A stretch of 64,000 nt of DNA from Flavobacteriales bacterium (GTDB lineage: Bacteria > Bacteroidota > Bacteroidia > Flavobacteriales_D > Crocinitomicaceae). The DNA lies in NCBI GenBank assembly GCA_947470515.1, contig CANITF010000003.1, positions 62,001 to 126,000 on the forward strand, in the 5' to 3' direction. The position numbers and the translations under genes were made by a program. Of this stretch, positions 1 to 64,000 are shown one piece after another; the stretch's first letter is position 1, and each line of letters opens with the position of its first letter. Under the pieces are notes generated by a model. The model ran no database searches. It saw nothing but the letters and a program-made list of their open reading frames with translations, and had not been told where the DNA came from.

Positions 1-532
1 TATATGGTTTACCTGGAGGCGTGCCTGGTAGAAATTGAATTGTTTGAACAGTTGATCCGCCATAGTCAATTACTGCTCCTGGCCAAACTAACATTTGACT
101 TTGAGAGCCATCTTTCATGTAAACAATATCCATCGGGATAATGCCTTTTCCTTTGCCATAAATTGATTCAAATAATAATTGTTGATCTCCTTCTGAACCG
201 ACATTTGGATTGATAAAAGTATATTCTATTCTATCTCCAGCATATTGTTTGAATTCTTTTAGTTTATCCTCAATAGCATTTTTAAAATGCTTTAATTCAG
301 CAGGTAAAACACCGTCTAAATAGATTTTTAAACTCAAACGGTTTTTGAAATTGTCTTTGTTTTCTAAAAATGCAATCGTTCCTTCTGAAAGTGAAAACCG
401 TTTGTCTTCAGTCATGTCGACGCGTTTATATAAAAACGAACTGATGATGTTAATTAAAATTATTCCTACCGCAACAATTGCAAGGAAGGACCAATTGAAA
501 ATGCCTTTCGTGAATTTTTTCTTTGTTGCCAT
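1..532 (-). CDS. gldG: Gliding-motility ABC transporter auxiliary protein GldG (partial)
   Basis: The reverse strand encodes an ATG-started reading frame of 177 codons that runs off the left edge, so the C-terminal part is missing. The protein opens with a lysine-rich N-terminus and one membrane segment at about residues 13-32, followed by a soluble extracytoplasmic region with a VDMTEDKRFSLS stretch typical of GldG. GldG works with GldF and the ATPase GldA as an ABC transporter implicated in Bacteroidota gliding. It starts 3 bp after the gldF stop codon, so the two are clearly cotranscribed. Family assignment rests on these motifs and on the gldF neighbour. Confidence 0.85.
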   Translation of the reverse strand, partial: MATKKKFTKGIFNWSFLAIVAVGIILINIISSFLYKRVDMTEDKRFSLSEGTIAFLENKDNFKNRLSLKIYLDGVLPAELKHFKNAIEDKLKEFKQYAGDRIEYTFINPNVGSEGDQQLLFESIYGKGKGIIPMDIVYMKDGSQSQMLVWPGAVIDYGGSTVQTIQFLPGTPPGKPY

Positions 533-535
533 GAC

Positions 536-1267
536 TTATTTTTTTAATGTTTTAATCACTGTTAAAGCAGCAAAAATGAATAAACCGATGATTGAAAAGA
601 AATAGACTAAATCGCTTGTATCAATGACACCTCTTTTAATAGCATCATAATGAAAAGAAAGACTTGTGTATTGAATAACATAATCGAATTTCCCCATTAA
701 ATTAAATGAACCTAACAGTTTGAATCCATCGAAAAAGATCCAGCATAAAAACATGGAAAGGATGAACGCAACTATTTGACTGCTTGTCAAGGAAGAAGCA
801 AAAATTCCAATTGCTACAAAAGTTGAACCGAGTAAAATCAAACCAATATAGGAAGTAAATGTTGCACCTCCGTCAATTACACCAACTGGACTTCCAAGAT
901 AATACATGGAAATATAATAGATAAGCGTTGGAATAAGTGCTATAATTAAGAGCGTAACACCTGCGAAATATTTAGCAAGTAGAATTTTTAAATCTGAAAT
1001 AGGTCGTGTAAACAATAATTCAATTGTTCCAGTTCTTCGTTCTTCTGCGATTGAGCGCATCGTGATTGCTGGAATTAGAATTAAAAAGATAACTGGAGAT
1101 AAGTTGAAAAAAGGAATCAAATCTGCTTCTGTTCCCTCTAAAAGGTTGGTGTTGTAAGAAATAACCCAGTGAAATAATCCCGAAGCAATCAAGTAAATGA
1201 GTATAAAAATATACCCAATGATTGATCCTAGGAAACTTTTTATTTCTTTGAAATAAAGTGCTCTCAT
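536..1267 (-). CDS. gldF: Gliding-motility ABC transporter permease GldF
   Basis: This 243-residue integral membrane protein has about six hydrophobic segments. It carries the ABC-2-type permease feature RSIAEERRTGTIELL (about residues 66-80), which lies just before a transmembrane stretch. It starts with MRALYFKEIKSFLGS, typical of GldF. The protein is predicted to form the membrane channel of the GldAFG transporter in the inner membrane. gldG follows 3 bp downstream. No gldA is present in the visible part of the locus. Confidence 0.9.
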   Translation of the reverse strand: MRALYFKEIKSFLGSIIGYIFILIYLIASGLFHWVISYNTNLLEGTEADLIPFFNLSPVIFLILIPAITMRSIAEERRTGTIELLFTRPISDLKILLAKYFAGVTLLIIALIPTLIYYISMYYLGSPVGVIDGGATFTSYIGLILLGSTFVAIGIFASSLTSSQIVAFILSMFLCWIFFDGFKLLGSFNLMGKFDYVIQYTSLSFHYDAIKRGVIDTSDLVYFFSIIGLFIFAALTVIKTLKK

Positions 1268-1360
1268 TAAAAAATAGTTTGTTAACGAGTCAAATTTAAG
1301 ATTTCCTTTTGAATCACCAATACGGATTTAGTGCTGATGGTATATTATTGATTAAAAGGT

Positions 1361-1410
1361 TTTGTTGGGACGTATGGGCGAATTGCAATTAGCTCATACG
1401 CCCCAACAAA
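1361..1410. repeat. Imperfect intergenic inverted repeat
   Basis: Two arms of about 19 bp (1361-1379 and 1392-1410) read TTTGTTGGGACGTATGGGC and its near reverse complement. The 12-bp spacer contains the palindrome AATTGCAATT. The element lies between the gldF start and the terminator of the cold-shock gene and is not needed to explain either. It resembles the dispersed GC-rich 'GGGGCGTATG' palindromes found between genes in many bacteria, a comparison made from memory. Confidence 0.6.
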
Positions 1411-1440
1411 AAAGTCTCGTTGAATATTCAACGAGACTTT
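1411..1440 (-). terminator. Terminator of the cold-shock gene
   Basis: This is a perfect inverted repeat with 13-bp arms beginning AAAGTCTCGTTGA. It is followed on the reverse strand by a run of T residues. It lies 27 bp downstream of the cold-shock gene stop codon. Confidence 0.8.
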
Positions 1441-1467
1441 TAAGAATTAATTGATGAAATATATTAG

Positions 1468-1659
1468 TTAAGCTAATTTCACATTCATGGCATTCAATCC
1501 TTTTTTACCTTCTTCAAGGTCAAATTCTACTTCGTCATTTTCTTTAATCTTATCGACTAAGCCTGAAACATGCACAAAATACTCTTTGTTTGATTCTGAA
1601 TCTGTAATAAAACCAAATCCCTTGGTGTCATTAAAGAACTTTACAACTCCTTTACTCAT
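1468..1659 (-). CDS. Cold-shock domain protein, CspA family
   Basis: This 63-residue protein is a single cold-shock domain, the usual length for the family. The two RNA-binding motifs are visible: KGFGFI (about residues 13-18) and YFVHVS (about 27-32). Such proteins bind single-stranded RNA or DNA and act as RNA chaperones in the cytoplasm. A TAATTTTG -7 element on the reverse strand (1712-1719) suggests a long 5' leader of about 45 nt. That is common in cold-shock genes, whose leader often controls translation. A strong terminator follows. Confidence 0.93.
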   Translation of the reverse strand: MSKGVVKFFNDTKGFGFITDSESNKEYFVHVSGLVDKIKENDEVEFDLEEGKKGLNAMNVKLA

Positions 1660-1750
1660 TACTCTTTGATTAGTTAGTTTTCAAGTAAAGTTATATTATA
1701 ATTTGAAACGGCAAAATTATTTTAGAAAAAAAATGCAGATTTTTTATTTT

Positions 1751-2059
1751 TTAATCCTTGATTTCAAAGCCATTAAAGTGTTCAGTAACACTCCATGCTT
1801 GTGGTTTTTCTGCAAACCAAGGCTTTATTTTCGGCCATATTTGACCAAATGTTTCAGATTTACGGTAGTTTTCTAATGCTGCTTCATTCTCCCAATGACT
1901 ATATGTCATCACACTTGTTGGCGTATCAAGATCTCTTAATAATTTCATTCCTAAACATCCTGGAAAGCTATTTACTTTGTCTTTAATGGTATCGAAAAAA
2001 GCTAGAAAATCGTCTATTTTATCTTCTTGAAAGTGCAGTTGAACAATTCGAATGAGCAT
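1751..2059 (-). CDS. Antibiotic biosynthesis monooxygenase-like (ABM) domain protein
   Basis: This 102-residue protein is the size of a single dimeric alpha/beta-barrel ABM domain. It opens with MLIRIVQLHF and contains a characteristic SHWENEAALENYRKSE stretch at about residues 74-89. ABM-fold proteins include small monooxygenases and heme-degrading enzymes, but most bacterial members have no known substrate. Its start codon overlaps the stop codon of the preceding SAM-hydrolase gene by 1 nt (TAATG arrangement), so the two are translationally coupled. Confidence 0.75.
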   Translation of the reverse strand: MLIRIVQLHFQEDKIDDFLAFFDTIKDKVNSFPGCLGMKLLRDLDTPTSVMTYSHWENEAALENYRKSETFGQIWPKIKPWFAEKPQAWSVTEHFNGFEIKD

Positions 2060-2916
2060 TAGAATAAAGATTCAAGTGTTTCTCGTGAGCCTCGAGGTGT
2101 AAATTCAATTCGAATTACATCTCCTATTCTCATTCCAAATAATTTTTCAGCACCGCCATTGCTCAAATTTGCTCCTCTGTTAATTGCTATTTCTAATAAC
2201 CCATTGTTATTAAAAATGGCAACGCGTTCTCCATTCGGTACAGAGTTATAAGTGGAAGAAATAACATCAATATGGTAATCTTTGTTACGATAATAAATAA
2301 TAAAAGGAGAATCTTTTCCAAAACGCTCGAACAATGATTCGTGAACATTTGAAATTAAATTTCCATAATTATCTATATGGATAACATTTCCTTTAATCAA
2401 ATTGGTTTCAATTACAGCTGTTTGAGCAAATGCTTTTTTGTACGAAGCAAAAGGTGAAGCAAAGGTTTCAATTTTCTCTCCATTCATAATTCTACACGCA
2501 GCTGGAACCAGCATATTTTTTGTTGGGAATTTGAATAAGTCCATGCGTGAAAGCACATCGTCTAATCTGTAAAATTGATCTGGTTGTTCATCTTTTAAAA
2601 ATGCACCAAAAAAACCGTTGTCATTTGATATGAAATAATGTCCCTTGTAAACCAAAACTGATGGAAAAGAACCTTCAGAACCACTAAAGTTGACCATTGG
2701 CTCACTATCAACTCCCACAACATGAACTGTTCCTTCAGGAAATTCTTCAAAGCAAGAGGAGATATAAAAGGCAGCTTCAGCAACATCAAAAGGTTTGACA
2801 GTATGCGAAACATCAATAATAACGGCAGATGGGCAGTTTTTTAAAACGGCTCCTTTGATTGCTGCGACGTAATGATCGCGCACTCCCATATCTGTTGTTA
2901 ATGTTAATATTTGCAT
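2059..2916 (-). CDS. S-adenosylmethionine hydrolase / hydroxide adenosyltransferase family protein
   Basis: The ATG at 2916 gives a 285-residue protein beginning MQILTLTTDMG. A longer in-frame extension exists upstream but lacks family similarity and would run through the divergent phoH promoter, so the shorter start is chosen. The N-terminal TLTTDMGVRDHYVAAIKG and the VGVDSEP region fit the DUF62 family, which splits SAM into adenosine and methionine using water. Related chlorinases and fluorinases use halide instead. The physiological role in Bacteroidota is unclear. The ABM-domain gene overlaps its stop codon. Confidence 0.85.
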   Translation of the reverse strand: MQILTLTTDMGVRDHYVAAIKGAVLKNCPSAVIIDVSHTVKPFDVAEAAFYISSCFEEFPEGTVHVVGVDSEPMVNFSGSEGSFPSVLVYKGHYFISNDNGFFGAFLKDEQPDQFYRLDDVLSRMDLFKFPTKNMLVPAACRIMNGEKIETFASPFASYKKAFAQTAVIETNLIKGNVIHIDNYGNLISNVHESLFERFGKDSPFIIYYRNKDYHIDVISSTYNSVPNGERVAIFNNNGLLEIAINRGANLSNGGAEKLFGMRIGDVIRIEFTPRGSRETLESLF

Positions 2917-2933
2917 ATCCGATCTTTCGGTCG

Positions 2934-2963
2934 TTTGATGAGCCGAATAATTTTCTAATTTTG
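2934..2963 (+). promoter_or_regulatory. Candidate Bacteroidota-type promoter for phoH
   Basis: TTTG at 2934-2937 and TAATTTTG at 2956-2963 are separated by 18 bp. They match the Bacteroidota housekeeping promoter (-33 TTTG, -7 TAnnTTTG). The predicted start of transcription, near 2970, leaves a leader of about 50 nt before phoH. Confidence 0.5.
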
Positions 2964-3021
2964 AACCAAAAATAAGGTTAATCGGTGTAATTTTTGTCAA
3001 ATCACCTAGAAAATAGTCAGA

Positions 3022-3972
3022 TTGCAAGAGAAAAAGATTGAAATAAGTGGAATTAATCCTGTAGAACTGTTCGGAGTGAACAATTCTAACCTGAAACACC
3101 TAAAAAGTTTCTTCCCAACATTACAAATTACCGCACGCGGAAATGAAATAACTGTAACAGGTGAAGAACGGTTGATGGATGAATTTGAAGAAAAATTCGA
3201 ATTGTTGCTGAATCATTTTCATGAGTTCAATGAAGTGACTTTAAACAACATTGATAATTTAATGTTGGAAGGTGGTTCAAAATTGCTTTCAAAAGATAAT
3301 GGTTCCGATACGCTCGTCCATGGGAATGGCGGATATAAAATCAAAGCTAGAACTGTCAACCAAATAAAATTAGTGCAAGCGGTTAATAAAAACGATATGG
3401 TATTTGCCGTTGGACCAGCCGGAACAGGTAAGACTTATACTGCGGTTGCATTAGCTGTTCGAGCATTAAAAGCAAAGGAGATCAAACGAATTGTATTGAC
3501 GCGTCCTGCAGTGGAAGCTGGAGAAAATCTAGGTTTTTTACCAGGCGATTTAAAAGAAAAGTTAGATCCGTACATGATGCCTTTATACGATGCATTGCGT
3601 GATATGATTCCACCAGAAAAACTAGCTGATATGCTGGAATTTGGAATCATTGAAATCGCTCCTTTGGCATTCATGCGCGGAAGAACATTGGATAAAGCGT
3701 TTGTGATTTTAGATGAAGCACAGAACACCACTCCCATGCAAATGAAAATGTTCTTGACTAGAATGGGTAAGACTGCTAAATTTGTTATAACAGGAGATAT
3801 GTCGCAGGTAGATTTACCAAATCGTCAGAAATCAGGTTTGTCATATGTATTGGATGTGTTGAAAGATGTTGATGGAATTAGTGTAGTTAGATTAGATCAA
3901 AATGACGTGATTCGTCACAGCCTTGTAAAGAAAATAATTGCTGCTTTCGACGAAGCAGAATCAAAAGAATAA
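3022..3972 (+). CDS. phoH: PhoH-like ATPase
   Basis: This 316-residue protein begins at a TTG codon. No closer ATG fits the conserved N-terminus [18 protein letters not shown], so TTG is the likely start. The PhoH ATPase domain has a Walker A GPAGTGKT (about residues 132-139) and a Walker B VILDEAQN (about 228-235). PhoH2-type proteins are cytoplasmic ATPases linked to RNA metabolism, but their role is poorly defined. It is transcribed divergently from the SAM-hydrolase gene and is followed 20 bp later by purC. Confidence 0.92.
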
Positions 3973-3992
3973 TAGATTTTAACAGTAAAAAA

Positions 3993-4940
3993 ATGAGCAA
4001 CGCAATAATTAAAACTGATTTTGAATTTCCAGGTCAAACCAATTTTTATAAAGGAAAAGTAAGAGATGTTTACACGCTTGGGAACGGAATTTTAGTGATG
4101 GTGGCTTCTGACCGAATTTCAGCTTTTGATCACATTTTACCGAAAGGTATTCCGCACAAAGGACAAGTTTTGAATCAAGTTGCAACACTTTTTTTAGATG
4201 CAACACGTGACATTGTTCCGAATTGGTTGATAGGTACCCCAGATCCTTCCGTTGCGATTGGTTATGCATGTGAGCCAGTGCGTGTTGAAATGGTAATCCG
4301 TGGATATTTGGCTGGTCATTCTGCAAGAGAATATAAATTGGGAAAACGAATTTTATGTGGCGTTGCTTTACCTGAAGGAATGAAGGAAAACGATAAATTT
4401 CCTGAACCGATAATTACGCCTGCAAGTAAAGCTGAAGAAGGACACGATGAGGATATTTCTCGTGAAGATATATTGGCAAATGGCATTGTTCCAGAAGCGA
4501 TTTATTTATTGATGGAGAAATATACAAGAGCTTTGTTTAAGCGTGGAACGGAAATGGCTGCTGAACGAGGATTGATTTTAGTTGATACGAAATATGAATT
4601 TGGAATTAGAAATGGTGAAGTGATTCTTATTGATGAAATTCACACACCAGATTCATCTCGTTTCTTTTATGCTGATGGATACCAAGAACGTCAGGATAAG
4701 AATGAACCGCAAAAGCAATTATCGAAAGAATTTGTGCGTCAATGGTTGATTGAAAATGATTTCCAAGGATTAGATGGTCAGACAATGCCTGTCATGCCAG
4801 ATGAATTTGTACAAACAGTTACCGATCGTTATATTGAATTGTACGAAGTAATTACTGGTAAAAATTTCCAAAGAGCTGATACATCGAACATTGAAGGAAG
4901 AATCCAACAGAACGTTGAGGCCTTTTTAAAAACGATGTAA
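3993..4940 (+). CDS. purC: Phosphoribosylaminoimidazole-succinocarboxamide synthase
   Basis: This 315-residue protein belongs to the longer (eukaryote-like) PurC branch. It ligates aspartate to CAIR with ATP to give SAICAR in purine synthesis. Visible family motifs are GKVRDVY (about residues 21-27), SDRISAFD (about 39-46), [10 protein letters not shown] (about 102-111) and VDTKYEFG (about 197-204). It follows phoH by 20 bp and probably shares its transcript. No other purine gene is nearby. Confidence 0.95.
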
Positions 4941-5033
4941 AATAATTTCAAAATTTAACCATATTAGTAGGTTTTTGAAAATACATGCCACATAGTTGAA
5001 TTTCAGGATGTAAACACACGATTTACAGTATAG

Positions 5034-5063
5034 TCTATGTTTTCTATGTGCCTATGTGTTTAA
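5034..5063. repeat. Short 'CTATGTG' intergenic repeat, copy 1
   Basis: The stretch contains CTATGTTTTCTATGTG followed by CCTATGTGTTT. It shares its words, in slightly different order, with the two repeat copies at 8391-8530. The rest of the 4941-5183 gap shows nothing further apart from a possible -7 element, TATTTTTG, at 5151-5158. Confidence 0.5.
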
Positions 5064-5183
5064 ATTTTTGTTTCCCTTTCGATTCTAGCTTTATAACTAA
5101 TTCACAAATTCTTTTAACAACAATTACATACTTTTCACCTTGTCAATGTGTATTTTTGCACCTGATATTTTAGAATAAAACAA

Positions 5184-8100
5184 ATGGAGAAATTTTCAAA
5201 AGCATTTTTTTCGATGCGCATGATGGCAACAGGAATGATTGTCTTCCTTTTAGCTATTGCAACTGCAACATTTTTAGAATCTGCTTACGATATTCAAACA
5301 GCAAAAATTATTGTTTACAATGCAAAATGGTTTGAAATATTGTTGGTATATCTTGGGTTGAATCTTATTGCTAACATCATTAAATACAACATGTTTCAAC
5401 GTGCAAAAATTGCACAATTGACATTCCATCTTTCATTTATTGTGATACTTATAGGTGCTGGAATTACACGATATTTCAGTTTTGAAGGACTGATGCTAAT
5501 TCGAGAAGGCGAGAAATCAAACTTTATTTATTCTTCTGATCCTCATTTTTGGTTTAAAGTAAATGATGGAAAAATGCAAACACCGCCATTTAGTGAAAAA
5601 ATGTTATTGTCAGAAATTACGAATAATTATTTACAATATGACTTTGAATTCCCTAATCACCCTGATGGTATTCAAATTGAATACGTTGATTTTCAAAAGA
5701 AGATGATTGATTCATTGGTTATCAATGACTCTATTAAAGGCATTGCATTGGAAATCATTACAGATGGGATGAAGTCCAACTATTTAACAAAAGGTGGATT
5801 TTTAATGGTCGGAGAAGAGGCTGTTTCATTTGAAAAAAGTGACGCAATGCCTGGAATAGAATTATTTCAGCAAGGTGCGAAAATCATGATTAAATCCAAG
5901 CAACCATTCCGTTACTTGCCGATGGCTGAAATGCAAAAAGCGAGACAATCGGGGAAAGAAGTTTCTGATTCTTTGTTCGTTCAAGTTGCTGCCGACACAC
6001 TTGTTCCTTTTCAAACTACAACATTGTATCAAGTTGGTGCACAACAAATTGTTTTCAAGAAAGTAATCAATCATGCACGAAAAATGCTGATGTCATCTGG
6101 AAAAAGAAATGTTGGTTCAGATTATTTAACTGTAAAAGTTACTGATGGAAAGCACTCAAAAATTGTGCAATTAGAAGGTGGTATGGGCGCAATACCCCAA
6201 CACGTTGTTTTCAACTTGAACGGCTTAGTATATGAAATGGAATATGGTTCATCCAAAATTGAAATTCCATTTTACATAGCTTGTCGCGATTTCAAATTAG
6301 ACCGTTATCCAGGTTCGCAGGCGGCTTCTTCTTTTGAAAGTGAAGTTTCAATATTAGATGAAAAGAATAATTATACAAGAGATCAAAAAATATTTATGAA
6401 TAACGTGATGGATTATAATGGCTATCGTTTCTTTCAATCAAGTTATGATCCCGATGAAAAAGGAACACGATTGAGTGTAAATCACGATTGGTTGGGAACA
6501 AATATAACATACCTGGGATATTTATTAATGGCAATGGGGATGATTTTATCCTTATTTGCGCCAATTGGACGATTCAGAGAATTAAATGAAAAATTAAGGA
6601 AATCACGAGAAAAAAGAGAGTTGTTGATGAAGTCTATTTTAATCGTTTTAGGTTTTAGTTTATTTGGAGTTACCAATGCACAAGAGCAACATTCAGCTGG
6701 TGACGGACACAATCATGCAACTACTCAAGCACCAAGAAAAGCGGTTTTTAGAGTAATATCTGAAGAGCATTCAGATCAATTAGCTTCCTTGCTGGTGCAA
6801 GATTTTCAAGGTCGAATTATTCCAATGCACACGATGTGTGATCAGTTATTGCGCAAAGTTCACCGAGGAAATAAGTTTGAAGAGTACAATGCAGTGCAAA
6901 CAATCATGAGTATGCACATGTATCCAGATCATTGGATGGATGTGAAAATTATTCAAGTTTCAAGTAATCTTAAGGAAAAATTAAAAGTAACGGATGAATT
7001 TGCTTCATTCAAGGAATTGGCTGATAATACTGGTCAATTCAAATTGATGACTGATTATGATTTGGCGCATCAGAAATTGGAATCTAAACGCAATGAATAC
7101 GATAAGAAATTGATCAAGTTGGTAGAGAAATTTCAAGTTGTTCAATCCATCTTTAGCTGGCAGTATATGAAGCTGATGCCTGTTGCCGAAGACAAAAACA
7201 ATACGTGGTTTGTTCCATTAAGCATGGAATTAATGCAAATTGATTCTATTTCTTCTGGATTGGCATTGCGTTACATTTCGAAATTGGATCGTGCAGCAGA
7301 ATTTAACAAATACTATGAGGTAGATAATTTACTTGTTGATTTAAAGAAATTTCAACGTGAAGAAGGAGTCAAAGTGGTGCCATCCGAAACGAAAGTAAAT
7401 ATGGAAATCAGCTATAATAAGATGAGTATTTTCAAAAATTCAAGTATGATGTATTTGACTTTTGGATTCATATTATTAATCATATTCTTTATTCGAATTT
7501 TCATCAAACCTTCACCAAGAGCATCGAGAATATTCAAAAGAATTGGACAAGTAATAACAGGATTAATGATCATTGCATTTGTTTATCACGGCGTTGGTTT
7601 AGGATTTAGATGGTACATTTCTGGTCACGCTCCATGGAGTAATGGATACGAAGCTGTTATTTTTATTGCTTGGGTCACAATGATTGCAGGTTTTGCTTTC
7701 TCCCGAAAAAATCCAGTTATTATTGCAGGAACAGCAATTTTAGCAGCAATGATGATTTTCGTTACAGAAATGAATTTGTTGGATCCAGAAATCACACCTT
7801 TACAGCCAGTTTTAAAATCTTATTGGTTAATGATTCACGTTGCTATCATCACAGGTAGTTATGGTTTCTTAGGATTAGGAGCAATTCTTAGTTTGGTTAA
7901 TTTGAAATTATACATTTTTAGAACACAGAAAAATGGTAAAATCGTTACCTTGAATATCAACGAATTGACCTACGTTTCTGAAATGACCATTACAATTGGT
8001 TTGTTCATGTTGACTATCGGAACATTCTTAGGTGGAATATGGGCCAATGAATCATGGGGTAGATATTGGGGCTGGGATCCAAAAGAAACGTGGGCATTGG

Positions 8101-8384
8101 TCTCCGTTCTAGTATATGCGGTGATTTTGCACTTACGTTACATTCCAGCTTTGAGAAGTAAATTTGTTTTCAATGTTGTAAGTCTTTGGGGTTATTCAGC
8201 AATTTTATTTACCTTCTTCGGAGTGAACTTCTACCTAGTAGGATTACATTCTTATGCACAAGGTGAAGGGCTGGGGAGAATACCACCTGGTATCATCGCT
8301 ACAGTTATTATTTTTGTTTTGTTCACTGTTTTTGCATCAATTCGAAATAAACAATATGCTAATAAGGTTAGCGAGTTGGAGTAA
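5184..8384 (+). CDS. ccsBA: Fused cytochrome c biogenesis protein CcsB-CcsA (System II)
   Basis: This 1066-residue membrane protein joins a ResB/CcsB-like N-terminal half to a CcsA-like C-terminal half. The N-terminal half has membrane segments near residues 13-34 and 48-66 and about 435-460, with a large extracytoplasmic region between. The C-terminal half, after about residue 755, has about eight membrane segments. It carries the heme-handling WWD-type motif WGRYWGWDPKETW (about residues 956-968). System II proteins deliver heme across the inner membrane and attach it to CxxCH motifs. A likely client here is the cbb3 oxidase (CcoO, CcoP) encoded further on. The fused form is usual in Bacteroidota. 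A small histidine-rich patch lies near residue 510. Confidence 0.9.
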   Translation: MEKFSKAFFSMRMMATGMIVFLLAIATATFLESAYDIQTAKIIVYNAKWFEILLVYLGLNLIANIIKYNMFQRAKIAQLTFHLSFIVILIGAGITRYFSFEGLMLIREGEKSNFIYSSDPHFWFKVNDGKMQTPPFSEKMLLSEITNNYLQYDFEFPNHPDGIQIEYVDFQKKMIDSLVINDSIKGIALEIITDGMKSNYLTKGGFLMVGEEAVSFEKSDAMPGIELFQQGAKIMIKSKQPFRYLPMAEMQKARQSGKEVSDSLFVQVAADTLVPFQTTTLYQVGAQQIVFKKVINHARKMLMSSGKRNVGSDYLTVKVTDGKHSKIVQLEGGMGAIPQHVVFNLNGLVYEMEYGSSKIEIPFYIACRDFKLDRYPGSQAASSFESEVSILDEKNNYTRDQKIFMNNVMDYNGYRFFQSSYDPDEKGTRLSVNHDWLGTNITYLGYLLMAMGMILSLFAPIGRFRELNEKLRKSREKRELLMKSILIVLGFSLFGVTNAQEQHSAGDGHNHATTQAPRKAVFRVISEEHSDQLASLLVQDFQGRIIPMHTMCDQLLRKVHRGNKFEEYNAVQTIMSMHMYPDHWMDVKIIQVSSNLKEKLKVTDEFASFKELADNTGQFKLMTDYDLAHQKLESKRNEYDKKLIKLVEKFQVVQSIFSWQYMKLMPVAEDKNNTWFVPLSMELMQIDSISSGLALRYISKLDRAAEFNKYYEVDNLLVDLKKFQREEGVKVVPSETKVNMEISYNKMSIFKNSSMMYLTFGFILLIIFFIRIFIKPSPRASRIFKRIGQVITGLMIIAFVYHGVGLGFRWYISGHAPWSNGYEAVIFIAWVTMIAGFAFSRKNPVIIAGTAILAAMMIFVTEMNLLDPEITPLQPVLKSYWLMIHVAIITGSYGFLGLGAILSLVNLKLYIFRTQKNGKIVTLNINELTYVSEMTITIGLFMLTIGTFLGGIWANESWGRYWGWDPKETWALVSVLVYAVILHLRYIPALRSKFVFNVVSLWGYSAILFTFFGVNFYLVGLHSYAQGEGLGRIPPGIIATVIIFVLFTVFASIRNKQYANKVSELE

Positions 8385-8390
8385 TAGTTA

Positions 8391-8530
8391 GAAGTTATTA
8401 GTTGCTAGTTGCTAATTACAACAAAACTATGTGTCCTATGTTTCTATGTGTTTTAAAAAAGAAGTTACAAGTTGCTAATTCCGAATCACACCTAACCTAT
8501 GTGTCCTATGTTTCTATGTGTTAAAAATAA
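8391..8530. repeat. 70-bp direct tandem repeat, two copies
   Basis: 8391-8460 and 8461-8530 are two adjacent 70-bp units. Each opens with GAAGTTA followed by GTTGCTA or a close variant, and each ends with a nearly identical CTATGTGTCCTATGTTTC word followed by TATGTGTT. The central part has diverged. The unit shares words with 5034-5063 and with the inverted repeat at 17336-17416. Confidence 0.75.
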
Positions 8531-8562
8531 ATCCCGAATTATAAATCTTTAATCCAACGAAA

Positions 8563-9024
8563 ATGAATTTTCACAATTTTAAAGTAAACGACATTGCCGG
8601 TCATGAGTTTGACTTAGCATTATTAAAAGGAAAAAAAGTATTAGTTGTCAATACAGCTTCCGCTTGTGGTTATACACCTCAATTTGGATTGCTAGAAGAG
8701 TTATACGAAGAGTTTGGTGATGATGGTTTAGTTATAATGGGTTTTCCATCTAACGATTTTGGGGCACAAGATCCAGGAACAAATGATGAAATCGCTGCTT
8801 TTTGTCAAATGAATTATGGTGTTACTTTTCCAATGATGGAGAAAATCAACGTTATTGGCGAAAACACACATCCTTTATACAAATGGTTGAAAGAACAATC
8901 GAAATCAGAGGTAAAGTGGAATTTTCACAAGTTTTTAATTGACGAAGAGGGAAATGTGATCAAGGATTTTGCTCATTCTGTTGAGCCGAATAATACTGAA
9001 ATCGTTTCTTTAATTCAATCTTAA
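8563..9024 (+). CDS. Glutathione peroxidase-family thiol peroxidase
   Basis: This 153-residue protein has the GPx fold signature VVNTASACGYTPQFG (about residues 28-42), with cysteine rather than selenocysteine at the active site. It also has the second motif VMGFPSNDFGAQDPG and the KWNFHKFLI motif near residue 120, which supplies the catalytic Trp and Asn. Bacterial cysteine GPx proteins usually reduce peroxides with thioredoxin rather than glutathione. That fits here, because the neighbouring bshB1 implies a bacillithiol-based rather than glutathione-based thiol system. Confidence 0.92.
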   Translation: MNFHNFKVNDIAGHEFDLALLKGKKVLVVNTASACGYTPQFGLLEELYEEFGDDGLVIMGFPSNDFGAQDPGTNDEIAAFCQMNYGVTFPMMEKINVIGENTHPLYKWLKEQSKSEVKWNFHKFLIDEEGNVIKDFAHSVEPNNTEIVSLIQS

Positions 9025-9028
9025 ACGG

Positions 9029-9126
9029 ACACCGAGCTTAGTCGAGGTGGAAGTTGAGTGCTATAATAATTTAATTAGTTTTTGTATTTTTGACCACATA
9101 GCGGTGCGCTGAGCATGTCGAAGTGG
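9029..9126. repeat. Two copies of the GAGCnnnGTCGAnG intergenic motif
   Basis: ACCGAGCTTAGTCGAGGTGG (9031-9050) and GCTGAGCATGTCGAAGTGG (9108-9126) share a GAGC-n3-GTCGA-[AG]-GTG core. Further copies lie at 55195-55223 and, remarkably, inside the rpsP coding region. The motif is likely a dispersed REP-like element. Confidence 0.6.
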
Positions 9127-9185
9127 CACAAAGTTCACTAAGGCGTTTTATTAGTTAAATATTTACAAATACCGAATCCCAAATT

Positions 9186-9917
9186 ATGAATCCCGAATCA
9201 TTTAAAGTAGACATCCTCGCTTTTGCAGCTCACCCAGACGATATTGAATTATCTTGTTCAGGAACAATCATGAAACACATTGCTGAAGGCAAGAAAGTTG
9301 GAATTGTTGATTTGACACAAGGGGAATTAGGTTCGCGAGGCACAATTGAAACGCGTTATGCAGAAGCAAAAGAAGCGTCTGAAATAATGGGGATTTCCGT
9401 TCGTGTAAATTTGAAAATGGCTGATGTTTTTTTTGAAATCAATGAATCAAATAAAAGATTAATTGTAGAACAAATAAGAAGATTTCAACCAACTATTATT
9501 TTAGCTAATGCCATTGAAGATCGCCATCCTGATCATGGAAGGGCATCCCAATTAATTTCTGAAGCTTGCTTTCTTTCTGGATTGAAAAATTTTGAAACAA
9601 CTTGGGAAAACGAAATTCAAGTTGTATTTCGCCCAAAATCCGTTTACCATTATATTCAAGATCATTATATTAAACCTGATTTTGCAATTGATATCACTGA
9701 ATTTATTGACCGAAAAATAGCTTCTATAAAAGTCTTTAAAACACAATTTTATGATCCAAATTCAAAAGAGCCTCAAACACCAATATCAGGTGAAGAGTTT
9801 TTTGATTTCATCAAAGGTAGAATGCTGGAAATGGGCAGACCGATAGGAGCGAAATATGCAGAAGGCTTCACAGTTGAAAGAAGTATAGGTGTAAAAAGTT
9901 TGTTTGATTTGGAATAA
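9186..9917 (+). CDS. bshB1: Bacillithiol biosynthesis deacetylase BshB1
   Basis: This 243-residue LmbE/PIG-L-family deacetylase removes acetate from GlcNAc-malate, the second step of bacillithiol synthesis. The zinc-site motif AHPDD is at about residues 14-18, and the second histidine motif DRHPDHGRAS is at about 113-122. The motifs TQGELGSRGT and EDRHPDH distinguish BshB1 from generic PIG-L enzymes. The first five codons (MNPES) are written in a copy of an intergenic repeat (AATCCCGAAT), so the N-terminus may be a recent extension. Other bsh genes are not in the window. Confidence 0.92.
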   Translation: MNPESFKVDILAFAAHPDDIELSCSGTIMKHIAEGKKVGIVDLTQGELGSRGTIETRYAEAKEASEIMGISVRVNLKMADVFFEINESNKRLIVEQIRRFQPTIILANAIEDRHPDHGRASQLISEACFLSGLKNFETTWENEIQVVFRPKSVYHYIQDHYIKPDFAIDITEFIDRKIASIKVFKTQFYDPNSKEPQTPISGEEFFDFIKGRMLEMGRPIGAKYAEGFTVERSIGVKSLFDLE

Positions 9918-10006
9918 AAGAAGAAATTCTTACTAATAGATAATAATTATTTGCAACCTTTTGTAAGATTTAATTGTCTTACTTTAGAAAACCAACAATT
10001 CATAAA

Positions 10007-11806
10007 ATGAAATTTATTCTAATTCTCACAATATTAATAACTGGAAATCAAATTTTTGCACAATGTAATGGTTCTGAACCTCAAATAAATCTTGGAAATG
10101 ATACTGTTCTCTGCACTGGAGAAACGCTGGATCTGTTAGTTCAACCTATTTATGATTTTTATTCATGGTCAACAGGTTCTTCTAATAATAGTATTACAGT
10201 GAATTCTTCAGGTGTTTATTCTGTGAATGCTTCAATTATTGGCGCAAATGTTATTCTCAACGGTGATTTTGAAGGAGGTAGTACTGCTGCTTTAAATAAT
10301 TTCTCAACATCTTATATTCCTGGTTCTGGCGGTACTTGGGGAATATTATCAAATCCAGGTACGTATGCTATTTCTTCTTCTCCAAACAATGTTCACTCTA
10401 ATTTTAGTAATTGTCCAGATCATACAACCGGCAGTGGTGACATGTTAATTGCTAATGGTTCAAGCACCGCTGGGACCAGTGTTTGGTGCCAAACGGTTAC
10501 TGTTTATCCAAATATTGATTATATTTTTTCCTGTTGGGCTATGAATGTCATTTCTGATCCTAATATTTCAAATTTGCAATTTTTTGTAAATGGTGTACAA
10601 ATTGGCGGTATTTTTTCAACAACACCAATTGGGTGTGAATGGTTGGAATTTAATGATGTTTGGAATTCAGGAGCAAACACAACTGCACAATTATGCATTG
10701 TAAACCAAAATATAACAGGAGGCGGAAATGATTTTGCAATTGACGATATTTATTTCGCTCCGGTTTGTCTAATATCAGATACTATTGTTGTTAGTTATGA
10801 TACTACAGTGATTAACGCTGGACCAGATTTGGTTTTTTGTGAAAATTCACCTGAAATTTGTGTTGCAACTTCTAACGGAAGTGTAAGTAATTATTTATGG
10901 AACGATGGTACTCAAGGTACTGCTCTTACAGCCATTTCATCAGGCACATATAGTGTATCTGGAACGTCGGCAAATGGTTGTGTTATTTCAGATTTTGTTG
11001 ATATTACTGTTAAACAAGTTGATTGGGCAATAGACCAAATATTCACGGGACCAACTGATTGTGGTGCGTCGACCGGTTATGTTTCAGTTACAACAAATGG
11101 AGTTTTTGAAGCAGGTTTTCCTCCAATCTATACATGGTCAGGTCCAGGTTCAGGAAGTTCGAATTTTATCAATGCTTCCGTTTGGGATAATCTTTCATCG
11201 GGCTGGTATTATATTGATATTGTTTCAAATGGTTGTCATGAAGTTGATTCAGCGCAGGTGGTGCCCTTAAATTCACCAATAGCAGGGATTATTGCTACGC
11301 CGCTTTTTGGATATACGCCACTTACGGTTGACTTCTCCAATACGAGTCAAAATGCATCATCCTATTTGTGGGACTTTGGTAATGGTATAACAGTCCCGAT
11401 TGGCAATCAGAATAGTCAATCACAAATATATACAACAGGGGTGTATGAGATAATGTTGGTTGCATACAATGGTAATTGTTCTGATACTGCATATACAACG
11501 ATTAATGTTCTTGACCCACCAATAATTCTTCCGGTTTCTTTGATAACGAGTAATGTATTTACTCCGAATTCGGATGGTTCAAATGACGTATTCACTTTTC
11601 AACTTGAAAACATTGTTCAACTAGAAATCAGTATTTTAAATAGATGGGGAGCAGTTGTATTCACTTCAACGGATATTAATTTTTCTTGGAATGGCAAAGT
11701 AAACGGCAATCCTGCTTTAGAAGGAGTTTATTTTTACACCTACAAAGCGGTTGGTGCCCAAAATGAGCAATTTGAAGGTCATGGCTTTCTTCATTTAGAA
11801 TTGTAA
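10007..11806 (+). CDS. Secreted PKD-domain protein with type B T9SS sorting domain
   Basis: The ATG at 10007 gives 599 residues beginning with a clean signal peptide ending near IFAQ. An upstream in-frame TTG would add 11 residues before the signal sequence and is unlikely. A PKD-like domain is visible near residues 435-505 (VDFSNTSQNASSYLWDFGNG region). The C-terminal 90 residues are a gliding-motility-associated (CHU_C, type B) sorting domain with NVFTPNSDGSNDVF and ILNRWG motifs. It is predicted to be exported by Sec, moved across the outer membrane by T9SS and held at or released from the surface. The function of the central part, which may bind carbohydrate, is unknown. Confidence 0.85.
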   Translation: MKFILILTILITGNQIFAQCNGSEPQINLGNDTVLCTGETLDLLVQPIYDFYSWSTGSSNNSITVNSSGVYSVNASIIGANVILNGDFEGGSTAALNNFSTSYIPGSGGTWGILSNPGTYAISSSPNNVHSNFSNCPDHTTGSGDMLIANGSSTAGTSVWCQTVTVYPNIDYIFSCWAMNVISDPNISNLQFFVNGVQIGGIFSTTPIGCEWLEFNDVWNSGANTTAQLCIVNQNITGGGNDFAIDDIYFAPVCLISDTIVVSYDTTVINAGPDLVFCENSPEICVATSNGSVSNYLWNDGTQGTALTAISSGTYSVSGTSANGCVISDFVDITVKQVDWAIDQIFTGPTDCGASTGYVSVTTNGVFEAGFPPIYTWSGPGSGSSNFINASVWDNLSSGWYYIDIVSNGCHEVDSAQVVPLNSPIAGIIATPLFGYTPLTVDFSNTSQNASSYLWDFGNGITVPIGNQNSQSQIYTTGVYEIMLVAYNGNCSDTAYTTINVLDPPIILPVSLITSNVFTPNSDGSNDVFTFQLENIVQLEISILNRWGAVVFTSTDINFSWNGKVNGNPALEGVYFYTYKAVGAQNEQFEGHGFLHLEL

Positions 11807-11944
11807 ATTGAATCTCGATAAGTTGAAATTGGAAAGAAACTGAGGTGTGTTATTTTTAAAATAATCGGCACTTAAATTAGTATAAATCCGCTTATTAACT
11901 TTTCACGTTGTTTAATTCATATCTTTAGAATTAAATTCTTAGCT

Positions 11945-13081
11945 ATGAAAAAACTTCTATTATCATTTTGTTTATTGCCTTTAATTGGGATTTCTCAAGT
12001 ATGTAACCCCTCGGGAAATATGATGCTATTCTCTAATTATGATGGTGGAGTATTAAATATTAATATTGATGCAAATATTCCTAATTTAAAAATTGGCGTT
12101 GTTACTTATGAAGGCACAACGATCAATCTTTCTGGAGCTTTTGTAAATAATGTTACGGCTGTCTATTATGCAGGATATAATGCATCGAACGGGCATTGTG
12201 GTTCTGTGATAAATACTTCGATTAATGGAGCACCTGTTTCAGCAAATTCAACAATTGCTATAATGCCTGCTTCAACTCTTTCCAATCCGAATGGATATAA
12301 TAATATTATTTGTGCTTATTCTTGTGATAACACAACAAATCAAGGAGGTTGTAATACGATTGATCAAGTGGAAGCATTCTTTCAAACACAATTTGGAGGT
12401 AGTTTGTATGCGCATTATGTCCAATATAACTGTTGGTCTGGATCATATAACCTAAGTTCAGGTGGTACATGTTGTCCTGCTATACCTTTAGGATCGACAA
12501 CGAATAGCGTTACTAATAGTTCATGTTTTAATTCTTGCAATGGTACAGCAGATTTGACTGCTTTCGGAGGTACACCTCCATACACTTATACATGGGGAAA
12601 TGGTGATATCGGGAATCCATTAACTGGGGTTTGTGCTGGTATATACAATGTTGTTATTACGGATGTAGCAGGCGGTAGTTACTCAACATCTGTTACCATT
12701 ACTGAGCCTTCACAAATAACCGCAACTTTTGTGAATTCTAATGAAACTGGTGCTTGTGATGGTATCTCAACTGCGATTGCATCAGGCGGAACTCCAAGTT
12801 ATTCTTATCTTTGGGACGATCCATCAGTACAAACAACAGTTACTGCGGATGGACTTTGTCAAAGTGCACCTTGTGTTACCATAACTGATGTTTCTGGTTG
12901 TATTGAAACCCTTTGTACAACAATACTTTCGGTTGCGGATATAGATGAATTACAGGCAGATAATAAACAAATTTTAAAAATAATTGATGTTACCGGCAGA
13001 GAAACTCAATTCCGACCAAATACGGTTTTGATATATATTTATAATGATGGCTCACATCAACGAATTCTTGTAAATGAATAA
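11945..13081 (+). CDS. Secreted T9SS protein with SprB-like repeats
   Basis: This 378-residue protein has a signal peptide (MKKLLLSFCLLPLIGISQ) and a cysteine-rich N-terminal domain of unknown fold. It then has two SprB-type repeats from about residue 185, marked by GGTPPYTYTW and GGTPSYSYLWDD. The last 40 residues (IIDVTGRETQF, then IYIYNDG) look like a short type A T9SS sorting tail. SprB repeats are typical of large cell-surface adhesins involved in gliding, but this protein is small and its role is unknown. It lies 138 bp after another T9SS gene and has its own terminator. Confidence 0.75.
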   Translation: MKKLLLSFCLLPLIGISQVCNPSGNMMLFSNYDGGVLNINIDANIPNLKIGVVTYEGTTINLSGAFVNNVTAVYYAGYNASNGHCGSVINTSINGAPVSANSTIAIMPASTLSNPNGYNNIICAYSCDNTTNQGGCNTIDQVEAFFQTQFGGSLYAHYVQYNCWSGSYNLSSGGTCCPAIPLGSTTNSVTNSSCFNSCNGTADLTAFGGTPPYTYTWGNGDIGNPLTGVCAGIYNVVITDVAGGSYSTSVTITEPSQITATFVNSNETGACDGISTAIASGGTPSYSYLWDDPSVQTTVTADGLCQSAPCVTITDVSGCIETLCTTILSVADIDELQADNKQILKIIDVTGRETQFRPNTVLIYIYNDGSHQRILVNE

Positions 13082-13087
13082 TTTATA

Positions 13088-13116
13088 GAAGCTCTTCAGA
13101 AATGAAGGGCTTTTTC
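13088..13116 (+). terminator. Rho-independent terminator
   Basis: The hairpin arms AAGCTCTTCA and TGAAGGGCTT surround a GAAA loop and are followed by TTTTTCT. It ends transcription of the secreted SprB-repeat gene and abuts the stop codon of the convergent Gre-like gene. Confidence 0.75.
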
Positions 13117-13562
13117 TACCTTATATCAATTATCCCAATTTTTTTTTCTTGCCAAACAATTTCAGCACCTGCTGTTTTTCCAAGTAATTCTTTCCCTAAA
13201 GGAGCTGCGGCTGTCATGCAGAAGATTGTAGTGTTCTCTATTTCAATTGCACCAATTCCAACCGAGATGTAAAATATACCAATAGTTGTTTCAACCAAGC
13301 TTCCGAGTTGAATTTTAATGTGCTTTTGAGTTGCATCAATGCGGTGAAGGATTTCTGCCAACTTATTCATTTCGGAGAGTTGTCCAGCAATCTTTTCTTG
13401 TTCCAAATGCGCCATTGCTCTGCCAGTTTCATGTTTATCACCAGCTGAACTTTTCGTCTCATTGGAATTGGCGTCTAAAGCATCTGAAAGTAATATTGAC
13501 AGTTGAGAAATTCTAGTCTTCACTTCTACTGTTACACTGGCATGAATTCTTTCTTTATCCAT
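13116..13562 (-). CDS. GreA/GreB-like C-terminal domain protein
   Basis: This 148-residue protein has a helical N-terminal half (about residues 1-85) and a C-terminal half resembling the FKBP-like domain of transcript cleavage factors. The APLGKELLGKTAGAEIVW stretch at about residues 119-136 matches the GreA/B pattern of 'SPLGxALLGKxxGD'. Close relatives in Bacteroidota are sometimes labelled 3-oxoacyl-ACP synthase, which the sequence does not support. The N-terminal half is not an obvious Gre coiled coil with acidic tip, so transcript cleavage activity is doubtful. It overlaps the glycosyltransferase gene by 8 bp and is last in a three-gene reverse-strand operon. Confidence 0.7.
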   Translation of the reverse strand: MDKERIHASVTVEVKTRISQLSILLSDALDANSNETKSSAGDKHETGRAMAHLEQEKIAGQLSEMNKLAEILHRIDATQKHIKIQLGSLVETTIGIFYISVGIGAIEIENTTIFCMTAAAPLGKELLGKTAGAEIVWQEKKIGIIDIR

Positions 13563-14685
13563 TGAATTGCTTATTATAAAGCGATGTTAATTCTTCAATA
13601 ATTTTTTCATCAGAGTAATGAAGTGCTTTCGTTCGAATGATCTCAGCATCAAAAGTTAATCCTTCAAGAATTTTTTCCATTCCGATAGCCAGTGACAAAG
13701 AGTCGTTGATTTTAACTTGAATTCCCATTTCATGAGGCAAATCAAATCCAATTCCAACAGGAGTTGTGATGGTTGGAATGCCGCATGCCCAAGCTTCAGC
13801 TAAAACAATTGAGAATGTTTCGTAAGCGGAAAATAAGACAAAAGCATCTGATTGTTGGTAATAAGAAACGAGTTCTTCGGGAGTACAAGGTCCACCGAAA
13901 TTTATCTGATTTGCCAACTCTTTGGAATCAACTAATGCTTTTAATTCAGTTGTTGATTCATCTGATACGATTGTTAATTTGAAATCAGAATATCCTTTAT
14001 CTTTCAATAATGAAACTGCCTCAATAATGCCAATTGGATTTTTTAATGCTTTATCGAGCGTTGAAATGTGAAGAAAATGTTTGGTTGTTGATGGTTTTTT
14101 TTCTTTTGGTACAAAAAGGTTTGTGTTTATGGGATTTGGGATTACTTGAATGTCTTTATCAACAAAAAAAGAGGTTAAATCCCGTTTCAAGAATTCGGAA
14201 ACAGCAATCAGTTGATCAATGTGTTTTCTCGTGTATTTCAAAATGAATTTATCCTTTAACGACCAGCTATTTCTTTTCTCGGCTCTATAATAAGAACCAT
14301 GTTCTGTAACGATTAATGGACAAGAAAACTTCTTTTTTGCTCGGACAAATAGATATCCTTTTGGAACAATAACATGGGCATGAATCAGATCGACCTGCTC
14401 AATTAAATTTAAGCCAAACTCAAAAGCTTTGTCTTGTTCTTTTCTACGTGAAAAAAAGTTGGAGCCTTTTGGATGATAAACTAAAATTTCTTTGAGGTTT
14501 TCGGATTCAGCTATTGAGCAATCTAGATCCTTTAAATCCGGGTCTGCAACAGTATATAAAACCGTTGTTTTATAAGAATCAGCAAGAATTTGTGCTTGAC
14601 GTTGAACAAAATTCCCCAAAAACGGTGCAAATTTATTTGGATACCAAGAACTTAAAATAAGAATATGTTTTTCCTTTTCAATCAT
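13555..14685 (-). CDS. Glycosyltransferase family 4 protein
   Basis: This 376-residue protein has the two-domain GT-B layout. The N-terminal half contains SSWYPNKFAPFLGNFV (about residues 12-27) and HAHVIVPKG. The C-terminal half has the nucleotide-sugar site AYETFSIVLAEAWACGIP (about residues 292-309), with the E-x7-E pair. It transfers a sugar from an activated donor to an unknown acceptor in the cytoplasm. The gene sits 19 bp downstream of the cysteine desulfurase gene and overlaps the Gre-like gene, so the three are probably one transcript without an obvious common pathway. Confidence 0.88.
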   Translation of the reverse strand: MIEKEKHILILSSWYPNKFAPFLGNFVQRQAQILADSYKTTVLYTVADPDLKDLDCSIAESENLKEILVYHPKGSNFFSRRKEQDKAFEFGLNLIEQVDLIHAHVIVPKGYLFVRAKKKFSCPLIVTEHGSYYRAEKRNSWSLKDKFILKYTRKHIDQLIAVSEFLKRDLTSFFVDKDIQVIPNPINTNLFVPKEKKPSTTKHFLHISTLDKALKNPIGIIEAVSLLKDKGYSDFKLTIVSDESTTELKALVDSKELANQINFGGPCTPEELVSYYQQSDAFVLFSAYETFSIVLAEAWACGIPTITTPVGIGFDLPHEMGIQVKINDSLSLAIGMEKILEGLTFDAEIIRTKALHYSDEKIIEELTSLYNKQFNG

Positions 14686-14704
14686 TCAAAGGACAAAATA
14701 CGGA

Positions 14705-15844
14705 TTATACTAACGTCTTTTCAAAAACTGACTTAACTTGTTCCAAAGCAAAATCAATTTCTTTTATTGTTGTATAACGAGAAAAAGAAAAACGAACATT
14801 AGGTCGCGAAGGGTCTGCGTTTATTCCTTCTAAAACGTGAGACCCTCTAATTGCACCAGAAGAACATGCACTTCCGCCGCTTACTGCCACTCCTTTCAAA
14901 TCTAACGTAAATAATAAAATCCCCGCTTTTGGGGTTGAAGGAAAACAAACATTCAGCACTGTATAAAGAGATTTCTCTGGATCTGTTTCACCATGAAAAT
15001 GAACAGTCGGAAATGCTTTTTTCAAATTATCTATAAGATAAGTTTTCAAAGATTGAACATGGTTTTGATGTCCCAAAACATCTTCAAAGGCTAATTCCAT
15101 TGCTTTTGCAAGTCCAACAATTCCATAAACGTTTTCAGTACCTCCTCGTAATCCTCTTTCTTGCGCTCCACCATGAATTAGAGGTTCCATTTTAATGTTC
15201 TTATTGACATACAGAAATCCTATTCCTTTTGGTCCATGAATTTTATGCGCTGCACATGTGATGAAATCAATATCCAACTCTTTCAAATCAAATGTATAAT
15301 GTCCCATGGTTTGGACAGTGTCTGAATGGAATAAAGCGTCATATTTTCGGCAAAGCATGCTAACTTCTTTCATTGGCAATAATGTCGAAATTTCATTGTT
15401 TGCATGCATTAAGGATACTAATGTTTTTTCTCCAGTTTGTAAAAGTTTTTCTAAATCAACTAAATCTACTTCACCTTTATCGTTGATTTTTACATAGCTA
15501 ACTGTTGCCTCACCAGCATTTGCAATCATTTCAGCTGTATGGCCAACTGCATGATGTTCAATAGTCGATGTGATAATATGTTTCACACCCATTTGATGAA
15601 CTGATGAATAAAGTGCCATATTATCTGCTTCAGTTCCGCCAGACGTGAAAATTATTTCAGAAGGTTGACAATTCAATAGTTTTGAAATAGTTCTGCGTGA
15701 TGTTTCAATTAATGCTTTTGTTTGACGGCCATAAAAATGGGTTGAAGATGGATTCCCAAAATCATTTGTTAAAACTGGAAGCATCACCTCAACTACTTCT
15801 GGCGCAATTGGAGTTGTTGCAGCATTGTCTAAATAAACACGCAT
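14705..15844 (-). CDS. Cysteine desulfurase, NifS/IscS family
   Basis: The ATG at 15844 gives 379 residues beginning MRVYLDNAATTPIAPEV, the standard family N-terminus. An upstream in-frame start would add 19 non-conserved residues. The pyridoxal-phosphate lysine lies in CAAHKIHGPKGIGF (about residues 202-215). The catalytic cysteine is in SGGSACSSGA (about 325-334). The enzyme takes sulfur from cysteine for iron-sulfur clusters or tRNA thiolation. No iscU or mnmA is adjacent, so the sulfur acceptor cannot be told from context. Confidence 0.93.
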   Translation of the reverse strand: MRVYLDNAATTPIAPEVVEVMLPVLTNDFGNPSSTHFYGRQTKALIETSRRTISKLLNCQPSEIIFTSGGTEADNMALYSSVHQMGVKHIITSTIEHHAVGHTAEMIANAGEATVSYVKINDKGEVDLVDLEKLLQTGEKTLVSLMHANNEISTLLPMKEVSMLCRKYDALFHSDTVQTMGHYTFDLKELDIDFITCAAHKIHGPKGIGFLYVNKNIKMEPLIHGGAQERGLRGGTENVYGIVGLAKAMELAFEDVLGHQNHVQSLKTYLIDNLKKAFPTVHFHGETDPEKSLYTVLNVCFPSTPKAGILLFTLDLKGVAVSGGSACSSGAIRGSHVLEGINADPSRPNVRFSFSRYTTIKEIDFALEQVKSVFEKTLV

Positions 15845-15935
15845 ATACTTTTTTTGGCGAATATAAGGAATTGTTAGATAAAATTTGGGGTAAAATGACA
15901 TTCATTCTTGAAGACTTATTCTTGAAAATGGACAT

Positions 15936-15971
15936 AAAAAAAAGCGACCTGTTGAATAGGTCGCTTTTTTT
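15936..15971 (-). terminator. Terminator downstream of the coiled-coil gene
   Basis: AAAGCGACCT and AGGTCGCTTT arms surround a GTTGAAT loop. A-runs and T-runs on each side make it potentially bidirectional. It lies just downstream of the reverse-strand gene ending at 15986 and separates it from the cysteine desulfurase promoter. Confidence 0.85.
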
Positions 15972-15985
15972 AAATTAAGTTCTAA

Positions 15986-16369
15986 TCACATCCATTTTGA
16001 AGCAAAACGATTGAAATCTTCTCTTAAATTATTGAAATTTGTTTCGAAAGATTCAACCAATTCTTTTTCTTTTGCATGATATTCCACTTTTCTATGGTCT
16101 ATAGCGACTGGATTACTTTTAATTTCTTCAATTAAGGCTTGTTCATTCAAGTTAACTAAGTGAGCAATTTCGTCGATATTGTTTCGCTGAATAATCAATT
16201 GATTTTGATATCTTTCTACTTCAGCAAGTGCATCGTTTCCAGAGTTTTTTGAAGCAATTTCTTCAAGTCTGCCAGTTAGAATAACAACTTCATCTTTGTA
16301 AAACTTCAATTTGCTTGTCCATTCAGTATTTTCAGAATGTTGATTGTAAATGGATTCGTTTGAGCTCAT
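15986..16369 (-). CDS. Hypothetical coiled-coil protein with an FNR-type upstream site
   Basis: This 127-residue cytoplasmic protein is almost entirely helical and charged, with heptad-like spacing over residues 15-120. It has no signal peptide, membrane segment, cysteine or known catalytic motif. I recall similar short proteins from other Bacteroidota, but none with a function. Upstream, a perfect TGAC-n4-GTCA palindrome (16466-16477) stands about 36 bp from a TACATTTG -7 element (16435-16442). That is the same geometry seen at hemN and the fnr gene. I infer that it is switched on with the low-oxygen respiration genes. Confidence 0.75.
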   Translation of the reverse strand: MSSNESIYNQHSENTEWTSKLKFYKDEVVILTGRLEEIASKNSGNDALAEVERYQNQLIIQRNNIDEIAHLVNLNEQALIEEIKSNPVAIDHRKVEYHAKEKELVESFETNFNNLREDFNRFASKWM

Positions 16370-16434
16370 AATCTTAATTTTAGGTTTTGTTTATTTTTTT
16401 TATTTCTAGGTGACTAATTTAAAATACCATATCT

Positions 16435-16477
16435 CAAATGTACTATACAACCGATTAATAAAACATGACAATAGTCA
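16435..16477 (-). promoter_or_regulatory. FNR/CRP-type box and -7 element for the coiled-coil gene
   Basis: TGACAATAGTCA at 16466-16477 is fully palindromic outside its central 4 bp. On the reverse strand, TACATTTG (16442 down to 16435) matches the Bacteroidota -7 element. The box centre lies 33 bp from the -7 centre, equal to about -40 relative to the predicted start, the class II activator position. The rest of the 16370-16588 gap is AT-rich without further structure. Confidence 0.55.
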
Positions 16478-16588
16478 TTATAGTAAGATTTAATATTGAA
16501 ATAAATGCTACTATATTAATGTCCTTTTAGTCTATAATATGAATTTCGTTTTCGAAAAAAATCATAGAATAGATTGCAAACCAATTTA

Positions 16589-17326
16589 CTATTTTGGCTT
16601 GTGACAGCAACTCATTTCAACTTGAGGAGATTTTTTCTTTTCAGTTTTTGTAATTGAAACTTTTGGACTGATATAAGGAATGTCTAAATTCATTCCGCGC
16701 AAGATGATTAACGTACCAACGAGAGTGAGTAAAATAGGAACGGCTTTATTCATTTTTTTTCTCATTGCAGGGTTAATTCTATTTGCTGCAAAACCAACTG
16801 CAATCATGGATGGTAATGTCCCAATTCCAAAAGCTACCATTGCTAATGAGCTGTTAAGCAAACTGCCTCCGAGTAATGCATTCATCATTGCTACATAGAC
16901 CATTCCACAAGGTAATAATCCATTTAAAACGCCCAGAAGCATAATTTTAAAAGGAGAATTTGAAGCGATTACGGTGCCAAGGCCTTTACTTACGAAAGTT
17001 TGAATACCTATGTGTGGCAATTTCGCATCAATTTTAGCAGAAATCCATTTTCTCCAAGCGAAAAGAATTAGAAATACTCCTGATATAATGCTTAACCATT
17101 GAAGAAAACCAAAAGTTTGAACCGTAATACCAATACTTCCAACTAGTGAACCTAAAAGAGCATAAGTGAAAATTCGTCCAAAATTATATTGAAGAATACC
17201 ACTTAAAACTGTCCAATTTGATTTTCTGTTTACTGGTATAGCCATTGCAATTGGTCCACACATTCCAATACAGTGTAAATTGGATGTAATACCTAAAATA
17301 AGACCAGTTATTAATAATGTTTCCAT
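16589..17326 (-). CDS. TauE/SafE (DsbD_2-like) membrane protein of the cbb3 cluster
   Basis: This 245-residue protein has about six membrane segments. It opens with a conserved cysteine-containing motif, SNLHCIGMCGPIAMAIP (about residues 15-31), and has a second small-residue motif with cysteine, NGLLPCGMVYVAMMNALLGG. The tail ends in CCHKPK, a possible metal-binding end. Members of this family sit beside fixH and ccoG in many Bacteroidota. They are often annotated as sulfite exporters, but the location suggests a copper or redox role in assembling cbb3 oxidase. That role is inferred from context. Confidence 0.75.
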   Translation of the reverse strand: METLLITGLILGITSNLHCIGMCGPIAMAIPVNRKSNWTVLSGILQYNFGRIFTYALLGSLVGSIGITVQTFGFLQWLSIISGVFLILFAWRKWISAKIDAKLPHIGIQTFVSKGLGTVIASNSPFKIMLLGVLNGLLPCGMVYVAMMNALLGGSLLNSSLAMVAFGIGTLPSMIAVGFAANRINPAMRKKMNKAVPILLTLVGTLIILRGMNLDIPYISPKVSITKTEKKKSPQVEMSCCHKPK

Positions 17327-17335
17327 AATGTATAA

Positions 17336-17416
17336 TTATTAGTTACAAATTGCTAATTGCTAGTTTTTGAGCCAAAAGATATTGTTGTTTTCATAATTAC
17401 AACTTGTAACTAATAA
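17336..17416. repeat. Long imperfect inverted repeat between the ccoH and TauE/SafE genes
   Basis: TTATTAGTTACAAATTGC at 17336-17353 pairs with ACTTGTAACTAATAA around 17402-17416. The words TTAGTTACAA and TTGCTAATTGCTAG also occur in the 70-bp tandem repeats at 8391-8530, so this is a folded-back member of the same intergenic family. It could form a stem in the mRNA between the two genes. Confidence 0.55.
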
Positions 17417-17448
17417 CTCGCAATCGGCAACTGCGTATTTAGCAACTA

Positions 17449-17871
17449 TTAAATGATAATCGTTTCTTTTTGTAAACATGTTGTTGAATTGTTTTCGAAT
17501 CGAATTTCAACATTATAAGTTCCTTTCGATAATTCTGATTTAGGAATTAAGTAAGACTTTGTGCCTGAAACCAAGTATGATTTATCTAACTTCTTGTTAT
17601 CAGGACGAATGAATATTACTTGAATTTTTGAGAGATTTTCTTTTTCAGGAATTTGGACTACAACAAATTCTTTTTGAGATATCATTTCGATTTTACGCTT
17701 CAATTTGTTGCCGTTTTCCATGGCCGTAATTTCTTGTTCATAATTGATCTCTCTTGAATAATAGTCTTCACTTTCCAGATCAATTGTGTGCGAAACTAGA
17801 CTGATAACCAAAAAGGTTATGAAGCCAATAAAAAGTGCCATTGCGATTATTATTCCTTTTCCCCAATTCAT
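17449..17871 (-). CDS. ccoH: FixH/CcoH family cbb3 oxidase assembly protein
   Basis: The ATG at 17871 gives a 140-residue protein beginning MNWGKGIIIAMALFIGFI, the usual CcoH start. An in-frame TTG nearer ccoG would add nine residues and is less likely. One membrane anchor (about residues 7-28) is followed by an extracytoplasmic domain rich in charged residues and ending with CLQKETIII. CcoH is needed for stable cbb3 oxidase assembly. It lies just downstream of ccoG. Confidence 0.85.
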   Translation of the reverse strand: MNWGKGIIIAMALFIGFITFLVISLVSHTIDLESEDYYSREINYEQEITAMENGNKLKRKIEMISQKEFVVVQIPEKENLSKIQVIFIRPDNKKLDKSYLVSGTKSYLIPKSELSKGTYNVEIRFENNSTTCLQKETIII

Positions 17872-17898
17872 ATTTTCTATTTTGTTGCTGCCTGTCAA

Positions 17899-19296
17899 TT
17901 AAAGACTAGGACCGATAAATTTTGTCTTAACCGTTTCAATCTCCTCACCGTTACCAAAAACTTTTACGTGGATGATTTTCTTTCCATTTTTAATCGAAGA
18001 CAAAGGTAATTTAACGATAAATCGTTCTTTTAAATAATTTTCTTTCTTCAAAATTAATTTTTGAACGACCATTTCAATTTCACCTTCATTGTTCTCAACT
18101 TGAAGAATGATTTTATAATTATTTTTGGTTTTATTAATCAAATTAATTTCAAAAATGTTACTCACTTTTCCATCAGAAGTCATTTGGAAAGTTGTACCTC
18201 TCTGACGCATGATGTACGTTTCAAAATCTTTACGCGTTACGAGTAAAACGACTAAAACTGCTAGCATTGCGCCTAATAAAACGGTATATGCTTTTACCCG
18301 TTTTGTCCATTGGAAAGGGGTTCTGTTTTTAATTCCATTTTCAGAAACTATCCGAATCAAGCCTTTTTCAATACCAACAGATTTCATAATATGATCACAA
18401 GCGTCGATACATGCTGTACAGTTTATGCATTCTAACTGCGTACCATTTCTGATATCTATACCCGTTGGGCAAACATGGACACATTGACCACAGTCAATAC
18501 AATCACCTTTTCCTGCTGTTTTTCGATCTTCATCTTTTTTGAATTTCGCTCTTTGTTCTCCTCTAACATGGTCATAAGCAACAACCATAGAATTGGGGTC
18601 TAAAAGAACACCTTGTAGTCTTCCATAAGGACAAATAGTTGTACAAACTTGTTCTCTTAATCGTGCAAATACTAAATAGAAAACAGTTGTGAAAATGGCA
18701 ATTGAAATAAATCCTGCAAAATGTTGACCAATTGGATCCGTTTGAATTCTATATAATTCATCTGCGCCAATTATATAAGCAAAAAAGGTATTGGCAATAA
18801 AAAATGATATGATCCAGAAAACGGAATGTTTTGCAATTCGTTTAAAGATTTTTTCGCGGTTCCATGGTGAAGCATCTAATTTTTTTTGATGCGTCCAATC
18901 ACCTTCAATGAAATATTCAATTCTTCGAAAAACCATTTCCATGAAAATCGTTTGTGGACATAACCATCCGCAAAAAAATCTCCCATAAATAATGGTGAAA
19001 AGAATGATGAAAATTACTCCGACGATTATCGTCAGAGCAAACAAGTACATGTCTTGTGGCCAGAAAACCTTTCCAAATAAGATGAATTTTCGTTCAATAA
19101 TATTGAAAAGCAATAATTGATGCCCTCCAACTTTTATATGTGGGGCAACGAAAAGTGCTAATAATAAGATATAACTAACAATTTTACGTTTATTGTAAAA
19201 TGGCCCAACTGGTTTCTTTGGGAAAATCCAAACACGTTTTCCTTTCTCATTAACTGTTGCTATCCTATCTCTAAAGACTTCTTCGTCGTCGTTCAT
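17899..19296 (-). CDS. ccoG: cbb3 oxidase maturation protein CcoG (FixG), 4Fe-4S
   Basis: This 465-residue membrane protein has about five membrane segments. A CGWLCPQ motif lies near residue 109, and a CTTICPYGRLQG motif near 218. Two ferredoxin-type clusters are marked by CIDCGQCVHVCPTG and CINCTACIDACDH (about residues 270-306). The C-terminal 120 residues form an Ig-like extracytoplasmic domain after the last membrane segment. CcoG is thought to reduce copper(II) for insertion into CcoN. It is 27 bp upstream of ccoH (ATG to stop). Confidence 0.93.
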   Translation of the reverse strand: MNDDEEVFRDRIATVNEKGKRVWIFPKKPVGPFYNKRKIVSYILLLALFVAPHIKVGGHQLLLFNIIERKFILFGKVFWPQDMYLFALTIIVGVIFIILFTIIYGRFFCGWLCPQTIFMEMVFRRIEYFIEGDWTHQKKLDASPWNREKIFKRIAKHSVFWIISFFIANTFFAYIIGADELYRIQTDPIGQHFAGFISIAIFTTVFYLVFARLREQVCTTICPYGRLQGVLLDPNSMVVAYDHVRGEQRAKFKKDEDRKTAGKGDCIDCGQCVHVCPTGIDIRNGTQLECINCTACIDACDHIMKSVGIEKGLIRIVSENGIKNRTPFQWTKRVKAYTVLLGAMLAVLVVLLVTRKDFETYIMRQRGTTFQMTSDGKVSNIFEINLINKTKNNYKIILQVENNEGEIEMVVQKLILKKENYLKERFIVKLPLSSIKNGKKIIHVKVFGNGEEIETVKTKFIGPSL

Positions 19297-19395
19297 GGTG
19301 TATAAATTGTCTACCTTGAAATTTGTATTAATCAGTCAGTGTATAGAGGTAAGGTAAAAAAGCTAACCGTATTTGTTTTAGAATTATCAATTATT

Positions 19396-20817
19396 CTATT
19401 TCTTGTATATTTTACCTTGAGGTTCTTTTCCTTTTATTATTGGCAGGGAAAGAACAAAAGAAGCAACTTGTTGAATTTGTATAGGATTCAATTTTGAAGC
19501 ATGTTCTGGCATTCCATTCGGTGTTCCATATTTCAAAGTTTTAAATAAATCCTTAACATCTGGGCCATAAACCCAAGCATCATCTGTCAAGTTAGGACCA
19601 ATATTTCCTTCTCCTTTAGGATTATGGCATACAACACAATTTGCGCCAAACAATGCTTTTCCAGAAGAAATCGCTCTGGCATCAGTCAATAAAGTGGCAT
19701 TCGTTTCATCCACATTCATTGCCATTTTTGATAAGTAGGCATCTACATCAATTTTAGATTGTGCAATTTCTTTATCGTACGCTTGAATTTGAAGATCAGA
19801 AGTACGTAAAATATGGAAATTGAAGATGTAGATTACAGCAAAAATAATTGTTGCATAGAATCCCCATACCCACCAAGGTGGTAAATTATTGTCCAATTCA
19901 CGAATGCCATCGTACTCATGTTGCATTAGAATTGTATGCTCTTCTTCAATTGCAACGGCATCTGTAAGAATTACATTAATCTTCTTGATTCTTCTCTCTT
20001 TTTTCAATTTCACAGCTTCTGGTCTTACCATTAGCATGAAATCTCTAAACATTCTTCTTAAATAAAGCAGAACAAAAAGTAAAATTATATTAATAAAAAG
20101 CATAAAATATAGGTCAATATCCTCGACCAAAATCCATGTCGCATCTTTTGCCCCTTCACCTGGATAAGAGAATGTTAATGCAAGAGAAGTATTGTTTGCC
20201 GCCATCAAACCTAAGAAACCTATTAAGACTAAAACTACATTAATGGTTGACGAATTTTTCGCGCTATTTTCTTCAATTTTTCTCTTAAAATAGTCTGATT
20301 TCACTAAAGATGTAATAGAGCTTGACATTATAATAATACCAATTATCAATACTACAATTGCAAGAATCAACCAATAGAATAATGTAAGGTTTTGCTTATA
20401 ATTTGGAACAGTGATAACGTTCGTTACAGCGCCGTCTGCAGAAGGTGGAGCAGCTACATCAACTGGAGGTGTGTAAGCATCGATATAGCCTAAAATCGCA
20501 TCTATTTCTTCATTTGAAACAACTTGAGGCGCCATTGCAGAAGGACTAAAAGATTGGATTTTATTTGCCATTTGACTTTTTCCAGTTGCAACTAACGTTG
20601 TCGAATTTTTCACCCAATCGTATAACATTTCTGCTTCACCTGCATCTGTCCATTTTTGTTTTACTCCTTTTAAAACTGGGCCAGTAGAGTTTTTATCAAC
20701 CATGTGGCAAGCGTTGCATTTTGCCTTGAAAAGTTGCTCACCATCTTGAGCAAATGTGAATTGCGTTCCTATGAAAAGGGTAATCGCAGCTATACTTATA
20801 TTGAAATACTTTTTCAT
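19396..20817 (-). CDS. ccoP: cbb3 oxidase subunit CcoP with hemes on both sides of a membrane domain
   Basis: This 473-residue protein has a signal peptide (to about residue 23) and an immediate cytochrome c domain with CNACH at residues 34-38. Four membrane segments follow (about 141-165, 187-210, 231-250, 315-338). A second cytochrome c domain has CVVCH near residue 393. Classical CcoP instead has one or two N-terminal membrane helices followed by two heme domains. Four helices place both heme domains outside the membrane, so the layout is topologically consistent. It passes electrons to CcoO. It lies 21 bp after ccoQ in the same operon. Confidence 0.88.
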   Translation of the reverse strand: MKKYFNISIAAITLFIGTQFTFAQDGEQLFKAKCNACHMVDKNSTGPVLKGVKQKWTDAGEAEMLYDWVKNSTTLVATGKSQMANKIQSFSPSAMAPQVVSNEEIDAILGYIDAYTPPVDVAAPPSADGAVTNVITVPNYKQNLTLFYWLILAIVVLIIGIIIMSSSITSLVKSDYFKRKIEENSAKNSSTINVVLVLIGFLGLMAANNTSLALTFSYPGEGAKDATWILVEDIDLYFMLFINIILLFVLLYLRRMFRDFMLMVRPEAVKLKKERRIKKINVILTDAVAIEEEHTILMQHEYDGIRELDNNLPPWWVWGFYATIIFAVIYIFNFHILRTSDLQIQAYDKEIAQSKIDVDAYLSKMAMNVDETNATLLTDARAISSGKALFGANCVVCHNPKGEGNIGPNLTDDAWVYGPDVKDLFKTLKYGTPNGMPEHASKLNPIQIQQVASFVLSLPIIKGKEPQGKIYKK

Positions 20818-20838
20818 ACTATTATTTTTTAATATATG

Positions 20839-21039
20839 TCAGATATTTTCTGTTCTATTAGTGTCTGAATCTCCGTCAAGGAATGGAATGTTTCCTAGTT
20901 CTGTTACTTCCGTTTTACTCATTCGAATTACTCTTGTAATTACAACGGCAAAGAATACAACAAAGATTAATAAGGAAAATAGCGGATAGATTTCTACTCC
21001 ATCAATGGTTGTTAAATTATGTTTGATAAATCGTAACAT
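20839..21039 (-). CDS. ccoQ: cbb3 oxidase small subunit CcoQ
   Basis: This 66-residue protein has one membrane helix (about residues 19-38) and a hydrophilic tail. Its position between ccoNO and ccoP, 18 bp after the former, identifies it as CcoQ, which stabilises the oxidase. Sequence conservation in this family is low, so context is the main evidence. Confidence 0.8.
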   Translation of the reverse strand: MLRFIKHNLTTIDGVEIYPLFSLLIFVVFFAVVITRVIRMSKTEVTELGNIPFLDGDSDTNRTENI

Positions 21040-21057
21040 GTTTCCTGTATTTAACGG

Positions 21058-23226
21058 TTATTTTTTTGCTTTAACTTTGATGTCAGTTCCCAATCGTTGC
21101 AAATAAGCTATGATAGCAACAATCTCTTTTTTCTTCATCTTATTGATTTCATCTTTTTTGTTCAACCCTTTTTGAACTTCTTTTGGAAGGTTGTTTACAA
21201 TATCAGTTGCAATCAATTCTGCTTGAACTCGCAAATCTTTTAGTGCTTGCTTTTCGTATCCTTTTTTATAAGGAACTCCAAGTGTTTGCATTGCTGAAAT
21301 TTTGCTTTCAATCATCGATTCATCAATATCGTTATCCTTCATCCAAATGTATGCAGGCATGACAGTTCCAGGAGATACATCTTTTGGACGAATCATGTGT
21401 TGATAGTGCCAATAATTGCTTCTTAATCCACCTTCACGTGCTAAATCCGGACCCGTTCGTTTAGAGCCCCATTGGAATGGGTGATCGTATACAAACTCTC
21501 CTGATTTTGAGTATTCACCGTAACGTGCAGTTTCGAATCGTAACGGTCTAATCATTTGAGAGTGGCAATTGTAACATCCTTCTTTGATGTATAAATCACG
21601 ACCTTCTAATTCAAGTGGTGTGTATGGTTTTACACTTGCAATTGTAGGAATGTTGCTTTTGACAATCATCGTTGGAATAATTTCAACTAATCCACCAATC
21701 GCAACAACAACGATTGCAAAAATCATGAATCGAATTGGTCGACGCTCAATTGCTCTGTGCCAGTATTCACCTTTCACTTTTGAATTAGCTTTAATTAAAG
21801 CAGGAGCTTCAGCTTCCTCATTTGCTAAGAAATTACCAGATTTCGCTGTTTTAATCAAGTTGTAGAACATCATAACCGCTCCAACAATGAACAATAATCC
21901 TCCTAAAGATCTTAGGATATAGTATGGTTTCATTGCATCAACCATTTTCAAGAAGTCAGCATTAACAAGTGTTCCGTCAGCGTTGAAATCTTGCCACATC
22001 AATCCTTGCATGAATCCTGCAATATACATTGGAATTGCATAAAGAATAATACCTAATGTTGCAATCCAGAAATGTTGATTTGCTAATTTTTTAGAATACA
22101 ATTCAACTCTAAACATTTTAGGGAATAACCAATACAACATTCCGAATGTCATCATACCATTCCATCCTAAACCTCCAACGTGAACGTGTGCAATTGTCCA
22201 ATCGGTAAAGTGAGAAATCATGTTTACATTTTTCAATGATAATAATGGTCCTTCAAATGTTGCCATTCCATAACAAGTTAAGGCTACAACCATGAACTTA
22301 AGCAAAACGTCATCACGAACTCTGTCCCATGCTCCGCGCATTGTCAACAATCCGTTCAACATTCCACCCCAAGATGGTGCAATTAACATGACAGAGAAAA
22401 CAACACCTAAACTTTGAGCCCAATCAGGTAAAGATGTATACAAAAGATGGTGAGGTCCAGCCCAGATATACAAGAAAATCAATGCCCAAAAGTGAATGAT
22501 AGAAAGTCTATATGAATAAACTGGACGTTGAGCAGCTTTAGGAACAAAGTAATACATCAATCCTAAATAAGGTGTTGTTAAAAAGAATGCCACCGCGTTG
22601 TGTCCATACCACCACTGAACAAGTGCATCCTGAACACCAGCATACCAAGAATAACTTTTAAAGAATGAAATTGGAAGTTCAAATGAGTTGAAAATATGTA
22701 AAATTGCAACGGTAACAAATGTTGCGATGTAGAACCAAATGGCAACATAAATGTGCTTTACTCTTCTTGTTAAAATCGTAGCAAACATATTGAATCCAAA
22801 AACTACCCAAAGAAGTGTGATTAGAATATCAATCCACCATTCAAGTTCTGCATATTCTTTACCTGATGTGATTCCAAACGGAAGCGTTAGCACAGCACAA
22901 AGTATTATAAACTGCCATCCCCAAAAGTTGATATAACTTAGTTTATCACTCCACATCCTTGCTTTCAATAACCGTTGTAAAGAATAATAAACTCCCATGA
23001 AGATTCCATTTCCAACAAATGCGAAAATCACAGCATTTGTGTGCAATGGTCTGATACGACCAAACGATAAGAAACTGAATCCTAAATATTCATTAAAAAA
23101 TTCTGGAAAGGCTAATTGCAAAGCAGCAATCAACCCTACCAACATACCTATTATACCCCATATTACTGTGGCATAAGCGAAATACTTCACGACTTTATTA
23201 TCGTAACTAAACTTCTGAACTTCCAT
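21058..23226 (-). CDS. ccoNO: Fused cbb3 oxidase subunits CcoN-CcoO
   Basis: This 722-residue fusion has a CcoN heme-copper oxidase core of about 12 membrane segments (residues 1-480) joined to CcoO. Metal-ligand histidines are visible in HTNAVIFAF (about residue 62), WYGHNAVAF (about 207), AGPHHLLY and IAHVHVGGLGWNG (about 345). The CcoO part has its membrane anchor near 500-520 and the heme site EGCYNCHSQMIRPLR (about residues 551-565). This is the oxygen-reducing, proton-pumping catalytic unit, with high oxygen affinity. The fusion is usual in Bacteroidota. ccoS overlaps its start by 20 bp. Confidence 0.95.
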   Translation of the reverse strand: MEVQKFSYDNKVVKYFAYATVIWGIIGMLVGLIAALQLAFPEFFNEYLGFSFLSFGRIRPLHTNAVIFAFVGNGIFMGVYYSLQRLLKARMWSDKLSYINFWGWQFIILCAVLTLPFGITSGKEYAELEWWIDILITLLWVVFGFNMFATILTRRVKHIYVAIWFYIATFVTVAILHIFNSFELPISFFKSYSWYAGVQDALVQWWYGHNAVAFFLTTPYLGLMYYFVPKAAQRPVYSYRLSIIHFWALIFLYIWAGPHHLLYTSLPDWAQSLGVVFSVMLIAPSWGGMLNGLLTMRGAWDRVRDDVLLKFMVVALTCYGMATFEGPLLSLKNVNMISHFTDWTIAHVHVGGLGWNGMMTFGMLYWLFPKMFRVELYSKKLANQHFWIATLGIILYAIPMYIAGFMQGLMWQDFNADGTLVNADFLKMVDAMKPYYILRSLGGLLFIVGAVMMFYNLIKTAKSGNFLANEEAEAPALIKANSKVKGEYWHRAIERRPIRFMIFAIVVVAIGGLVEIIPTMIVKSNIPTIASVKPYTPLELEGRDLYIKEGCYNCHSQMIRPLRFETARYGEYSKSGEFVYDHPFQWGSKRTGPDLAREGGLRSNYWHYQHMIRPKDVSPGTVMPAYIWMKDNDIDESMIESKISAMQTLGVPYKKGYEKQALKDLRVQAELIATDIVNNLPKEVQKGLNKKDEINKMKKKEIVAIIAYLQRLGTDIKVKAKK

Positions 23227-23392
23227 CTGTTTGATTATTTGATTTTTGATTTAATTCGTCTTCAAAGAGAATTCTTACTGAAGGTGTGTAGTCGTCATCA
23301 AATTGCCCATTTTTTGTAGCCCAGAAAAAGGAGACCAAAAAGATTAAAGCGATTACTAAACTGACGATTAACATTAAATAGATAATTCCCAT
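23207..23392 (-). CDS. ccoS: cbb3 oxidase maturation protein CcoS
   Basis: This 61-residue protein has a single N-terminal membrane helix (about residues 3-25) followed by WATKNGQFDD, the typical CcoS signature. CcoS is needed for cofactor insertion into the oxidase. Its coding region overlaps the ccoNO start by 20 bp. It is the first gene of the ccoS-NO-Q-P transcript, and an FNR-type box lies upstream. Confidence 0.9.
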   Translation of the reverse strand: MGIIYLMLIVSLVIALIFLVSFFWATKNGQFDDDYTPSVRILFEDELNQKSNNQTDGSSEV

Positions 23393-23420
23393 GTATCAAA
23401 ATTACCAACTGGGTAGATTT

Positions 23421-23461
23421 CAAATTATGACTTAGATTATCCAAAAACCTGATTTCTGTCA
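23421..23461 (-). promoter_or_regulatory. Candidate FNR-type box for ccoS-ccoNO-ccoQ-ccoP
   Basis: TGATTTCTGTCA at 23450-23461 (TGAT-n4-GTCA) lies upstream of ccoS on the reverse strand. A near -7 element (TAATTTG with a shortened spacer, at 23421-23428) stands 31 bp from the box centre, close to the spacing at hemN, fnr and the coiled-coil gene. A better-matching TAATTTTG (23397-23404) lies too close to the start codon unless the mRNA is leaderless. Confidence 0.45.
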
Positions 23462-23507
23462 TGTTTTTGAATACAATTATTTTAACCTATAAAAAGAATG
23501 GCAATTT

Positions 23508-25862
23508 TTATTTCTTAAATCTGACAAGCAAAGTACTCAAAAGCACAATTGTAATTGAGCTTATTGGCATTAAAATAGCTGCGACAAGTGGTGTTAAATT
23601 TCCCGAAATAGCAAAACTTAGTCCAACTACATTATAGGAAACAGAAAATAAAAGACAAATTTTTAAAACTGTTTTAGAGAAATTTGAGATGCTTAATAAG
23701 TTTGCCAACTGGGATAATTTATTTGCTTCTATAATCGCATCAGATGAGGGTGTAAATCTAAATACATCTTCGGAAACTGCGATACCAACATCAGCTATTC
23801 CGAGCGCTCCAGCATCATTTAAACCATCACCGACCATTAAAACATATTTGCCCTTGTTTTTTAATTTTTCGATGTATTCATGCTTGTCTTTTGGCGTTTG
23901 TTCAAACAGCAATTGACTATTATTGGGAAAAATTGCTTCAAGAATTGACTTGTCTCTGTCTTTGTCTCCTGATAAAACATGTAAGGTATATTTGTGTAGT
24001 GAAGTCATTAATTCCGAAATTCCTTCTCTAAGCTCAGATGTATAGACAAAACGTCCTTTTGTTGAATTGTTTATTAATATAAAACTGGAAGTTTCATTTT
24101 TATCAATGCTCTTTTGTTCGCAAAAAGAAGGATTACCAATTTTGATATTCAAGGAATTTATTGTGCCTGAAATACCTTTTCCAGAAACTTCATCAAAACC
24201 GGTGATTTCTTCGTTTGAAGAGATATTTTGAGCACGTAAAAATCGCACAATAGATCTCGAAAGAGGATGAGTGGATGAGTTCGATAAAGAATACAACGCT
24301 TCAAGCTGGTCATGATTAAGTTCATCACCGATATATTCAACATTATGAGAAGATCCCTTGGTTAATGTTCCAGTTTTGTCAAAAACAATATCCGTGATGT
24401 GATTGATTGTTTCAATTACACGTGTATTTTTTAAATACAATCCTTTTCTTCCAAGTAATCGCATCACATTTCCAAAGGTGAATGGGGCAGAAAGTGCCAA
24501 TGCGCATGGGCAAGCGACAATCAATATAGAAACAATAATTTGAGTAATGCGTGTTGGATCAATAAATGACCAAGCTATACCAGAGCCTAGCGCAATTAAA
24601 AGAATTATAGTTAGAAAATAAGCGGAAAGCTTATCTTGATATAGAAAACTTGTTGGATTTTTTTTGTCTGTTTTAACATCATTCCACAATTGCGTTAAAT
24701 GACTACGGCTGCTTTCCTTTTCAACTTTTAATTCAATTCTTTGTCCAATTAATTTTCCTCCAGCATAAATAAAGTCGCCTTTAAATTTATTAATTGGTTT
24801 GGATTCCCCTGTAACGAAACTATAATCAATTTTTGCACTATCTGATAGAAGTATACTGTCGCAAGGAATTACTTCTTCGTTTCTAACAAGTATATGGTCA
24901 TTTATTTTAAGGTTTTCAATTTCAGTGATTTCTTCAGTTTTATGAACAATTCGAGTAACTGCCACTGGGAAATAAGAGGTGTAATCACGCTCAAAAGAAA
25001 GTGTTTTGTAAGTTTTGTTTTGAAACCATTTACCGATTAATAAGAAAAAAATGAACCCAGCAAAAGAATCCATATAACCCGGACCATTTCCAGCAAATAT
25101 GCTGTAAGTACTTTGAAGATATAACGCAATAATTCCAATCGTGATTGGCACATCCAGGTTTAGGCTTTTAAAGCGCAATGCTTTATAGGCAGAAATAAAA
25201 TAATCATTGGCTGAATAGAGGATTACCGGAATTGATATTGCAAACGACAAATAAGAAGTGAAATTTCTGAATTCAGGATTATCGGTTCCTAATCCTAAAT
25301 ATTCTGGGAAACTCCATAACATGATGCTACCAAAAGCAAAACCCGCTACTCCTAGTTTATATAGATAGGTGTTGTCAAATTTCTTTTCCGTCTCAGATCG
25401 ATTCCCAAAGTTAGGAGCATAACCAATTTTATCCAATAAAACGGCCAATTGACCCAAAGTGAAGGCTTCTTTTTTAAAGATTATTACTGCTTCACGTTTA
25501 GTGAAATTGACTTGACACGATAGAATATTGGGTTCAATTTTAGCTAAATTTTCTAACAAATAAATACAGGACGAACAATGAATTTGAGGCAAGAAAAGCG
25601 TCGTTCTGGCAGTTTGATCATCTTCAAAATCTATAAATTTATCTCGAATAGATTTAACTTCTAAAAAAGCGAATTTATGGATTGAACTCACATTTGGTTT
25701 AACACCTGCATTTGCTTCAAGACTATAAAAAGCGCCAAGATTATTATCTTTTAATAATTGATAAACAGTTTTACAACCATTACAACAAAATGCTTTTTCT
25801 TCAATATAATAACCTTTACCTATGACTTCATCACCACAATGGTAACAACTTAATGCATTCAT
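23508..25862 (-). CDS. ccoI: Copper-exporting P-type ATPase CcoI (FixI) for cbb3 assembly
   Basis: The ATG at 25862 gives 784 residues beginning MNALSCYHCGDEV. A longer upstream frame lies inside hemN and is rejected. A cysteine-rich N-terminus (CYHC, then CCNGC) precedes a heavy-metal-binding-like domain with CSSCIYLLE (about residue 80). The membrane copper motif CPCALALSAP, the phosphorylated DKTGTLTKG and the hinge GDGLNDAGAL are all present. CcoI delivers copper for the binuclear centre of CcoN. The start codon overlaps the hemN stop by 4 bp (ATGA), so the two are translationally coupled. Confidence 0.92.
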   Translation of the reverse strand: MNALSCYHCGDEVIGKGYYIEEKAFCCNGCKTVYQLLKDNNLGAFYSLEANAGVKPNVSSIHKFAFLEVKSIRDKFIDFEDDQTARTTLFLPQIHCSSCIYLLENLAKIEPNILSCQVNFTKREAVIIFKKEAFTLGQLAVLLDKIGYAPNFGNRSETEKKFDNTYLYKLGVAGFAFGSIMLWSFPEYLGLGTDNPEFRNFTSYLSFAISIPVILYSANDYFISAYKALRFKSLNLDVPITIGIIALYLQSTYSIFAGNGPGYMDSFAGFIFFLLIGKWFQNKTYKTLSFERDYTSYFPVAVTRIVHKTEEITEIENLKINDHILVRNEEVIPCDSILLSDSAKIDYSFVTGESKPINKFKGDFIYAGGKLIGQRIELKVEKESSRSHLTQLWNDVKTDKKNPTSFLYQDKLSAYFLTIILLIALGSGIAWSFIDPTRITQIIVSILIVACPCALALSAPFTFGNVMRLLGRKGLYLKNTRVIETINHITDIVFDKTGTLTKGSSHNVEYIGDELNHDQLEALYSLSNSSTHPLSRSIVRFLRAQNISSNEEITGFDEVSGKGISGTINSLNIKIGNPSFCEQKSIDKNETSSFILINNSTKGRFVYTSELREGISELMTSLHKYTLHVLSGDKDRDKSILEAIFPNNSQLLFEQTPKDKHEYIEKLKNKGKYVLMVGDGLNDAGALGIADVGIAVSEDVFRFTPSSDAIIEANKLSQLANLLSISNFSKTVLKICLLFSVSYNVVGLSFAISGNLTPLVAAILMPISSITIVLLSTLLVRFKK

Positions 25863-27223
25863 ATTGTTTGAGAAAACATGCGTTCTAACTTCTGATTTGG
25901 TTCTAAATCTTGATCGAAAATCATACAACAATTTCTTACAAAAGGAATTCCAACGGTAGTAACTGAAACTATATTGTTTTCAATTGTTACGAGTCCATCA
26001 TCAACCATTTCTTGTAGTTCATTTTTAATTCTTTCATGAACCTCCTTGAATTTTGAATTTTGATCAAACGTCATTTTGAAATGACACATTAAATCTAAAA
26101 TATAGGCTCGAATTTCAACATCTAAATCGGAAAGAATATGACCTCTGAATATCGGTATTATACCTTTTTCAATTTGATTGATGTACGCTTCCACCGTTTT
26201 CTCGTTTTGTGCAAATCCAAACCAACTATCTGAAATTGAAGACATCCCAAGTCCAATCATTAAATCAGTTTTTTGGGTTGTGTAACCCATAAAGTTACGG
26301 TGTAAATTTTTAGCATTAAAAGCAATTGCTAAATCATCATGGGCTAGAGCGAAATGATCCATTCCAATCTCCATATACCCACTTGATTCAAGCATCGTTT
26401 TGGCTGTTTCGTATAGCGCTCTTTTTTCTTCGCTTTTAGGAAGGTCAGATTCATCATAACCACGTTGCCCTGTGCCTTTAATCCATGGAACATGGGCATA
26501 ACTATACAGTGAAATGCGATCTGGTTTTAATTCAATAGTTTTGATAACGGTGTCAATAATGTCATTTAAAGTTTGTTTGGGTAATCCAAAAACCAAATCA
26601 TGACTAATAGATTTATAACCAATTTTTTTTGCAGATTCATGCACAAGTTTGACTTGATCAAATGATTGAATCCGATGAATTGCTTTTTGAACAACTGGAC
26701 TATAATCTTGAATTCCTAAACTTAATCGTCGAAAACCAAAATTATATAATTTTTCTAGATGATCTTTTGAGGTGTTATTTGGATGAGCTTCAAAACTCAA
26801 TTCAACGAATTCTGGATCAACGTTATCTGTATTGAAAATGGTTCTAACTAATCGTATTAATTCGTCAGCGTTGAAAAATGTTGGTGTTCCTCCACCAAAA
26901 TGCATTTCTCGAATTACAGGGGTAAAAGGTAAATTTTCTACGTACAGTTTCCATTCTTGAATTAAAGTATCAATATAAGGTTTTTCAACAAAATGATTTT
27001 TTGTAATTCTTTTATGACAACCACAAAATGTACAGAGACTTTCACAATAAGGTAGATGGATATAGACACTGATGTATGAAGACTTGAAAAAAGTACAGTT
27101 CTTCTGAATAGTTTTTAACCAGTCATTCTCCGTTAGTTGATCATTTTTCCAAAATGGAACAGTAGGGTAGGACGTGTATCTTGGGCCTGCTACATTGTAC
27201 TTTTCAATTATATTTTTGTCCAT
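25859..27223 (-). CDS. hemN: Oxygen-independent coproporphyrinogen III oxidase
   Basis: This 454-residue radical-SAM enzyme has the cluster motif CESLCTFCGCHK (about residues 58-69), the N-terminal AGPRYTSYPT (about 12-21) and HFGGGTPTF (about 107-115). It makes protoporphyrinogen without oxygen, supplying heme under low-oxygen conditions. It is cotranscribed with ccoI. A TAACTTTG -7 element (27243-27250, reverse strand) and the shared FNR-type box indicate oxygen control. Confidence 0.95.
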   Translation of the reverse strand: MDKNIIEKYNVAGPRYTSYPTVPFWKNDQLTENDWLKTIQKNCTFFKSSYISVYIHLPYCESLCTFCGCHKRITKNHFVEKPYIDTLIQEWKLYVENLPFTPVIREMHFGGGTPTFFNADELIRLVRTIFNTDNVDPEFVELSFEAHPNNTSKDHLEKLYNFGFRRLSLGIQDYSPVVQKAIHRIQSFDQVKLVHESAKKIGYKSISHDLVFGLPKQTLNDIIDTVIKTIELKPDRISLYSYAHVPWIKGTGQRGYDESDLPKSEEKRALYETAKTMLESSGYMEIGMDHFALAHDDLAIAFNAKNLHRNFMGYTTQKTDLMIGLGMSSISDSWFGFAQNEKTVEAYINQIEKGIIPIFRGHILSDLDVEIRAYILDLMCHFKMTFDQNSKFKEVHERIKNELQEMVDDGLVTIENNIVSVTTVGIPFVRNCCMIFDQDLEPNQKLERMFSQTI

Positions 27224-27242
27224 TCACTAAAAAGATGAGGGT

Positions 27243-27317
27243 CAAAGTTAGGGTTGGTTGACATTAAAAAAAATGATTTTAATCAGCTTTCAATTTATTA
27301 GATTAATTTTATCTTTA
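27243..27317. promoter_or_regulatory. Shared FNR-type box between divergent hemN and fnr promoters
   Basis: TGATTTTAATCA (27274-27285) is a perfect palindrome matching the core of the FNR site TTGAT-n4-ATCAA. On the reverse strand, TAACTTTG (27243-27250) lies 33 bp from its centre. On the forward strand, TATCTTTA (27310-27317) lies 34 bp away. The box thus sits near -40 for both genes, the usual class II activator position. This suggests activation of hemN-ccoI and autoregulation of the fnr-like gene. Confidence 0.65.
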
Positions 27318-27346
27318 TCCTGTTTAAATATTAAATATCAAAAACG

Positions 27347-28036
27347 ATGTTAGATAAATCACACAAACATGTTACATGTGCTACATGTGGAGCAAGGAAA
27401 GACTCACTTTTTGGAAGTTTTTGTGATCATGATGTTGAATTAACAAACGAACAAAAAACATGCGCCTATTTTAAAAAAGGTCAGGCAATTTTCATTGAAG
27501 GAAGTTTTCCTAGAGGAGTTTTTTGTTTAAATCAAGGAAAAGTTAAGGTTTTTACCAGAGGAGACGAAGGGAAGGAGCAAATAATACACATCGCAAAGGA
27601 AGGAGAAATTATAGGTTTTCGTGCCATGTTCAGTGGTGAAGCCTATAAGGTTTCTGCATTAACGCTTGAAGAGTGTAATATCTGTTATATAGCCAAAGAT
27701 GATTTTTTGAATATGATAGATACCAATTCTACCCTAAGAAATGGTATTATGAAAGAATTGTCAAAAGAATTAGGAGATAGAGCTGTTTTCATTACAAATA
27801 TGGCACAGAAGTCAGTAAGGGAAAGATTAGCTTTCGCACTAATGATTTTAGGTGATATTTATGGTGACGAACAAATAAATTTGACGCGAGAAGATATGGC
27901 AAATTTTGTAGGTACAGCAACTGAAACATTGATTCGACTTTTAAAAGATTTCAAGGATGAGGGTATAATTGAAATTCATACCCGTAAACTTGAAATTATA
28001 GATCAAGAAAAATTGATTCATTTGGCGGGTAAATAA
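27347..28036 (+). CDS. FNR-like oxygen-sensing transcription regulator
   Basis: This 229-residue CRP/FNR-family protein has an N-terminal cysteine set (C11, C14, C26) and further cysteines at C110 and C113. The pattern is comparable to the three N-terminal plus one internal ligand of the FNR 4Fe-4S cluster. A cyclic-nucleotide-binding-like domain spans about residues 40-125. The C-terminal helix-turn-helix includes GTATETLIRLLKDF (about residues 189-202), keeping the Glu and Arg that read the TGAT half-site. It is divergent from hemN-ccoI and likely regulates the cbb3 genes and itself. Its stop codon directly abuts that of the convergent paaC. Confidence 0.85.
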   Translation: MLDKSHKHVTCATCGARKDSLFGSFCDHDVELTNEQKTCAYFKKGQAIFIEGSFPRGVFCLNQGKVKVFTRGDEGKEQIIHIAKEGEIIGFRAMFSGEAYKVSALTLEECNICYIAKDDFLNMIDTNSTLRNGIMKELSKELGDRAVFITNMAQKSVRERLAFALMILGDIYGDEQINLTREDMANFVGTATETLIRLLKDFKDEGIIEIHTRKLEIIDQEKLIHLAGK

Positions 28037-28786
28037 TTACCATTTAGCATCTGGATATTTACTTGGTAGGAATTGCATCTCAGTCAATATGTAACCCATA
28101 TATTCTGTATGATTACCTTGTTTTCCTCCAGTTAATTGAAAATCATTTTCAGGTATTTTTAAATGAGCCATAAAGAAAATTTCATTGACTTTCTGACTCC
28201 ACAGACTTTTCACTTCTTTTAAATCAACTCCAATACCAGATTTTTTCATTTCAATATCCACGTCGTTTTCAGTGAAAAATTCATTGGAATATTTCCATAA
28301 TGTATTTACAGCATGTTGCGTTTTGTCGTTTGCAAGTTGTGTTCCGTCACCTAATCGAATAAGCCATTCCGAACTTCTTCTTAAATGGTATGTGATTTCT
28401 TTCAACGATTTAAAAGCAATAGCAGATAGAAATTTATCCTTACTTTTTGTCAATTCTGAATAAAAATAGAAATGAAATGCATCAGTTAAAAATTGACGCA
28501 CCATAATAAAGGCAAAATCTGTATTTGGTTGTTCAACTAAAAGGCAGTTGTAAAACTCATGTTCTCCTCTTCTGTAAGCCAAATCGTCACCGGTCAATCC
28601 TTTTCCGTCAATCTTTGCAGTTTGTTCTAAAATTGATTCGGCAATTCCAATTAAATCTAAAGCAACATTTGTATTGGCTAAATCCTCTTCTAGAAAAGGT
28701 CCGTGGCTTGAGTATTCACTTAAGCGATGACTCAAAATCAACGCATTATCTGCTAGTTGTAAATAGTATTTTTTTTGCGCTTCCAT
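28037..28786 (-). CDS. paaC: Phenylacetyl-CoA epoxidase structural subunit PaaC
   Basis: This 249-residue ferritin-like helical protein has the family motifs ILSHRLSEYSSHGPFLEED (about residues 17-35) and KEITYHLRRSSEWLIRLGDGT (about 129-149). PaaC pairs with PaaA to scaffold the ring-1,2-epoxidase that starts aerobic phenylacetate breakdown. It is the last paa gene seen here. paaD and paaE, which normally follow, are absent, because the convergent fnr gene ends immediately next to it. Confidence 0.93.
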   Translation of the reverse strand: MEAQKKYYLQLADNALILSHRLSEYSSHGPFLEEDLANTNVALDLIGIAESILEQTAKIDGKGLTGDDLAYRRGEHEFYNCLLVEQPNTDFAFIMVRQFLTDAFHFYFYSELTKSKDKFLSAIAFKSLKEITYHLRRSSEWLIRLGDGTQLANDKTQHAVNTLWKYSNEFFTENDVDIEMKKSGIGVDLKEVKSLWSQKVNEIFFMAHLKIPENDFQLTGGKQGNHTEYMGYILTEMQFLPSKYPDAKW

Positions 28787-28796
28787 ACTTTTTAAA

Positions 28797-29090
28797 TTAC
28801 ATGTTTTTCACACCTTCTGGCATTGAATAAAATGTTGGGTGACGGTAAATTTTTTCATCTGCAGCTTCGAAGAAATATTCAGCTTCATTTGCTGTTACCG
28901 CAACGATTTCTTTGCTTGGCACAACCCATAATGCCGTTCCTTCTCCTCTTCGAGTATAAACGTCACGTGCGTTTTCAATAGCTAAATTTTTATCAAAGGC
29001 ATGAACACTACCAACATGTTTAAAAGCTTGACCTGGTTTAGATTGAAGAAAAACTTCCCATAATTCTCCTTGATTTTCTTTTGCTTCCAT
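28797..29090 (-). CDS. paaB: Phenylacetyl-CoA epoxidase subunit PaaB
   Basis: This 97-residue protein shows the PaaB pattern: LWEVFLQSKPGQAFKHVGSVHA (about residues 10-31) and YTRRGEGTALWVVPS (about 45-59). PaaB bridges PaaAC units in the epoxidase complex. It is 10 bp upstream of paaC and 10 bp downstream of the interposed Gre-like gene. Confidence 0.93.
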   Translation of the reverse strand: MEAKENQGELWEVFLQSKPGQAFKHVGSVHAFDKNLAIENARDVYTRRGEGTALWVVPSKEIVAVTANEAEYFFEAADEKIYRHPTFYSMPEGVKNM

Positions 29091-29100
29091 ATTTTTTTAT

Positions 29101-29544
29101 TTACTGTATTTCTAAAATAGTATAATTGTTTTCTGAATAGGAAAAACTATCTCCAGCTATTTTCCCTTTAATACTTGGATAGATTGGTGAATCAACTGAA
29201 ATTCCAACAATTCTTTTTCCTTCAAATTCAAATGGTATAGCTGCAAATCCAATTAAAAAATGGAAATTCTCAGTGGATACTAAAGCACCTGATGTTGCTT
29301 CTTTCTTTTCTGAAAAGTCCATATGTATCAGCGTATCTAATTCAATTTGAGCTTTATTTAATTTTTGTTCAAATAAGTTTTTAATTTCCAATGATTCAGA
29401 TTGGTGAGATAAATCTTCCGGATCAATCGTGTCTGTTTCATCAATGTCAACCATCGTCAAACTTGAGTCAATTTTTTCTTTTAATTCAGAAATCAATTGT
29501 TTTTGAGCTGCAATGATTGATTCCTTTAAATGCTTTTTGTTCAT
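29101..29544 (-). CDS. Gre-like protein inserted in the paa operon
   Basis: This 147-residue protein has a helical N-terminal half (about residues 1-80) and a beta-rich C-terminal half. The GISVDSPIYPSIKGKIAGDSF region (about 117-137) resembles the GreA/B C-terminal pattern 'SPLGxALxGKxxGDxF'. It is a distant relative of the protein at 13116-13562 with the same overall plan. It sits 2 bp after paaA and 10 bp before paaB, so it must be expressed with the epoxidase. Whether it affects transcription or phenylacetate metabolism is unknown. Confidence 0.6.
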   Translation of the reverse strand: MNKKHLKESIIAAQKQLISELKEKIDSSLTMVDIDETDTIDPEDLSHQSESLEIKNLFEQKLNKAQIELDTLIHMDFSEKKEATSGALVSTENFHFLIGFAAIPFEFEGKRIVGISVDSPIYPSIKGKIAGDSFSYSENNYTILEIQ

Positions 29545-29546
29545 AT

Positions 29547-30485
29547 TTATATGTTATGTTTTTTTGCTGATGCGATTGCAGTTTCACGAACCCAAGCACC
29601 TTCTTTATGGGCACGAATATGGTGTTCTAATCGTTGTTGATTGCACGGTCCATTTCCTTTTACAACTGCCCAAAATTCATCCCAATTAATATCACCATGT
29701 TTATATGTTTCATCTTCCAGCAATTGTAAATTTTGATCAGGAACTTTTAATCCTATTAACTCAGCTTGTGGAATTGTTTTATTGATAAATTTCTCTCGTA
29801 ATTGGTCATTTGATTCACGCTTTATTTTCCATTTCATTGCAAGTGTCGAATGAGGAGAATCAGAATCATCCGGTCCAAACATCATTAATGCCGGCCACCA
29901 CCATCTATTCAGCGCATCTTGTGCCATTTGTTGTTGGTCTTTTGTTCCTTCCATCATGCGCCACATAATTTCATAACCTTGTCGTTGATGAAACGATTCT
30001 TCTTTACAAATTTTCACCATCGCACGAGAATAAGGACCATATGAGGTTCGTTGCAGTGAAACTTGATTGGTTATTGCAGCTCCATCAACTAACCAACCAA
30101 TTGCACCCATATCGGCCCAATTTAAGGCAGGATAATTAAAAACAGAAGCATATTTAGCTTTCCCTTCGTGAAGCGCTTGAATAAACTGTTCGCGACTAAC
30201 ACCTAGGGTTTCAGCGGCACTGTATAAATAAAGTCCATGACCGCCTTCATCCTGTATTTTAGCTAATAATATTTTCTTACTTCTCAATGAAGGAGCACGA
30301 GTAATCCAATTTCCTTCAGGCTGCATGCCAATCACTTCTGAATGTGCATGCTGAGACATTTGTCGAATTAAATTTTGACGATATTCCTCCGGCATCCAAT
30401 CGCGCGGTTCGATTTTAATTTCTGCATTGATTTTAGATTCGAAATCAGCAAGTAATTGTTCTGTTGAGGGTGCAACTATTTCCAT
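29547..30485 (-). CDS. paaA: Phenylacetyl-CoA epoxidase catalytic subunit PaaA
   Basis: This 312-residue di-iron ferritin-like oxygenase subunit has iron-ligand regions [15 protein letters not shown] (about residues 78-92, E-x2-H) and [17 protein letters not shown] (about 160-176, E-x2-H). It catalyses ring epoxidation of phenylacetyl-CoA using oxygen. It is the first gene of paaA-Gre-like-paaB-paaC on the reverse strand. Confidence 0.95.
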
Positions 30486-30597
30486 GTGTTTCTTTGTTAA
30501 ATTTTAAGAGTCGCAAGAAAAATGTTGGCGACTAAATATCTTAGCAAAGAAATTAATTTTGCTTAAAATGGAATATGATTAAATGCAATTGAAAACA

Positions 30598-30609
30598 TGA
30601 TTTAGGTCA
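30598..30609. promoter_or_regulatory. Weak FNR/CRP-type box upstream of paaA
   Basis: TGATTTAGGTCA has the same TGAT-n4-GTCA form as the ccoS box and lies 113 bp upstream of the paaA start. No -7 element stands at the spacing found at the other sites, so a regulatory role is uncertain. The rest of the 30486-30649 gap shows nothing else. Confidence 0.25.
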
Positions 30610-30649
30610 TGTATTTTTATGAGTATATGCGATATTCTTAAAATGATGT

Positions 30650-31891
30650 TTAGAAAATAACAAAATGTATATTCTCTATTTTGTCGCCTTCAATTATTTT
30701 TATAATGTAATTGCCTCTATTTAATATTGGTAAAACAGCATTTGAAATATTTTCATCATAGTTTTTAGATGAAATTAATTTGCCTTCAGTGGTAAAAATC
30801 TGAATAGTTGGTTGAATTAAAATCCGATTAAAATTTAGTTGATCCGTTGATTGCGCAGGATTTGGATAAACCTCAATTTTTTTATCCTTTTGCACGTGTT
30901 TTAAGTCTAACTGCCCTTCTAATAATCTTACAAGACCTTTTGAATAGGTACCAATCCAAATATAATTGTTCGAATCTTTTGCAAGAGATAAAATGTGGTT
31001 CTCAGGAATTCCTGAATTGGAAACAGTATAGTTTTCCCAAAGTGAATTATATGTTTTAACAGATAAACCATTTTGGTGGGTACCAAGATAGAAGTTCTGG
31101 GAATCATCAATAATCATGGTTGTTAAACTATTGGATGCTAACCCAGAATTACTGCTGTTTTGCAATAACCAGGTTTGATTGCCTGTATCGGTAAATAATC
31201 CTTGAGCTGGACTCGCGTACCATGGTTTTCCGAGTTCATCTATTTGAACGGCAGCAACAGAATTATCAGGAACACCGGCATTCAGGATGGTGTAATTCTG
31301 CAAAATTCCGTTAACAATGTATATCAACCCACCATTTATTGTCCCAATATACTTATTGTTTTGACTATCAATTCCTATTGAAGTTATGTTGTTCGAGAAA
31401 ATTCCAGAATTTGCAATCGTCCAAGTTTGCCAATTTGTGTCATCAAACATTGTTAATCCTTCCACAGTACCTATCCATTTATTTCCGGCAGTATCAATAG
31501 AAATTGCACGGATAAAATTATCAGGTATATTCGAATTTAAAGTGTTAAAGGATTGCCAAGTGGAGCCGTTAAATTTTAACAACCCACCCAAAGTTGTGCC
31601 TATCCAAATGTCATTATTCTCATCAACAGCTAATGCCCGAATGTAATCATCTGTTAAACCGGAATTAGTTGAATTGAAAATTTCCCAAGTTCCATTTGAT
31701 AGATGCGCCAATCCATGATCTGTGCCAATCCAAAGTGCATTTGTTCGATCAACTAATAGACAACGAATTGTATTATTTGGTAAAAGTGAATTGGATTCAT
31801 CGAAGATTTCCCATTCGGTTATTTGACCATAAAAAAAACTTCCACTGCATAAATACAGTGGAAGAAATAAAACTATTATTTTTTTATACAT
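30650..31891 (-). CDS. Secreted beta-propeller (Reg_prop) protein with T9SS sorting domain
   Basis: This 413-residue protein has a signal peptide (to about residue 22) and about seven propeller repeats of roughly 42 residues, each with an 'xxWIGTxxGLxxF' core. A type A T9SS sorting domain follows at about 340-413 (EVYPNPAQS start). The repeats are those of hybrid two-component sensors, but no membrane segment, kinase or receiver follows. It is therefore a stand-alone secreted propeller and not a sensor. It lies 8 bp after the lysyl oxidase gene and is probably cotranscribed. Confidence 0.85.
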   Translation of the reverse strand: MYKKIIVLFLPLYLCSGSFFYGQITEWEIFDESNSLLPNNTIRCLLVDRTNALWIGTDHGLAHLSNGTWEIFNSTNSGLTDDYIRALAVDENNDIWIGTTLGGLLKFNGSTWQSFNTLNSNIPDNFIRAISIDTAGNKWIGTVEGLTMFDDTNWQTWTIANSGIFSNNITSIGIDSQNNKYIGTINGGLIYIVNGILQNYTILNAGVPDNSVAAVQIDELGKPWYASPAQGLFTDTGNQTWLLQNSSNSGLASNSLTTMIIDDSQNFYLGTHQNGLSVKTYNSLWENYTVSNSGIPENHILSLAKDSNNYIWIGTYSKGLVRLLEGQLDLKHVQKDKKIEVYPNPAQSTDQLNFNRILIQPTIQIFTTEGKLISSKNYDENISNAVLPILNRGNYIIKIIEGDKIENIHFVIF

Positions 31892-31899
31892 TTTTAGAA

Positions 31900-33999
31900 T
31901 TATTCAATAATCATTCTTGTAGTATAATTTTTTCCTTCGAAAAAGATATTGAATAAATAAACACCTTTAGATAATGAACTTTGATTCATTTGCCAAGTGT
32001 TTAAGCCAGTTGAGTGATTAATATCTTCTGAATACACAACTTGACCAACTAAATTTAGAATTTCTGCTTTTAATGTTCCAGAATAATTTGTCTCAAACTC
32101 AATATTGAATTTACCATTATTTGGGTTTGGAGCTATTTTAATTGATTTTTTGAATGGAATATTTTCGCCAATTCCAGCACATGACAAAACAACTGCCTCA
32201 ACTGGAACCAATGCACTTGAACATGTGCTGTTTGATGTCAAGATTTCCCAATCATAGAAATAATAGTAATAAGATGCCCCAGCTGATGCCCCATTTATCG
32301 AAACAATATTTGGTATTTCATACGGATAAGTAGCACTGTTGTTATTTCTGTACAAACCTGTTGTTGTAATATTTTTTCCAACAAGTCTCAAATTAGAATC
32401 AATTGGAACATTGAAATTCAATGTTGCACGACTAGAGCCTGCTGGCACGGTTACCGTTGTTGTAGCAATAACAGCAGCAGTTTCATCTTGCAACTGAATC
32501 GTAACATTTCCAGCAGATTGAGAATACAACAAGACCGACTCTAATGTGAAATTGGTGTAGCTGTTAAATACTTCGTACTGCTCAGTTGTCACATATCCAC
32601 CACCACCAATGCCATTTGTATAAGGCTCAGCGTGAATTGAATCAAGGTATGAATCTGTATTTTGAACAAAATAAGTGGCTGACGCCGTTAAAACAGGTGT
32701 AGTAAAAGTGTTTCCATTTCCAACATAATTATTGTTACTATCATACCATGTAATATTTCCACTTGAAGTTGCATTTAAAACAACCGAACCTGAAATACAT
32801 ACCGTATCTCCCATTGTAACAGGTGCATTAGGTACAACATTGTTAACAATAAATGGCAGTGATGTACTAATTCCACAGTAATTTGTTACCTCACATGTAT
32901 ATGAATCAGGTTGTGTTACTGTAATTGACTGAGTTGTTTCACCATTAGACCAAAGGAAAGAACTTCCTGCGGTAGCAGTTAATGTTATTGATTGACCGTC
33001 ACACAAGTTATTAGAGTTATTGGATGAAATTACCGGTAAAGCTAAAGAACCTGCTGATAACTGTTGTGTTAATGTAACAGGAACTGCAGTCCAGTTATTG
33101 TCATCATTTTCTTCCAAAAAGATATTGTTTTTATCAGCTTCTAAGACGATATAATAATTTCCATTACATGTATTTGGTGGAATATTTATCCACATTCCGT
33201 CTAAATGTTTACCATAGACGTCTAACCAACCAGAAGAAATTCCTTGCTCAACAACTGAACAATTATAGTTTCCACCACCTAGATTCCAATTTGGAAAATC
33301 AACATTATGCAGTGTGTTTCCACCTAAATAAACAGTGTTATTATCTCTACAATGCCCGTCATAAGTGCTTCCCGTTGATCCACATTGTCCATAATCCATT
33401 AAACAAAATCCAATTTTAGCACCACTTCCAACTATTGGCCAATTTAATGGACTAGGATCTGAAGTTTGAATTCTTAGCGTCATTACTGCCCAATCATCAA
33501 CATGGTTATGACCGTGAGATGGATGGTAAGTTACACTTCCAGAATAATGGTCTTCATAACTCATAGCGTTCCCATTTTTATGGTAAATTCTTTGAGTAAT
33601 AAGTTGTTTTGGGTTTAAATAACCATTCGGACAAGTAAATGAACCGGTAGATGGAACATTAAACACTGTGTCATTTCCGCAAAGAAAAGTTCTTTTTCCA
33701 TTGTCATCTTGACCTCTCACAGTAAATGAGCCATGACCAATATTAGGTGTAGATCCAGTAACTCTCAATCTTCCATCATCAGAACCTTGTCCACCATAAT
33801 TAGTCCCAGCTCCAGTTTGAGGATATTCAGTATACCCGCCATTACTGATGCCTTTCCAAGAAGCCGTAATATCTGGTAATAAAAGGCAATTTGCAGAACC
33901 GTCTTCACAAAGACACGATGTTGCATTAGTCGTGGTACATTGTGAGTTAGCTTGATATGATACGAAGCTTAAAAAAGTTAGTAGTAATATTTTTTTCAT
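31900..33999 (-). CDS. Secreted lysyl oxidase-like protein with T9SS sorting domain
   Basis: This 699-residue protein has a signal peptide ending near residue 19, then a lysyl oxidase domain. The copper ligands match animal LOX: H159, H162, H164 and H166 in YHPSHGHNHVDDW. The cofactor-forming lysine K195 (GAKIGFCLMD) and tyrosine Y262 (SSGWLDVYGKHLDGMW) are both present, so the lysyl tyrosylquinone can in principle form. Ig-like domains (about 325-445) and a beta-sandwich region follow. A type A T9SS sorting domain is at about 625-699 (KIAPNPNNGKF). It is predicted to oxidise amines such as peptidyl lysine outside the cell. The natural substrate is unknown. Confidence 0.85.
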   Translation of the reverse strand: MKKILLLTFLSFVSYQANSQCTTTNATSCLCEDGSANCLLLPDITASWKGISNGGYTEYPQTGAGTNYGGQGSDDGRLRVTGSTPNIGHGSFTVRGQDDNGKRTFLCGNDTVFNVPSTGSFTCPNGYLNPKQLITQRIYHKNGNAMSYEDHYSGSVTYHPSHGHNHVDDWAVMTLRIQTSDPSPLNWPIVGSGAKIGFCLMDYGQCGSTGSTYDGHCRDNNTVYLGGNTLHNVDFPNWNLGGGNYNCSVVEQGISSGWLDVYGKHLDGMWINIPPNTCNGNYYIVLEADKNNIFLEENDDNNWTAVPVTLTQQLSAGSLALPVISSNNSNNLCDGQSITLTATAGSSFLWSNGETTQSITVTQPDSYTCEVTNYCGISTSLPFIVNNVVPNAPVTMGDTVCISGSVVLNATSSGNITWYDSNNNYVGNGNTFTTPVLTASATYFVQNTDSYLDSIHAEPYTNGIGGGGYVTTEQYEVFNSYTNFTLESVLLYSQSAGNVTIQLQDETAAVIATTTVTVPAGSSRATLNFNVPIDSNLRLVGKNITTTGLYRNNNSATYPYEIPNIVSINGASAGASYYYYFYDWEILTSNSTCSSALVPVEAVVLSCAGIGENIPFKKSIKIAPNPNNGKFNIEFETNYSGTLKAEILNLVGQVVYSEDINHSTGLNTWQMNQSSLSKGVYLFNIFFEGKNYTTRMIIE

Positions 34000-34224
34000 A
34001 GTTTCTAGTTTTAATTCTTGATTCTAAAAATAAGTAAAAAAAATTAGTTAAAGTATTCTTTTTAAATCTGATTCGTTTTTTATTTTAAGAAATAGTTGAT
34101 TTTGAAATATTATTGCTTTTAAATAAAGGGAAATAGAATTAATAATTTTTTTTGTTTTTTTGTTTCAGTACTTTTATGACTGTATATTTATGCACAACCT
34201 TCAATACAATTTATTTTTTTAAAC

Positions 34225-34884
34225 ATGACTCGTCTAGAAATTGAAGAATCAACTATTCAAATTATCAATGATTCATTGAGTTATTTTTTGGAAAAAGAAT
34301 TGGTTGAAGAAATAATAAAAATTGGGCAATTAAAAAATGTTTCTACTGACGAGTTGATGCTAAATGTAGGCGACCCTATGAAAATGATTCCCATAGTTTT
34401 AAGTGGCTCTGTGAAGGTTTCCCGTGAAAATGAAAATGGCGATGAGCTATTGTTGTATTATATTGAAGGTGGAGATACGTGCGCAATGACATTGCAATGT
34501 TGTGTTCGTCAGTCAGCGAGTGAAATAAAAGCAACAGCAATGGAGCCATCACTATTGTTGATGATTCCTATTGAAATGATGGAAAATTGGATGGGTAAAT
34601 ACAAATCTTGGAGGGAATATATTTTACAAAGTTATCATACCCGATTAATAGAATTAATGGAAACTGTGGATGCAATAGCATTCATGCGCTTGGATGAACG
34701 TTTGAAGAAATACCTTATTGATCAAGCTAAGTTATTAGGTAGTTTGGAAATCAATCATACACATCAGCAAATTGCAGAAGATTTGCATTCGTCAAGAGTT
34801 GTTATTTCGCGCTTATTGAAACAATTGGAAATTAAAGGAGAAATTAAATTATATAGAAACAAAATTATTCTTGGGTCTATCTAA
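34225..34884 (+). CDS. CRP/FNR-family transcription regulator
   Basis: This 219-residue protein has a cyclic-nucleotide-binding-like domain (about residues 25-140) with a TCAMTLQCCV stretch (about 92-101), common in Bacteroidota members. A C-terminal winged helix-turn-helix includes QQIAEDLHSSRVVISRLLKQLE (about 178-199). It has no N-terminal cysteine set, so it is not an FNR-type oxygen sensor. It lies 86 bp upstream of the first cassette gene, on the same strand, and may regulate that block. This link is positional only. The gap before it (34000-34224) is AT-rich with no clear site. Confidence 0.85.
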   Translation: MTRLEIEESTIQIINDSLSYFLEKELVEEIIKIGQLKNVSTDELMLNVGDPMKMIPIVLSGSVKVSRENENGDELLLYYIEGGDTCAMTLQCCVRQSASEIKATAMEPSLLLMIPIEMMENWMGKYKSWREYILQSYHTRLIELMETVDAIAFMRLDERLKKYLIDQAKLLGSLEINHTHQQIAEDLHSSRVVISRLLKQLEIKGEIKLYRNKIILGSI

Positions 34885-34970
34885 AGGTTAAGTTAGAATT
34901 ATTTTGTTCAATTAAAACTAACCTAAACATTCTTAAAAATTGTTCGACTTGAAACTTTATTGAAACAGAA

Positions 34971-35123
34971 ATGAAAGCTAGTAAAACAGAAGAAGAATTT
35001 AAATTAACAGCACAAGGATCAATTGGAATATTAGCACTTGGATCCGTTGGAATTCGAAAGTGGCGAGAAGTTGTTAAAGAGAAACAGAAGTCTAAAAAAG
35101 CCAAATCTAAAAAAGATGAGTAA
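34971..35123 (+). CDS. Cassette small protein A
   Basis: This 50-residue protein has an acidic start, a central G-S-I-G-ILALGSVGIRKWREV segment (about residues 17-33) and a lysine-rich end. The same core (GTLGLLALGNIGIRAW) occurs in the small protein at 40342-40518, and each is directly followed by an AP-TPR gene. The stop codon lies inside the next gene (8-bp overlap), which argues for translational coupling and a real gene. No signal peptide or known domain is recognised. The hydrophobic core is too short and interrupted for a sure membrane helix. Confidence 0.75.
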   Translation: MKASKTEEEFKLTAQGSIGILALGSVGIRKWREVVKEKQKSKKAKSKKDE

Positions 35124-37659
35124 CCCACCAACAAAAAAAATACTTTTGATAGGATGGGATGCGGCTGATTGGAAGGTCATTGACCCATTAATCGCTCAAG
35201 GTAAAATGCCTGCTTTAAAATCTCTTATTCAACGAGGTGTTTATGGTAAATTACAAACCTTAGACCCTCCGCTTTCTCCCATGTTATGGACAAGTATAGC
35301 AACTGGTTTTCGTGCCGATAAACATGGTATTGGTGGTTTTATTGAACCTAATCCAGATGGAACAGGTTTACGTCCTGTCACATCAACTTCTAGAAAAGTA
35401 AAAGCAATATGGAATATCTTGCATTATGAAGGCAAGAAAAGCAACATAGTAGGTTGGTGGCCAAGTAATCCAGCGGAGCCTATTAATGGTGTAATGGTAT
35501 CAAACCTCTATCAAGTTGCGAATACGAAAATCGAAGAGGAATGGGTGATGAGTAAAGGTACTGTTCACCCTGATTCAATGATTGATGAAATGAAAGAATG
35601 GCGTGTTCATCCAGGTGAGATAACATTGGCAATGACTATTCCATTTATTCCAAATCTAATTGACGATTTAGAATTAAGAAAAGAAAAAAGAACCGCAGGT
35701 GTTGTTAAAGTAATCGCCAATGCTGCTAGTATTCATGCTGCTTCTACACATTTAATGGAAAATACGGAGTGGGATTTTATGGCAGTTTATCATGATGCAA
35801 TTGACCATTTTAGCCACTTATCGATGAAGTTCCATCCCCCACATAGACCTGAAATTGATAGTAAAGATTATGAAAATTACAATGGAGTAGTTGAAGCAGG
35901 TTATCGGTTTCACGATATGATGTTGGAAAGAACTTTGGAATTGATTGATGATAATACTACCGTAATCATTATTTCTGATCATGGTTTTCATTCTGACCAT
36001 CAGCGTCCTCTGAGTATTCCAAACGAACCATCAGGTCCTGCAATTGAGCACAGTCCTTATGGTGTAATGATCATGGCTGGTCCAGGAATAAAAAAAGGTG
36101 GCGAACGAATTAGTGGCGCATCAGTTTTAGATATTACTCCAACCTTGTTAGCTCTTTTTGGCTTGCCTGTCGGAAAGGACATGGAAGGGCGCGTTCTACA
36201 AGCTGTATTTGAAAAAAATGATGCACCACAATATATCGAAAGTTGGGAAAAAATTGAGGGAGATTTTGGAATGCACCCATCAGATTTACAAGAAGATCCA
36301 TGGGAAGCAATGCAAGCTTTACAGCAATTAGTAGAACTAGGATATATTGACGAAATTGGGGATGATAAATTACTTGCTGTCGATAAAGCAAAAAGAGAGA
36401 ATCAGTATTATGTTGCTAGAAATTTAATTAATGGTGGAAAAATTGAAAAAGCAATTGAAATTTTAGAAATAATTTTTGCTGAATCAAAAATTCTTCGGTA
36501 TGGCCAACGATTGGCATTTGCCTATTTAACCGTTAATAAGTTGATTAAATGTCAAGAATTGATTGACGAACTTAGGGAAGAGGAAAAGAAAATATTTATA
36601 ACAAGGAAAAAAGAAATTTTAGAAAAGAATCCAGCTGATCCATTTGCAAACCAAGAAATGGAAGAACCCATGTATTTGGAGTTTGTTGAAGGTTTATTGA
36701 ATCTTCAAATTAACAAACCTAGAAAAGCATTGCCTATTTTAGAACGGGTTCAAAAGAAAAACCCAAATAACATTCAGGTTGCAGTAAATATTGGGAAGAT
36801 TCACAATGTACATAAAAACTATCTAGCGGCAGAAAAACAATTTATCAAAGCACTTGCTATAGATGATCGAAATCCCCGGGCTCATCATGGATTGGGTATA
36901 GCCTTTTTACGGAGTAATAAAATAGAACTGGCAATTGATGAATTTTTATTAGCAATAGAAGAGAATTTTTTCATGCCAAATGTTCATTATCATTTGGGAG
37001 AAGCATTTTTCAAAGCAGAATATTATCAGCAAGCATTAGAAGCATTTGAAGTTGCGGTGCGGTTGTCACCTGGAATGACAAAAGCGCATAAATGGTTAGT
37101 AGAAATTTACAGTAAGCATATAGTGAATGATACTGCCAAAGCTGAACATGAATTATTTTTAAAAGACAATATTAAAGGGGAGCTGAATATTATAACAGGA
37201 TTGATTGGCTCCGGTTTTGAAGAAATATTGGAAGAATTGGTGAATAACGGAATTGGTGTTGAACAAAATAACAGCGCAAAAAATCTTTGGGATAAATTCC
37301 TGCTTCCTAAGACAAAAAAATTACACTTAGAATCGGATTGGTTAAAAGAAATAGGTAGCAATTTGTTATATGTACAACCTCAATTCTTAAGTTTTTTACC
37401 TCCAAATTTCAATTATAAACTTATAGTTTTGAAAAGAGATATGAAAGAAGTGATCGAAATTGAACTTAAGATAATGGGCAAAAGAATTAAAAAGGAAACG
37501 TTACCAATAGTCCATTTTCATAAGAATGAAAAAAATCTTTTCAAAATTGATAGTTGGATTGAATCACAACCTAATATTGAAATATCAATTAACGATTTTG
37601 CTGAATTCAATTCGAATTCTAAGGAACAAATTGATCAACTAATAAATTTCCTTGGGTAA
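35116..37659 (+). CDS. Alkaline-phosphatase-superfamily protein with TPR repeats and sulfotransferase-like end (copy A)
   Basis: The ATG at 35116 gives 847 residues; a longer in-frame start lies inside the small gene and is rejected. The N-terminal 390 residues are a type I phosphodiesterase-like domain: metal ligand in GWDAADW (D15), likely nucleophile in SPMLWTSIATG (T59), YHDAIDHFSH (about 220-229), SDHGFHSDH and a late EHSPYG histidine. TPR repeats cover about 445-680. The last 155 residues resemble a sulfotransferase whose P-loop has changed to ITGLIGSGF (693-701). No signal peptide is seen, so it is cytoplasmic. The substrate is unknown; it may hydrolyse a phospho- or sulfo-ester. Confidence 0.85.
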   Translation: MSNPPTKKILLIGWDAADWKVIDPLIAQGKMPALKSLIQRGVYGKLQTLDPPLSPMLWTSIATGFRADKHGIGGFIEPNPDGTGLRPVTSTSRKVKAIWNILHYEGKKSNIVGWWPSNPAEPINGVMVSNLYQVANTKIEEEWVMSKGTVHPDSMIDEMKEWRVHPGEITLAMTIPFIPNLIDDLELRKEKRTAGVVKVIANAASIHAASTHLMENTEWDFMAVYHDAIDHFSHLSMKFHPPHRPEIDSKDYENYNGVVEAGYRFHDMMLERTLELIDDNTTVIIISDHGFHSDHQRPLSIPNEPSGPAIEHSPYGVMIMAGPGIKKGGERISGASVLDITPTLLALFGLPVGKDMEGRVLQAVFEKNDAPQYIESWEKIEGDFGMHPSDLQEDPWEAMQALQQLVELGYIDEIGDDKLLAVDKAKRENQYYVARNLINGGKIEKAIEILEIIFAESKILRYGQRLAFAYLTVNKLIKCQELIDELREEEKKIFITRKKEILEKNPADPFANQEMEEPMYLEFVEGLLNLQINKPRKALPILERVQKKNPNNIQVAVNIGKIHNVHKNYLAAEKQFIKALAIDDRNPRAHHGLGIAFLRSNKIELAIDEFLLAIEENFFMPNVHYHLGEAFFKAEYYQQALEAFEVAVRLSPGMTKAHKWLVEIYSKHIVNDTAKAEHELFLKDNIKGELNIITGLIGSGFEEILEELVNNGIGVEQNNSAKNLWDKFLLPKTKKLHLESDWLKEIGSNLLYVQPQFLSFLPPNFNYKLIVLKRDMKEVIEIELKIMGKRIKKETLPIVHFHKNEKNLFKIDSWIESQPNIEISINDFAEFNSNSKEQIDQLINFLG

Positions 37660-37709
37660 TAAGGATAAAATAATGTACTTTTAACTTTAATTTATTTAAA
37701 TAATTGAAA

Positions 37710-38588
37710 ATGAAGAGAGTAATTACTATAAATGAATCAAGACTAGCTCGGTTTTCTGCTGTTGCTGGAGCTGTTCTTGCATCAAGTGCTGTAAATTCGC
37801 AGATTGTTTACACCAATGTTGATCCTGATATAATCATTGATACAGCTAGTGGTCAATATAACTTGGATTTTAATGCCGATGCGATGATTGATGTTACTTT
37901 AAATGTTATGAATGTAATGGAATTTACCTCTATAAGCACTTCTACTTCAGCTGTATATGCGGGTTCTCTTGCAGTAGTTACTCCTGGAATAGGAGCAGGT
38001 GTTGTTAGTATTATGCTAGGTTCTAGTTCATCTTCTTATGTTACTGCAATGAATAATGGTGATTTAATTGGAACTGCAGCTGTATTTGGTGGAAGTTCAA
38101 TGGCTGCTTTAGCCGTTGATATTACGATAACTTCAAGCTCATCCTCGTATCAAATTTCTAATGGTGCATTCTTGGGAGTAAATGATAAATTTTTAGGGGT
38201 TAAATTCTTAATCGGTACAAATACACATTATGGTTGGGCTCGTTTAGACGTTTCAGCGAATGCAGATACAATTCGATTGAAAGATTATGCGTATAATGTT
38301 GCAGCAGATTCACCAATTCTTGCAGGTCAAACCCTAGGACTTGATGCTATATCTGTTGAAAATAAAGTAACGATTAAAACAACATTAGATAATGCAACAA
38401 TTAATGTTACACCAGATTTAATTGGTGGCCGTGTTGTGATGTTTAATATAGCTGGACAAGAAATCAAAGTAGTTCAAATTACAGATGTTAATACCGAAAT
38501 TCTTTATGAAGGGGTAGAAACAGGGATTTATACTATTACTGCTCAATTTGATGGTGGAATGGTAAATAAAAAGGTCTATATAAAATAG
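37710..38588 (+). CDS. Exported T9SS protein, cassette family (copy A1)
   Basis: The ATG at 37710 gives 292 residues. An N-terminal INESRLARFSAVAGAVL precedes a cleavage site near NSQ, and IVYTNVDPD follows. The central domain is rich in Ser and Gly and includes NDKFLGVKFLIGTNTHYGWARLDVS (about 157-181, quoted here in part as FLGVKF and THYGWARLDV). The end is a type A T9SS sorting domain. The function is unknown. Two paralogues lie at 38772 and 42989. It follows the AP-TPR gene by 50 bp and ends with a terminator. Confidence 0.8.
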   Translation: MKRVITINESRLARFSAVAGAVLASSAVNSQIVYTNVDPDIIIDTASGQYNLDFNADAMIDVTLNVMNVMEFTSISTSTSAVYAGSLAVVTPGIGAGVVSIMLGSSSSSYVTAMNNGDLIGTAAVFGGSSMAALAVDITITSSSSSYQISNGAFLGVNDKFLGVKFLIGTNTHYGWARLDVSANADTIRLKDYAYNVAADSPILAGQTLGLDAISVENKVTIKTTLDNATINVTPDLIGGRVVMFNIAGQEIKVVQITDVNTEILYEGVETGIYTITAQFDGGMVNKKVYIK

Positions 38589-38611
38589 AAATGCTCACAC
38601 GAAAAGTTTAT

Positions 38612-38646
38612 AAAAAGCGATATCAATTTAGATTTCGCTTTTTTTG
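38612..38646 (+). terminator. Rho-independent terminator
   Basis: AAAAAGCGA and TCGCTTTTT arms flank an AT-rich loop and are followed by a T-run, just after the copy A1 exported-protein gene. Confidence 0.7.
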
Positions 38647-38771
38647 TTTTCAGCTCTTAAGTCTTTTCAGTTCAACTTTTTATATAGAATAAATGAACGT
38701 TCAAATAAAAATTTTGGATTCGAAATAAAATAAACCTAAATTTGAATTCTAAACTACCTAATACTAAGAGG

Positions 38772-39662
38772 ATGAATAAAAAAAATACTATAAATGAGTC
38801 TAAATTAGCTCGATTTTCTGCTGTTGCAGGAGCTGTTTTAGCAACCGGTGCCGTAAATGCTCAAATTGTATATACGGATGTTAATCCAGATGTTCTTGTT
38901 GACGCAATTAGCGGTCCTTATGATTTAGATTTTAATAGTGATGCTGCTGTAGATGTAACATTTGGAGTTCAAGCAATTGTAAATCAAACTGGCTCTCAAG
39001 GAGGATTTTCATTCACCTTTAATGGTTCTGTTGCAACAGTTATTCCTGCTATTGGAAATGGTGTACAACAAATTTTAGGAAGTGGTAGTAGCTCAACTAT
39101 GGTTGTTACGCCATTAAATAATGGAGATTTGATTAGTTCTGGAGCTGTTTTTGGTGGTTCTGTAAGTGGCAGTCTTTTAGGAATTGCAGGAATTGCCGAT
39201 ATTCCATTATTAGCAATGACTTATCCAATAAGTCAAGGACCATTCCTTGGGGTTTCAGATAAATTTCTGGGTGTTAAATTCATGGTTGGTGCAAATACGC
39301 ATTATGGATGGGCTCGTTTAAATGTTACTTCAGGTGCAGATAAAATTCTTATAAAGGATTATGCTTACAATCAAAATGCTGATTTACCGATTCTTGCAGG
39401 AATGATGGTTGGATTAGATGATGTTGCTGTTGATCAAAAAGTAACGATAAAAACTACTTTAAATAACGCTACCATTAATGTTACTCCAGATTTAATTGGA
39501 GGTCGAATTGCACTGCTTAATATGGCTGGGCAAGAGGTGAAAATTGTCTCAATTAATGATGTTAACACTGAAATTCAATTAGAAGGAATAGATACTGGAA
39601 TTTATATAATTTCAGCTCAATTTGAAAAAGGTAATGTTACTAAAAAAGTATATGTGAAATAA
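38772..39662 (+). CDS. Exported T9SS protein, cassette family (copy A2)
   Basis: The ATG at 38772 gives 296 residues. It is the closest paralogue of the preceding gene: both share NES[RK]LARFSAVAGAVLA, then QIVYT, the DKFLGVKFMVGANTHYGW segment and nearly the same T9SS sorting tail (VTIKTTLNNATINVTPDLIGG region, given in part). The middle has diverged. A tandem duplication followed by divergence is the simplest explanation. It has its own terminator, so it may be expressed separately. The function is unknown. Confidence 0.8.
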   Translation: MNKKNTINESKLARFSAVAGAVLATGAVNAQIVYTDVNPDVLVDAISGPYDLDFNSDAAVDVTFGVQAIVNQTGSQGGFSFTFNGSVATVIPAIGNGVQQILGSGSSSTMVVTPLNNGDLISSGAVFGGSVSGSLLGIAGIADIPLLAMTYPISQGPFLGVSDKFLGVKFMVGANTHYGWARLNVTSGADKILIKDYAYNQNADLPILAGMMVGLDDVAVDQKVTIKTTLNNATINVTPDLIGGRIALLNMAGQEVKIVSINDVNTEIQLEGIDTGIYIISAQFEKGNVTKKVYVK

Positions 39663-39682
39663 TATTTTTTTTCTTTAATAGG

Positions 39683-39715
39683 AAAAGCGAAGTTAGTAAT
39701 GACTTCGCTTTTTTT
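39683..39715 (+). terminator. Rho-independent terminator
   Basis: A hairpin with arms AAAAGCGAAGT and ACTTCGCTTTT around TAGTAATG is followed by further T residues. It separates the A half of the cassette from the sulfotransferase gene. Confidence 0.85.
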
Positions 39716-39741
39716 ATGAATGAAAATGGAATCTATTTTAA

Positions 39742-39777
39742 TTTGACCTTCCAACGAATCAATTTTGATTAAATTTG
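39742..39777 (+). promoter_or_regulatory. Candidate promoter of the sulfotransferase-cassette B operon
   Basis: TAAATTTG (39770-39777) matches the -7 element. TTTG at 39742-39745 is a possible -33 element, but the 24-bp spacing is 1 bp beyond the usual range. The predicted transcription start is about 10 bp before the ATG at 39795. Confidence 0.4.
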
Positions 39778-39794
39778 TGGAAAATCTAATAATA

Positions 39795-40355
39795 ATGTCT
39801 GAAATAATTGTAATAACTGGATTACCGCGATCTGGAACATCTTTGATGATGCAAATAATAGATAAAACTGAGATTCCAGTTCTGTCAGATGGAAAAAGAA
39901 ATAAAGATATTAGTAATCCAGAAGGATATTTTGAACTCGAGGCAGTAAAAGGAATCGTTGTAAATAATTCATTCTTAAATGATGCAATAGGAAAAGCAAT
40001 TAAAATTGTTACCCCACTTCCAATCTATTTAGATCTCAAACACAAATATAAAGTGATTTTTATGAGAAGAGAAATGGATGAGATATTGAAATCTCAGGAA
40101 AAAATGCTTCAAAAAGATCAATTAAGTGAAAGAGAAAAATTTAAAACAATATATGAATTTCATTTAAAAAAAACATATCGTTTTTTAACTGAAAATAAAA
40201 TTTCTTTCATTGATATCAACTATAATGAGCTCATGAGAAATCCAGAGGATGAGTTAACGAAACTTATTTCCTTTTGCAATATCACTAGTGAAATTCAAAC
40301 ATTAGCGCAAGTTGTTAAACCAGAATTATATAGAAATAGAAATGAAGTCAACTAA
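39795..40355 (+). CDS. Small sulfotransferase-family protein
   Basis: The ATG at 39795 gives 186 residues. The 5'-phosphosulfate loop VITGLPRSGTSLMMQII (about residues 6-22) and the second nucleotide-binding stretch KVIFMRREMDEILKSQ (about 94-109) are intact. It should therefore bind PAPS and transfer sulfate to an acceptor that cannot be named. It is shorter than most sulfotransferases (usually 250-300 residues). It overlaps the small cassette gene by 14 bp. Similar folds, with decayed loops, end the two AP-TPR proteins on either side. Confidence 0.82.
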   Translation: MSEIIVITGLPRSGTSLMMQIIDKTEIPVLSDGKRNKDISNPEGYFELEAVKGIVVNNSFLNDAIGKAIKIVTPLPIYLDLKHKYKVIFMRREMDEILKSQEKMLQKDQLSEREKFKTIYEFHLKKTYRFLTENKISFIDINYNELMRNPEDELTKLISFCNITSEIQTLAQVVKPELYRNRNEVN

Positions 40356-40518
40356 AAAAACAAAAGTTGTTTCAATTGTTTTAGATGGCAAACCTTTTGA
40401 AGTTCCACCTGGTGGAACCTTAGGTTTGTTAGCTCTAGGGAATATTGGGATTAGAGCTTGGAAAAAGTCAAAAGCAGAATGGTTGAAAAACAATGAAAAT
40501 GACACAGAAGAAAAATAA
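40342..40518 (+). CDS. Cassette small protein B
   Basis: This 58-residue protein begins at the ATG at 40342. After a short beta-like stretch (VVSIVLDGKPFEVPPG) comes GTLGLLALGNIGIRAWKKSK (about residues 29-48), the motif shared with cassette small protein A. It overlaps the sulfotransferase gene upstream by 14 bp and the AP-TPR gene downstream by 26 bp. Such tight packing suggests coupled synthesis and perhaps a physical partner of the AP-TPR protein. No known family is recognised. Confidence 0.75.
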   Translation: MKSTKKTKVVSIVLDGKPFEVPPGGTLGLLALGNIGIRAWKKSKAEWLKNNENDTEEK

Positions 40519-42940
40519 AGTACTTTTAGTCGGATGGGATTCTGCTGATTGGAAGGTAATTGACAAACTGATGGAAAAAGGGCTCATGCCCTCGATTAAA
40601 AGTATTGTTGACAATGGAGTCAGAGGGAAAATTGCAACGCTAGACCCTCCACTTTCTCCAATGCTTTGGACATCAATGGCAACAGGTGTGAGACCTTTTA
40701 AGCATGGGGTATTAGGTTTTGTTGAACATGATGGAGCAGGTGGTGTTAGACCTGTTTCTTCTCATTCCAGAAAAGTGAAGGCAATTTGGAATATGCTAAC
40801 AATGGAAGGTTTAAAATCTAATGTTGTTGGTTGGTGGCCAAGTAATCCTGTAGAATCCATAAATGGGTGTATGGTCTCGAATTTATTTCAACAAGAAAAA
40901 AACGGAAAAGAGACAATTGATGTTGAAGATTGGGATGTTCCTGAAGGTGCAGTTTTTCCGGAAAGATTAATTGAGAGATTAAAAGAATTGAGAGTTCATC
41001 CAAGTGAAATTTCAGGAAATTTAGTAATGCCTTTTGTTCCCAATGCAATTGCTTTAGATAAAAAGAAAGACAAACGATTAACAGTTATTTGTAAATTCCT
41101 AGCGCACGCTTCTACCATTCATGCTGCGGCGACTGAAATTTTAGAGACAGAACCATGGGATTTCATGGCTGTTTATCATGATGCTTTAGATCATTTTAGC
41201 CATGCATTTATGAAATTTTATCCTCCAAAAATGGAGGGTATGGAGGAGGAATCATATGAATTGTTTAAAGAAGTTGTTATTGGAGCGTATGTTTTTCATG
41301 ACATGATGTTAGGAAGATTATTGGCTATGGTTGATGATGATACAACAGTAGTGGTTGTTTCGGATCATGGTTTTCATTCGGATCATTTAAGACCAACTCA
41401 CGTGCCTCAAGTTCCTTCTGGACCCGCTATCGAACATGCGCCATATGGAATGTTTGCAGCAAGAGGACCTGGAATTAAAAAAGGTGAAAGAATCTATGGA
41501 GCTAGTATTCTAGATGTAACACCAACCTTATTATCACTTTTTGATTTGCCAATCGGAAGAGATATGGATGGTAAACCTCTTTTGGAAATTTATGAAAACC
41601 CAAAAGAAATCAGGTACATAGATAGTTGGGAAAATAACACCAATTTTGGAGGTGAGTTAGTTGTAAAGAGTAAAGGTGATAAAAGTACCAATGAGGCTGC
41701 AATGCAACAGCTTATAGATTTAGGGTATATCGATGATCTAAAATTAGATACTGAATCAGACGATCCAACAGAATCATTGAATTTGATTTTGAAAGAAAAT
41801 AATTTTTACTTGGCTAAATCTTTCGCAAATGGAGGGAAATATGATGAGGCATTGGAAATTTTATTGGAAATTGAAAATAAAAAGAAGCCTGATTTTAGAC
41901 ATTTAGTTGATATAGTAAGTTGTGCGTTAAAAACGAAAAGATTTAAACTTGCTGAAGAATATTTAAAGTATATACGAACGAATAAAATTGCCTCTGATAA
42001 TTATGTCGATGTAATGGAAGCAAAAGTGAATATAGGTTTAAATATGCCGGATCAAGCTATGAAATTCTTGAAAAAAGCAGAAAAAAATCAACCGGATACT
42101 ACAGAGATTTTAATGGAGTTAGGCACTCTTTTAAATAATTTATTCGAGACCAAAAAAGCGAGGGAATGTTTTGAAAAAGTTGTTAAAACGGATGTTGATA
42201 ATGCTTATGCTCAATATGGAATTGGTATTTCATATTTGAGAGAAGAGAATTATGAAGAAGCATTGGAATACTTTTTAAATGCCATTGATCGTAATTATTA
42301 TTATCCTTTAGCGCATTTTCATTTAGGTGAGACTCTTGCATTGATGAAAGAATATGATGCTGCAATTGGAACATTTGAACTTGTACGCACAATGTCTCCA
42401 GAACTTTTGAAAATTTATCGTTGGTTATTAGATTTATATTCAATTAAAGAAGATACGGTAAACATAAAGAAATATGAGGAAATAATAAGTAAATACCATC
42501 TTGGGGAAAAAATAATAATAACTGGCTTACCTGGCAGAAAAATAGAAAAAGTACTTTCAGTACTAGTAAAATTGGGACTCGAAATTGGAGGGGATCCATC
42601 TGATATTTTGGGAGGAAAAATTGAAGTGTTAGATAAAGATTGGTTCTCAAAAATTAATGAAAAAATCATTTATGTACCGATAAATTATATTGCGAGTTTA
42701 AGCGCAAAATATTCATTTAGAATCCTATATATCAATGATGAACTTGATACTGTAATTGATGATACACACAAAAAAATAAAGAGAAAAAACAACACTTTTG
42801 ATGCTGATTTAATTGAAATGTATTCAAAACATGAAAGAGTTGCACGCACTTGGATGAGTCATCAGCCAAATCTCGATATCCTTTATATTAACAATTATAA
42901 AGAATTAAGTAGTTTAATTGTGTCTAAATTTTTAAATTAA
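40493..42940 (+). CDS. Alkaline-phosphatase-superfamily protein with TPR repeats and sulfotransferase-like end (copy B)
   Basis: This 815-residue paralogue of the 35116 gene could start at either of two nearby ATGs (40493 or 40499). The phosphodiesterase-like domain keeps GWDSADW, SPMLWTSMATG, YHDALDHFSHA, SDHGFHSDH and EHAPYG. TPR repeats span about 430-665. The end (about 670-815) has ITGLPGRKIEKVL in place of a sulfotransferase P-loop, and a conserved QPNLDILYINNY stretch. Both catalytic-domain copies look intact, while both sulfotransferase-like ends look inactive. Cytoplasmic, substrate unknown. Confidence 0.85.
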   Translation: MKMTQKKNKVLLVGWDSADWKVIDKLMEKGLMPSIKSIVDNGVRGKIATLDPPLSPMLWTSMATGVRPFKHGVLGFVEHDGAGGVRPVSSHSRKVKAIWNMLTMEGLKSNVVGWWPSNPVESINGCMVSNLFQQEKNGKETIDVEDWDVPEGAVFPERLIERLKELRVHPSEISGNLVMPFVPNAIALDKKKDKRLTVICKFLAHASTIHAAATEILETEPWDFMAVYHDALDHFSHAFMKFYPPKMEGMEEESYELFKEVVIGAYVFHDMMLGRLLAMVDDDTTVVVVSDHGFHSDHLRPTHVPQVPSGPAIEHAPYGMFAARGPGIKKGERIYGASILDVTPTLLSLFDLPIGRDMDGKPLLEIYENPKEIRYIDSWENNTNFGGELVVKSKGDKSTNEAAMQQLIDLGYIDDLKLDTESDDPTESLNLILKENNFYLAKSFANGGKYDEALEILLEIENKKKPDFRHLVDIVSCALKTKRFKLAEEYLKYIRTNKIASDNYVDVMEAKVNIGLNMPDQAMKFLKKAEKNQPDTTEILMELGTLLNNLFETKKARECFEKVVKTDVDNAYAQYGIGISYLREENYEEALEYFLNAIDRNYYYPLAHFHLGETLALMKEYDAAIGTFELVRTMSPELLKIYRWLLDLYSIKEDTVNIKKYEEIISKYHLGEKIIITGLPGRKIEKVLSVLVKLGLEIGGDPSDILGGKIEVLDKDWFSKINEKIIYVPINYIASLSAKYSFRILYINDELDTVIDDTHKKIKRKNNTFDADLIEMYSKHERVARTWMSHQPNLDILYINNYKELSSLIVSKFLN

Positions 42941-42988
42941 CTATTTTTTCTTTATTATTGCAACACTTATTTAATCTAAAATTAAAAT

Positions 42989-43831
42989 ATGAAACAAAAT
43001 TTACAAAACAGAATTTCGCGTTATACTGCTGTTGCTGCTACTTTGGTAGGTGCTTCGACTGGTGTTAATGCACAAATTGTTTACACTGATGTAGTAGATG
43101 TATTATCTGATCCTGTTCAAGATGCAGCGCCATTTGTTTATGGTTTAGATGTTGACAACGATTTGACAGTTGATTTCGTCTTGTTTTCGAGAGATACGTT
43201 GGTTGCTGCAGGACCAGCTCACGTAAGATTGACTTTGGTTGCTCCTTATGGAACTGTTGGAAATGCTATTGCTGGTGATGTTCCATCTGCTTACAATTAT
43301 GCGTTTGCAATGAATTTAAATGATGCAATTGATAATACATTAAATTGGATCGCTGCAACAAACACAATGGCTTATAATGTTGATTCTGCTAACCCATACA
43401 ATTCTTATTGGAATGGTGTTACTGACAAATATTTAGGTCTTCAATTCAAAATTGGTACTGCTACTCATTACGGTTGGGCACGTTTAGACGTTTCTGCTAT
43501 TGGTGATGTATGGACTTTGAAAGATTACGCTTATAATGGAACTGCAGATGCTGCTATCAATGCAGGTCAAATGACTGGTTTAAACACATTGGCATTAGAA
43601 TCTCTTTTACATTTTGTTAACCAAGAAAATAACACTGTTAAAGTTGTTATCAATGGTGATTTAACAAATGGTACTATTAACCTTGTATCAACTACAGGTC
43701 AAATTGTTTCTTCTGCTAAAGTTGATTCAAACGAATCTATCGTTGATTTAAACGGTTTAGCTTCTGGAGTTTATGTAATCTCTGCAACTTTTGCTGAAGG
43801 TTCAATGACTAAGAAAGTTATCGTTAGATAA
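42989..43831 (+). CDS. Exported T9SS protein, cassette family (copy B)
   Basis: This 280-residue protein belongs to the same exported family. Its signal region has ISRYTAVAATLVGAS in place of LARFSAVAGAVLA, then NAQIVYTDV. The body shares DKYLGLQFKIGTATHYGW and ARLDVS, and it ends with a type A T9SS sorting domain. It follows the copy B AP-TPR gene by 48 bp, mirroring the arrangement of the A half. Its codon use looks smoother (many GCT and GTT codons), hinting at higher expression. Function unknown. Confidence 0.8.
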   Translation: MKQNLQNRISRYTAVAATLVGASTGVNAQIVYTDVVDVLSDPVQDAAPFVYGLDVDNDLTVDFVLFSRDTLVAAGPAHVRLTLVAPYGTVGNAIAGDVPSAYNYAFAMNLNDAIDNTLNWIAATNTMAYNVDSANPYNSYWNGVTDKYLGLQFKIGTATHYGWARLDVSAIGDVWTLKDYAYNGTADAAINAGQMTGLNTLALESLLHFVNQENNTVKVVINGDLTNGTINLVSTTGQIVSSAKVDSNESIVDLNGLASGVYVISATFAEGSMTKKVIVR

Positions 43832-43850
43832 TAGTTCAAATAGAATTTAG

Positions 43851-43883
43851 AAAGCCATTCGTCTTTGACGGATGGCTTTTTTT
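43851..43883 (+). terminator. Rho-independent terminator
   Basis: AAAGCCATTCGTC pairs with GACGGATGGCTTT (one G-T pair) and is followed by a T-run. It closes cassette B. Confidence 0.85.
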
Positions 43884-43911
43884 ATGAGCTAAATTGTGAC
43901 ATAGAAGCATA

Positions 43912-43940
43912 AAAAAAGCCTTTCAATTGAAGGGCTTTAA
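43912..43940 (-). terminator. Terminator of the aminotransferase gene
   Basis: AAAGCCCTTCAA pairs with TTGAAAGGCTTT on the reverse strand and is followed by T residues, 15 bp past the aminotransferase stop codon. Confidence 0.8.
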
Positions 43941-43954
43941 TTTTATATTTTAGC

Positions 43955-45154
43955 TTATACCGTTCTTCCAGGATAAACTTTCAACGCTTCTTCTAAACAT
44001 ATTACTGCTTTGCTCAATGAATCTTGATTTAAGACATATGCAATACGTGCTTCTTGCTGACCTGCACCTTTGGTTGAATAAAATCCATTTGCAGGTGCCA
44101 TCATAACTGTTTGACCTTCAAATTCAAAGTCTTCTAATAACCACTGACAGAATTTTTCAGCATCGTCAACTGGGAATTTGGCCACACAATAAAATGCACC
44201 ACTTGGTTTTGGACAAAATACTCCTGGAATTTTATTTAACCCTTCAATCATAATGTTACGACGCTGCACATATTCTGCAACAACATTGTCAAAATAAGAT
44301 TGTGGAGTGTTCAAAGCCGCTTCTGAAGCAATTTGATCTATTGTTGGTGGAGAAAGACGAGCCTGACCAAATTTCAAAGCAGCAGCCATAATTTCTTTAT
44401 TCTTCGTGATTAATGCACCAATTCGAGCACCACACATTGAATAACGTTTTGAAACAGAATCAATCATGATGACATTTTCTTCTAAACCATCTAAGTTCAT
44501 AACTGAGAACGGGATCGCTCCGTCGTAACAGAATTCTCTGTAAACTTCATCTGCGAAAAGAATTAAATCATGCTTTAAAACAATAGCGCGTAATTGTTCT
44601 AGTTCTTCTTTAGAATATAAATATCCTGTAGGATTACCTGGATTACAAATGACAATTGCTTTGGTTTTAGAAGTGATTTTTTTCTCAATTTCTTCAACTG
44701 GAGGTAAAGCAAATCCTGTTTCAATTGTTGATATTACCGGAACAACATTGACTCCAGCCATTACAGCAAATCCATTGTAATTTGCATAAAATGGTTCTGG
44801 AATAATAACTTCATCACCTGGATTACAGGTAACCATAAATCCGAAAATCAACGCTTCTGAACCTCCTGTCGTAATTAAAATATCCTCAGGATTAACATTG
44901 ATTCCAGTTTTCTTGTAATATGCAGACAAACCGTTTCTGTAACTTTCAAATCCAGCTGAATGACTGTATTCTATTACTTTTCGGTCCATGTTTTTGATTG
45001 CATTTAAAGCAACTTCAGGAGTTTCAATATCTGGTTGACCAATATTTAAATGGTATACAATTTTTCCTTTAGCCTTTGCTGTTTCGGCATAAGGAACCAA
45101 TTTACGGATTGGTGAAGCAGGCATTTCTATTGCCTTTTGAGATAATTTTGGCAT
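43955..45154 (-). CDS. Pyridoxal-phosphate aminotransferase, class I/II
   Basis: This 399-residue protein has the fold-type I aminotransferase layout: NIGQPDIETP (about residues 36-45), NPGNPTGYLY (about 171-180), the phosphate-binding ADEVYREF and the Schiff-base lysine in DSVSKRYSMCGARIG (about 231-245). It resembles aspartate-type aminotransferases. The amino-acid substrate cannot be decided from sequence alone. It is a single-gene unit with its own terminator. Confidence 0.88.
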   Translation of the reverse strand: MPKLSQKAIEMPASPIRKLVPYAETAKAKGKIVYHLNIGQPDIETPEVALNAIKNMDRKVIEYSHSAGFESYRNGLSAYYKKTGINVNPEDILITTGGSEALIFGFMVTCNPGDEVIIPEPFYANYNGFAVMAGVNVVPVISTIETGFALPPVEEIEKKITSKTKAIVICNPGNPTGYLYSKEELEQLRAIVLKHDLILFADEVYREFCYDGAIPFSVMNLDGLEENVIMIDSVSKRYSMCGARIGALITKNKEIMAAALKFGQARLSPPTIDQIASEAALNTPQSYFDNVVAEYVQRRNIMIEGLNKIPGVFCPKPSGAFYCVAKFPVDDAEKFCQWLLEDFEFEGQTVMMAPANGFYSTKGAGQQEARIAYVLNQDSLSKAVICLEEALKVYPGRTV

Positions 45155-45235
45155 TTTTATTTTTATTAGTGGTCAAATTTACGTCAAATGTTCAAATTGT
45201 ACGGCTGTTTTGGTTTCTTTTTAGAACTTTGGAGT

Positions 45236-45985
45236 ATGAAAACGCTTTTGCCCTTCTTACTTCTTTTGTTATTTGTAGGATGTAAATCTGATTATACGCC
45301 AAATAAAGAATCAAAGAAAGCTAAAATTACAACATTTAAAGTTCGCAATAGTGCGAACAGTAGTGTAAATATAGATTCTGTTTTATTGCTGAACAATCTT
45401 GTCGACGTTCATTCCTTGAATAGTATTATTTGGTTTGATTTGAAATATACTACAACAGATAATTTCATGGGAATAAAATTATATGATCGAATTAATAAAC
45501 CCTATTTACAAAAAGATGTTGCAGAACGCCTTTCGAAATGTCAAGATTTTTTAACAGAAATTGATACTAGTTTCCATTTACTGATTTATGATGCTTTTCG
45601 TCCAGTTTCGATTCAAGAGAAAATGTGGAAGGCACTTGACTCAATTCCAAGCAAAGAACGCGGTAAATATGTTTCTAATCCATTAAATAAAAGTTTACAT
45701 AATTTTGGAGCTTCTGTTGATTTGACTATTTGTAATTCAAAAAGAATTCCATTAGATATGGGAGCCGGTTTCGATGAGTTTAAATCAATTGCACATCCCA
45801 ATATGGAAAATTATTACCTCTCGACGGGCGAATTGACATTGAAACAATTGGAAAACAGAAAGTTGTTGAGAAAAGTTATGCGTTCTCAAGCATTTAGAAA
45901 TTTACCAACTGAATGGTGGCATTTTAATGCATGTTCTAGAAAGGATGCTCTTTTAAAATATGATGCACTAGAAACTGAACCGTGA
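45236..45985 (+). CDS. VanX-like D-alanyl-D-alanine dipeptidase lipoprotein
   Basis: The ATG at 45236 gives 249 residues with a lipoprotein signal ending at the lipobox LFVGC, so the mature protein is anchored to a membrane. The M15D zinc site is complete: DAFRPVSIQ (about residues 119-127), SLHNFGASVDL (His and Asp, about 152-162) and EWWHFN (about 222-227). It should hydrolyse D-Ala-D-Ala in the periplasm. A role in recycling cell wall is likelier than vancomycin resistance, as no van ligase or sensor genes are near. Confidence 0.88.
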   Translation: MKTLLPFLLLLLFVGCKSDYTPNKESKKAKITTFKVRNSANSSVNIDSVLLLNNLVDVHSLNSIIWFDLKYTTTDNFMGIKLYDRINKPYLQKDVAERLSKCQDFLTEIDTSFHLLIYDAFRPVSIQEKMWKALDSIPSKERGKYVSNPLNKSLHNFGASVDLTICNSKRIPLDMGAGFDEFKSIAHPNMENYYLSTGELTLKQLENRKLLRKVMRSQAFRNLPTEWWHFNACSRKDALLKYDALETEP

Positions 45986-45995
45986 TAAGGAAGCT

Positions 45996-47975
45996 TTATT
46001 TTTTAATTATTCTTCTACTAATCTGCTCAGAATTCTTCTCTGAAATAACTTCAAATAGATATGATCCACTTGAGAAGTTTTCGATATTCAAAAAATAATT
46101 ATCCTTGAAATTTTCTGTCAAGATCATTCTACCTTTTGGATCAAATACATTCAGAATATAATTACCTTGATTAATCATATTGATGGATATCTGATTCTCC
46201 GTTGGATTTGGAAAAATGCTTATCTCATTATCTTTAGTGTCTTCAGATAATTCAGCATAAGCAACAAATGTTGGATCGTTTACTGGAATTCCTGCATTGT
46301 TGATAATCCAATTATTAGGATCGATAGAAACTACCGCTGTAACAAGTCCTATATTTTCTATAAAGAACTGATTTGAATTAGAATTTATATCAAATCGAAT
46401 AGTTGTGTCACTTAAACCACTTCTTGAAAATTTAATTTCTAAAGGATTTGTAAACGTTGGGGTAACACTTGACATTGATGCCGTATGCGTTATTTCAAGC
46501 ACTAAATTAGTCCCCATTGCATTCCAACGTGAGTCATAAATTGGGAAACCTTCGCCAAAATACCATTCCTGGAAGAAATTCGTTAGATCGATTCCTGTCG
46601 CAACTTCAAATGTGTTTTTGAGGTCTAAACCAATCGCAACACTATCATGAAATTGAATTTGAAAATCACGCAATGTTTGAAAAAATAAATTATCATTATT
46701 GACGATGTGACGCAACGTATGAATAATAGACGCACCTTTTTTGTATGTCAATCGGCTATTATAGATTCTGGCAATATCCAATGTGTCAGTGAACCAAATA
46801 CTTCCACCATATACAGTTTTCACTGAGTTATGCCATCCTGACATCAAAGCAGCCTTTTCAGATGGATACATGTTTTCCAGCATTAAATATTCTGAATAAG
46901 TAGCAAATCCTTCGCTTAACCATACGTCAGAAAATGAAGCAATTCCGATATCATCTCCCCACCACGAATGTGCCAATTCATGAGCAGTAATTTTCTTTTC
47001 AAAAACACCAATTGTTGTCATTGTTTGATGTTCCATTCCTCCACCCAAAGGAGCAACACATTGTCCATATTTTTCATTCGAAAAAGGATAAAGGCCATAT
47101 AAATCAGAATATAATTCAAGGAAAGAAGGTACTAAGTCACATTGTGCAGTTATGGAAGGTAAAGTAGAAGTATTTCCGTAGATGTAATTTTGAATCAAAA
47201 CTGAATCTCCCGGCATTTGAGTTGGGTGAGCGTAAACAGAATATTCAGTATATGGAGCAATAGTGGCACAAATCAAATAATACAAAATTGGATTTCTTTC
47301 TTTCCATTCATAACGAGTTGTCCCATTTCCAAGATCCACAACATTTTCTAAAACGCCATTTGAACCAACTTTGCAAGTCGATGGAACCGTAATATTTACA
47401 GAACTGCTATCAGCTTTATCTTTTAAAATTTGTTTACATGGAAACCATTCATGTGCAAGAAAAGGACAAGAAACAGTCCATGTGATTCGGTCGGACATAG
47501 AAGCAGCATACGCATTTGTTACACCACTGCCACCGAATGGATTCGATCCCGGATTTGGCGGTGTCCCTGAATAATCGACTTCAATTATAAATGAAAAATT
47601 GGCTGACTCATTGATTGGAATTTTTAAGACAGAATTTGTTCTATTATAAGGTGTTGAAACGCCGTTAAGCCTAATTTCAGAAATTATCAATGTGGGAAAT
47701 AACTCTAATACTACAGAATCCAAATTGTCGATCGTTTTAGCATGGATAAATGCTGTTCCGCTGACATCTGTATTCAAATTCGACATGTTCAAATCCAATT
47801 GATAGAAATGAACATCGTATTTATTTGCTTCAGATTCTTCAATAGGAGTAAGGGTTTTGATACCTGCTCCTAGGGATTTACTACCTTTTAAATCCGCACA
47901 ACTTTGAACTTCTTCTTGGGCAGAGATTGCCACTCCAATAAATAAACAAAGTACAAGGATTAAAGCTGATTTCAT
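45996..47975 (-). CDS. Secreted M1-family aminopeptidase with T9SS sorting domain (copy 1)
   Basis: This 659-residue protein has a signal peptide (to about residue 19), an N-terminal beta-saddle domain and a catalytic domain. The exopeptidase motif GGGMEHQTMTT (about residues 311-321) and the zinc site HELAHSWWGD followed 18 residues later by the WLSEGFA glutamate (about 331-356) are intact. The end is a type A T9SS sorting domain (IFPNPTENQIS start). It should trim amino acids from extracellular peptides. It lies 11 bp after a paralogue and converges with the VanX-like gene. Confidence 0.92.
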   Translation of the reverse strand: MKSALILVLCLFIGVAISAQEEVQSCADLKGSKSLGAGIKTLTPIEESEANKYDVHFYQLDLNMSNLNTDVSGTAFIHAKTIDNLDSVVLELFPTLIISEIRLNGVSTPYNRTNSVLKIPINESANFSFIIEVDYSGTPPNPGSNPFGGSGVTNAYAASMSDRITWTVSCPFLAHEWFPCKQILKDKADSSSVNITVPSTCKVGSNGVLENVVDLGNGTTRYEWKERNPILYYLICATIAPYTEYSVYAHPTQMPGDSVLIQNYIYGNTSTLPSITAQCDLVPSFLELYSDLYGLYPFSNEKYGQCVAPLGGGMEHQTMTTIGVFEKKITAHELAHSWWGDDIGIASFSDVWLSEGFATYSEYLMLENMYPSEKAALMSGWHNSVKTVYGGSIWFTDTLDIARIYNSRLTYKKGASIIHTLRHIVNNDNLFFQTLRDFQIQFHDSVAIGLDLKNTFEVATGIDLTNFFQEWYFGEGFPIYDSRWNAMGTNLVLEITHTASMSSVTPTFTNPLEIKFSRSGLSDTTIRFDINSNSNQFFIENIGLVTAVVSIDPNNWIINNAGIPVNDPTFVAYAELSEDTKDNEISIFPNPTENQISINMINQGNYILNVFDPKGRMILTENFKDNYFLNIENFSSGSYLFEVISEKNSEQISRRIIKK

Positions 47976-47986
47976 TAAAATAAAAA

Positions 47987-49960
47987 TTAATTTTTCTGAA
48001 CCTTTTCGATTTTGATTAGTGTGTCATTCAATTCAAAAACGAACAAATAGGTTCCTGATCGATATTCTTCTAATGAGATTTTTGTTGAATTTGAAATAAT
48101 GGATTTTTTAAGAACTTTACCGTTCAAATCAGTTATTTTCAGTGAACAATTAATCATCTCATTTGGCAAATTTACTTGAACTGTTCCGGCTGTTGGATTT
48201 GGAAAAATGGTAATTAAAGCAGTTGAAGAAAACTCACCGATTTCAGTATAAAAATTAGCGTCATTGACATTCGTTCCAACTTGATTAATAATCCAGTTAT
48301 TTGGATCAATTGCCACAATGTTTGTAACTGCCCCAATATTTGGAAGGTAGTATTGCGTAGAATTTCCAGTGATATCAAAACGAATTGTAGTATCTGCTTG
48401 ACTCGTTCTTGAAAATTTAATTTCAATTGGATTCGTGAAAGTTGGAGTTACACTTGGTTTTGATGCAGTATGTGTAATCTCGAAATTCAAGTTATTTCCA
48501 ACTGCATGTCTGCGTGTGGAATAAGTAGGATAACCTTCTCCGAAGTACCATTCATTGAACATATTGGTGAAATCTATTCCACTTACTGCTTCTAGTTCGG
48601 CTTTAACATCCAATCCTTTAGCTACGCTATCAGCGAATATCGTTTGATAATTTCTTAATGCTTGAAAGAATTGAGTATCGTTATTTACCATAAAACGCAT
48701 AGTATGAATAATAGACGATCCTTTATCATATGTCAATCGACCACTAAAGATTCGTGTTTCATTTAAGCTATCTAAAACCCAAACACTTCCTCCAAGTGAA
48801 CTCATCACATTCGTATGAACATCCAACATGTACTGATCTTTTTCAGCTGGATATAAATTTTCAATCATTAAAAAATCAAGGTAAGAAGCAAATCCTTCAT
48901 TTACCCAAATATCAGCCCAAGAAGCGCAAGTAACATGATCACCAAACCACATATGACCAAGTTCATGTGCAGTTAAACTTTTCTCAAAGTAACCTTGGGT
49001 TGTCATTGTTTGATGCTCCATTCCACCTGAAAGTGGTGCCATACAATGACCGTATTTTTGATCATCAAAAGGATAAGGCCCTACTAAAGTTGCAAACAAT
49101 TCCATGAAATCTGCAGTTTCATTTATATCTGCTTGGAAATTGGGTAACGTTGCCGGATTGTCGTAAATATAATTTTGAATCAATACTGGAGCCGGTGACC
49201 CAACAGGATTAGCATAAACATTGTATTCAACGTAACGCGCAACTGCCACTGAAATAAGATAATAATCAATTAAATGTGTGTTTTTCCATTCATATCGAGA
49301 GGTGCCATTCCCTAAGTTAACAACGTTTTCTAGCAAACCATTTGAACCTGCTTTACAAGGATTAGGAACGGTAATTTTAACAGAACTGCTATCTGCTTTA
49401 TCTGTAAGAGATTGCTTACACGGCCACCATTCATATGCTGAAAAAGGTTGTGACAAAGACCAGGTTACCTCATTCCCCCATGATGGTGAATTGGCATTCG
49501 ACATCCCCGCACCACCTAATGGATTTGTAGCAGCAGTTGGAGGAGTACCATTATAATCTATAGCTATTATAAATGACTGTCCTGAACTTGCATTTACAGG
49601 TGCTTTAACAGCAGATAAATTTCTTGAAAAAGTAACAGGAGTGCCATTCACTCTAATTTGAGTAATCGTCATTGTCTGAAACAATTCAAATAAAGCAGAA
49701 TCTAAAGCCATATTTGCCGTAGCATGAATTTCAACTGTACCTCCAATGTCAGTAGATAAATTATCCATTTCAACATCCAAGGTATAAAAATGCACGTTGT
49801 ATTTTTCTGATTGTGCAATTTGAGCGACAGTCAAAGTGTTACTTTTTGCTATTTGAGATCCTTTAATGTCTCTTTTATAGCAGTGAGTTGAATTTTCGTT
49901 TTGGGAGAAAGAGATAAGCGTTGACAATCCGAAAACGCAAGGAAGTATTAATTTTTTCAT
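47987..49960 (-). CDS. Secreted M1-family aminopeptidase with T9SS sorting domain (copy 2)
   Basis: This 657-residue paralogue of the next gene has the same domain order and intact motifs: GGMEHQTMTT, HELGHMWFGD and WVNEGFASY. Its T9SS sorting tail (IFPNPTAGTV) has diverged more than the catalytic part. The pair is a tandem duplication, probably cotranscribed with this copy first. The gap before it (49961-50211) holds no gene or clear signal. Confidence 0.92.
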   Translation of the reverse strand: MKKLILPCVFGLSTLISFSQNENSTHCYKRDIKGSQIAKSNTLTVAQIAQSEKYNVHFYTLDVEMDNLSTDIGGTVEIHATANMALDSALFELFQTMTITQIRVNGTPVTFSRNLSAVKAPVNASSGQSFIIAIDYNGTPPTAATNPLGGAGMSNANSPSWGNEVTWSLSQPFSAYEWWPCKQSLTDKADSSSVKITVPNPCKAGSNGLLENVVNLGNGTSRYEWKNTHLIDYYLISVAVARYVEYNVYANPVGSPAPVLIQNYIYDNPATLPNFQADINETADFMELFATLVGPYPFDDQKYGHCMAPLSGGMEHQTMTTQGYFEKSLTAHELGHMWFGDHVTCASWADIWVNEGFASYLDFLMIENLYPAEKDQYMLDVHTNVMSSLGGSVWVLDSLNETRIFSGRLTYDKGSSIIHTMRFMVNNDTQFFQALRNYQTIFADSVAKGLDVKAELEAVSGIDFTNMFNEWYFGEGYPTYSTRRHAVGNNLNFEITHTASKPSVTPTFTNPIEIKFSRTSQADTTIRFDITGNSTQYYLPNIGAVTNIVAIDPNNWIINQVGTNVNDANFYTEIGEFSSTALITIFPNPTAGTVQVNLPNEMINCSLKITDLNGKVLKKSIISNSTKISLEEYRSGTYLFVFELNDTLIKIEKVQKN

Positions 49961-50211
49961 AATTCTAGTTTATGCAACTAAATTAAGAAATTCTATTTGA
50001 AACTTTTAACTTTTTTGTTTTGGTGGTTGAGATGAAGTAGGAGCGGTTTATTCAAGATGATAATTACAAAATTGTCTAACTCATATGAGTAACAGTAATT
50101 GAAGAATTAAAAACAACAAATCCTTTAGTTCTTTTGTCAGCGTTTTCAGCGGAAATTGTTTTTATATTATTACTATCTAATATTTAATGAATACAAAATC
50201 AAGTCGAATTA

Positions 50212-50652
50212 TCAACGTATCATGTCCTCTTCCAAAATCCGTATAAAATGAAATCCTTTCGGTCCAAAACCTTCATTGTAAAAGAATTTATGCGCTTTGA
50301 AATTAGCCGTATAAGAATCTAAAGCCATCATTGAACAACCTTCTTCTTTCGCTTTTTCATTGAGGTAGTTGAAGATTAATTTGCCTACACCTCGAGAACG
50401 AAATTTAGAGGAAACAACCATATTATCAATTTCCAAATATTTACCACACCATAATTTTGTACCTATCCAATAGCCTGCAATTCCCAGACAATCGTCTCCT
50501 TCAAAAACAGCTACTTGACCATATTTATTATTTGGAATCATCGCCGTTAAATCTGTATCGTAATCTTCTAATGTCAATGAAGGATAAAGCTCTTGCATGA
50601 CGGATAAATAATTCAACATTTCCGCTTTTCCATCTAATTCTCGAACAATCAT
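50212..50652 (-). CDS. GNAT-family N-acetyltransferase
   Basis: This 146-residue protein has a GNAT fold with the acetyl-CoA loop SKFRSRGVGKLIFNYL (about residues 82-97) and a C-terminal FYNEGF motif (about 127-132). The acceptor is unknown. Its start overlaps the stop codon of the S9 peptidase gene by 4 bp, so the two are coupled. Confidence 0.85.
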   Translation of the reverse strand: MIVRELDGKAEMLNYLSVMQELYPSLTLEDYDTDLTAMIPNNKYGQVAVFEGDDCLGIAGYWIGTKLWCGKYLEIDNMVVSSKFRSRGVGKLIFNYLNEKAKEEGCSMMALDSYTANFKAHKFFYNEGFGPKGFHFIRILEEDMIR

Positions 50653-52997
50653 TTTGCGTGTTTTATTATTAATTCTGTATAAAATAACTCATATATTCTG
50701 CGGTACTCATCATTCCAAGAATAACTTTCTTTGAATCCATGTGCTTCAACAGGAAATACCGCTAATTCCCAGTTTTCTTTTCCTAATTCAATAAAGCGTT
50801 GACTCAAACGAACAACATCTTGAAATTGAACATTGTCGTCAACCATTCCATGAAGCATCAACAATTTTCCTTGCAATTGGTTCGCATAATAAATTGGTGA
50901 ACTCTTTTTATATGCTTCAGGATCAGTTCCAGGATAATTTAAAATGTTGCTCGTGTATTCGTGGTTATAATGCGCCCAATCAGTCACCGATCTTAATGCT
51001 GCAGCACAAGGAAATTCAGTTGGTGTTGTGAGCATCGCCATAAGTGAAATAAAACCACCATAAGAGCCTCCATAAATTCCAATTCGTGAGGAATCAATAC
51101 CGAAATTGTTGACCAAGTAATCTTTTCCATCCAAATGATCTTGTAAATCACGTCCGCCCATGTGACGATAAATCGCCGTTCTGTAAGCACGACCATAACC
51201 TTCACTCGCTCGGTAATCGATATCTAATACTGTAAAACCATTGTCAACGAGTAAATTATGGAACATGTATTCTCTGTAATAATTGCTCCAATAATTATGA
51301 GCGTTTTGAAGATAACCAGCACCGTGTACAAAAATGACAGCAGCTTTGTTTTTATCTTTTACTTCAGGTTCATACAATCTCGTATAAACATCCACGCCAT
51401 CAGATGCTTTAAACGTTGTTACTTGTGGTTTTTTCCATGCATACGCATTAAATTCTTTGGTTGTTGAATTGGTGATTCTCGTCATTTTAGCATCCGGAAC
51501 ATTCGATGCGGTATACAATTCCCAAGGTTGATTTTTGTATGAATAACGAATGGCCAGTGTTTTTTCGTCAGGAGAAATGGAAACTTCATGTGCACCATCA
51601 GTAGTTAAGATTGGAACTGTTTTTTGAGGAATGATATCATAACGGAGGAAATCGCGGTTTCCAGGATGAGAACGATTGCATATAATGTAGAATTTACTTC
51701 CATCATTTGAAAGCTGAACATTATGAACTTCCCATTTACCAGAAGTCAATTGCTTTTTTTCTTTTAGTTTAATAGAGTAGGTATACAAATGAGAATATCC
51801 AGTTTCTTCCGATTGAAAATAAACCGTCTGACCATCATTCATCCAACCCAAAGTACCTTCTTCTGCATTCCAACCAGAGATTCCTGGTCCACCAATCCAA
51901 GCTTCGTCGTGCTGATGTTCAATTTCAAATACTTGATTCGTTGTTAAATCGATTAAAACAATCCAACGGTCTTTGTTGTCGTATGAACGAATGTCACATG
52001 CTGCAAAACTATTCGCACTAGAAAACTTCAAAGAATGCATGATAATTTTTCTGTCCTTTTCATAAGGTGTTGCATCATTGAAATAGCCTGGTTTTTTACG
52101 GATATCCGTCAACTTAGAAAAGTCAATTAGAATGACAGTATCATTTTCAATTGAATAAATTCCCAATCGGTGACTTGGATCTTCATCACTCACCTTTGCT
52201 CGAGCTGGACTTGTATATGTATGTCCGTCAGCTGCAATGTGATTTTCAACATGTGTTTCCTTTTCTTTTGGGTATTCAGAAATTCTAAATCCCACGAAAC
52301 GATTGTCGGGTGAAATTTGGATGTTGTCAATTGCATCTTCTCCAAAATAGTATGATTCAGGAAATTTATAAATGGTTGTTTCCTGTGCTTTGCGCCAATC
52401 CTTGCGTTCCTTTTTGTCTTGTAAGTATTCAAAAAGTTCGATTTCTTCTTTTGTCACGAATGTTTTATCCTTTTTCACAGGTTTTTCTTCCCCAGGTTGA
52501 AAATTGGTGAGTTGAATGATTGTTCCTGCTATTGCATTATAAGAATACACGTTATTTTCTTGCTGAAAGCAAATGATGTTTTCATTTTTTGTTCGTTGAA
52601 TATTATAAATAGGCGAGGATGATTGATAAATTAACGTTGAAATTTTTGTCTTCTTATCATAAGCAACCAATGCTCCTTCAATGCTATAATAATTTATAAG
52701 ATTGTTTCTTTGGGTATAGTCAAATTCAATGATTGATTTAGGATCTGCTTTGGCAGTAATATTTGTTTTGCCATTGAAAAGATGAGCATACGTTGAATTT
52801 CCAAGTTCATTTTGTGGATTCCATTCAAAGAAAATAGTTTTTCCGTCTGCACTCCATCTAATGTTCTCTGGAAGATTCCCAACGAACTCATTTCCTTTCA
52901 TGATTTCTTTAATAGAAAGGGAAGAATTGTTTGGAACAGTTTGACAATAAACACTCTGATAGGAGAGGATTAGAATTGGAAGAAGGAACTTGAACAT
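50649..52997 (-). CDS. S9-family serine peptidase (prolyl oligopeptidase-like)
   Basis: This 782-residue secreted protein has a signal peptide (to about residue 18), a beta-propeller region of WD-like PD40 repeats (about 40-500) and a C-terminal alpha/beta hydrolase domain. The catalytic serine is in GIYGGSYGGF (about residues 653-662), the aspartate in MVDDNVQF (about 731-738) and the histidine in EAHGF (about 763-767). It likely cleaves peptides after proline or a related residue in the periplasm. It is the first gene of a two-gene unit with the GNAT gene. Confidence 0.9.
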   Translation of the reverse strand: MFKFLLPILILSYQSVYCQTVPNNSSLSIKEIMKGNEFVGNLPENIRWSADGKTIFFEWNPQNELGNSTYAHLFNGKTNITAKADPKSIIEFDYTQRNNLINYYSIEGALVAYDKKTKISTLIYQSSSPIYNIQRTKNENIICFQQENNVYSYNAIAGTIIQLTNFQPGEEKPVKKDKTFVTKEEIELFEYLQDKKERKDWRKAQETTIYKFPESYYFGEDAIDNIQISPDNRFVGFRISEYPKEKETHVENHIAADGHTYTSPARAKVSDEDPSHRLGIYSIENDTVILIDFSKLTDIRKKPGYFNDATPYEKDRKIIMHSLKFSSANSFAACDIRSYDNKDRWIVLIDLTTNQVFEIEHQHDEAWIGGPGISGWNAEEGTLGWMNDGQTVYFQSEETGYSHLYTYSIKLKEKKQLTSGKWEVHNVQLSNDGSKFYIICNRSHPGNRDFLRYDIIPQKTVPILTTDGAHEVSISPDEKTLAIRYSYKNQPWELYTASNVPDAKMTRITNSTTKEFNAYAWKKPQVTTFKASDGVDVYTRLYEPEVKDKNKAAVIFVHGAGYLQNAHNYWSNYYREYMFHNLLVDNGFTVLDIDYRASEGYGRAYRTAIYRHMGGRDLQDHLDGKDYLVNNFGIDSSRIGIYGGSYGGFISLMAMLTTPTEFPCAAALRSVTDWAHYNHEYTSNILNYPGTDPEAYKKSSPIYYANQLQGKLLMLHGMVDDNVQFQDVVRLSQRFIELGKENWELAVFPVEAHGFKESYSWNDEYRRIYELFYTELIIKHAK

Positions 52998-53336
52998 GTA
53001 AAAATCGTTTTTGTAAAAATAAGTATTTTACGGTTGGAATTGACTCTAGAGAACTGTAAATATCTTTAAGAAGTGATGATGAAACAAAATCTAAACTGAA
53101 AATAATTACGATCGGATTAAAATTTCAAGCTGATTGTAAAAGATGAGTGAGTAGTATAAATAAAATAATAAAAAGATGATAAATGTTTAAAAAATAATCT
53201 TAATTTAGGTTAGAAATTAATCAAAAATAAATGAAGAGTAAAAAATGTCTTAACTGTGATTCTGTATGATTCATTTGATTAGTTTGATTTTGAGGGGATA
53301 GGGAGGAGGTTGGAATAGATTTTAAAATATTCAAAT
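52998..53336. other. Intergenic stretch upstream of the GxxExxY gene
   Basis: This AT-rich stretch holds no convincing gene. Its right part (53247-53291) is the left inverted repeat of the GxxExxY cassette. The left part may carry the promoter of the reverse-strand S9 peptidase, but no confident -7 element was found. Confidence 0.5.
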
Positions 53337-53811
53337 ATGATTGATAACAATTACAAACATTCAGAATTGACATCCAAAGTTATCGGCTGTGCAATGCGTG
53401 TTCATTCAACTTTAGGTAATGGCTTTCAAGAAGTGATTTATCAACGTGCTTTACAAATAGAAATGTCTATGGCCGATATTTCATTTTCTCGTGAGTTTGA
53501 GATGCCTATTCATTATAGGAACCAACACATCGGAACAAGAAGAGTTGATTTTTTAGTAGATGAAATATTATCAGTCGAAATTAAAGCAACTACAAAAGTA
53601 GAAGATGTTCATTTTGCACAAGCAATCAATTATTTGGAAGCTTATAATTTAGAAACAGGGCTATTAATTAATTTCGGAGAAAGAAGCTTAAATTTTAAGA
53701 GATTGAATAATAAGAAGTTTGTAGAAACGGAAAATGTTTAAACTGTAATTTTGAAATGCTCGTTTTAAAATCATAACTAATCATTTTAATCAAAAGAATC
53801 ACAGTTCAGAC
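53247..53811. mobile_element. GxxExxY gene cassette bounded by ~45-bp inverted repeats
   Basis: The left repeat (53247-53291) starts GTCTTAACTGTGATTCT. The right repeat (53767-53811), read on the reverse strand, starts GTCTGAACTGTGATTCT. They align over 45 bp with about six mismatches and two 1-nt gaps, and both end in TGATTTT. Each arm is built from GATT words spaced about 9-10 nt apart. The 565-bp unit contains only the GxxExxY gene. No target-site duplication is evident and there is no transposase, so calling it mobile is inference. Confidence 0.5.
53337..53741 (+). CDS. GxxExxY protein (PD-(D/E)XK-like)
   Basis: This 134-residue protein shows the name-giving GFQEVIY (about residues 25-31) near its N-terminus. 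Its middle has VDFLVDEILSVEIKA (about 71-85), which matches the D-x(n)-ExK core of PD-(D/E)XK nucleases. No function is established for the family. The gene is flanked by the inverted repeats described for the cassette. Confidence 0.85.
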   Translation: MIDNNYKHSELTSKVIGCAMRVHSTLGNGFQEVIYQRALQIEMSMADISFSREFEMPIHYRNQHIGTRRVDFLVDEILSVEIKATTKVEDVHFAQAINYLEAYNLETGLLINFGERSLNFKRLNNKKFVETENV

Positions 53812-53882
53812 AATGGGAGTGGGAGTTTTTAGAAAATCTAAAATAATTCTGAATCCCGAATTTCAAATTCCAAATTAAATAC

Positions 53883-53929
53883 TATCTTTGCACCCTTAAA
53901 TTAATTTATAAACCGGGGTTTCGAACCCC
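53883..53929 (+). promoter_or_regulatory. rpsP promoter -7 element and leader hairpin
   Basis: TATCTTTG (53883-53890) matches the Bacteroidota -7 element strongly; no clear -33 TTTG is seen. Downstream, GGGGTT-TCG-AACCCC (53915-53929) forms a stable 6-bp hairpin in the 5' leader, 20 bp before the rpsP start codon. It is far too GC-rich to be chance background and may bind a regulator or ribosomal protein. It also looks like a tRNA T-arm, but no tRNA surrounds it. Confidence 0.5.
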
Positions 53930-53949
53930 ACATTGTAAAAACAAAAATT

Positions 53950-54612
53950 ATGGCAACTAGAATTAGATTGCAAAGACATGGTAAGAAAAGCAAGGCTTTT
54001 TACCATATCGTAGCTGCAGACAGCAGATCAAAAAGAGATGGTAAATTCATTGAGAAATTAGGAATTTACAATCCAAACACAAACCCAGCAACAATCGACA
54101 TCAATTTTGATCGTACATTAAGTTGGGTACAAGTTGGTGCTGAAATGTCAGACACGGCGCGTGCTATTTTATCTTACAAAGGTGTTTTGTACAAAAACCA
54201 CTTAATTAAAGGTATCGCAAAAGGTGCTTTAACTGCAGAGCAAGTTGAAGAGAAATTTGCAGTATGGTTGGCTGAGAAAGACAATAAAATCACCGGTAAA
54301 AAAGATGGTTTAGCTAAAAATGAAGCTTCTGATAGAGCAGCTCGTTTGAAAGCAGAAGTTTTAGCAAATGAAGCTAGAGCGGTTGCAGTTGAAGCAAAAA
54401 ACAATCCTGTAGAAGTTGTTGAAGAAGCTCCAGTAGCAGAAGAAGCAGCAGAAGAGGTAGTTGAAGAAACTGCGGTTGCTGAGCCTGTCGAAGCAGAAGA
54501 AGTTGTTGAAGAGGCTCCAGTAGCTGAAGAAACTGCGGTTGCTGAGTCTGTCGAAGCAGAAGCTCCAGCTGAAGAAGCGGCTAGCGAAGAGGAAACTCCA
54601 GCAGCAGAATAA
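53950..54612 (+). CDS. rpsP: 30S ribosomal protein S16 with long acidic C-terminal tail
   Basis: Residues 1-80 are a normal S16 (MATRIRLQRHGKKSKAFYHI, then RSKRDGKFIEKLGIYNP). The total length is 220 residues, compared with about 80-90 for bacterial S16. The extra part has a lysine-rich linker and, from about residue 150, a Glu/Ala/Val tail made of repeated units such as EEAPVAEE and ETAVAEPVEAE. The DNA of two units contains the GCTGAG[CT]CTGTCGAAGC word. Extended S16 tails are common in Bacteroidota. Their function is unknown. It is cotranscribed with rimM. Confidence 0.95.
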   Translation: MATRIRLQRHGKKSKAFYHIVAADSRSKRDGKFIEKLGIYNPNTNPATIDINFDRTLSWVQVGAEMSDTARAILSYKGVLYKNHLIKGIAKGALTAEQVEEKFAVWLAEKDNKITGKKDGLAKNEASDRAARLKAEVLANEARAVAVEAKNNPVEVVEEAPVAEEAAEEVVEETAVAEPVEAEEVVEEAPVAEETAVAESVEAEAPAEEAASEEETPAAE

Positions 54613-54626
54613 ATAGTAGACATTGA

Positions 54627-55154
54627 ATGAATAAAGCGGATTGCTTTCATTTTGGATATGTAGCGAAACTTCACGGATTTAAAGGTGAAGTTTCGCTGTT
54701 TTTAGACGTTACGAATCCAGAAGATTATGTATCGCTCGATGCCGTTTTTGTTGAAATAAACGGCCAATTGTCTCCTTTCTTTATTACGTCATTCAAATTA
54801 AAAAACAACGGATTCGCCGCAGTAAAATTTGAAGGTGTAGATACCGAAAATGCAGCACGAGTAATGTTGCGTAATAACCTCTACTTACCTGCTCAAATAC
54901 TTCCAAAACTTTCAGGAAAGAACTTTTACGATCACGAAATCGTTGGATTCAAAGTGATTGATGTTAATTATGGTGAAGTAGGTATTATGGAATCTGTTAT
55001 TGATCTTAAGGTAAATCCTTTGCTACAAATCATGAATGGCAAAAAAGAAGTGCTTATTCCCTTAATTGAAGGAATTGTTGAACAAGTTGACCGCAAGAAC
55101 AAAATATTAACCATCAATGCACCCGCCGGATTAATAGAATTATATTTAGCATAA
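54627..55154 (+). CDS. rimM: 16S rRNA processing protein RimM
   Basis: This 175-residue protein has the RimM N-terminal signature FGYVAKLHGFKGEVSLF (about residues 8-24) and a C-terminal PRC-barrel region (GKNFYDHEIVGFKVID, about 97-112). RimM assists maturation of the 30S head and binds S19. It lies 14 bp after rpsP, the conserved rpsP-rimM order. The gap after it (55155-55303) holds a GAGCnnGTCGAAG repeat copy and a short AAAGC-TTC-GCTTT hairpin with a T-rich tail that may be its terminator. Confidence 0.92.
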   Translation: MNKADCFHFGYVAKLHGFKGEVSLFLDVTNPEDYVSLDAVFVEINGQLSPFFITSFKLKNNGFAAVKFEGVDTENAARVMLRNNLYLPAQILPKLSGKNFYDHEIVGFKVIDVNYGEVGIMESVIDLKVNPLLQIMNGKKEVLIPLIEGIVEQVDRKNKILTINAPAGLIELYLA

Positions 55155-55194
55155 TGAAATCTTAACTTGTTCCTTTTTTGTTCCTGAGCTGACT

Positions 55195-55223
55195 CCACTG
55201 AGCTCGTCGAAGTGTGTCGAAGG
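55195..55223. repeat. GAGCnnGTCGAAG intergenic motif
   Basis: CCACTGAGCTCGTCGAAGTG followed by TGTCGAAGG contains the same core as copies at 9031-9126 and inside rpsP. Confidence 0.6.
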
Positions 55224-55303
55224 ATTACTTTTACCTTGATAATCTGCACTAACGTTTGATTTAATCAAAGCTTCGCTTTTCTTCCTTTTTACTTTAAAAA
55301 AAA

Positions 55304-56008
55304 ATGCCTCCCTTTTTATTTAAACATTTTTCAATTTCACAGAATCGTTCAGCTTTAAAAGTTGGAACGGATGCCATGTTGCTCGGTGCATGCATCATAT
55401 CTGAGAATGAACGTCTTGGTTTGGATATTGGAACTGGAACAGGCGTTTTATCACTCATGGTTGTTCAAAAGAATCCTACTATTCAAATTGATGCAATTGA
55501 ATTGGATAATGAAAGCAGTATCGATTGTCAAGAGAATTTTACGCATTCGAATTGGTCGGAACGATTATCTACCATTTCAGCTGATTTCTTAGCACATGAG
55601 TTTGTTAAAAAGTACGACCTCATTTTTTCCAATCCGCCATTTTATCAAAATTCATTGGTAAACGAAAATCACCGAACGGCTGTAAGCAAACATGCTGTTC
55701 ATTTGCCGTTTGAATTGTTATTTGAAAAAGCCTCAAAACTTCTTACCGACAAAGGTTGTTTTTGGCTTATTTTTCCGTTTGATGATTTCGAAAAAGTCAC
55801 ACTTCTTGGAAAGGCTAATGGATTGTTTATCGAAAATAAAATCACCATTGAAAGTAAATTAACTGTTCCAACACGTGTAATTCTTTCGTTTCGAAAAACC
55901 ATAAATCAAGTATCAGAAAAAATAGTGGTAATTAGAAATTTAGATAATTCTTTTTCAGATGATTACATTGAATTAACCAAAGATTTTCACGGTAAAAAAT
56001 TACAATAA
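55304..56008 (+). CDS. trmN6: tRNA1(Val) adenine-37 N6-methyltransferase
   Basis: This 234-residue protein is a Rossmann-fold methyltransferase. Its SAM-binding loop is LDIGTGTGVLSLM (about residues 40-52), and its catalytic motif is SNPPFYQ (about 109-115), which fits N6-adenine methylation. The start MPPFLFKHFSISQNRSALKVG, quoted in part, gives the family N-terminus KVGTDAMLLGA. It resembles TrmN6/YfiC, which methylates A37 of tRNA1(Val). Confidence 0.87.
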   Translation: MPPFLFKHFSISQNRSALKVGTDAMLLGACIISENERLGLDIGTGTGVLSLMVVQKNPTIQIDAIELDNESSIDCQENFTHSNWSERLSTISADFLAHEFVKKYDLIFSNPPFYQNSLVNENHRTAVSKHAVHLPFELLFEKASKLLTDKGCFWLIFPFDDFEKVTLLGKANGLFIENKITIESKLTVPTRVILSFRKTINQVSEKIVVIRNLDNSFSDDYIELTKDFHGKKLQ

Positions 56009-56082
56009 TTTAATCTGTAGAAAATAGTGCTTAAACATCAGTATATATAAGATTGCCTTTTTTTTAAAAGATTCTTCGAAAA

Positions 56083-56116
56083 TTGATAGTAAAGATGAAA
56101 CTAAACAATAAATTTG
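56083..56116 (+). promoter_or_regulatory. Candidate promoter of the nuo operon
   Basis: TTG (56083-56085) and TAAATTTG (56109-56116) are 23 bp apart, within the range for Bacteroidota promoters. Transcription would start near 56123, leaving an AT-rich leader of about 85 nt before nuoA. Confidence 0.55.
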
Positions 56117-56209
56117 CGTACGTTTTTTAATTGAGTTAAAAAGTGTTAGTTTTTGTAACTTACATTCTCATAAAAAACAAAAGATTTATTGATTAAATTG
56201 ATTTAAAAT

Positions 56210-56578
56210 ATGAAATCAACGAGTATAGATTATTTACCAATATTACTGCAGATTATCGTAGTTGGTGGTTTTGTGATGTTTGTATTGTTCATCACCCAAT
56301 TTTTAGGACCAAGATTACATTCTAAAAAGAAAGATTCTAACTGGGAATGTGGAATTGAATCTGTTGGAGACGCTCGTTTTCCTGTTTCTGTTCGTTATTT
56401 CATGACAGCAATTCTTTTCGTGTTATTCGATGTAGAAGTTATTTTCTTCTATCCGTATGCTGTCAATTTTAAAGCATTAGAATTAGAAGGACTATTTGCC
56501 GTTATTTTATTCGTAGCCTTTTTCTTAATTGGCTTTTTCTATGTACTTAAAAAAGGAGCTTTAGAATGGGAAAAATAG
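56210..56578 (+). CDS. nuoA: NADH-quinone oxidoreductase subunit A
   Basis: This 122-residue protein has three membrane helices. It has the conserved loop [21 protein letters not shown] (about residues 43-63, in part NWECG) and [12 protein letters not shown]. It is part of the membrane arm of complex I near the quinone site. It is the first nuo gene and overlaps nuoB by 13 bp. Confidence 0.95.
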
Positions 56579-57111
56579 AAGACTTAGAAGTATTCAATGG
56601 TGAAGGATATCAACTTTCACGATTAGATAAAGTTATAGCTGCTGCCAGAGCGAACTCTGTTTGGCCATTGCCATTCGCAACATCATGCTGCGGGATTGAG
56701 TACATGGGTTCTATGGGAAGTAACTACGACGTGGCACGTTTCGGAATGGAAAGAATGTCCTTTTCTCCACGACAAGCAGATCTTTTAATTGTTGCTGGTA
56801 CAATTTCGAAAAAATTAGCACCAATTCTGAAGCAAGTATACGAGCAAATGTCTGAACCGAAATGGGTTTTGTCTGTCGGTGCTTGTGCTTCTTCAGGAGG
56901 AATTTTTGACACATATAGTGTTTTGCAAGGGATAGATAGAGTAATTCCAGTTGACGTATACGTTCCTGGTTGTCCTCCAAGACCTGAGCAAATTATCGAT
57001 GGTATCATGAAAATACATGAACTAGTAAAACATGAAGGCATGAGAAATCGCTATTCGGATGAATATAAAGCGAAGTTGGATAAATACAATATTGAGGTAA
57101 ATGGCAAGTAA
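56566..57111 (+). CDS. nuoB: NADH-quinone oxidoreductase subunit B
   Basis: This 181-residue protein carries the N2 iron-sulfur cluster cysteines in [10 protein letters not shown] (about residues 40-49), VGACASSGG (about 105-113) and [10 protein letters not shown] (about 132-141). N2 passes electrons to quinone. It overlaps nuoC by 11 bp. Confidence 0.96.
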
Positions 57112-57610
57112 ATTGACAAACGAAGCGGTAATAGAACGAATCAAAAGTCAATTTGGTTCTGATATCTTATCTGCTGAAACTCCGTACGATTTTTTGACAA
57201 TCGAAGTTCAAGCAAACAAACAACACGAAATTATTGAATGGTTGAAAAAGGATGAAATTTTAAAGATTTCTTTTTTGACAAATCTAGGTGGTGTACATTA
57301 TCCGGAGCAGGTAGGAAGAGAATTTGCGGTCGTGTATCATTTACAAAGTATGACGAATAATTTCCGATTGAGATTGAAAATATACGTTTCAAAAGAAAAT
57401 CCAGAAGTAGATACAATCGTTGATTTGCATACAGGTGCAAACTGGATGGAAAGAGAAACATTCGATTTCTTTGGAATTACGTTTAAAGGTCATCCAAATT
57501 TGGTTAGAATTCTGAATGAAGATTCAATGGATTATTTCCCAATGAGAAAGGAATACCATTTAGAGGATGGAACGAGAGAAGATAAAGACGACCGATTCTT
57601 CGGAAGATAA
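57101..57610 (+). CDS. nuoC: NADH-quinone oxidoreductase subunit C
   Basis: This 169-residue peripheral-arm subunit has the family motif [24 protein letters not shown] (about residues 115-138, in part [10 protein letters not shown]). It is a separate gene from nuoD, unlike the fused nuoCD of enterobacteria. nuoD starts 12 bp later. Confidence 0.94.
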
Positions 57611-57621
57611 AACACAGCATT

Positions 57622-58854
57622 ATGAGTACTTGGGAAGAAGAAAAAATACACGATGATGCAACATATGAATCATCACTTGATACAATTGATGGAAGTATTG
57701 CAACATTAAATCTAGGACCTACACACCCAGCAACACATGGTATATTTCAGAATGTTCTTAAAGTTGACGGTGAAAAAATTCTTGGTTCAGAACAAACTAT
57801 AGGTTACATCCATAGAGCGTTTGAAAAATTAGCTGAAAGAAGACCTTACAATCAAATCACAACAATTACAGACCGATTGAACTACTGTTCATCTCCTATT
57901 AATAATATTGGATGGCATATGACAGTTGAAAAGTTGATTGGTGCTGAAATTCCTAAACGTGCGCAATACATGCGTGTAATAATCATGGAATTAGCGCGGA
58001 TCTCAGATCACTTGGTGTGTAATGCAGTAATTGGGGTTGATACTGGAGCATTAACAGGATTTACCTATTTGTTCCAGCAGCGTGAAAAAATATACGATTT
58101 ATTCGAAGAGGTCTGTGGTGCTCGTTTGACTACAAATATGGGGAGAATAGGTGGTTTTGAAAGAGATTTTTCTCCTGCTTTCAACGAGAAATTGGAAGCA
58201 TTTTTAAGAGATTTCCCAAAGGTATTTAATGAGTTTGACACCCTTTTGTCGAGAAACAGAATTTTCATGGATAGAACGAGAGGCGCTGGACCTATTTCTG
58301 CTGAACGTGCCTTAGAATATTCATTTACTGGTCCAAATTTGAGAGCGGCAGGTGTTGATTACGACGTGCGTGTCATGGAACCATATTGTTCTTACGAAGA
58401 TTTTGATTTTGTAGTACCAGTTGGTACTACAGGTGATACATACGATCGTTTTCAAGTGCGTCAAGAAGAAATTCGTCAGAGTATAAGAATCATTGAACAA
58501 GCTCTAGCAAAAATGCCTGAAGGAAGTTATAAGGCAGATCTCCCAGAATTTTATTTACCACCGAAAGAAGAGGTTTATAACAACATGGAAGCGTTAATTT
58601 ATCACTTCAAAATTGTAATGGGTGAAACACCAATTCCAGCTGGAGAAGTGTATCACTGTGTTGAAGGAGGAAATGGGGAATTAGGATTCTATTTAATAAG
58701 TGATGGAGGAAGAACTCCTTACCGTTTACAATTTAGAAGACCTTGTTTTATATATTATCAAGCATATCCTGAAATGATTACAGGATCATCAATCAGTGAT
58801 GCTGTATTGACATTAAGTAGTATGAATGTAATTGCTGGTGAATTAGACGCATAA
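57622..58854 (+). CDS. nuoD: NADH-quinone oxidoreductase subunit D
   Basis: This 410-residue subunit helps form the quinone pocket. It shows LGPTHPATHG (about residues 31-40), GYIHRAFEKLAE (about 62-73) and GGRTPYRLQFRRPCF (about 364-378). It lies 3 bp before nuoE. Confidence 0.96.
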   Translation: MSTWEEEKIHDDATYESSLDTIDGSIATLNLGPTHPATHGIFQNVLKVDGEKILGSEQTIGYIHRAFEKLAERRPYNQITTITDRLNYCSSPINNIGWHMTVEKLIGAEIPKRAQYMRVIIMELARISDHLVCNAVIGVDTGALTGFTYLFQQREKIYDLFEEVCGARLTTNMGRIGGFERDFSPAFNEKLEAFLRDFPKVFNEFDTLLSRNRIFMDRTRGAGPISAERALEYSFTGPNLRAAGVDYDVRVMEPYCSYEDFDFVVPVGTTGDTYDRFQVRQEEIRQSIRIIEQALAKMPEGSYKADLPEFYLPPKEEVYNNMEALIYHFKIVMGETPIPAGEVYHCVEGGNGELGFYLISDGGRTPYRLQFRRPCFIYYQAYPEMITGSSISDAVLTLSSMNVIAGELDA

Positions 58855-58856
58855 TT

Positions 58857-59396
58857 ATGAGTAGCACACACGTTGATTTAAGTAAAAGACACGCTGAAAC
58901 ACCATGTTTCAGTCCTGAAAAATTGGCCGAAGCGCAAAAGCTTATGAGCCTTTATCCTGAAGGAAAACATAAAAGTGCCTTGATTCGCATTCTCCACATG
59001 GCCGAAGAAGAATTCGGAGGTTGGTTGAGTATCGAAACAATGGATTATGTTGCAGGAATTGTAAACATCGAACCAATTGAAGTATATGAAGTAGCTAGTT
59101 TCTACACAATGTTCAACTTGGATCCAGTAGGAAATTATGTATTTGAAGTTTGCAGAACTGGACCTTGTATGTTGGTTGGAAGTGATAATCTCATTTCATA
59201 CATTGAAAATAAACTAGACATCAAAGTTGGTGAAACAACGAAAGATGGAATGTTTACATTGAAAACAGCTGAATGTCTTGGAGCATGCGGTTACGCACCG
59301 ATGTTACAATGTGGTAAAAAATACCATGAGCATTTGACAAATGAAAAAGTTGACGAATTGATTGCTGCTTACCGTTCAGGTGAGTTGCCAAAATAA
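58857..59396 (+). CDS. nuoE: NADH-quinone oxidoreductase subunit E
   Basis: This 179-residue thioredoxin-like protein carries the N1a 2Fe-2S cluster cysteines in CRTGPCMLVG (about residues 99-108) and ECLGACGYAP (about 139-148). It belongs to the NADH-oxidising module. Confidence 0.95.
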   Translation: MSSTHVDLSKRHAETPCFSPEKLAEAQKLMSLYPEGKHKSALIRILHMAEEEFGGWLSIETMDYVAGIVNIEPIEVYEVASFYTMFNLDPVGNYVFEVCRTGPCMLVGSDNLISYIENKLDIKVGETTKDGMFTLKTAECLGACGYAPMLQCGKKYHEHLTNEKVDELIAAYRSGELPK

Positions 59397-59406
59397 TTAG
59401 AATAGC

Positions 59407-60747
59407 ATGGCAAGAAAGTTACTTTTAGAACATGATAGTGTACCGGGAATTGAAACCTTTGAGGTTTATAAAAAACATGGTGGTTATCTTTCTGTAGAAA
59501 AAGCCTTAAAGAAAATGTCTCCGCAAGAAGTTGTTGAGGAAGTTCAAAAGTCAGGTTTAAGAGGTAGAGGTGGAGCTGGATTCCCAACAGGGATGAAATG
59601 GTCTTTCCTTGCAAAACCTGAAGGCGTTCCAAGATATTTATTGTGTAATGCTGACGAAAGTGAGCCTGGAACATTCAAAGATCGTTATTTGATGGAAAAA
59701 CTTCCACATCTCTTGATTGAAGGAATGATCGTTTCAAGTTATGCGTTGGGTGCAAACCTTTCATACATCTATATTCGTGGCGAATATATGTGGATTCTTG
59801 ATATTCTTGAAAAAGCAATCGATGAAGCATACGCTAAAGGATACTTAGGGAAAAATATTTTAGGTTCTGGTTTTGACCTTGATTTACGAGTAGCTCCAGG
59901 TGGAGGTGCATATATCTGTGGTGAAGAAACAGCGCTTATCGAATCACTTGAAGGAAAAAGAGGAAATCCAAGAATGAAACCACCATTCCCAGCTGTTAAA
60001 GGTTTATGGGGATGTCCAACTGTTGTAAACAACGTTGAAACATTAATGGCTGTTGTTCCAATCATCAATGAAGGTGGTGACGAATATGCTAAAATTGGTA
60101 TTGGAAAAAGTACTGGAACAAAATTAATATCTGCAGGTGGAAATCTTGCTCGACCAGGAGTTTACGAACTTGAAATGGGTCTTTCAGTTGAAGAATTTAT
60201 TTATGGTGACGATTGGTGTCGTGGAATTGCAAATGGTAAGAAGTTGAAAGCGTGCGTACCTGGAGGTTCTTCAGTTCCAATTTTACCAGCACATTTAGTT
60301 ACTAAAACTGCTGCAGGAGAAACACGTTTGATGACTTACGAAAGTTTGGCTGATGGAGGTTTTGCTTCAGGTTCAATGTTAGGTTCAGGTGGTTTTATCA
60401 TATTTGATGAAGACCAATGCATCGTTCGAAACACATGGAATTTTGCACGTTTCTATGCACACGAATCATGTGGACAATGTTCACCATGTCGTGAAGGAAC
60501 GGGGTGGATGGAGAAAGTCTTGAACCGTTTGGAGCATGGACAAGGCAACTTGCGTGACATTGAATTGTTAGAAGAAATCAATAAGAAAATTGAAGGAAAT
60601 ACAATTTGCCCGCTCGGTGATGCAGCAGCATGGCCAGTAGCAGCAGCAATTCGTCATTTCCGTGAAGAATTTGAATGGCACGTTTCTCATCGTGAGGAAT
60701 CGCAAACGAGAAATTATGGCTTGTTGAAAGAGTCATTAGTAGGATAA
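59407..60747 (+). CDS. nuoF: NADH-quinone oxidoreductase subunit F
   Basis: This 446-residue flavoprotein oxidises NADH. The NADH/FMN-binding regions GLRGRGGAGFPTGMKW (about residues 55-70) and GAYICGEETALIESLEG (about 167-183) are present. The N3 4Fe-4S ligands lie in ESCGQCSPCREGT (about 354-366) and CPLGDAAAW. Confidence 0.96.
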   Translation: MARKLLLEHDSVPGIETFEVYKKHGGYLSVEKALKKMSPQEVVEEVQKSGLRGRGGAGFPTGMKWSFLAKPEGVPRYLLCNADESEPGTFKDRYLMEKLPHLLIEGMIVSSYALGANLSYIYIRGEYMWILDILEKAIDEAYAKGYLGKNILGSGFDLDLRVAPGGGAYICGEETALIESLEGKRGNPRMKPPFPAVKGLWGCPTVVNNVETLMAVVPIINEGGDEYAKIGIGKSTGTKLISAGGNLARPGVYELEMGLSVEEFIYGDDWCRGIANGKKLKACVPGGSSVPILPAHLVTKTAAGETRLMTYESLADGGFASGSMLGSGGFIIFDEDQCIVRNTWNFARFYAHESCGQCSPCREGTGWMEKVLNRLEHGQGNLRDIELLEEINKKIEGNTICPLGDAAAWPVAAAIRHFREEFEWHVSHREESQTRNYGLLKESLVG

Positions 60748-60784
60748 TAGGTTAAACGCTTTTAAGCAAAAAAATAAATTTATT

Positions 60785-61759
60785 ATGGTAAAAGTTACCA
60801 TTGACGACATCCAAATAGAAGTAGAAGAAGGGACATCAATCCTGAACGCTGCTCGTTTAATTGGAGGAGAAGTGGTGCCGCCTGCAATGTGTTACTACAG
60901 CAAACTTCCAGGAACTGGAGGGAAATGTAGAACATGTTTAGTAGAAGTTGCTGCTGGTTCTGAAAAGGATCCACGTCCAATGCCGAAACTAGTTGCTTCT
61001 TGCTCAACACCCGTGCAGGATGGAATGATTGTAAAAAACAAAACAAGTGAAAAGGTTCATACGAATCGTGGAGCTGTAGTTGAGTTTTTATTAATCAATC
61101 ACCCATTAGATTGCCCTGTTTGCGACCAAGCTGGTGAATGTCATCTTCAAGATTTAGGTTTTGAGCACGGTGCTGAAGGTACACGTTACGAAGAAGAAAG
61201 AAGAACATTTGATCCAATCGATATCGGGAACAAGATCAAATTGCACATGAACCGTTGCATCCTTTGCTACCGTTGTGTGCATGTTGCTGATCAATTAACT
61301 GAAAAACGCGTTCACGGTGTTTTGAATCGTGGTGAACATACTGAGATTAGCACCTATATTGAAGCTGCAGTAGAAAATGACTTCTCTGGAAACATGATTG
61401 ACGTGTGTCCAGTTGGAGCGTTGACTGATAAAACATTCCGATTCAAAAGTCGTGTGTGGTTCTTAAAACCAATGGAAGCGTCTTGTGAATGTACAAAGTG
61501 TTCTGGTAAAACAGTCGTTTGGATGTTTGGCAATGAAATCTACAGAGTAACAGCAAGAAAAGATAAATACGGAGAAGTTGAAGATCAAGACGGTAAAGCT
61601 GGATGGATTTGCAACGATTGCCGTTTTGAGAAAAAAGATCCTGCACAATGGAACATTATTGGACCAAGGACAATTAACCGTCATTCGGTGATTTCTCAAG
61701 GAAAATATAGTACTGCAAGAGCTAATACACAAAAAAAGATAGAGAATGGAGACAAGTGA
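60785..61759 (+). CDS. nuoG: NADH-quinone oxidoreductase subunit G, short form
   Basis: This 324-residue protein has the NuoG iron-sulfur domains: a 2Fe-2S site in PGTGGKCRTCLVEV, the HPLDCPVCDQAGECHLQD site and CILCYRCVHVADQL, then a C-terminal cysteine set SCECTKCSG with ICNDC. It ends there, without the large molybdopterin-like domain of full-length NuoG (about 800-900 residues). A short NuoG is usual in Flavobacteria, so this is probably native. The stop overlaps nuoH by 14 bp. Confidence 0.9.
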   Translation: MVKVTIDDIQIEVEEGTSILNAARLIGGEVVPPAMCYYSKLPGTGGKCRTCLVEVAAGSEKDPRPMPKLVASCSTPVQDGMIVKNKTSEKVHTNRGAVVEFLLINHPLDCPVCDQAGECHLQDLGFEHGAEGTRYEEERRTFDPIDIGNKIKLHMNRCILCYRCVHVADQLTEKRVHGVLNRGEHTEISTYIEAAVENDFSGNMIDVCPVGALTDKTFRFKSRVWFLKPMEASCECTKCSGKTVVWMFGNEIYRVTARKDKYGEVEDQDGKAGWICNDCRFEKKDPAQWNIIGPRTINRHSVISQGKYSTARANTQKKIENGDK

Positions 61760-62795
61760 ACTAATTGAAAAATTCATTGTAATCGTTATTTTATTTACAG
61801 TGTCTTTAGGTGTTGCTGCTTATGCTACCTATTTCGAAAGAAAAGTGGCTGCTTGGTTTCAAGACCGCATTGGTCCTGACAGAGCAGGGCCATTTGGTAT
61901 TCTTCAACCATTAGCAGACGGTGGAAAATTATTCTTCAAAGAAGATTTTATTCCCGAAAAAGCAGAGAAATGGTTGTTCATACTAGGACCTGGTATCGCC
62001 ATGTTCGTTGCGTTAATGACGGGTTGTGTGATTCCTTGGAGTACAGCGCTTGAATTCGGAGAAAATATCGTTGAAATGCAAGTTGCTGATGTCAACATTG
62101 GAATCTTATTCATCATGGGCTTTTTGTCAATCGGTGTGTATGGAATTATGATTGGTGGATGGGCTTCAAACAACAAATTCGCCTTGTTTGGTGCTATTCG
62201 TGCAAGTTCTCAAATGATTTCTTACGAGTTAGCAATGGGAATTTGTGTGATTACAATTGTCATGATGACTGGAAGCTTGAGTTTGAAAGACATCGTTGTT
62301 CACCAACACGGTTTCTGGGCAGACGGGTATTTCACTTGGAACGTTTTCAAACAACCATTAGCTTTTCTAATTTTCTTCATTTGTGCTTTGGCTGAAACGA
62401 ATAGAGCACCTTTCGATTTACCAGAATGTGAAAGTGAATTAATTGGAGGATACCACACAGAATACGGTTCTATGAAAATGGGATTCTATTTATTTGCTGA
62501 ATACACAAGTTTATTTATTTCATCTGCTGTTATTGCGGTATTGTTCTTTGGAGGATTCAACTTCCCAGGAATGGATAATTTTGAAGGAAATACATTAGCA
62601 CTTTTAGGAATTGCAGCAATGTTTGCAAAAACATTCGTCTTCATCTTTCTATTTATGTGGATTCGTTGGACAATCCCACGTTTCCGTTTCGATCAATTAA
62701 TGCATTTAGGTTGGAAAAAATTAATTCCAATTTCACTGATCAACATGTTAGTTACTGGTCTTGTCATCGCTTATTGCGAAGGCTGGTTTAATTAA
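61746..62795 (+). CDS. nuoH: NADH-quinone oxidoreductase subunit H
   Basis: This 349-residue membrane subunit has about eight helices. It carries ERKVAAWFQDRIGPDRAGPFG (about residues 27-47, in part ERKVAAWFQDR) and AETNRAPFDLPECESEL (about 214-230), both lining the quinone channel. Confidence 0.96.
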   Translation: METSELIEKFIVIVILFTVSLGVAAYATYFERKVAAWFQDRIGPDRAGPFGILQPLADGGKLFFKEDFIPEKAEKWLFILGPGIAMFVALMTGCVIPWSTALEFGENIVEMQVADVNIGILFIMGFLSIGVYGIMIGGWASNNKFALFGAIRASSQMISYELAMGICVITIVMMTGSLSLKDIVVHQHGFWADGYFTWNVFKQPLAFLIFFICALAETNRAPFDLPECESELIGGYHTEYGSMKMGFYLFAEYTSLFISSAVIAVLFFGGFNFPGMDNFEGNTLALLGIAAMFAKTFVFIFLFMWIRWTIPRFRFDQLMHLGWKKLIPISLINMLVTGLVIAYCEGWFN

Positions 62796-62808
62796 GTATT
62801 TATAAGCT

Positions 62809-63351
62809 ATGCAAAGTTTAACAGATAGAAAAAAAGTTGTTGGTAATAAAGAGATGACCTTTAAGGAAAAACTCTATTTACCTGCTATTTTCAAAGGAAT
62901 GGGGATTACATTTAGTCACTTGTTCCGTAAACACAATACCTTGAGATACCCAGAAGTGAAACGTGAGTTTGCTCCTGTTTATAGAGGACAACACGTTTTG
63001 AAAAGAGACGAACAAGGTCGTGAAAATTGTACTGCTTGTGGATTATGCGCTGTTGCGTGTCCTGCTGAAGCAATTACAATGGTTGCCGGAGAACGTCAAA
63101 AAGGAGAAGAAGGACTTTACAGAGAAGAGAAATACGCTGAAATGTATGAGATCAACATGCTTCGTTGTATTTTCTGCGGTTTGTGTGAAGAAGCGTGCCC
63201 GAAAGAAGCAATTTTCTTGACAGACAGACTTGTACCATCTACGTTTGAGAGAGATGAATTTATTTATGGTAAAGAACTTTTGGTAGAAGATGTAAATCTT
63301 CGTATTGATATTACGAAAAGACAACTTACTGGTAAAAGAACTGAGAAATGA
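62809..63351 (+). CDS. nuoI: NADH-quinone oxidoreductase subunit I
   Basis: This 180-residue protein has two 4Fe-4S ferredoxin motifs, CTACGLCAVACPAEAI (about residues 71-86) and CIFCGLCEEACPKEAI (about 121-136). It holds clusters N6a and N6b. It overlaps nuoJ by 4 bp. Confidence 0.96.
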   Translation: MQSLTDRKKVVGNKEMTFKEKLYLPAIFKGMGITFSHLFRKHNTLRYPEVKREFAPVYRGQHVLKRDEQGRENCTACGLCAVACPAEAITMVAGERQKGEEGLYREEKYAEMYEINMLRCIFCGLCEEACPKEAIFLTDRLVPSTFERDEFIYGKELLVEDVNLRIDITKRQLTGKRTEK

Positions 63352-63860
63352 ATTTAGAAACAATCGCAATAATCTTGGGTGGATTAACTATCGGTTCAGC
63401 ACTGATGGTTATTATCAGTAAACACCCTGTTCGAAGCGTACTATATTTAGTATTGACTTTCTTCATGATTTCAGCCAATTACATTTTGATGAATGCACAA
63501 TTTATCGCTATTGTAAACATCATCGTTTATGCCGGTGCAATCATGGTATTATTCCTTTTCGTACTGATGTTATTGAACTTGAGTCGGGAAAACGAACCCA
63601 AAAGCAGTATCATGGTAAAATTAAGTGCTGTCATTGCTGGCGGAACGTTATTCACTGTTTTTATCGCAGCCTTGAAAGATGGTGTTGCTGTAGCTGCAAC
63701 AACTGCGACAGATGCTGACAGTATCGGTTTGGTTGAAAATCTTGGACATTTATTGTTTACGAAATATGTATTACCGTTTGAAGTGTCTTCGGTCTTGTTC
63801 ATTGCCGCAATGGTAGGAGCTGTGTTATTGGCGAAACGTGAAAAACAAATAATAGAATAA
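63348..63860 (+). CDS. nuoJ: NADH-quinone oxidoreductase subunit J
   Basis: This 170-residue membrane subunit has five helices and the family pattern HPVRSVLYLVLTFFMIS (about residues 26-42) and NIIVYAGAIMVLFLFVLMLL (about 57-76). Confidence 0.94.
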   Translation: MNLETIAIILGGLTIGSALMVIISKHPVRSVLYLVLTFFMISANYILMNAQFIAIVNIIVYAGAIMVLFLFVLMLLNLSRENEPKSSIMVKLSAVIAGGTLFTVFIAALKDGVAVAATTATDADSIGLVENLGHLLFTKYVLPFEVSSVLFIAAMVGAVLLAKREKQIIE

Positions 63861-63862
63861 GT

Positions 63863-64000
63863 ATGGTTTTAGCAACTATTTTCCAAAGTGGTGTTTCGAT
63901 AGAATTTTATATCGTTCTGTCCACCATATTATTTGTCATCGGAATGATTGGCGTAATGATTCGTCGAAATGCAATTATTTTGTTGATGTGCATCGAATTA
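63863..64000 (+). CDS. nuoK: NADH-quinone oxidoreductase subunit K (partial)
   Basis: The ATG at 63863, 2 bp after nuoJ, opens a frame that runs off the right edge. The 46 visible residues include the first helix (IEFYIVLSTILFVIGMIGVM) and IRRNAIILLMCIEL, matching NuoK. The remaining nuo genes are expected beyond the window. Confidence 0.92.
   Translation, partial: MVLATIFQSGVSIEFYIVLSTILFVIGMIGVMIRRNAIILLMCIEL

Follow-up and report, generated by a model that had tools for sequence, protein, structure and literature searches.

Cas4 nucleases carry their catalytic residues in the order E-D-ExK-Q-Y, and their hallmark is a set of four cysteines that bind an iron-sulfur cluster. Rpn/YhgA-like proteins (PF04754) are nucleases, reportedly of a family that has been linked to gene mobility and was formerly called transposase, and homing endonucleases of the PD-(D/E)XK type exist. 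RAYT enzymes belong to the HUH type. The family records of the GxxExxY proteins, TIGR04256 and PF13366, give no biological role. Our literature search found GxxExxY mentioned in passing only and nothing on the unit described here; subscription journals lay mostly outside this search, and an earlier description is possible. Searches with five of the repeat words returned apparently unrelated papers only. The main text of PMC5704561, in its accessible part, names neither PF13366 nor GxxExxY. Insertion sequences (IS) measure about 800–2000 bp according to the accessible part of PMC10969869, and RAYT is described as a tyrosine transposase in that of PMC3116915.

Here we analysed a GxxExxY gene and its surroundings in the window, the whole stretch of 64,000 nucleotides. 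We propose, with a probability of about two in three, that the gene and its flanking arrays form one copy of a very small mobile element, with a Cas4/RecB-like nuclease as its mover and with MITE-like derivatives.

The unit and its predicted nuclease

The features of the locus, and the two other GxxExxY genes of the same genome, are as follows.

53246..53812, + strand: whole unit (array, gene, array), 567 bp, ends TGTCT(T/G)AAC; boundaries from comparison of relatives
53246..53291, + strand: left arm; end TGTCTTAAC, four GATT words starting at 53258, 53268, 53277 and 53286
53337..53741, + strand: gene of the GxxExxY protein, 134 aa, predicted PD-(D/E)XK nuclease; E32, D71, E81-x-K83, Q95 and Y99 conserved
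53767..53812, − strand: right arm, inverted; end TGTCTGAAC, four GATT words starting at 53800, 53791, 53782 and 53772
53813..53823, no strand: 11 bp past the right end, common to arm-like stretches of locus L358; the shared segment may extend here
G000:C2:105164 and G000:C9:87343: two other GxxExxY genes; flanking arrays CACATAG and, weaker, CGCTGAA/CGCAGAA

The three GxxExxY genes of this genome thus go with three word types. Each arm of the window's unit has TGTCT(T/G)AAC at its outer end, followed inward by four GATT words at a spacing of 9–10 nt. Aligned in opposite orientation, the two arms are identical at 40/47 positions with two 1-nt gaps, and the alignment score of 55 compares with a null mean of 21.8 and a maximum of 33 (dinucleotide shuffles of both flanks, 0/1500 as good). 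The arms also find each other by BLAST in their own genome (E 1.1e-5). As a control, a flanking inverted repeat at p<=0.05 was found for 3/53 window genes, and only two of the 53, the GxxExxY gene being one, beat all shuffles. The first-pass annotation had described opposed repeats around a lone GxxExxY gene, with a GATT every 9–10 nt; the shuffles, the family match given below and the eight mapped word starts bear this out. Its 82% identity over 45 bp holds for the gapped alignment, not for an ungapped comparison of the two 45-bp intervals, which agree at 29/45 positions.

On the left, the unit is followed by a 782-aa gene (50649-52997, −) weakly resembling a Dpp5-like dipeptidyl-peptidase (E 4.5e-17, under the model cut-off), and on the right by rpsP (53950-54612, +); no hsd genes stand beside the window's copy. 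No target repeat was found around this copy. The window's closest relatives, genomes G018 and G002, lack the unit, and their spacer holds other sequence that aligns poorly. In both, the spacer upstream of rpsP, where the window has the unit, carries a different inverted repeat, CCCCCTTT...GGAGGGGGACTAAGGGGGAGG (L164 and L165). An RNA family was rejected as an explanation of the locus, as the sole Rfam match scored under the gathering threshold and fell inside the gene.

The 134-aa protein matched TIGR04256 (GxxExxY) at E 1.9e-38 (131.4 bits against a cut-off of 35) and PF13366 at E 1.6e-36 (125.7 bits against a cut-off of 22); these are the only matches of the unit's one gene, and no known transposase was found in the unit. 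Residues E32, D71, E81, K83, Q95 and Y99 were invariant in 14 diverse and 76 closer sequences (five of 80 proteins were omitted from protein alignment A3 for stops or length). Together with the predicted model (pLDDT 88.9, pTM 0.82), the conserved residues place the catalytic D...(E)xK of the PD-(D/E)XK superfamily in its core fold. The closest fold was SSO0001 (PDB 4ic1; Foldseek E 1.3e-4), which we take to be a Cas4; it aligned with the model at Z 9.7 over 104 residues (rmsd 4.5), the next entry reaching Z 7.3. A sequence search against solved structures gave no match at E<=1, and PADLOC reported Cas4b weakly, at E 0.005. The protein has a single cysteine and is therefore not a Cas4 with a four-cysteine cluster. 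From its predicted structure, the sole gene of the unit likely encodes a minimal Cas4/RecB-like PD-(D/E)XK nuclease.

Relatives, boundaries and possible target sites

A class-wide search over 295 genomes found GxxExxY relatives in 178, with the close clade (about 50% identity or more) scattered over many families. A flanking inverted repeat at p<=0.05 was present in 42/57 close-clade rows and 40/60 other GxxExxY rows, and missing from the remaining 15/57 and 20/60; 2/119 rows were too short (L306, L294), and the window's own locus was counted twice (L031, L063). A named set was assembled from the best 80 of 556 loci (62–90% identity), of which 79 were scored, L426 being too short. It is mostly from Bacteroidota and includes Anabaena sp. 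UHCC 0187, along with bins, possibly misbinned, assigned to Pseudanabaena, Synechococcales, Raymondbacteria, Chlorobiaceae, Melioribacteraceae, Desulfurellaceae and Dojkabacteria. The inverted repeat, which the first-pass annotation had suggested seeking at the flanks of GxxExxY genes in related genomes, recurs at p<=0.05 in 62/79 named relatives, the Raymondbacteria locus being among those without it. An end motif of the TGTCTGAAC type was found on both sides in 63/79 and on at least one side in 74/79.

The first GATT begins 3–4 nt past the end motif in 116/120 arms of relatives. Within these 120 arms, the distance from one GATT to the next was 9 nt in 193 cases, 8 nt in 52 and 10 nt in 25, compared with about 4 each in shuffles. 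The proposed spacing of one helical turn is therefore only approximate: it is near, with a peak at 9 bp and not 10.5. Carriage by phages or plasmids was rejected as an explanation: matches were found in 8/72,556 plasmid records, in none of 50,697 phage records and in none of the contigs of a viral-contig scan. In genome G220, the gene copies L081 and L294, which lie on separate contigs, share 98% identity over 349 bases, and one of them is cut off at a contig end and has rearranged arms.

The conserved letters of the arms are the end motif and the words, and the words differ between clades: GATT, GGGATT, GAATT, CGCAGATT, CACAGAT, CACATAG and others. Word similarity correlated with protein similarity at rho 0.443 in 3042 pairs from different host families, drawn from 81 loci whose repeat was significant; the maximum in 500 permutations was 0.183, and control DNA 60 bp further out gave rho -0.063. 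This tracking could simply reflect arrays that travel with the gene, through common descent of a linked unit, but what is conserved in the arms is the end motif and the words.

Boundaries were compared over 198 loci, 72 of which have the end motif on both sides; 61 of these 72 are simple units, yielding 170 ordered pairs of simple units with >=78% DNA identity over the gene. L066 and L365 are one locus, and both were counted in these pairs and in the exact-end repeat test below. Units of the 72 loci with both ends measure 420–746 bp. Similarity begins <=5 bp from the outer end in 84/170 pairs and stops <=5 bp from it in 92/170; it overruns the left end by >15 bp in 16/170 and the right end in 6/170, and it begins inside the unit in 58/170 and stops inside in 56/170. 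Inverted ends thus bound the moved segment as they do in IS, with about half of the pairs ending <=5 bp from the motif. The closest relative of the window's unit, L358 (90% protein and 84% DNA identity), lies at another genomic site, beside a saccharopine dehydrogenase-like gene. Upstream of its gene, L358:1292-1878 holds nine stretches that match the window's two arms, all on the same strand; these are partly tandem at about 61 bp and include sequence past the right end (ATGGGTGTGGG).

Target duplications of 2–8 bp at the exact ends of 75 units (61 with the gene, 14 gene-less) were not above chance. Longer direct repeats in the flanks exceeded the 99th percentile of mismatched pairs in 8/70 units, where 0.7 were expected, and 62/70 fell below this threshold. 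In five of the eight (L303, L365, L068, L291 and L367), target-like repeats abut the unit. The direct repeats were:

L365: 42 bp, 41 identical
L068: 22/22 identical
L303: 74 bp, 69 identical, right copy 6 bp away
L291: 26 bp, 21 identical
L367: 20 bp, 17 identical
L377: 18 bp, 15 identical, at threshold only
L087: 23 bp, 18 identical, at threshold only

Three candidates were rejected as target repeats: that of L378 is an extra array copy, and those of L312 and L368 do not adjoin the unit on both sides. The target-like repeats span 18–74 bp, in a few units within restriction operons; presumably, judged from translations and in part from known HsdS/HsdM sequence, their sites lie at the hsdS 3' end or at the hsdM/hsdS junction. 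In L291, L087 and L377 both flanking genes remain readable, the upstream gene being completed by the left repeat copy and the downstream gene following the right one.

Pre-insertion sequences were predicted by deleting the unit together with one repeat copy. The L291 prediction aligned with genome G257 without gaps over 400/400 columns, 346 of them identical; 0/6 junction-spanning comparators were gapped at the junction, and three were gapped elsewhere. For L377, 3/4 junction-spanning comparators were ungapped there, with one alignment free of gaps across 259 columns; L462 shows a 2-base gap at the junction. Left out of this evidence were the L303 comparators (29 and 12 bases past the junction), L447, which ends at the L291 junction, and L465, which falls short of the L377 junction; L365 and L068 had no full comparator across their junctions. 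Judged from these alignments, the uninterrupted L291- and L377-type junctions of other genomes are, in all likelihood, empty sites. Two points count against this: the repeat copies of L291 and L377 have already diverged, and hsd-type genes, in or next to which the clean repeats are found, undergo frequent recombination. An IS-like target duplication with an empty site is found in a minority of relatives, and the window's own copy shows neither. The search for empty sites that the first-pass annotation had suggested gave such sites for two relatives and no clean one at the window's own locus.

Gene-less arrays and competing explanations

The exact pattern TGTCTGAACNNTGATT was found in 37/295 genomes, and the reversed pattern gave two matches overall. 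Genomes with the pattern comprised 20/46 of those having the clade gene and 17/249 of those lacking it (Fisher 3e-9, odds ratio 10.5), the 46 being defined by >=50% identity, three of them by partial matches. Genome G182 holds one gene unit and at least 36 further gene-less sites, and genome G118 holds at least 14 gene-less sites and no GxxExxY gene. The loci examined contained 25 gene-less array pairs of 77–142 bp and 40 unpaired arrays, with many pairs of 77–103 bp in G182 and G118. None of the 25 pairs lies inside an ORF of >=100 aa, and in one of them, L157, a direct repeat of 61 bp with 53 identical positions flanks the pair. Long hairpins were predicted in 3/4 pairs folded with RNA parameters. 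In their array letters, the gene-less sites of both G182 and G118 agree with the arms of the gene unit in G182. G182 thus contains short non-coding copies whose ends are also those of a gene-bearing element in that genome, as is the case for MITEs. In genome G135, the 135–142 bp pairs L139, L140 and L141 appear by eye to have extra hairpins between their arrays. A second abundant palindromic repeat, GAAGTTTAGCGAAGCGAACTTCGCG, occurs in the right flank of L148 and at many G182 and G118 sites and is unrelated to the arrays.

Two observations had been named in advance as speaking against a minimal element, namely GxxExxY genes without flanking repeats and repeats without the gene, and both occur: the former in the 35 rows given above as 15/57 and 20/60, the latter in these arrays. 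We do not take the gene-less arrays as refuting the proposal, because non-autonomous copies would look the same. The notion of a minimal element itself is well supported by similarity that often ends at the arrays, by the same layout in many unrelated hosts, by the few target-like repeats, by the empty sites for two relatives and by the gene-less copies.

The arrays could instead be moved by another host enzyme, the GxxExxY gene being cargo caught between two copies, a possibility that we regard as unlikely. Genomes G118 and G226 would fit it, since both have gene-less arrays and no GxxExxY gene, and to our knowledge a lone PD-(D/E)XK protein is no known type of transposase. However, the 80 array-bearing loci contain four neighbouring opposed pairs 170–2500 bp apart, and all four are GxxExxY units (L099 scored as such through identity with the L065 place), so that no other gene was seen between opposed arrays in this small sample. 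The odds ratio linking arrays to the clade gene, and the tracking of word and protein across host families, likewise argue against cargo.

Of the comparisons between congeners, six allowed a judgement. G118 and G182 have one gene-less pair in common, three pairs are present in one genome and absent from the other, with about 16–21 other bases in their place, and a further one is truncated in one genome; the sixth comparison concerns the gene unit of G182. Two gene-less pairs and the gene unit of G182 replace 17–22 other bases of G118 and are not simple additions. At the site of the G182 gene unit, G118 has a 22-bp remnant-like sequence and genome G212 an unrelated one. Alignment was too poor to be used for the site in G036, for the L152 site in G212 and for a second G118 copy beside L129. 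Joined ends of 22 bp, TGTCTGAA-6-TTCAGACA, occur in G118 at C6:57893, C27:141179 and C37:123609. Their sequence may be read as that of deletion scars, formed via the 4-base repeat TTCA. A role as a common target site was rejected, as among 295 genomes only G118 has them.

These joined forms, with the similar decayed sequence at the site orthologous to that of the G182 unit, would suit a homing-type selfish nuclease that cuts a site resembling joined ends and has the unit copied in by repair, with no true transposition; a homing endonuclease (3r3p) also stands low in the fold list. Such homing is nonetheless improbable. The wider joined pattern is found in 16/295 genomes (4 with the reversed control), and the 22-bp form is the expected leftover of a deletion through TTCA. 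The L291 and L377 empty sites lack such a site, and homing would not be expected to leave direct repeats.

Neighbouring ORFs are co-directional with the gene in 65/72 cases upstream and 67/79 downstream, and an ATG follows the unit by 0–1 nt in 24/60, compared with 3/60 on the other side. For the Pfam test, each neighbouring ORF was trimmed to the 290 aa nearest the unit. Upstream neighbours (72) included HsdS in 16 and the HsdR C-terminus in 8; downstream neighbours (79) included the HsdR N-terminus in 8, RhuM in 8, HsdS in 6 and the HsdM N-terminus in 4. Still less probable than homing is that the gene is an accessory of type I restriction operons or defence, its arrays being operators or recombination sites and not ends: the hsd and RhuM neighbours and their shared direction favour it, but on each side the majority of neighbours are varied or unmatched, with no restriction-gene Pfam match, the window's copy lies between the Dpp5-like gene and rpsP, the same junctions occur without the unit and gene-less pairs lie outside ORFs. 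The constant hsd association of a type I restriction component was not seen. The preference for such sites probably arises because insertions that leave genes intact are selected and because restriction operons are themselves mobile.

Proposed mechanism and comparison with known systems

Returning to a mobile element with its own nuclease, we infer that the nuclease acts on the arrays, given the indirect support of its intact catalytic set, the tracking of word and protein and the G182 arrays that share letters with the gene-unit arms. Several nuclease molecules would occupy the words of the two arms, which here number four per arm at steps of about 9 bp; they would bring the ends together and cut the element ends, the target or both. 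Host repair would then complete the insertion, leaving duplications of variable length, and the same protein could mobilise the gene-less pairs in trans. Each GxxExxY clade would read its own word. Surviving insertions would be those between ORFs; the arms provide the upstream gene with stop codons, and the next start codon often follows directly on the arm. More tentatively, at slightly less than even confidence, the units may represent a new class of autonomous element, among the smallest, in which a stand-alone Cas4-like nuclease reads clade-specific words spaced by 9 bp, protein and ends co-evolve, target duplications are long and variable and gene-less hairpins are multiplied in trans.

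A mobile unit with defined ends, empty sites and gene-less copies would explain why GxxExxY genes are scattered over bacterial phyla, and it makes a nuclease of no assigned role testable as a mobile element. Should the nuclease mobilise the unit, a single PD-(D/E)XK domain would be enough for movement, and the natural word variants would be a ready set for the study of DNA choice. Its specificity could then be re-programmed by swapping words, and its target duplications would differ from those left by DDE, HUH, tyrosine or serine enzymes.

Compared with the described systems, the Cas4/RecB nucleases provide the best fold match and the same order of catalytic residues, but the GxxExxY protein has 134 aa and one cysteine, and no CRISPR locus was seen beside its gene. 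Rpn, compared here by the brief description of PMC5350276, belongs to a different Pfam family, and no flanking word arrays are mentioned there. The unit resembles REPIN/RAYT, as the accessible part of PMC3116915 describes it, in its paired inverted repeats and predicted hairpins outside genes, tied to a single small DNA enzyme. It differs in that its protein is of the PD-(D/E)XK type and no HUH tyrosine enzyme, its repeat is a word array and a few copies have target repeats.

The likeness to IS and MITEs lies in one gene between inverted ends, short gene-less copies and direct repeats in a few copies. Unlike IS, the unit has a PD-(D/E)XK enzyme and no recognised transposase, its ends are arrays of words spaced by 9 bp, its direct repeats are long, variable and mostly missing, and its size lies below the IS range. 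By architecture, the unit belongs with the IS/MITE kind; should its enzyme be confirmed, it would count as a new class. On this comparison, we read the unit as a small mobile element accompanied by non-autonomous copies, which works like IS with MITEs or like REPIN/RAYT and has the enzyme of neither.
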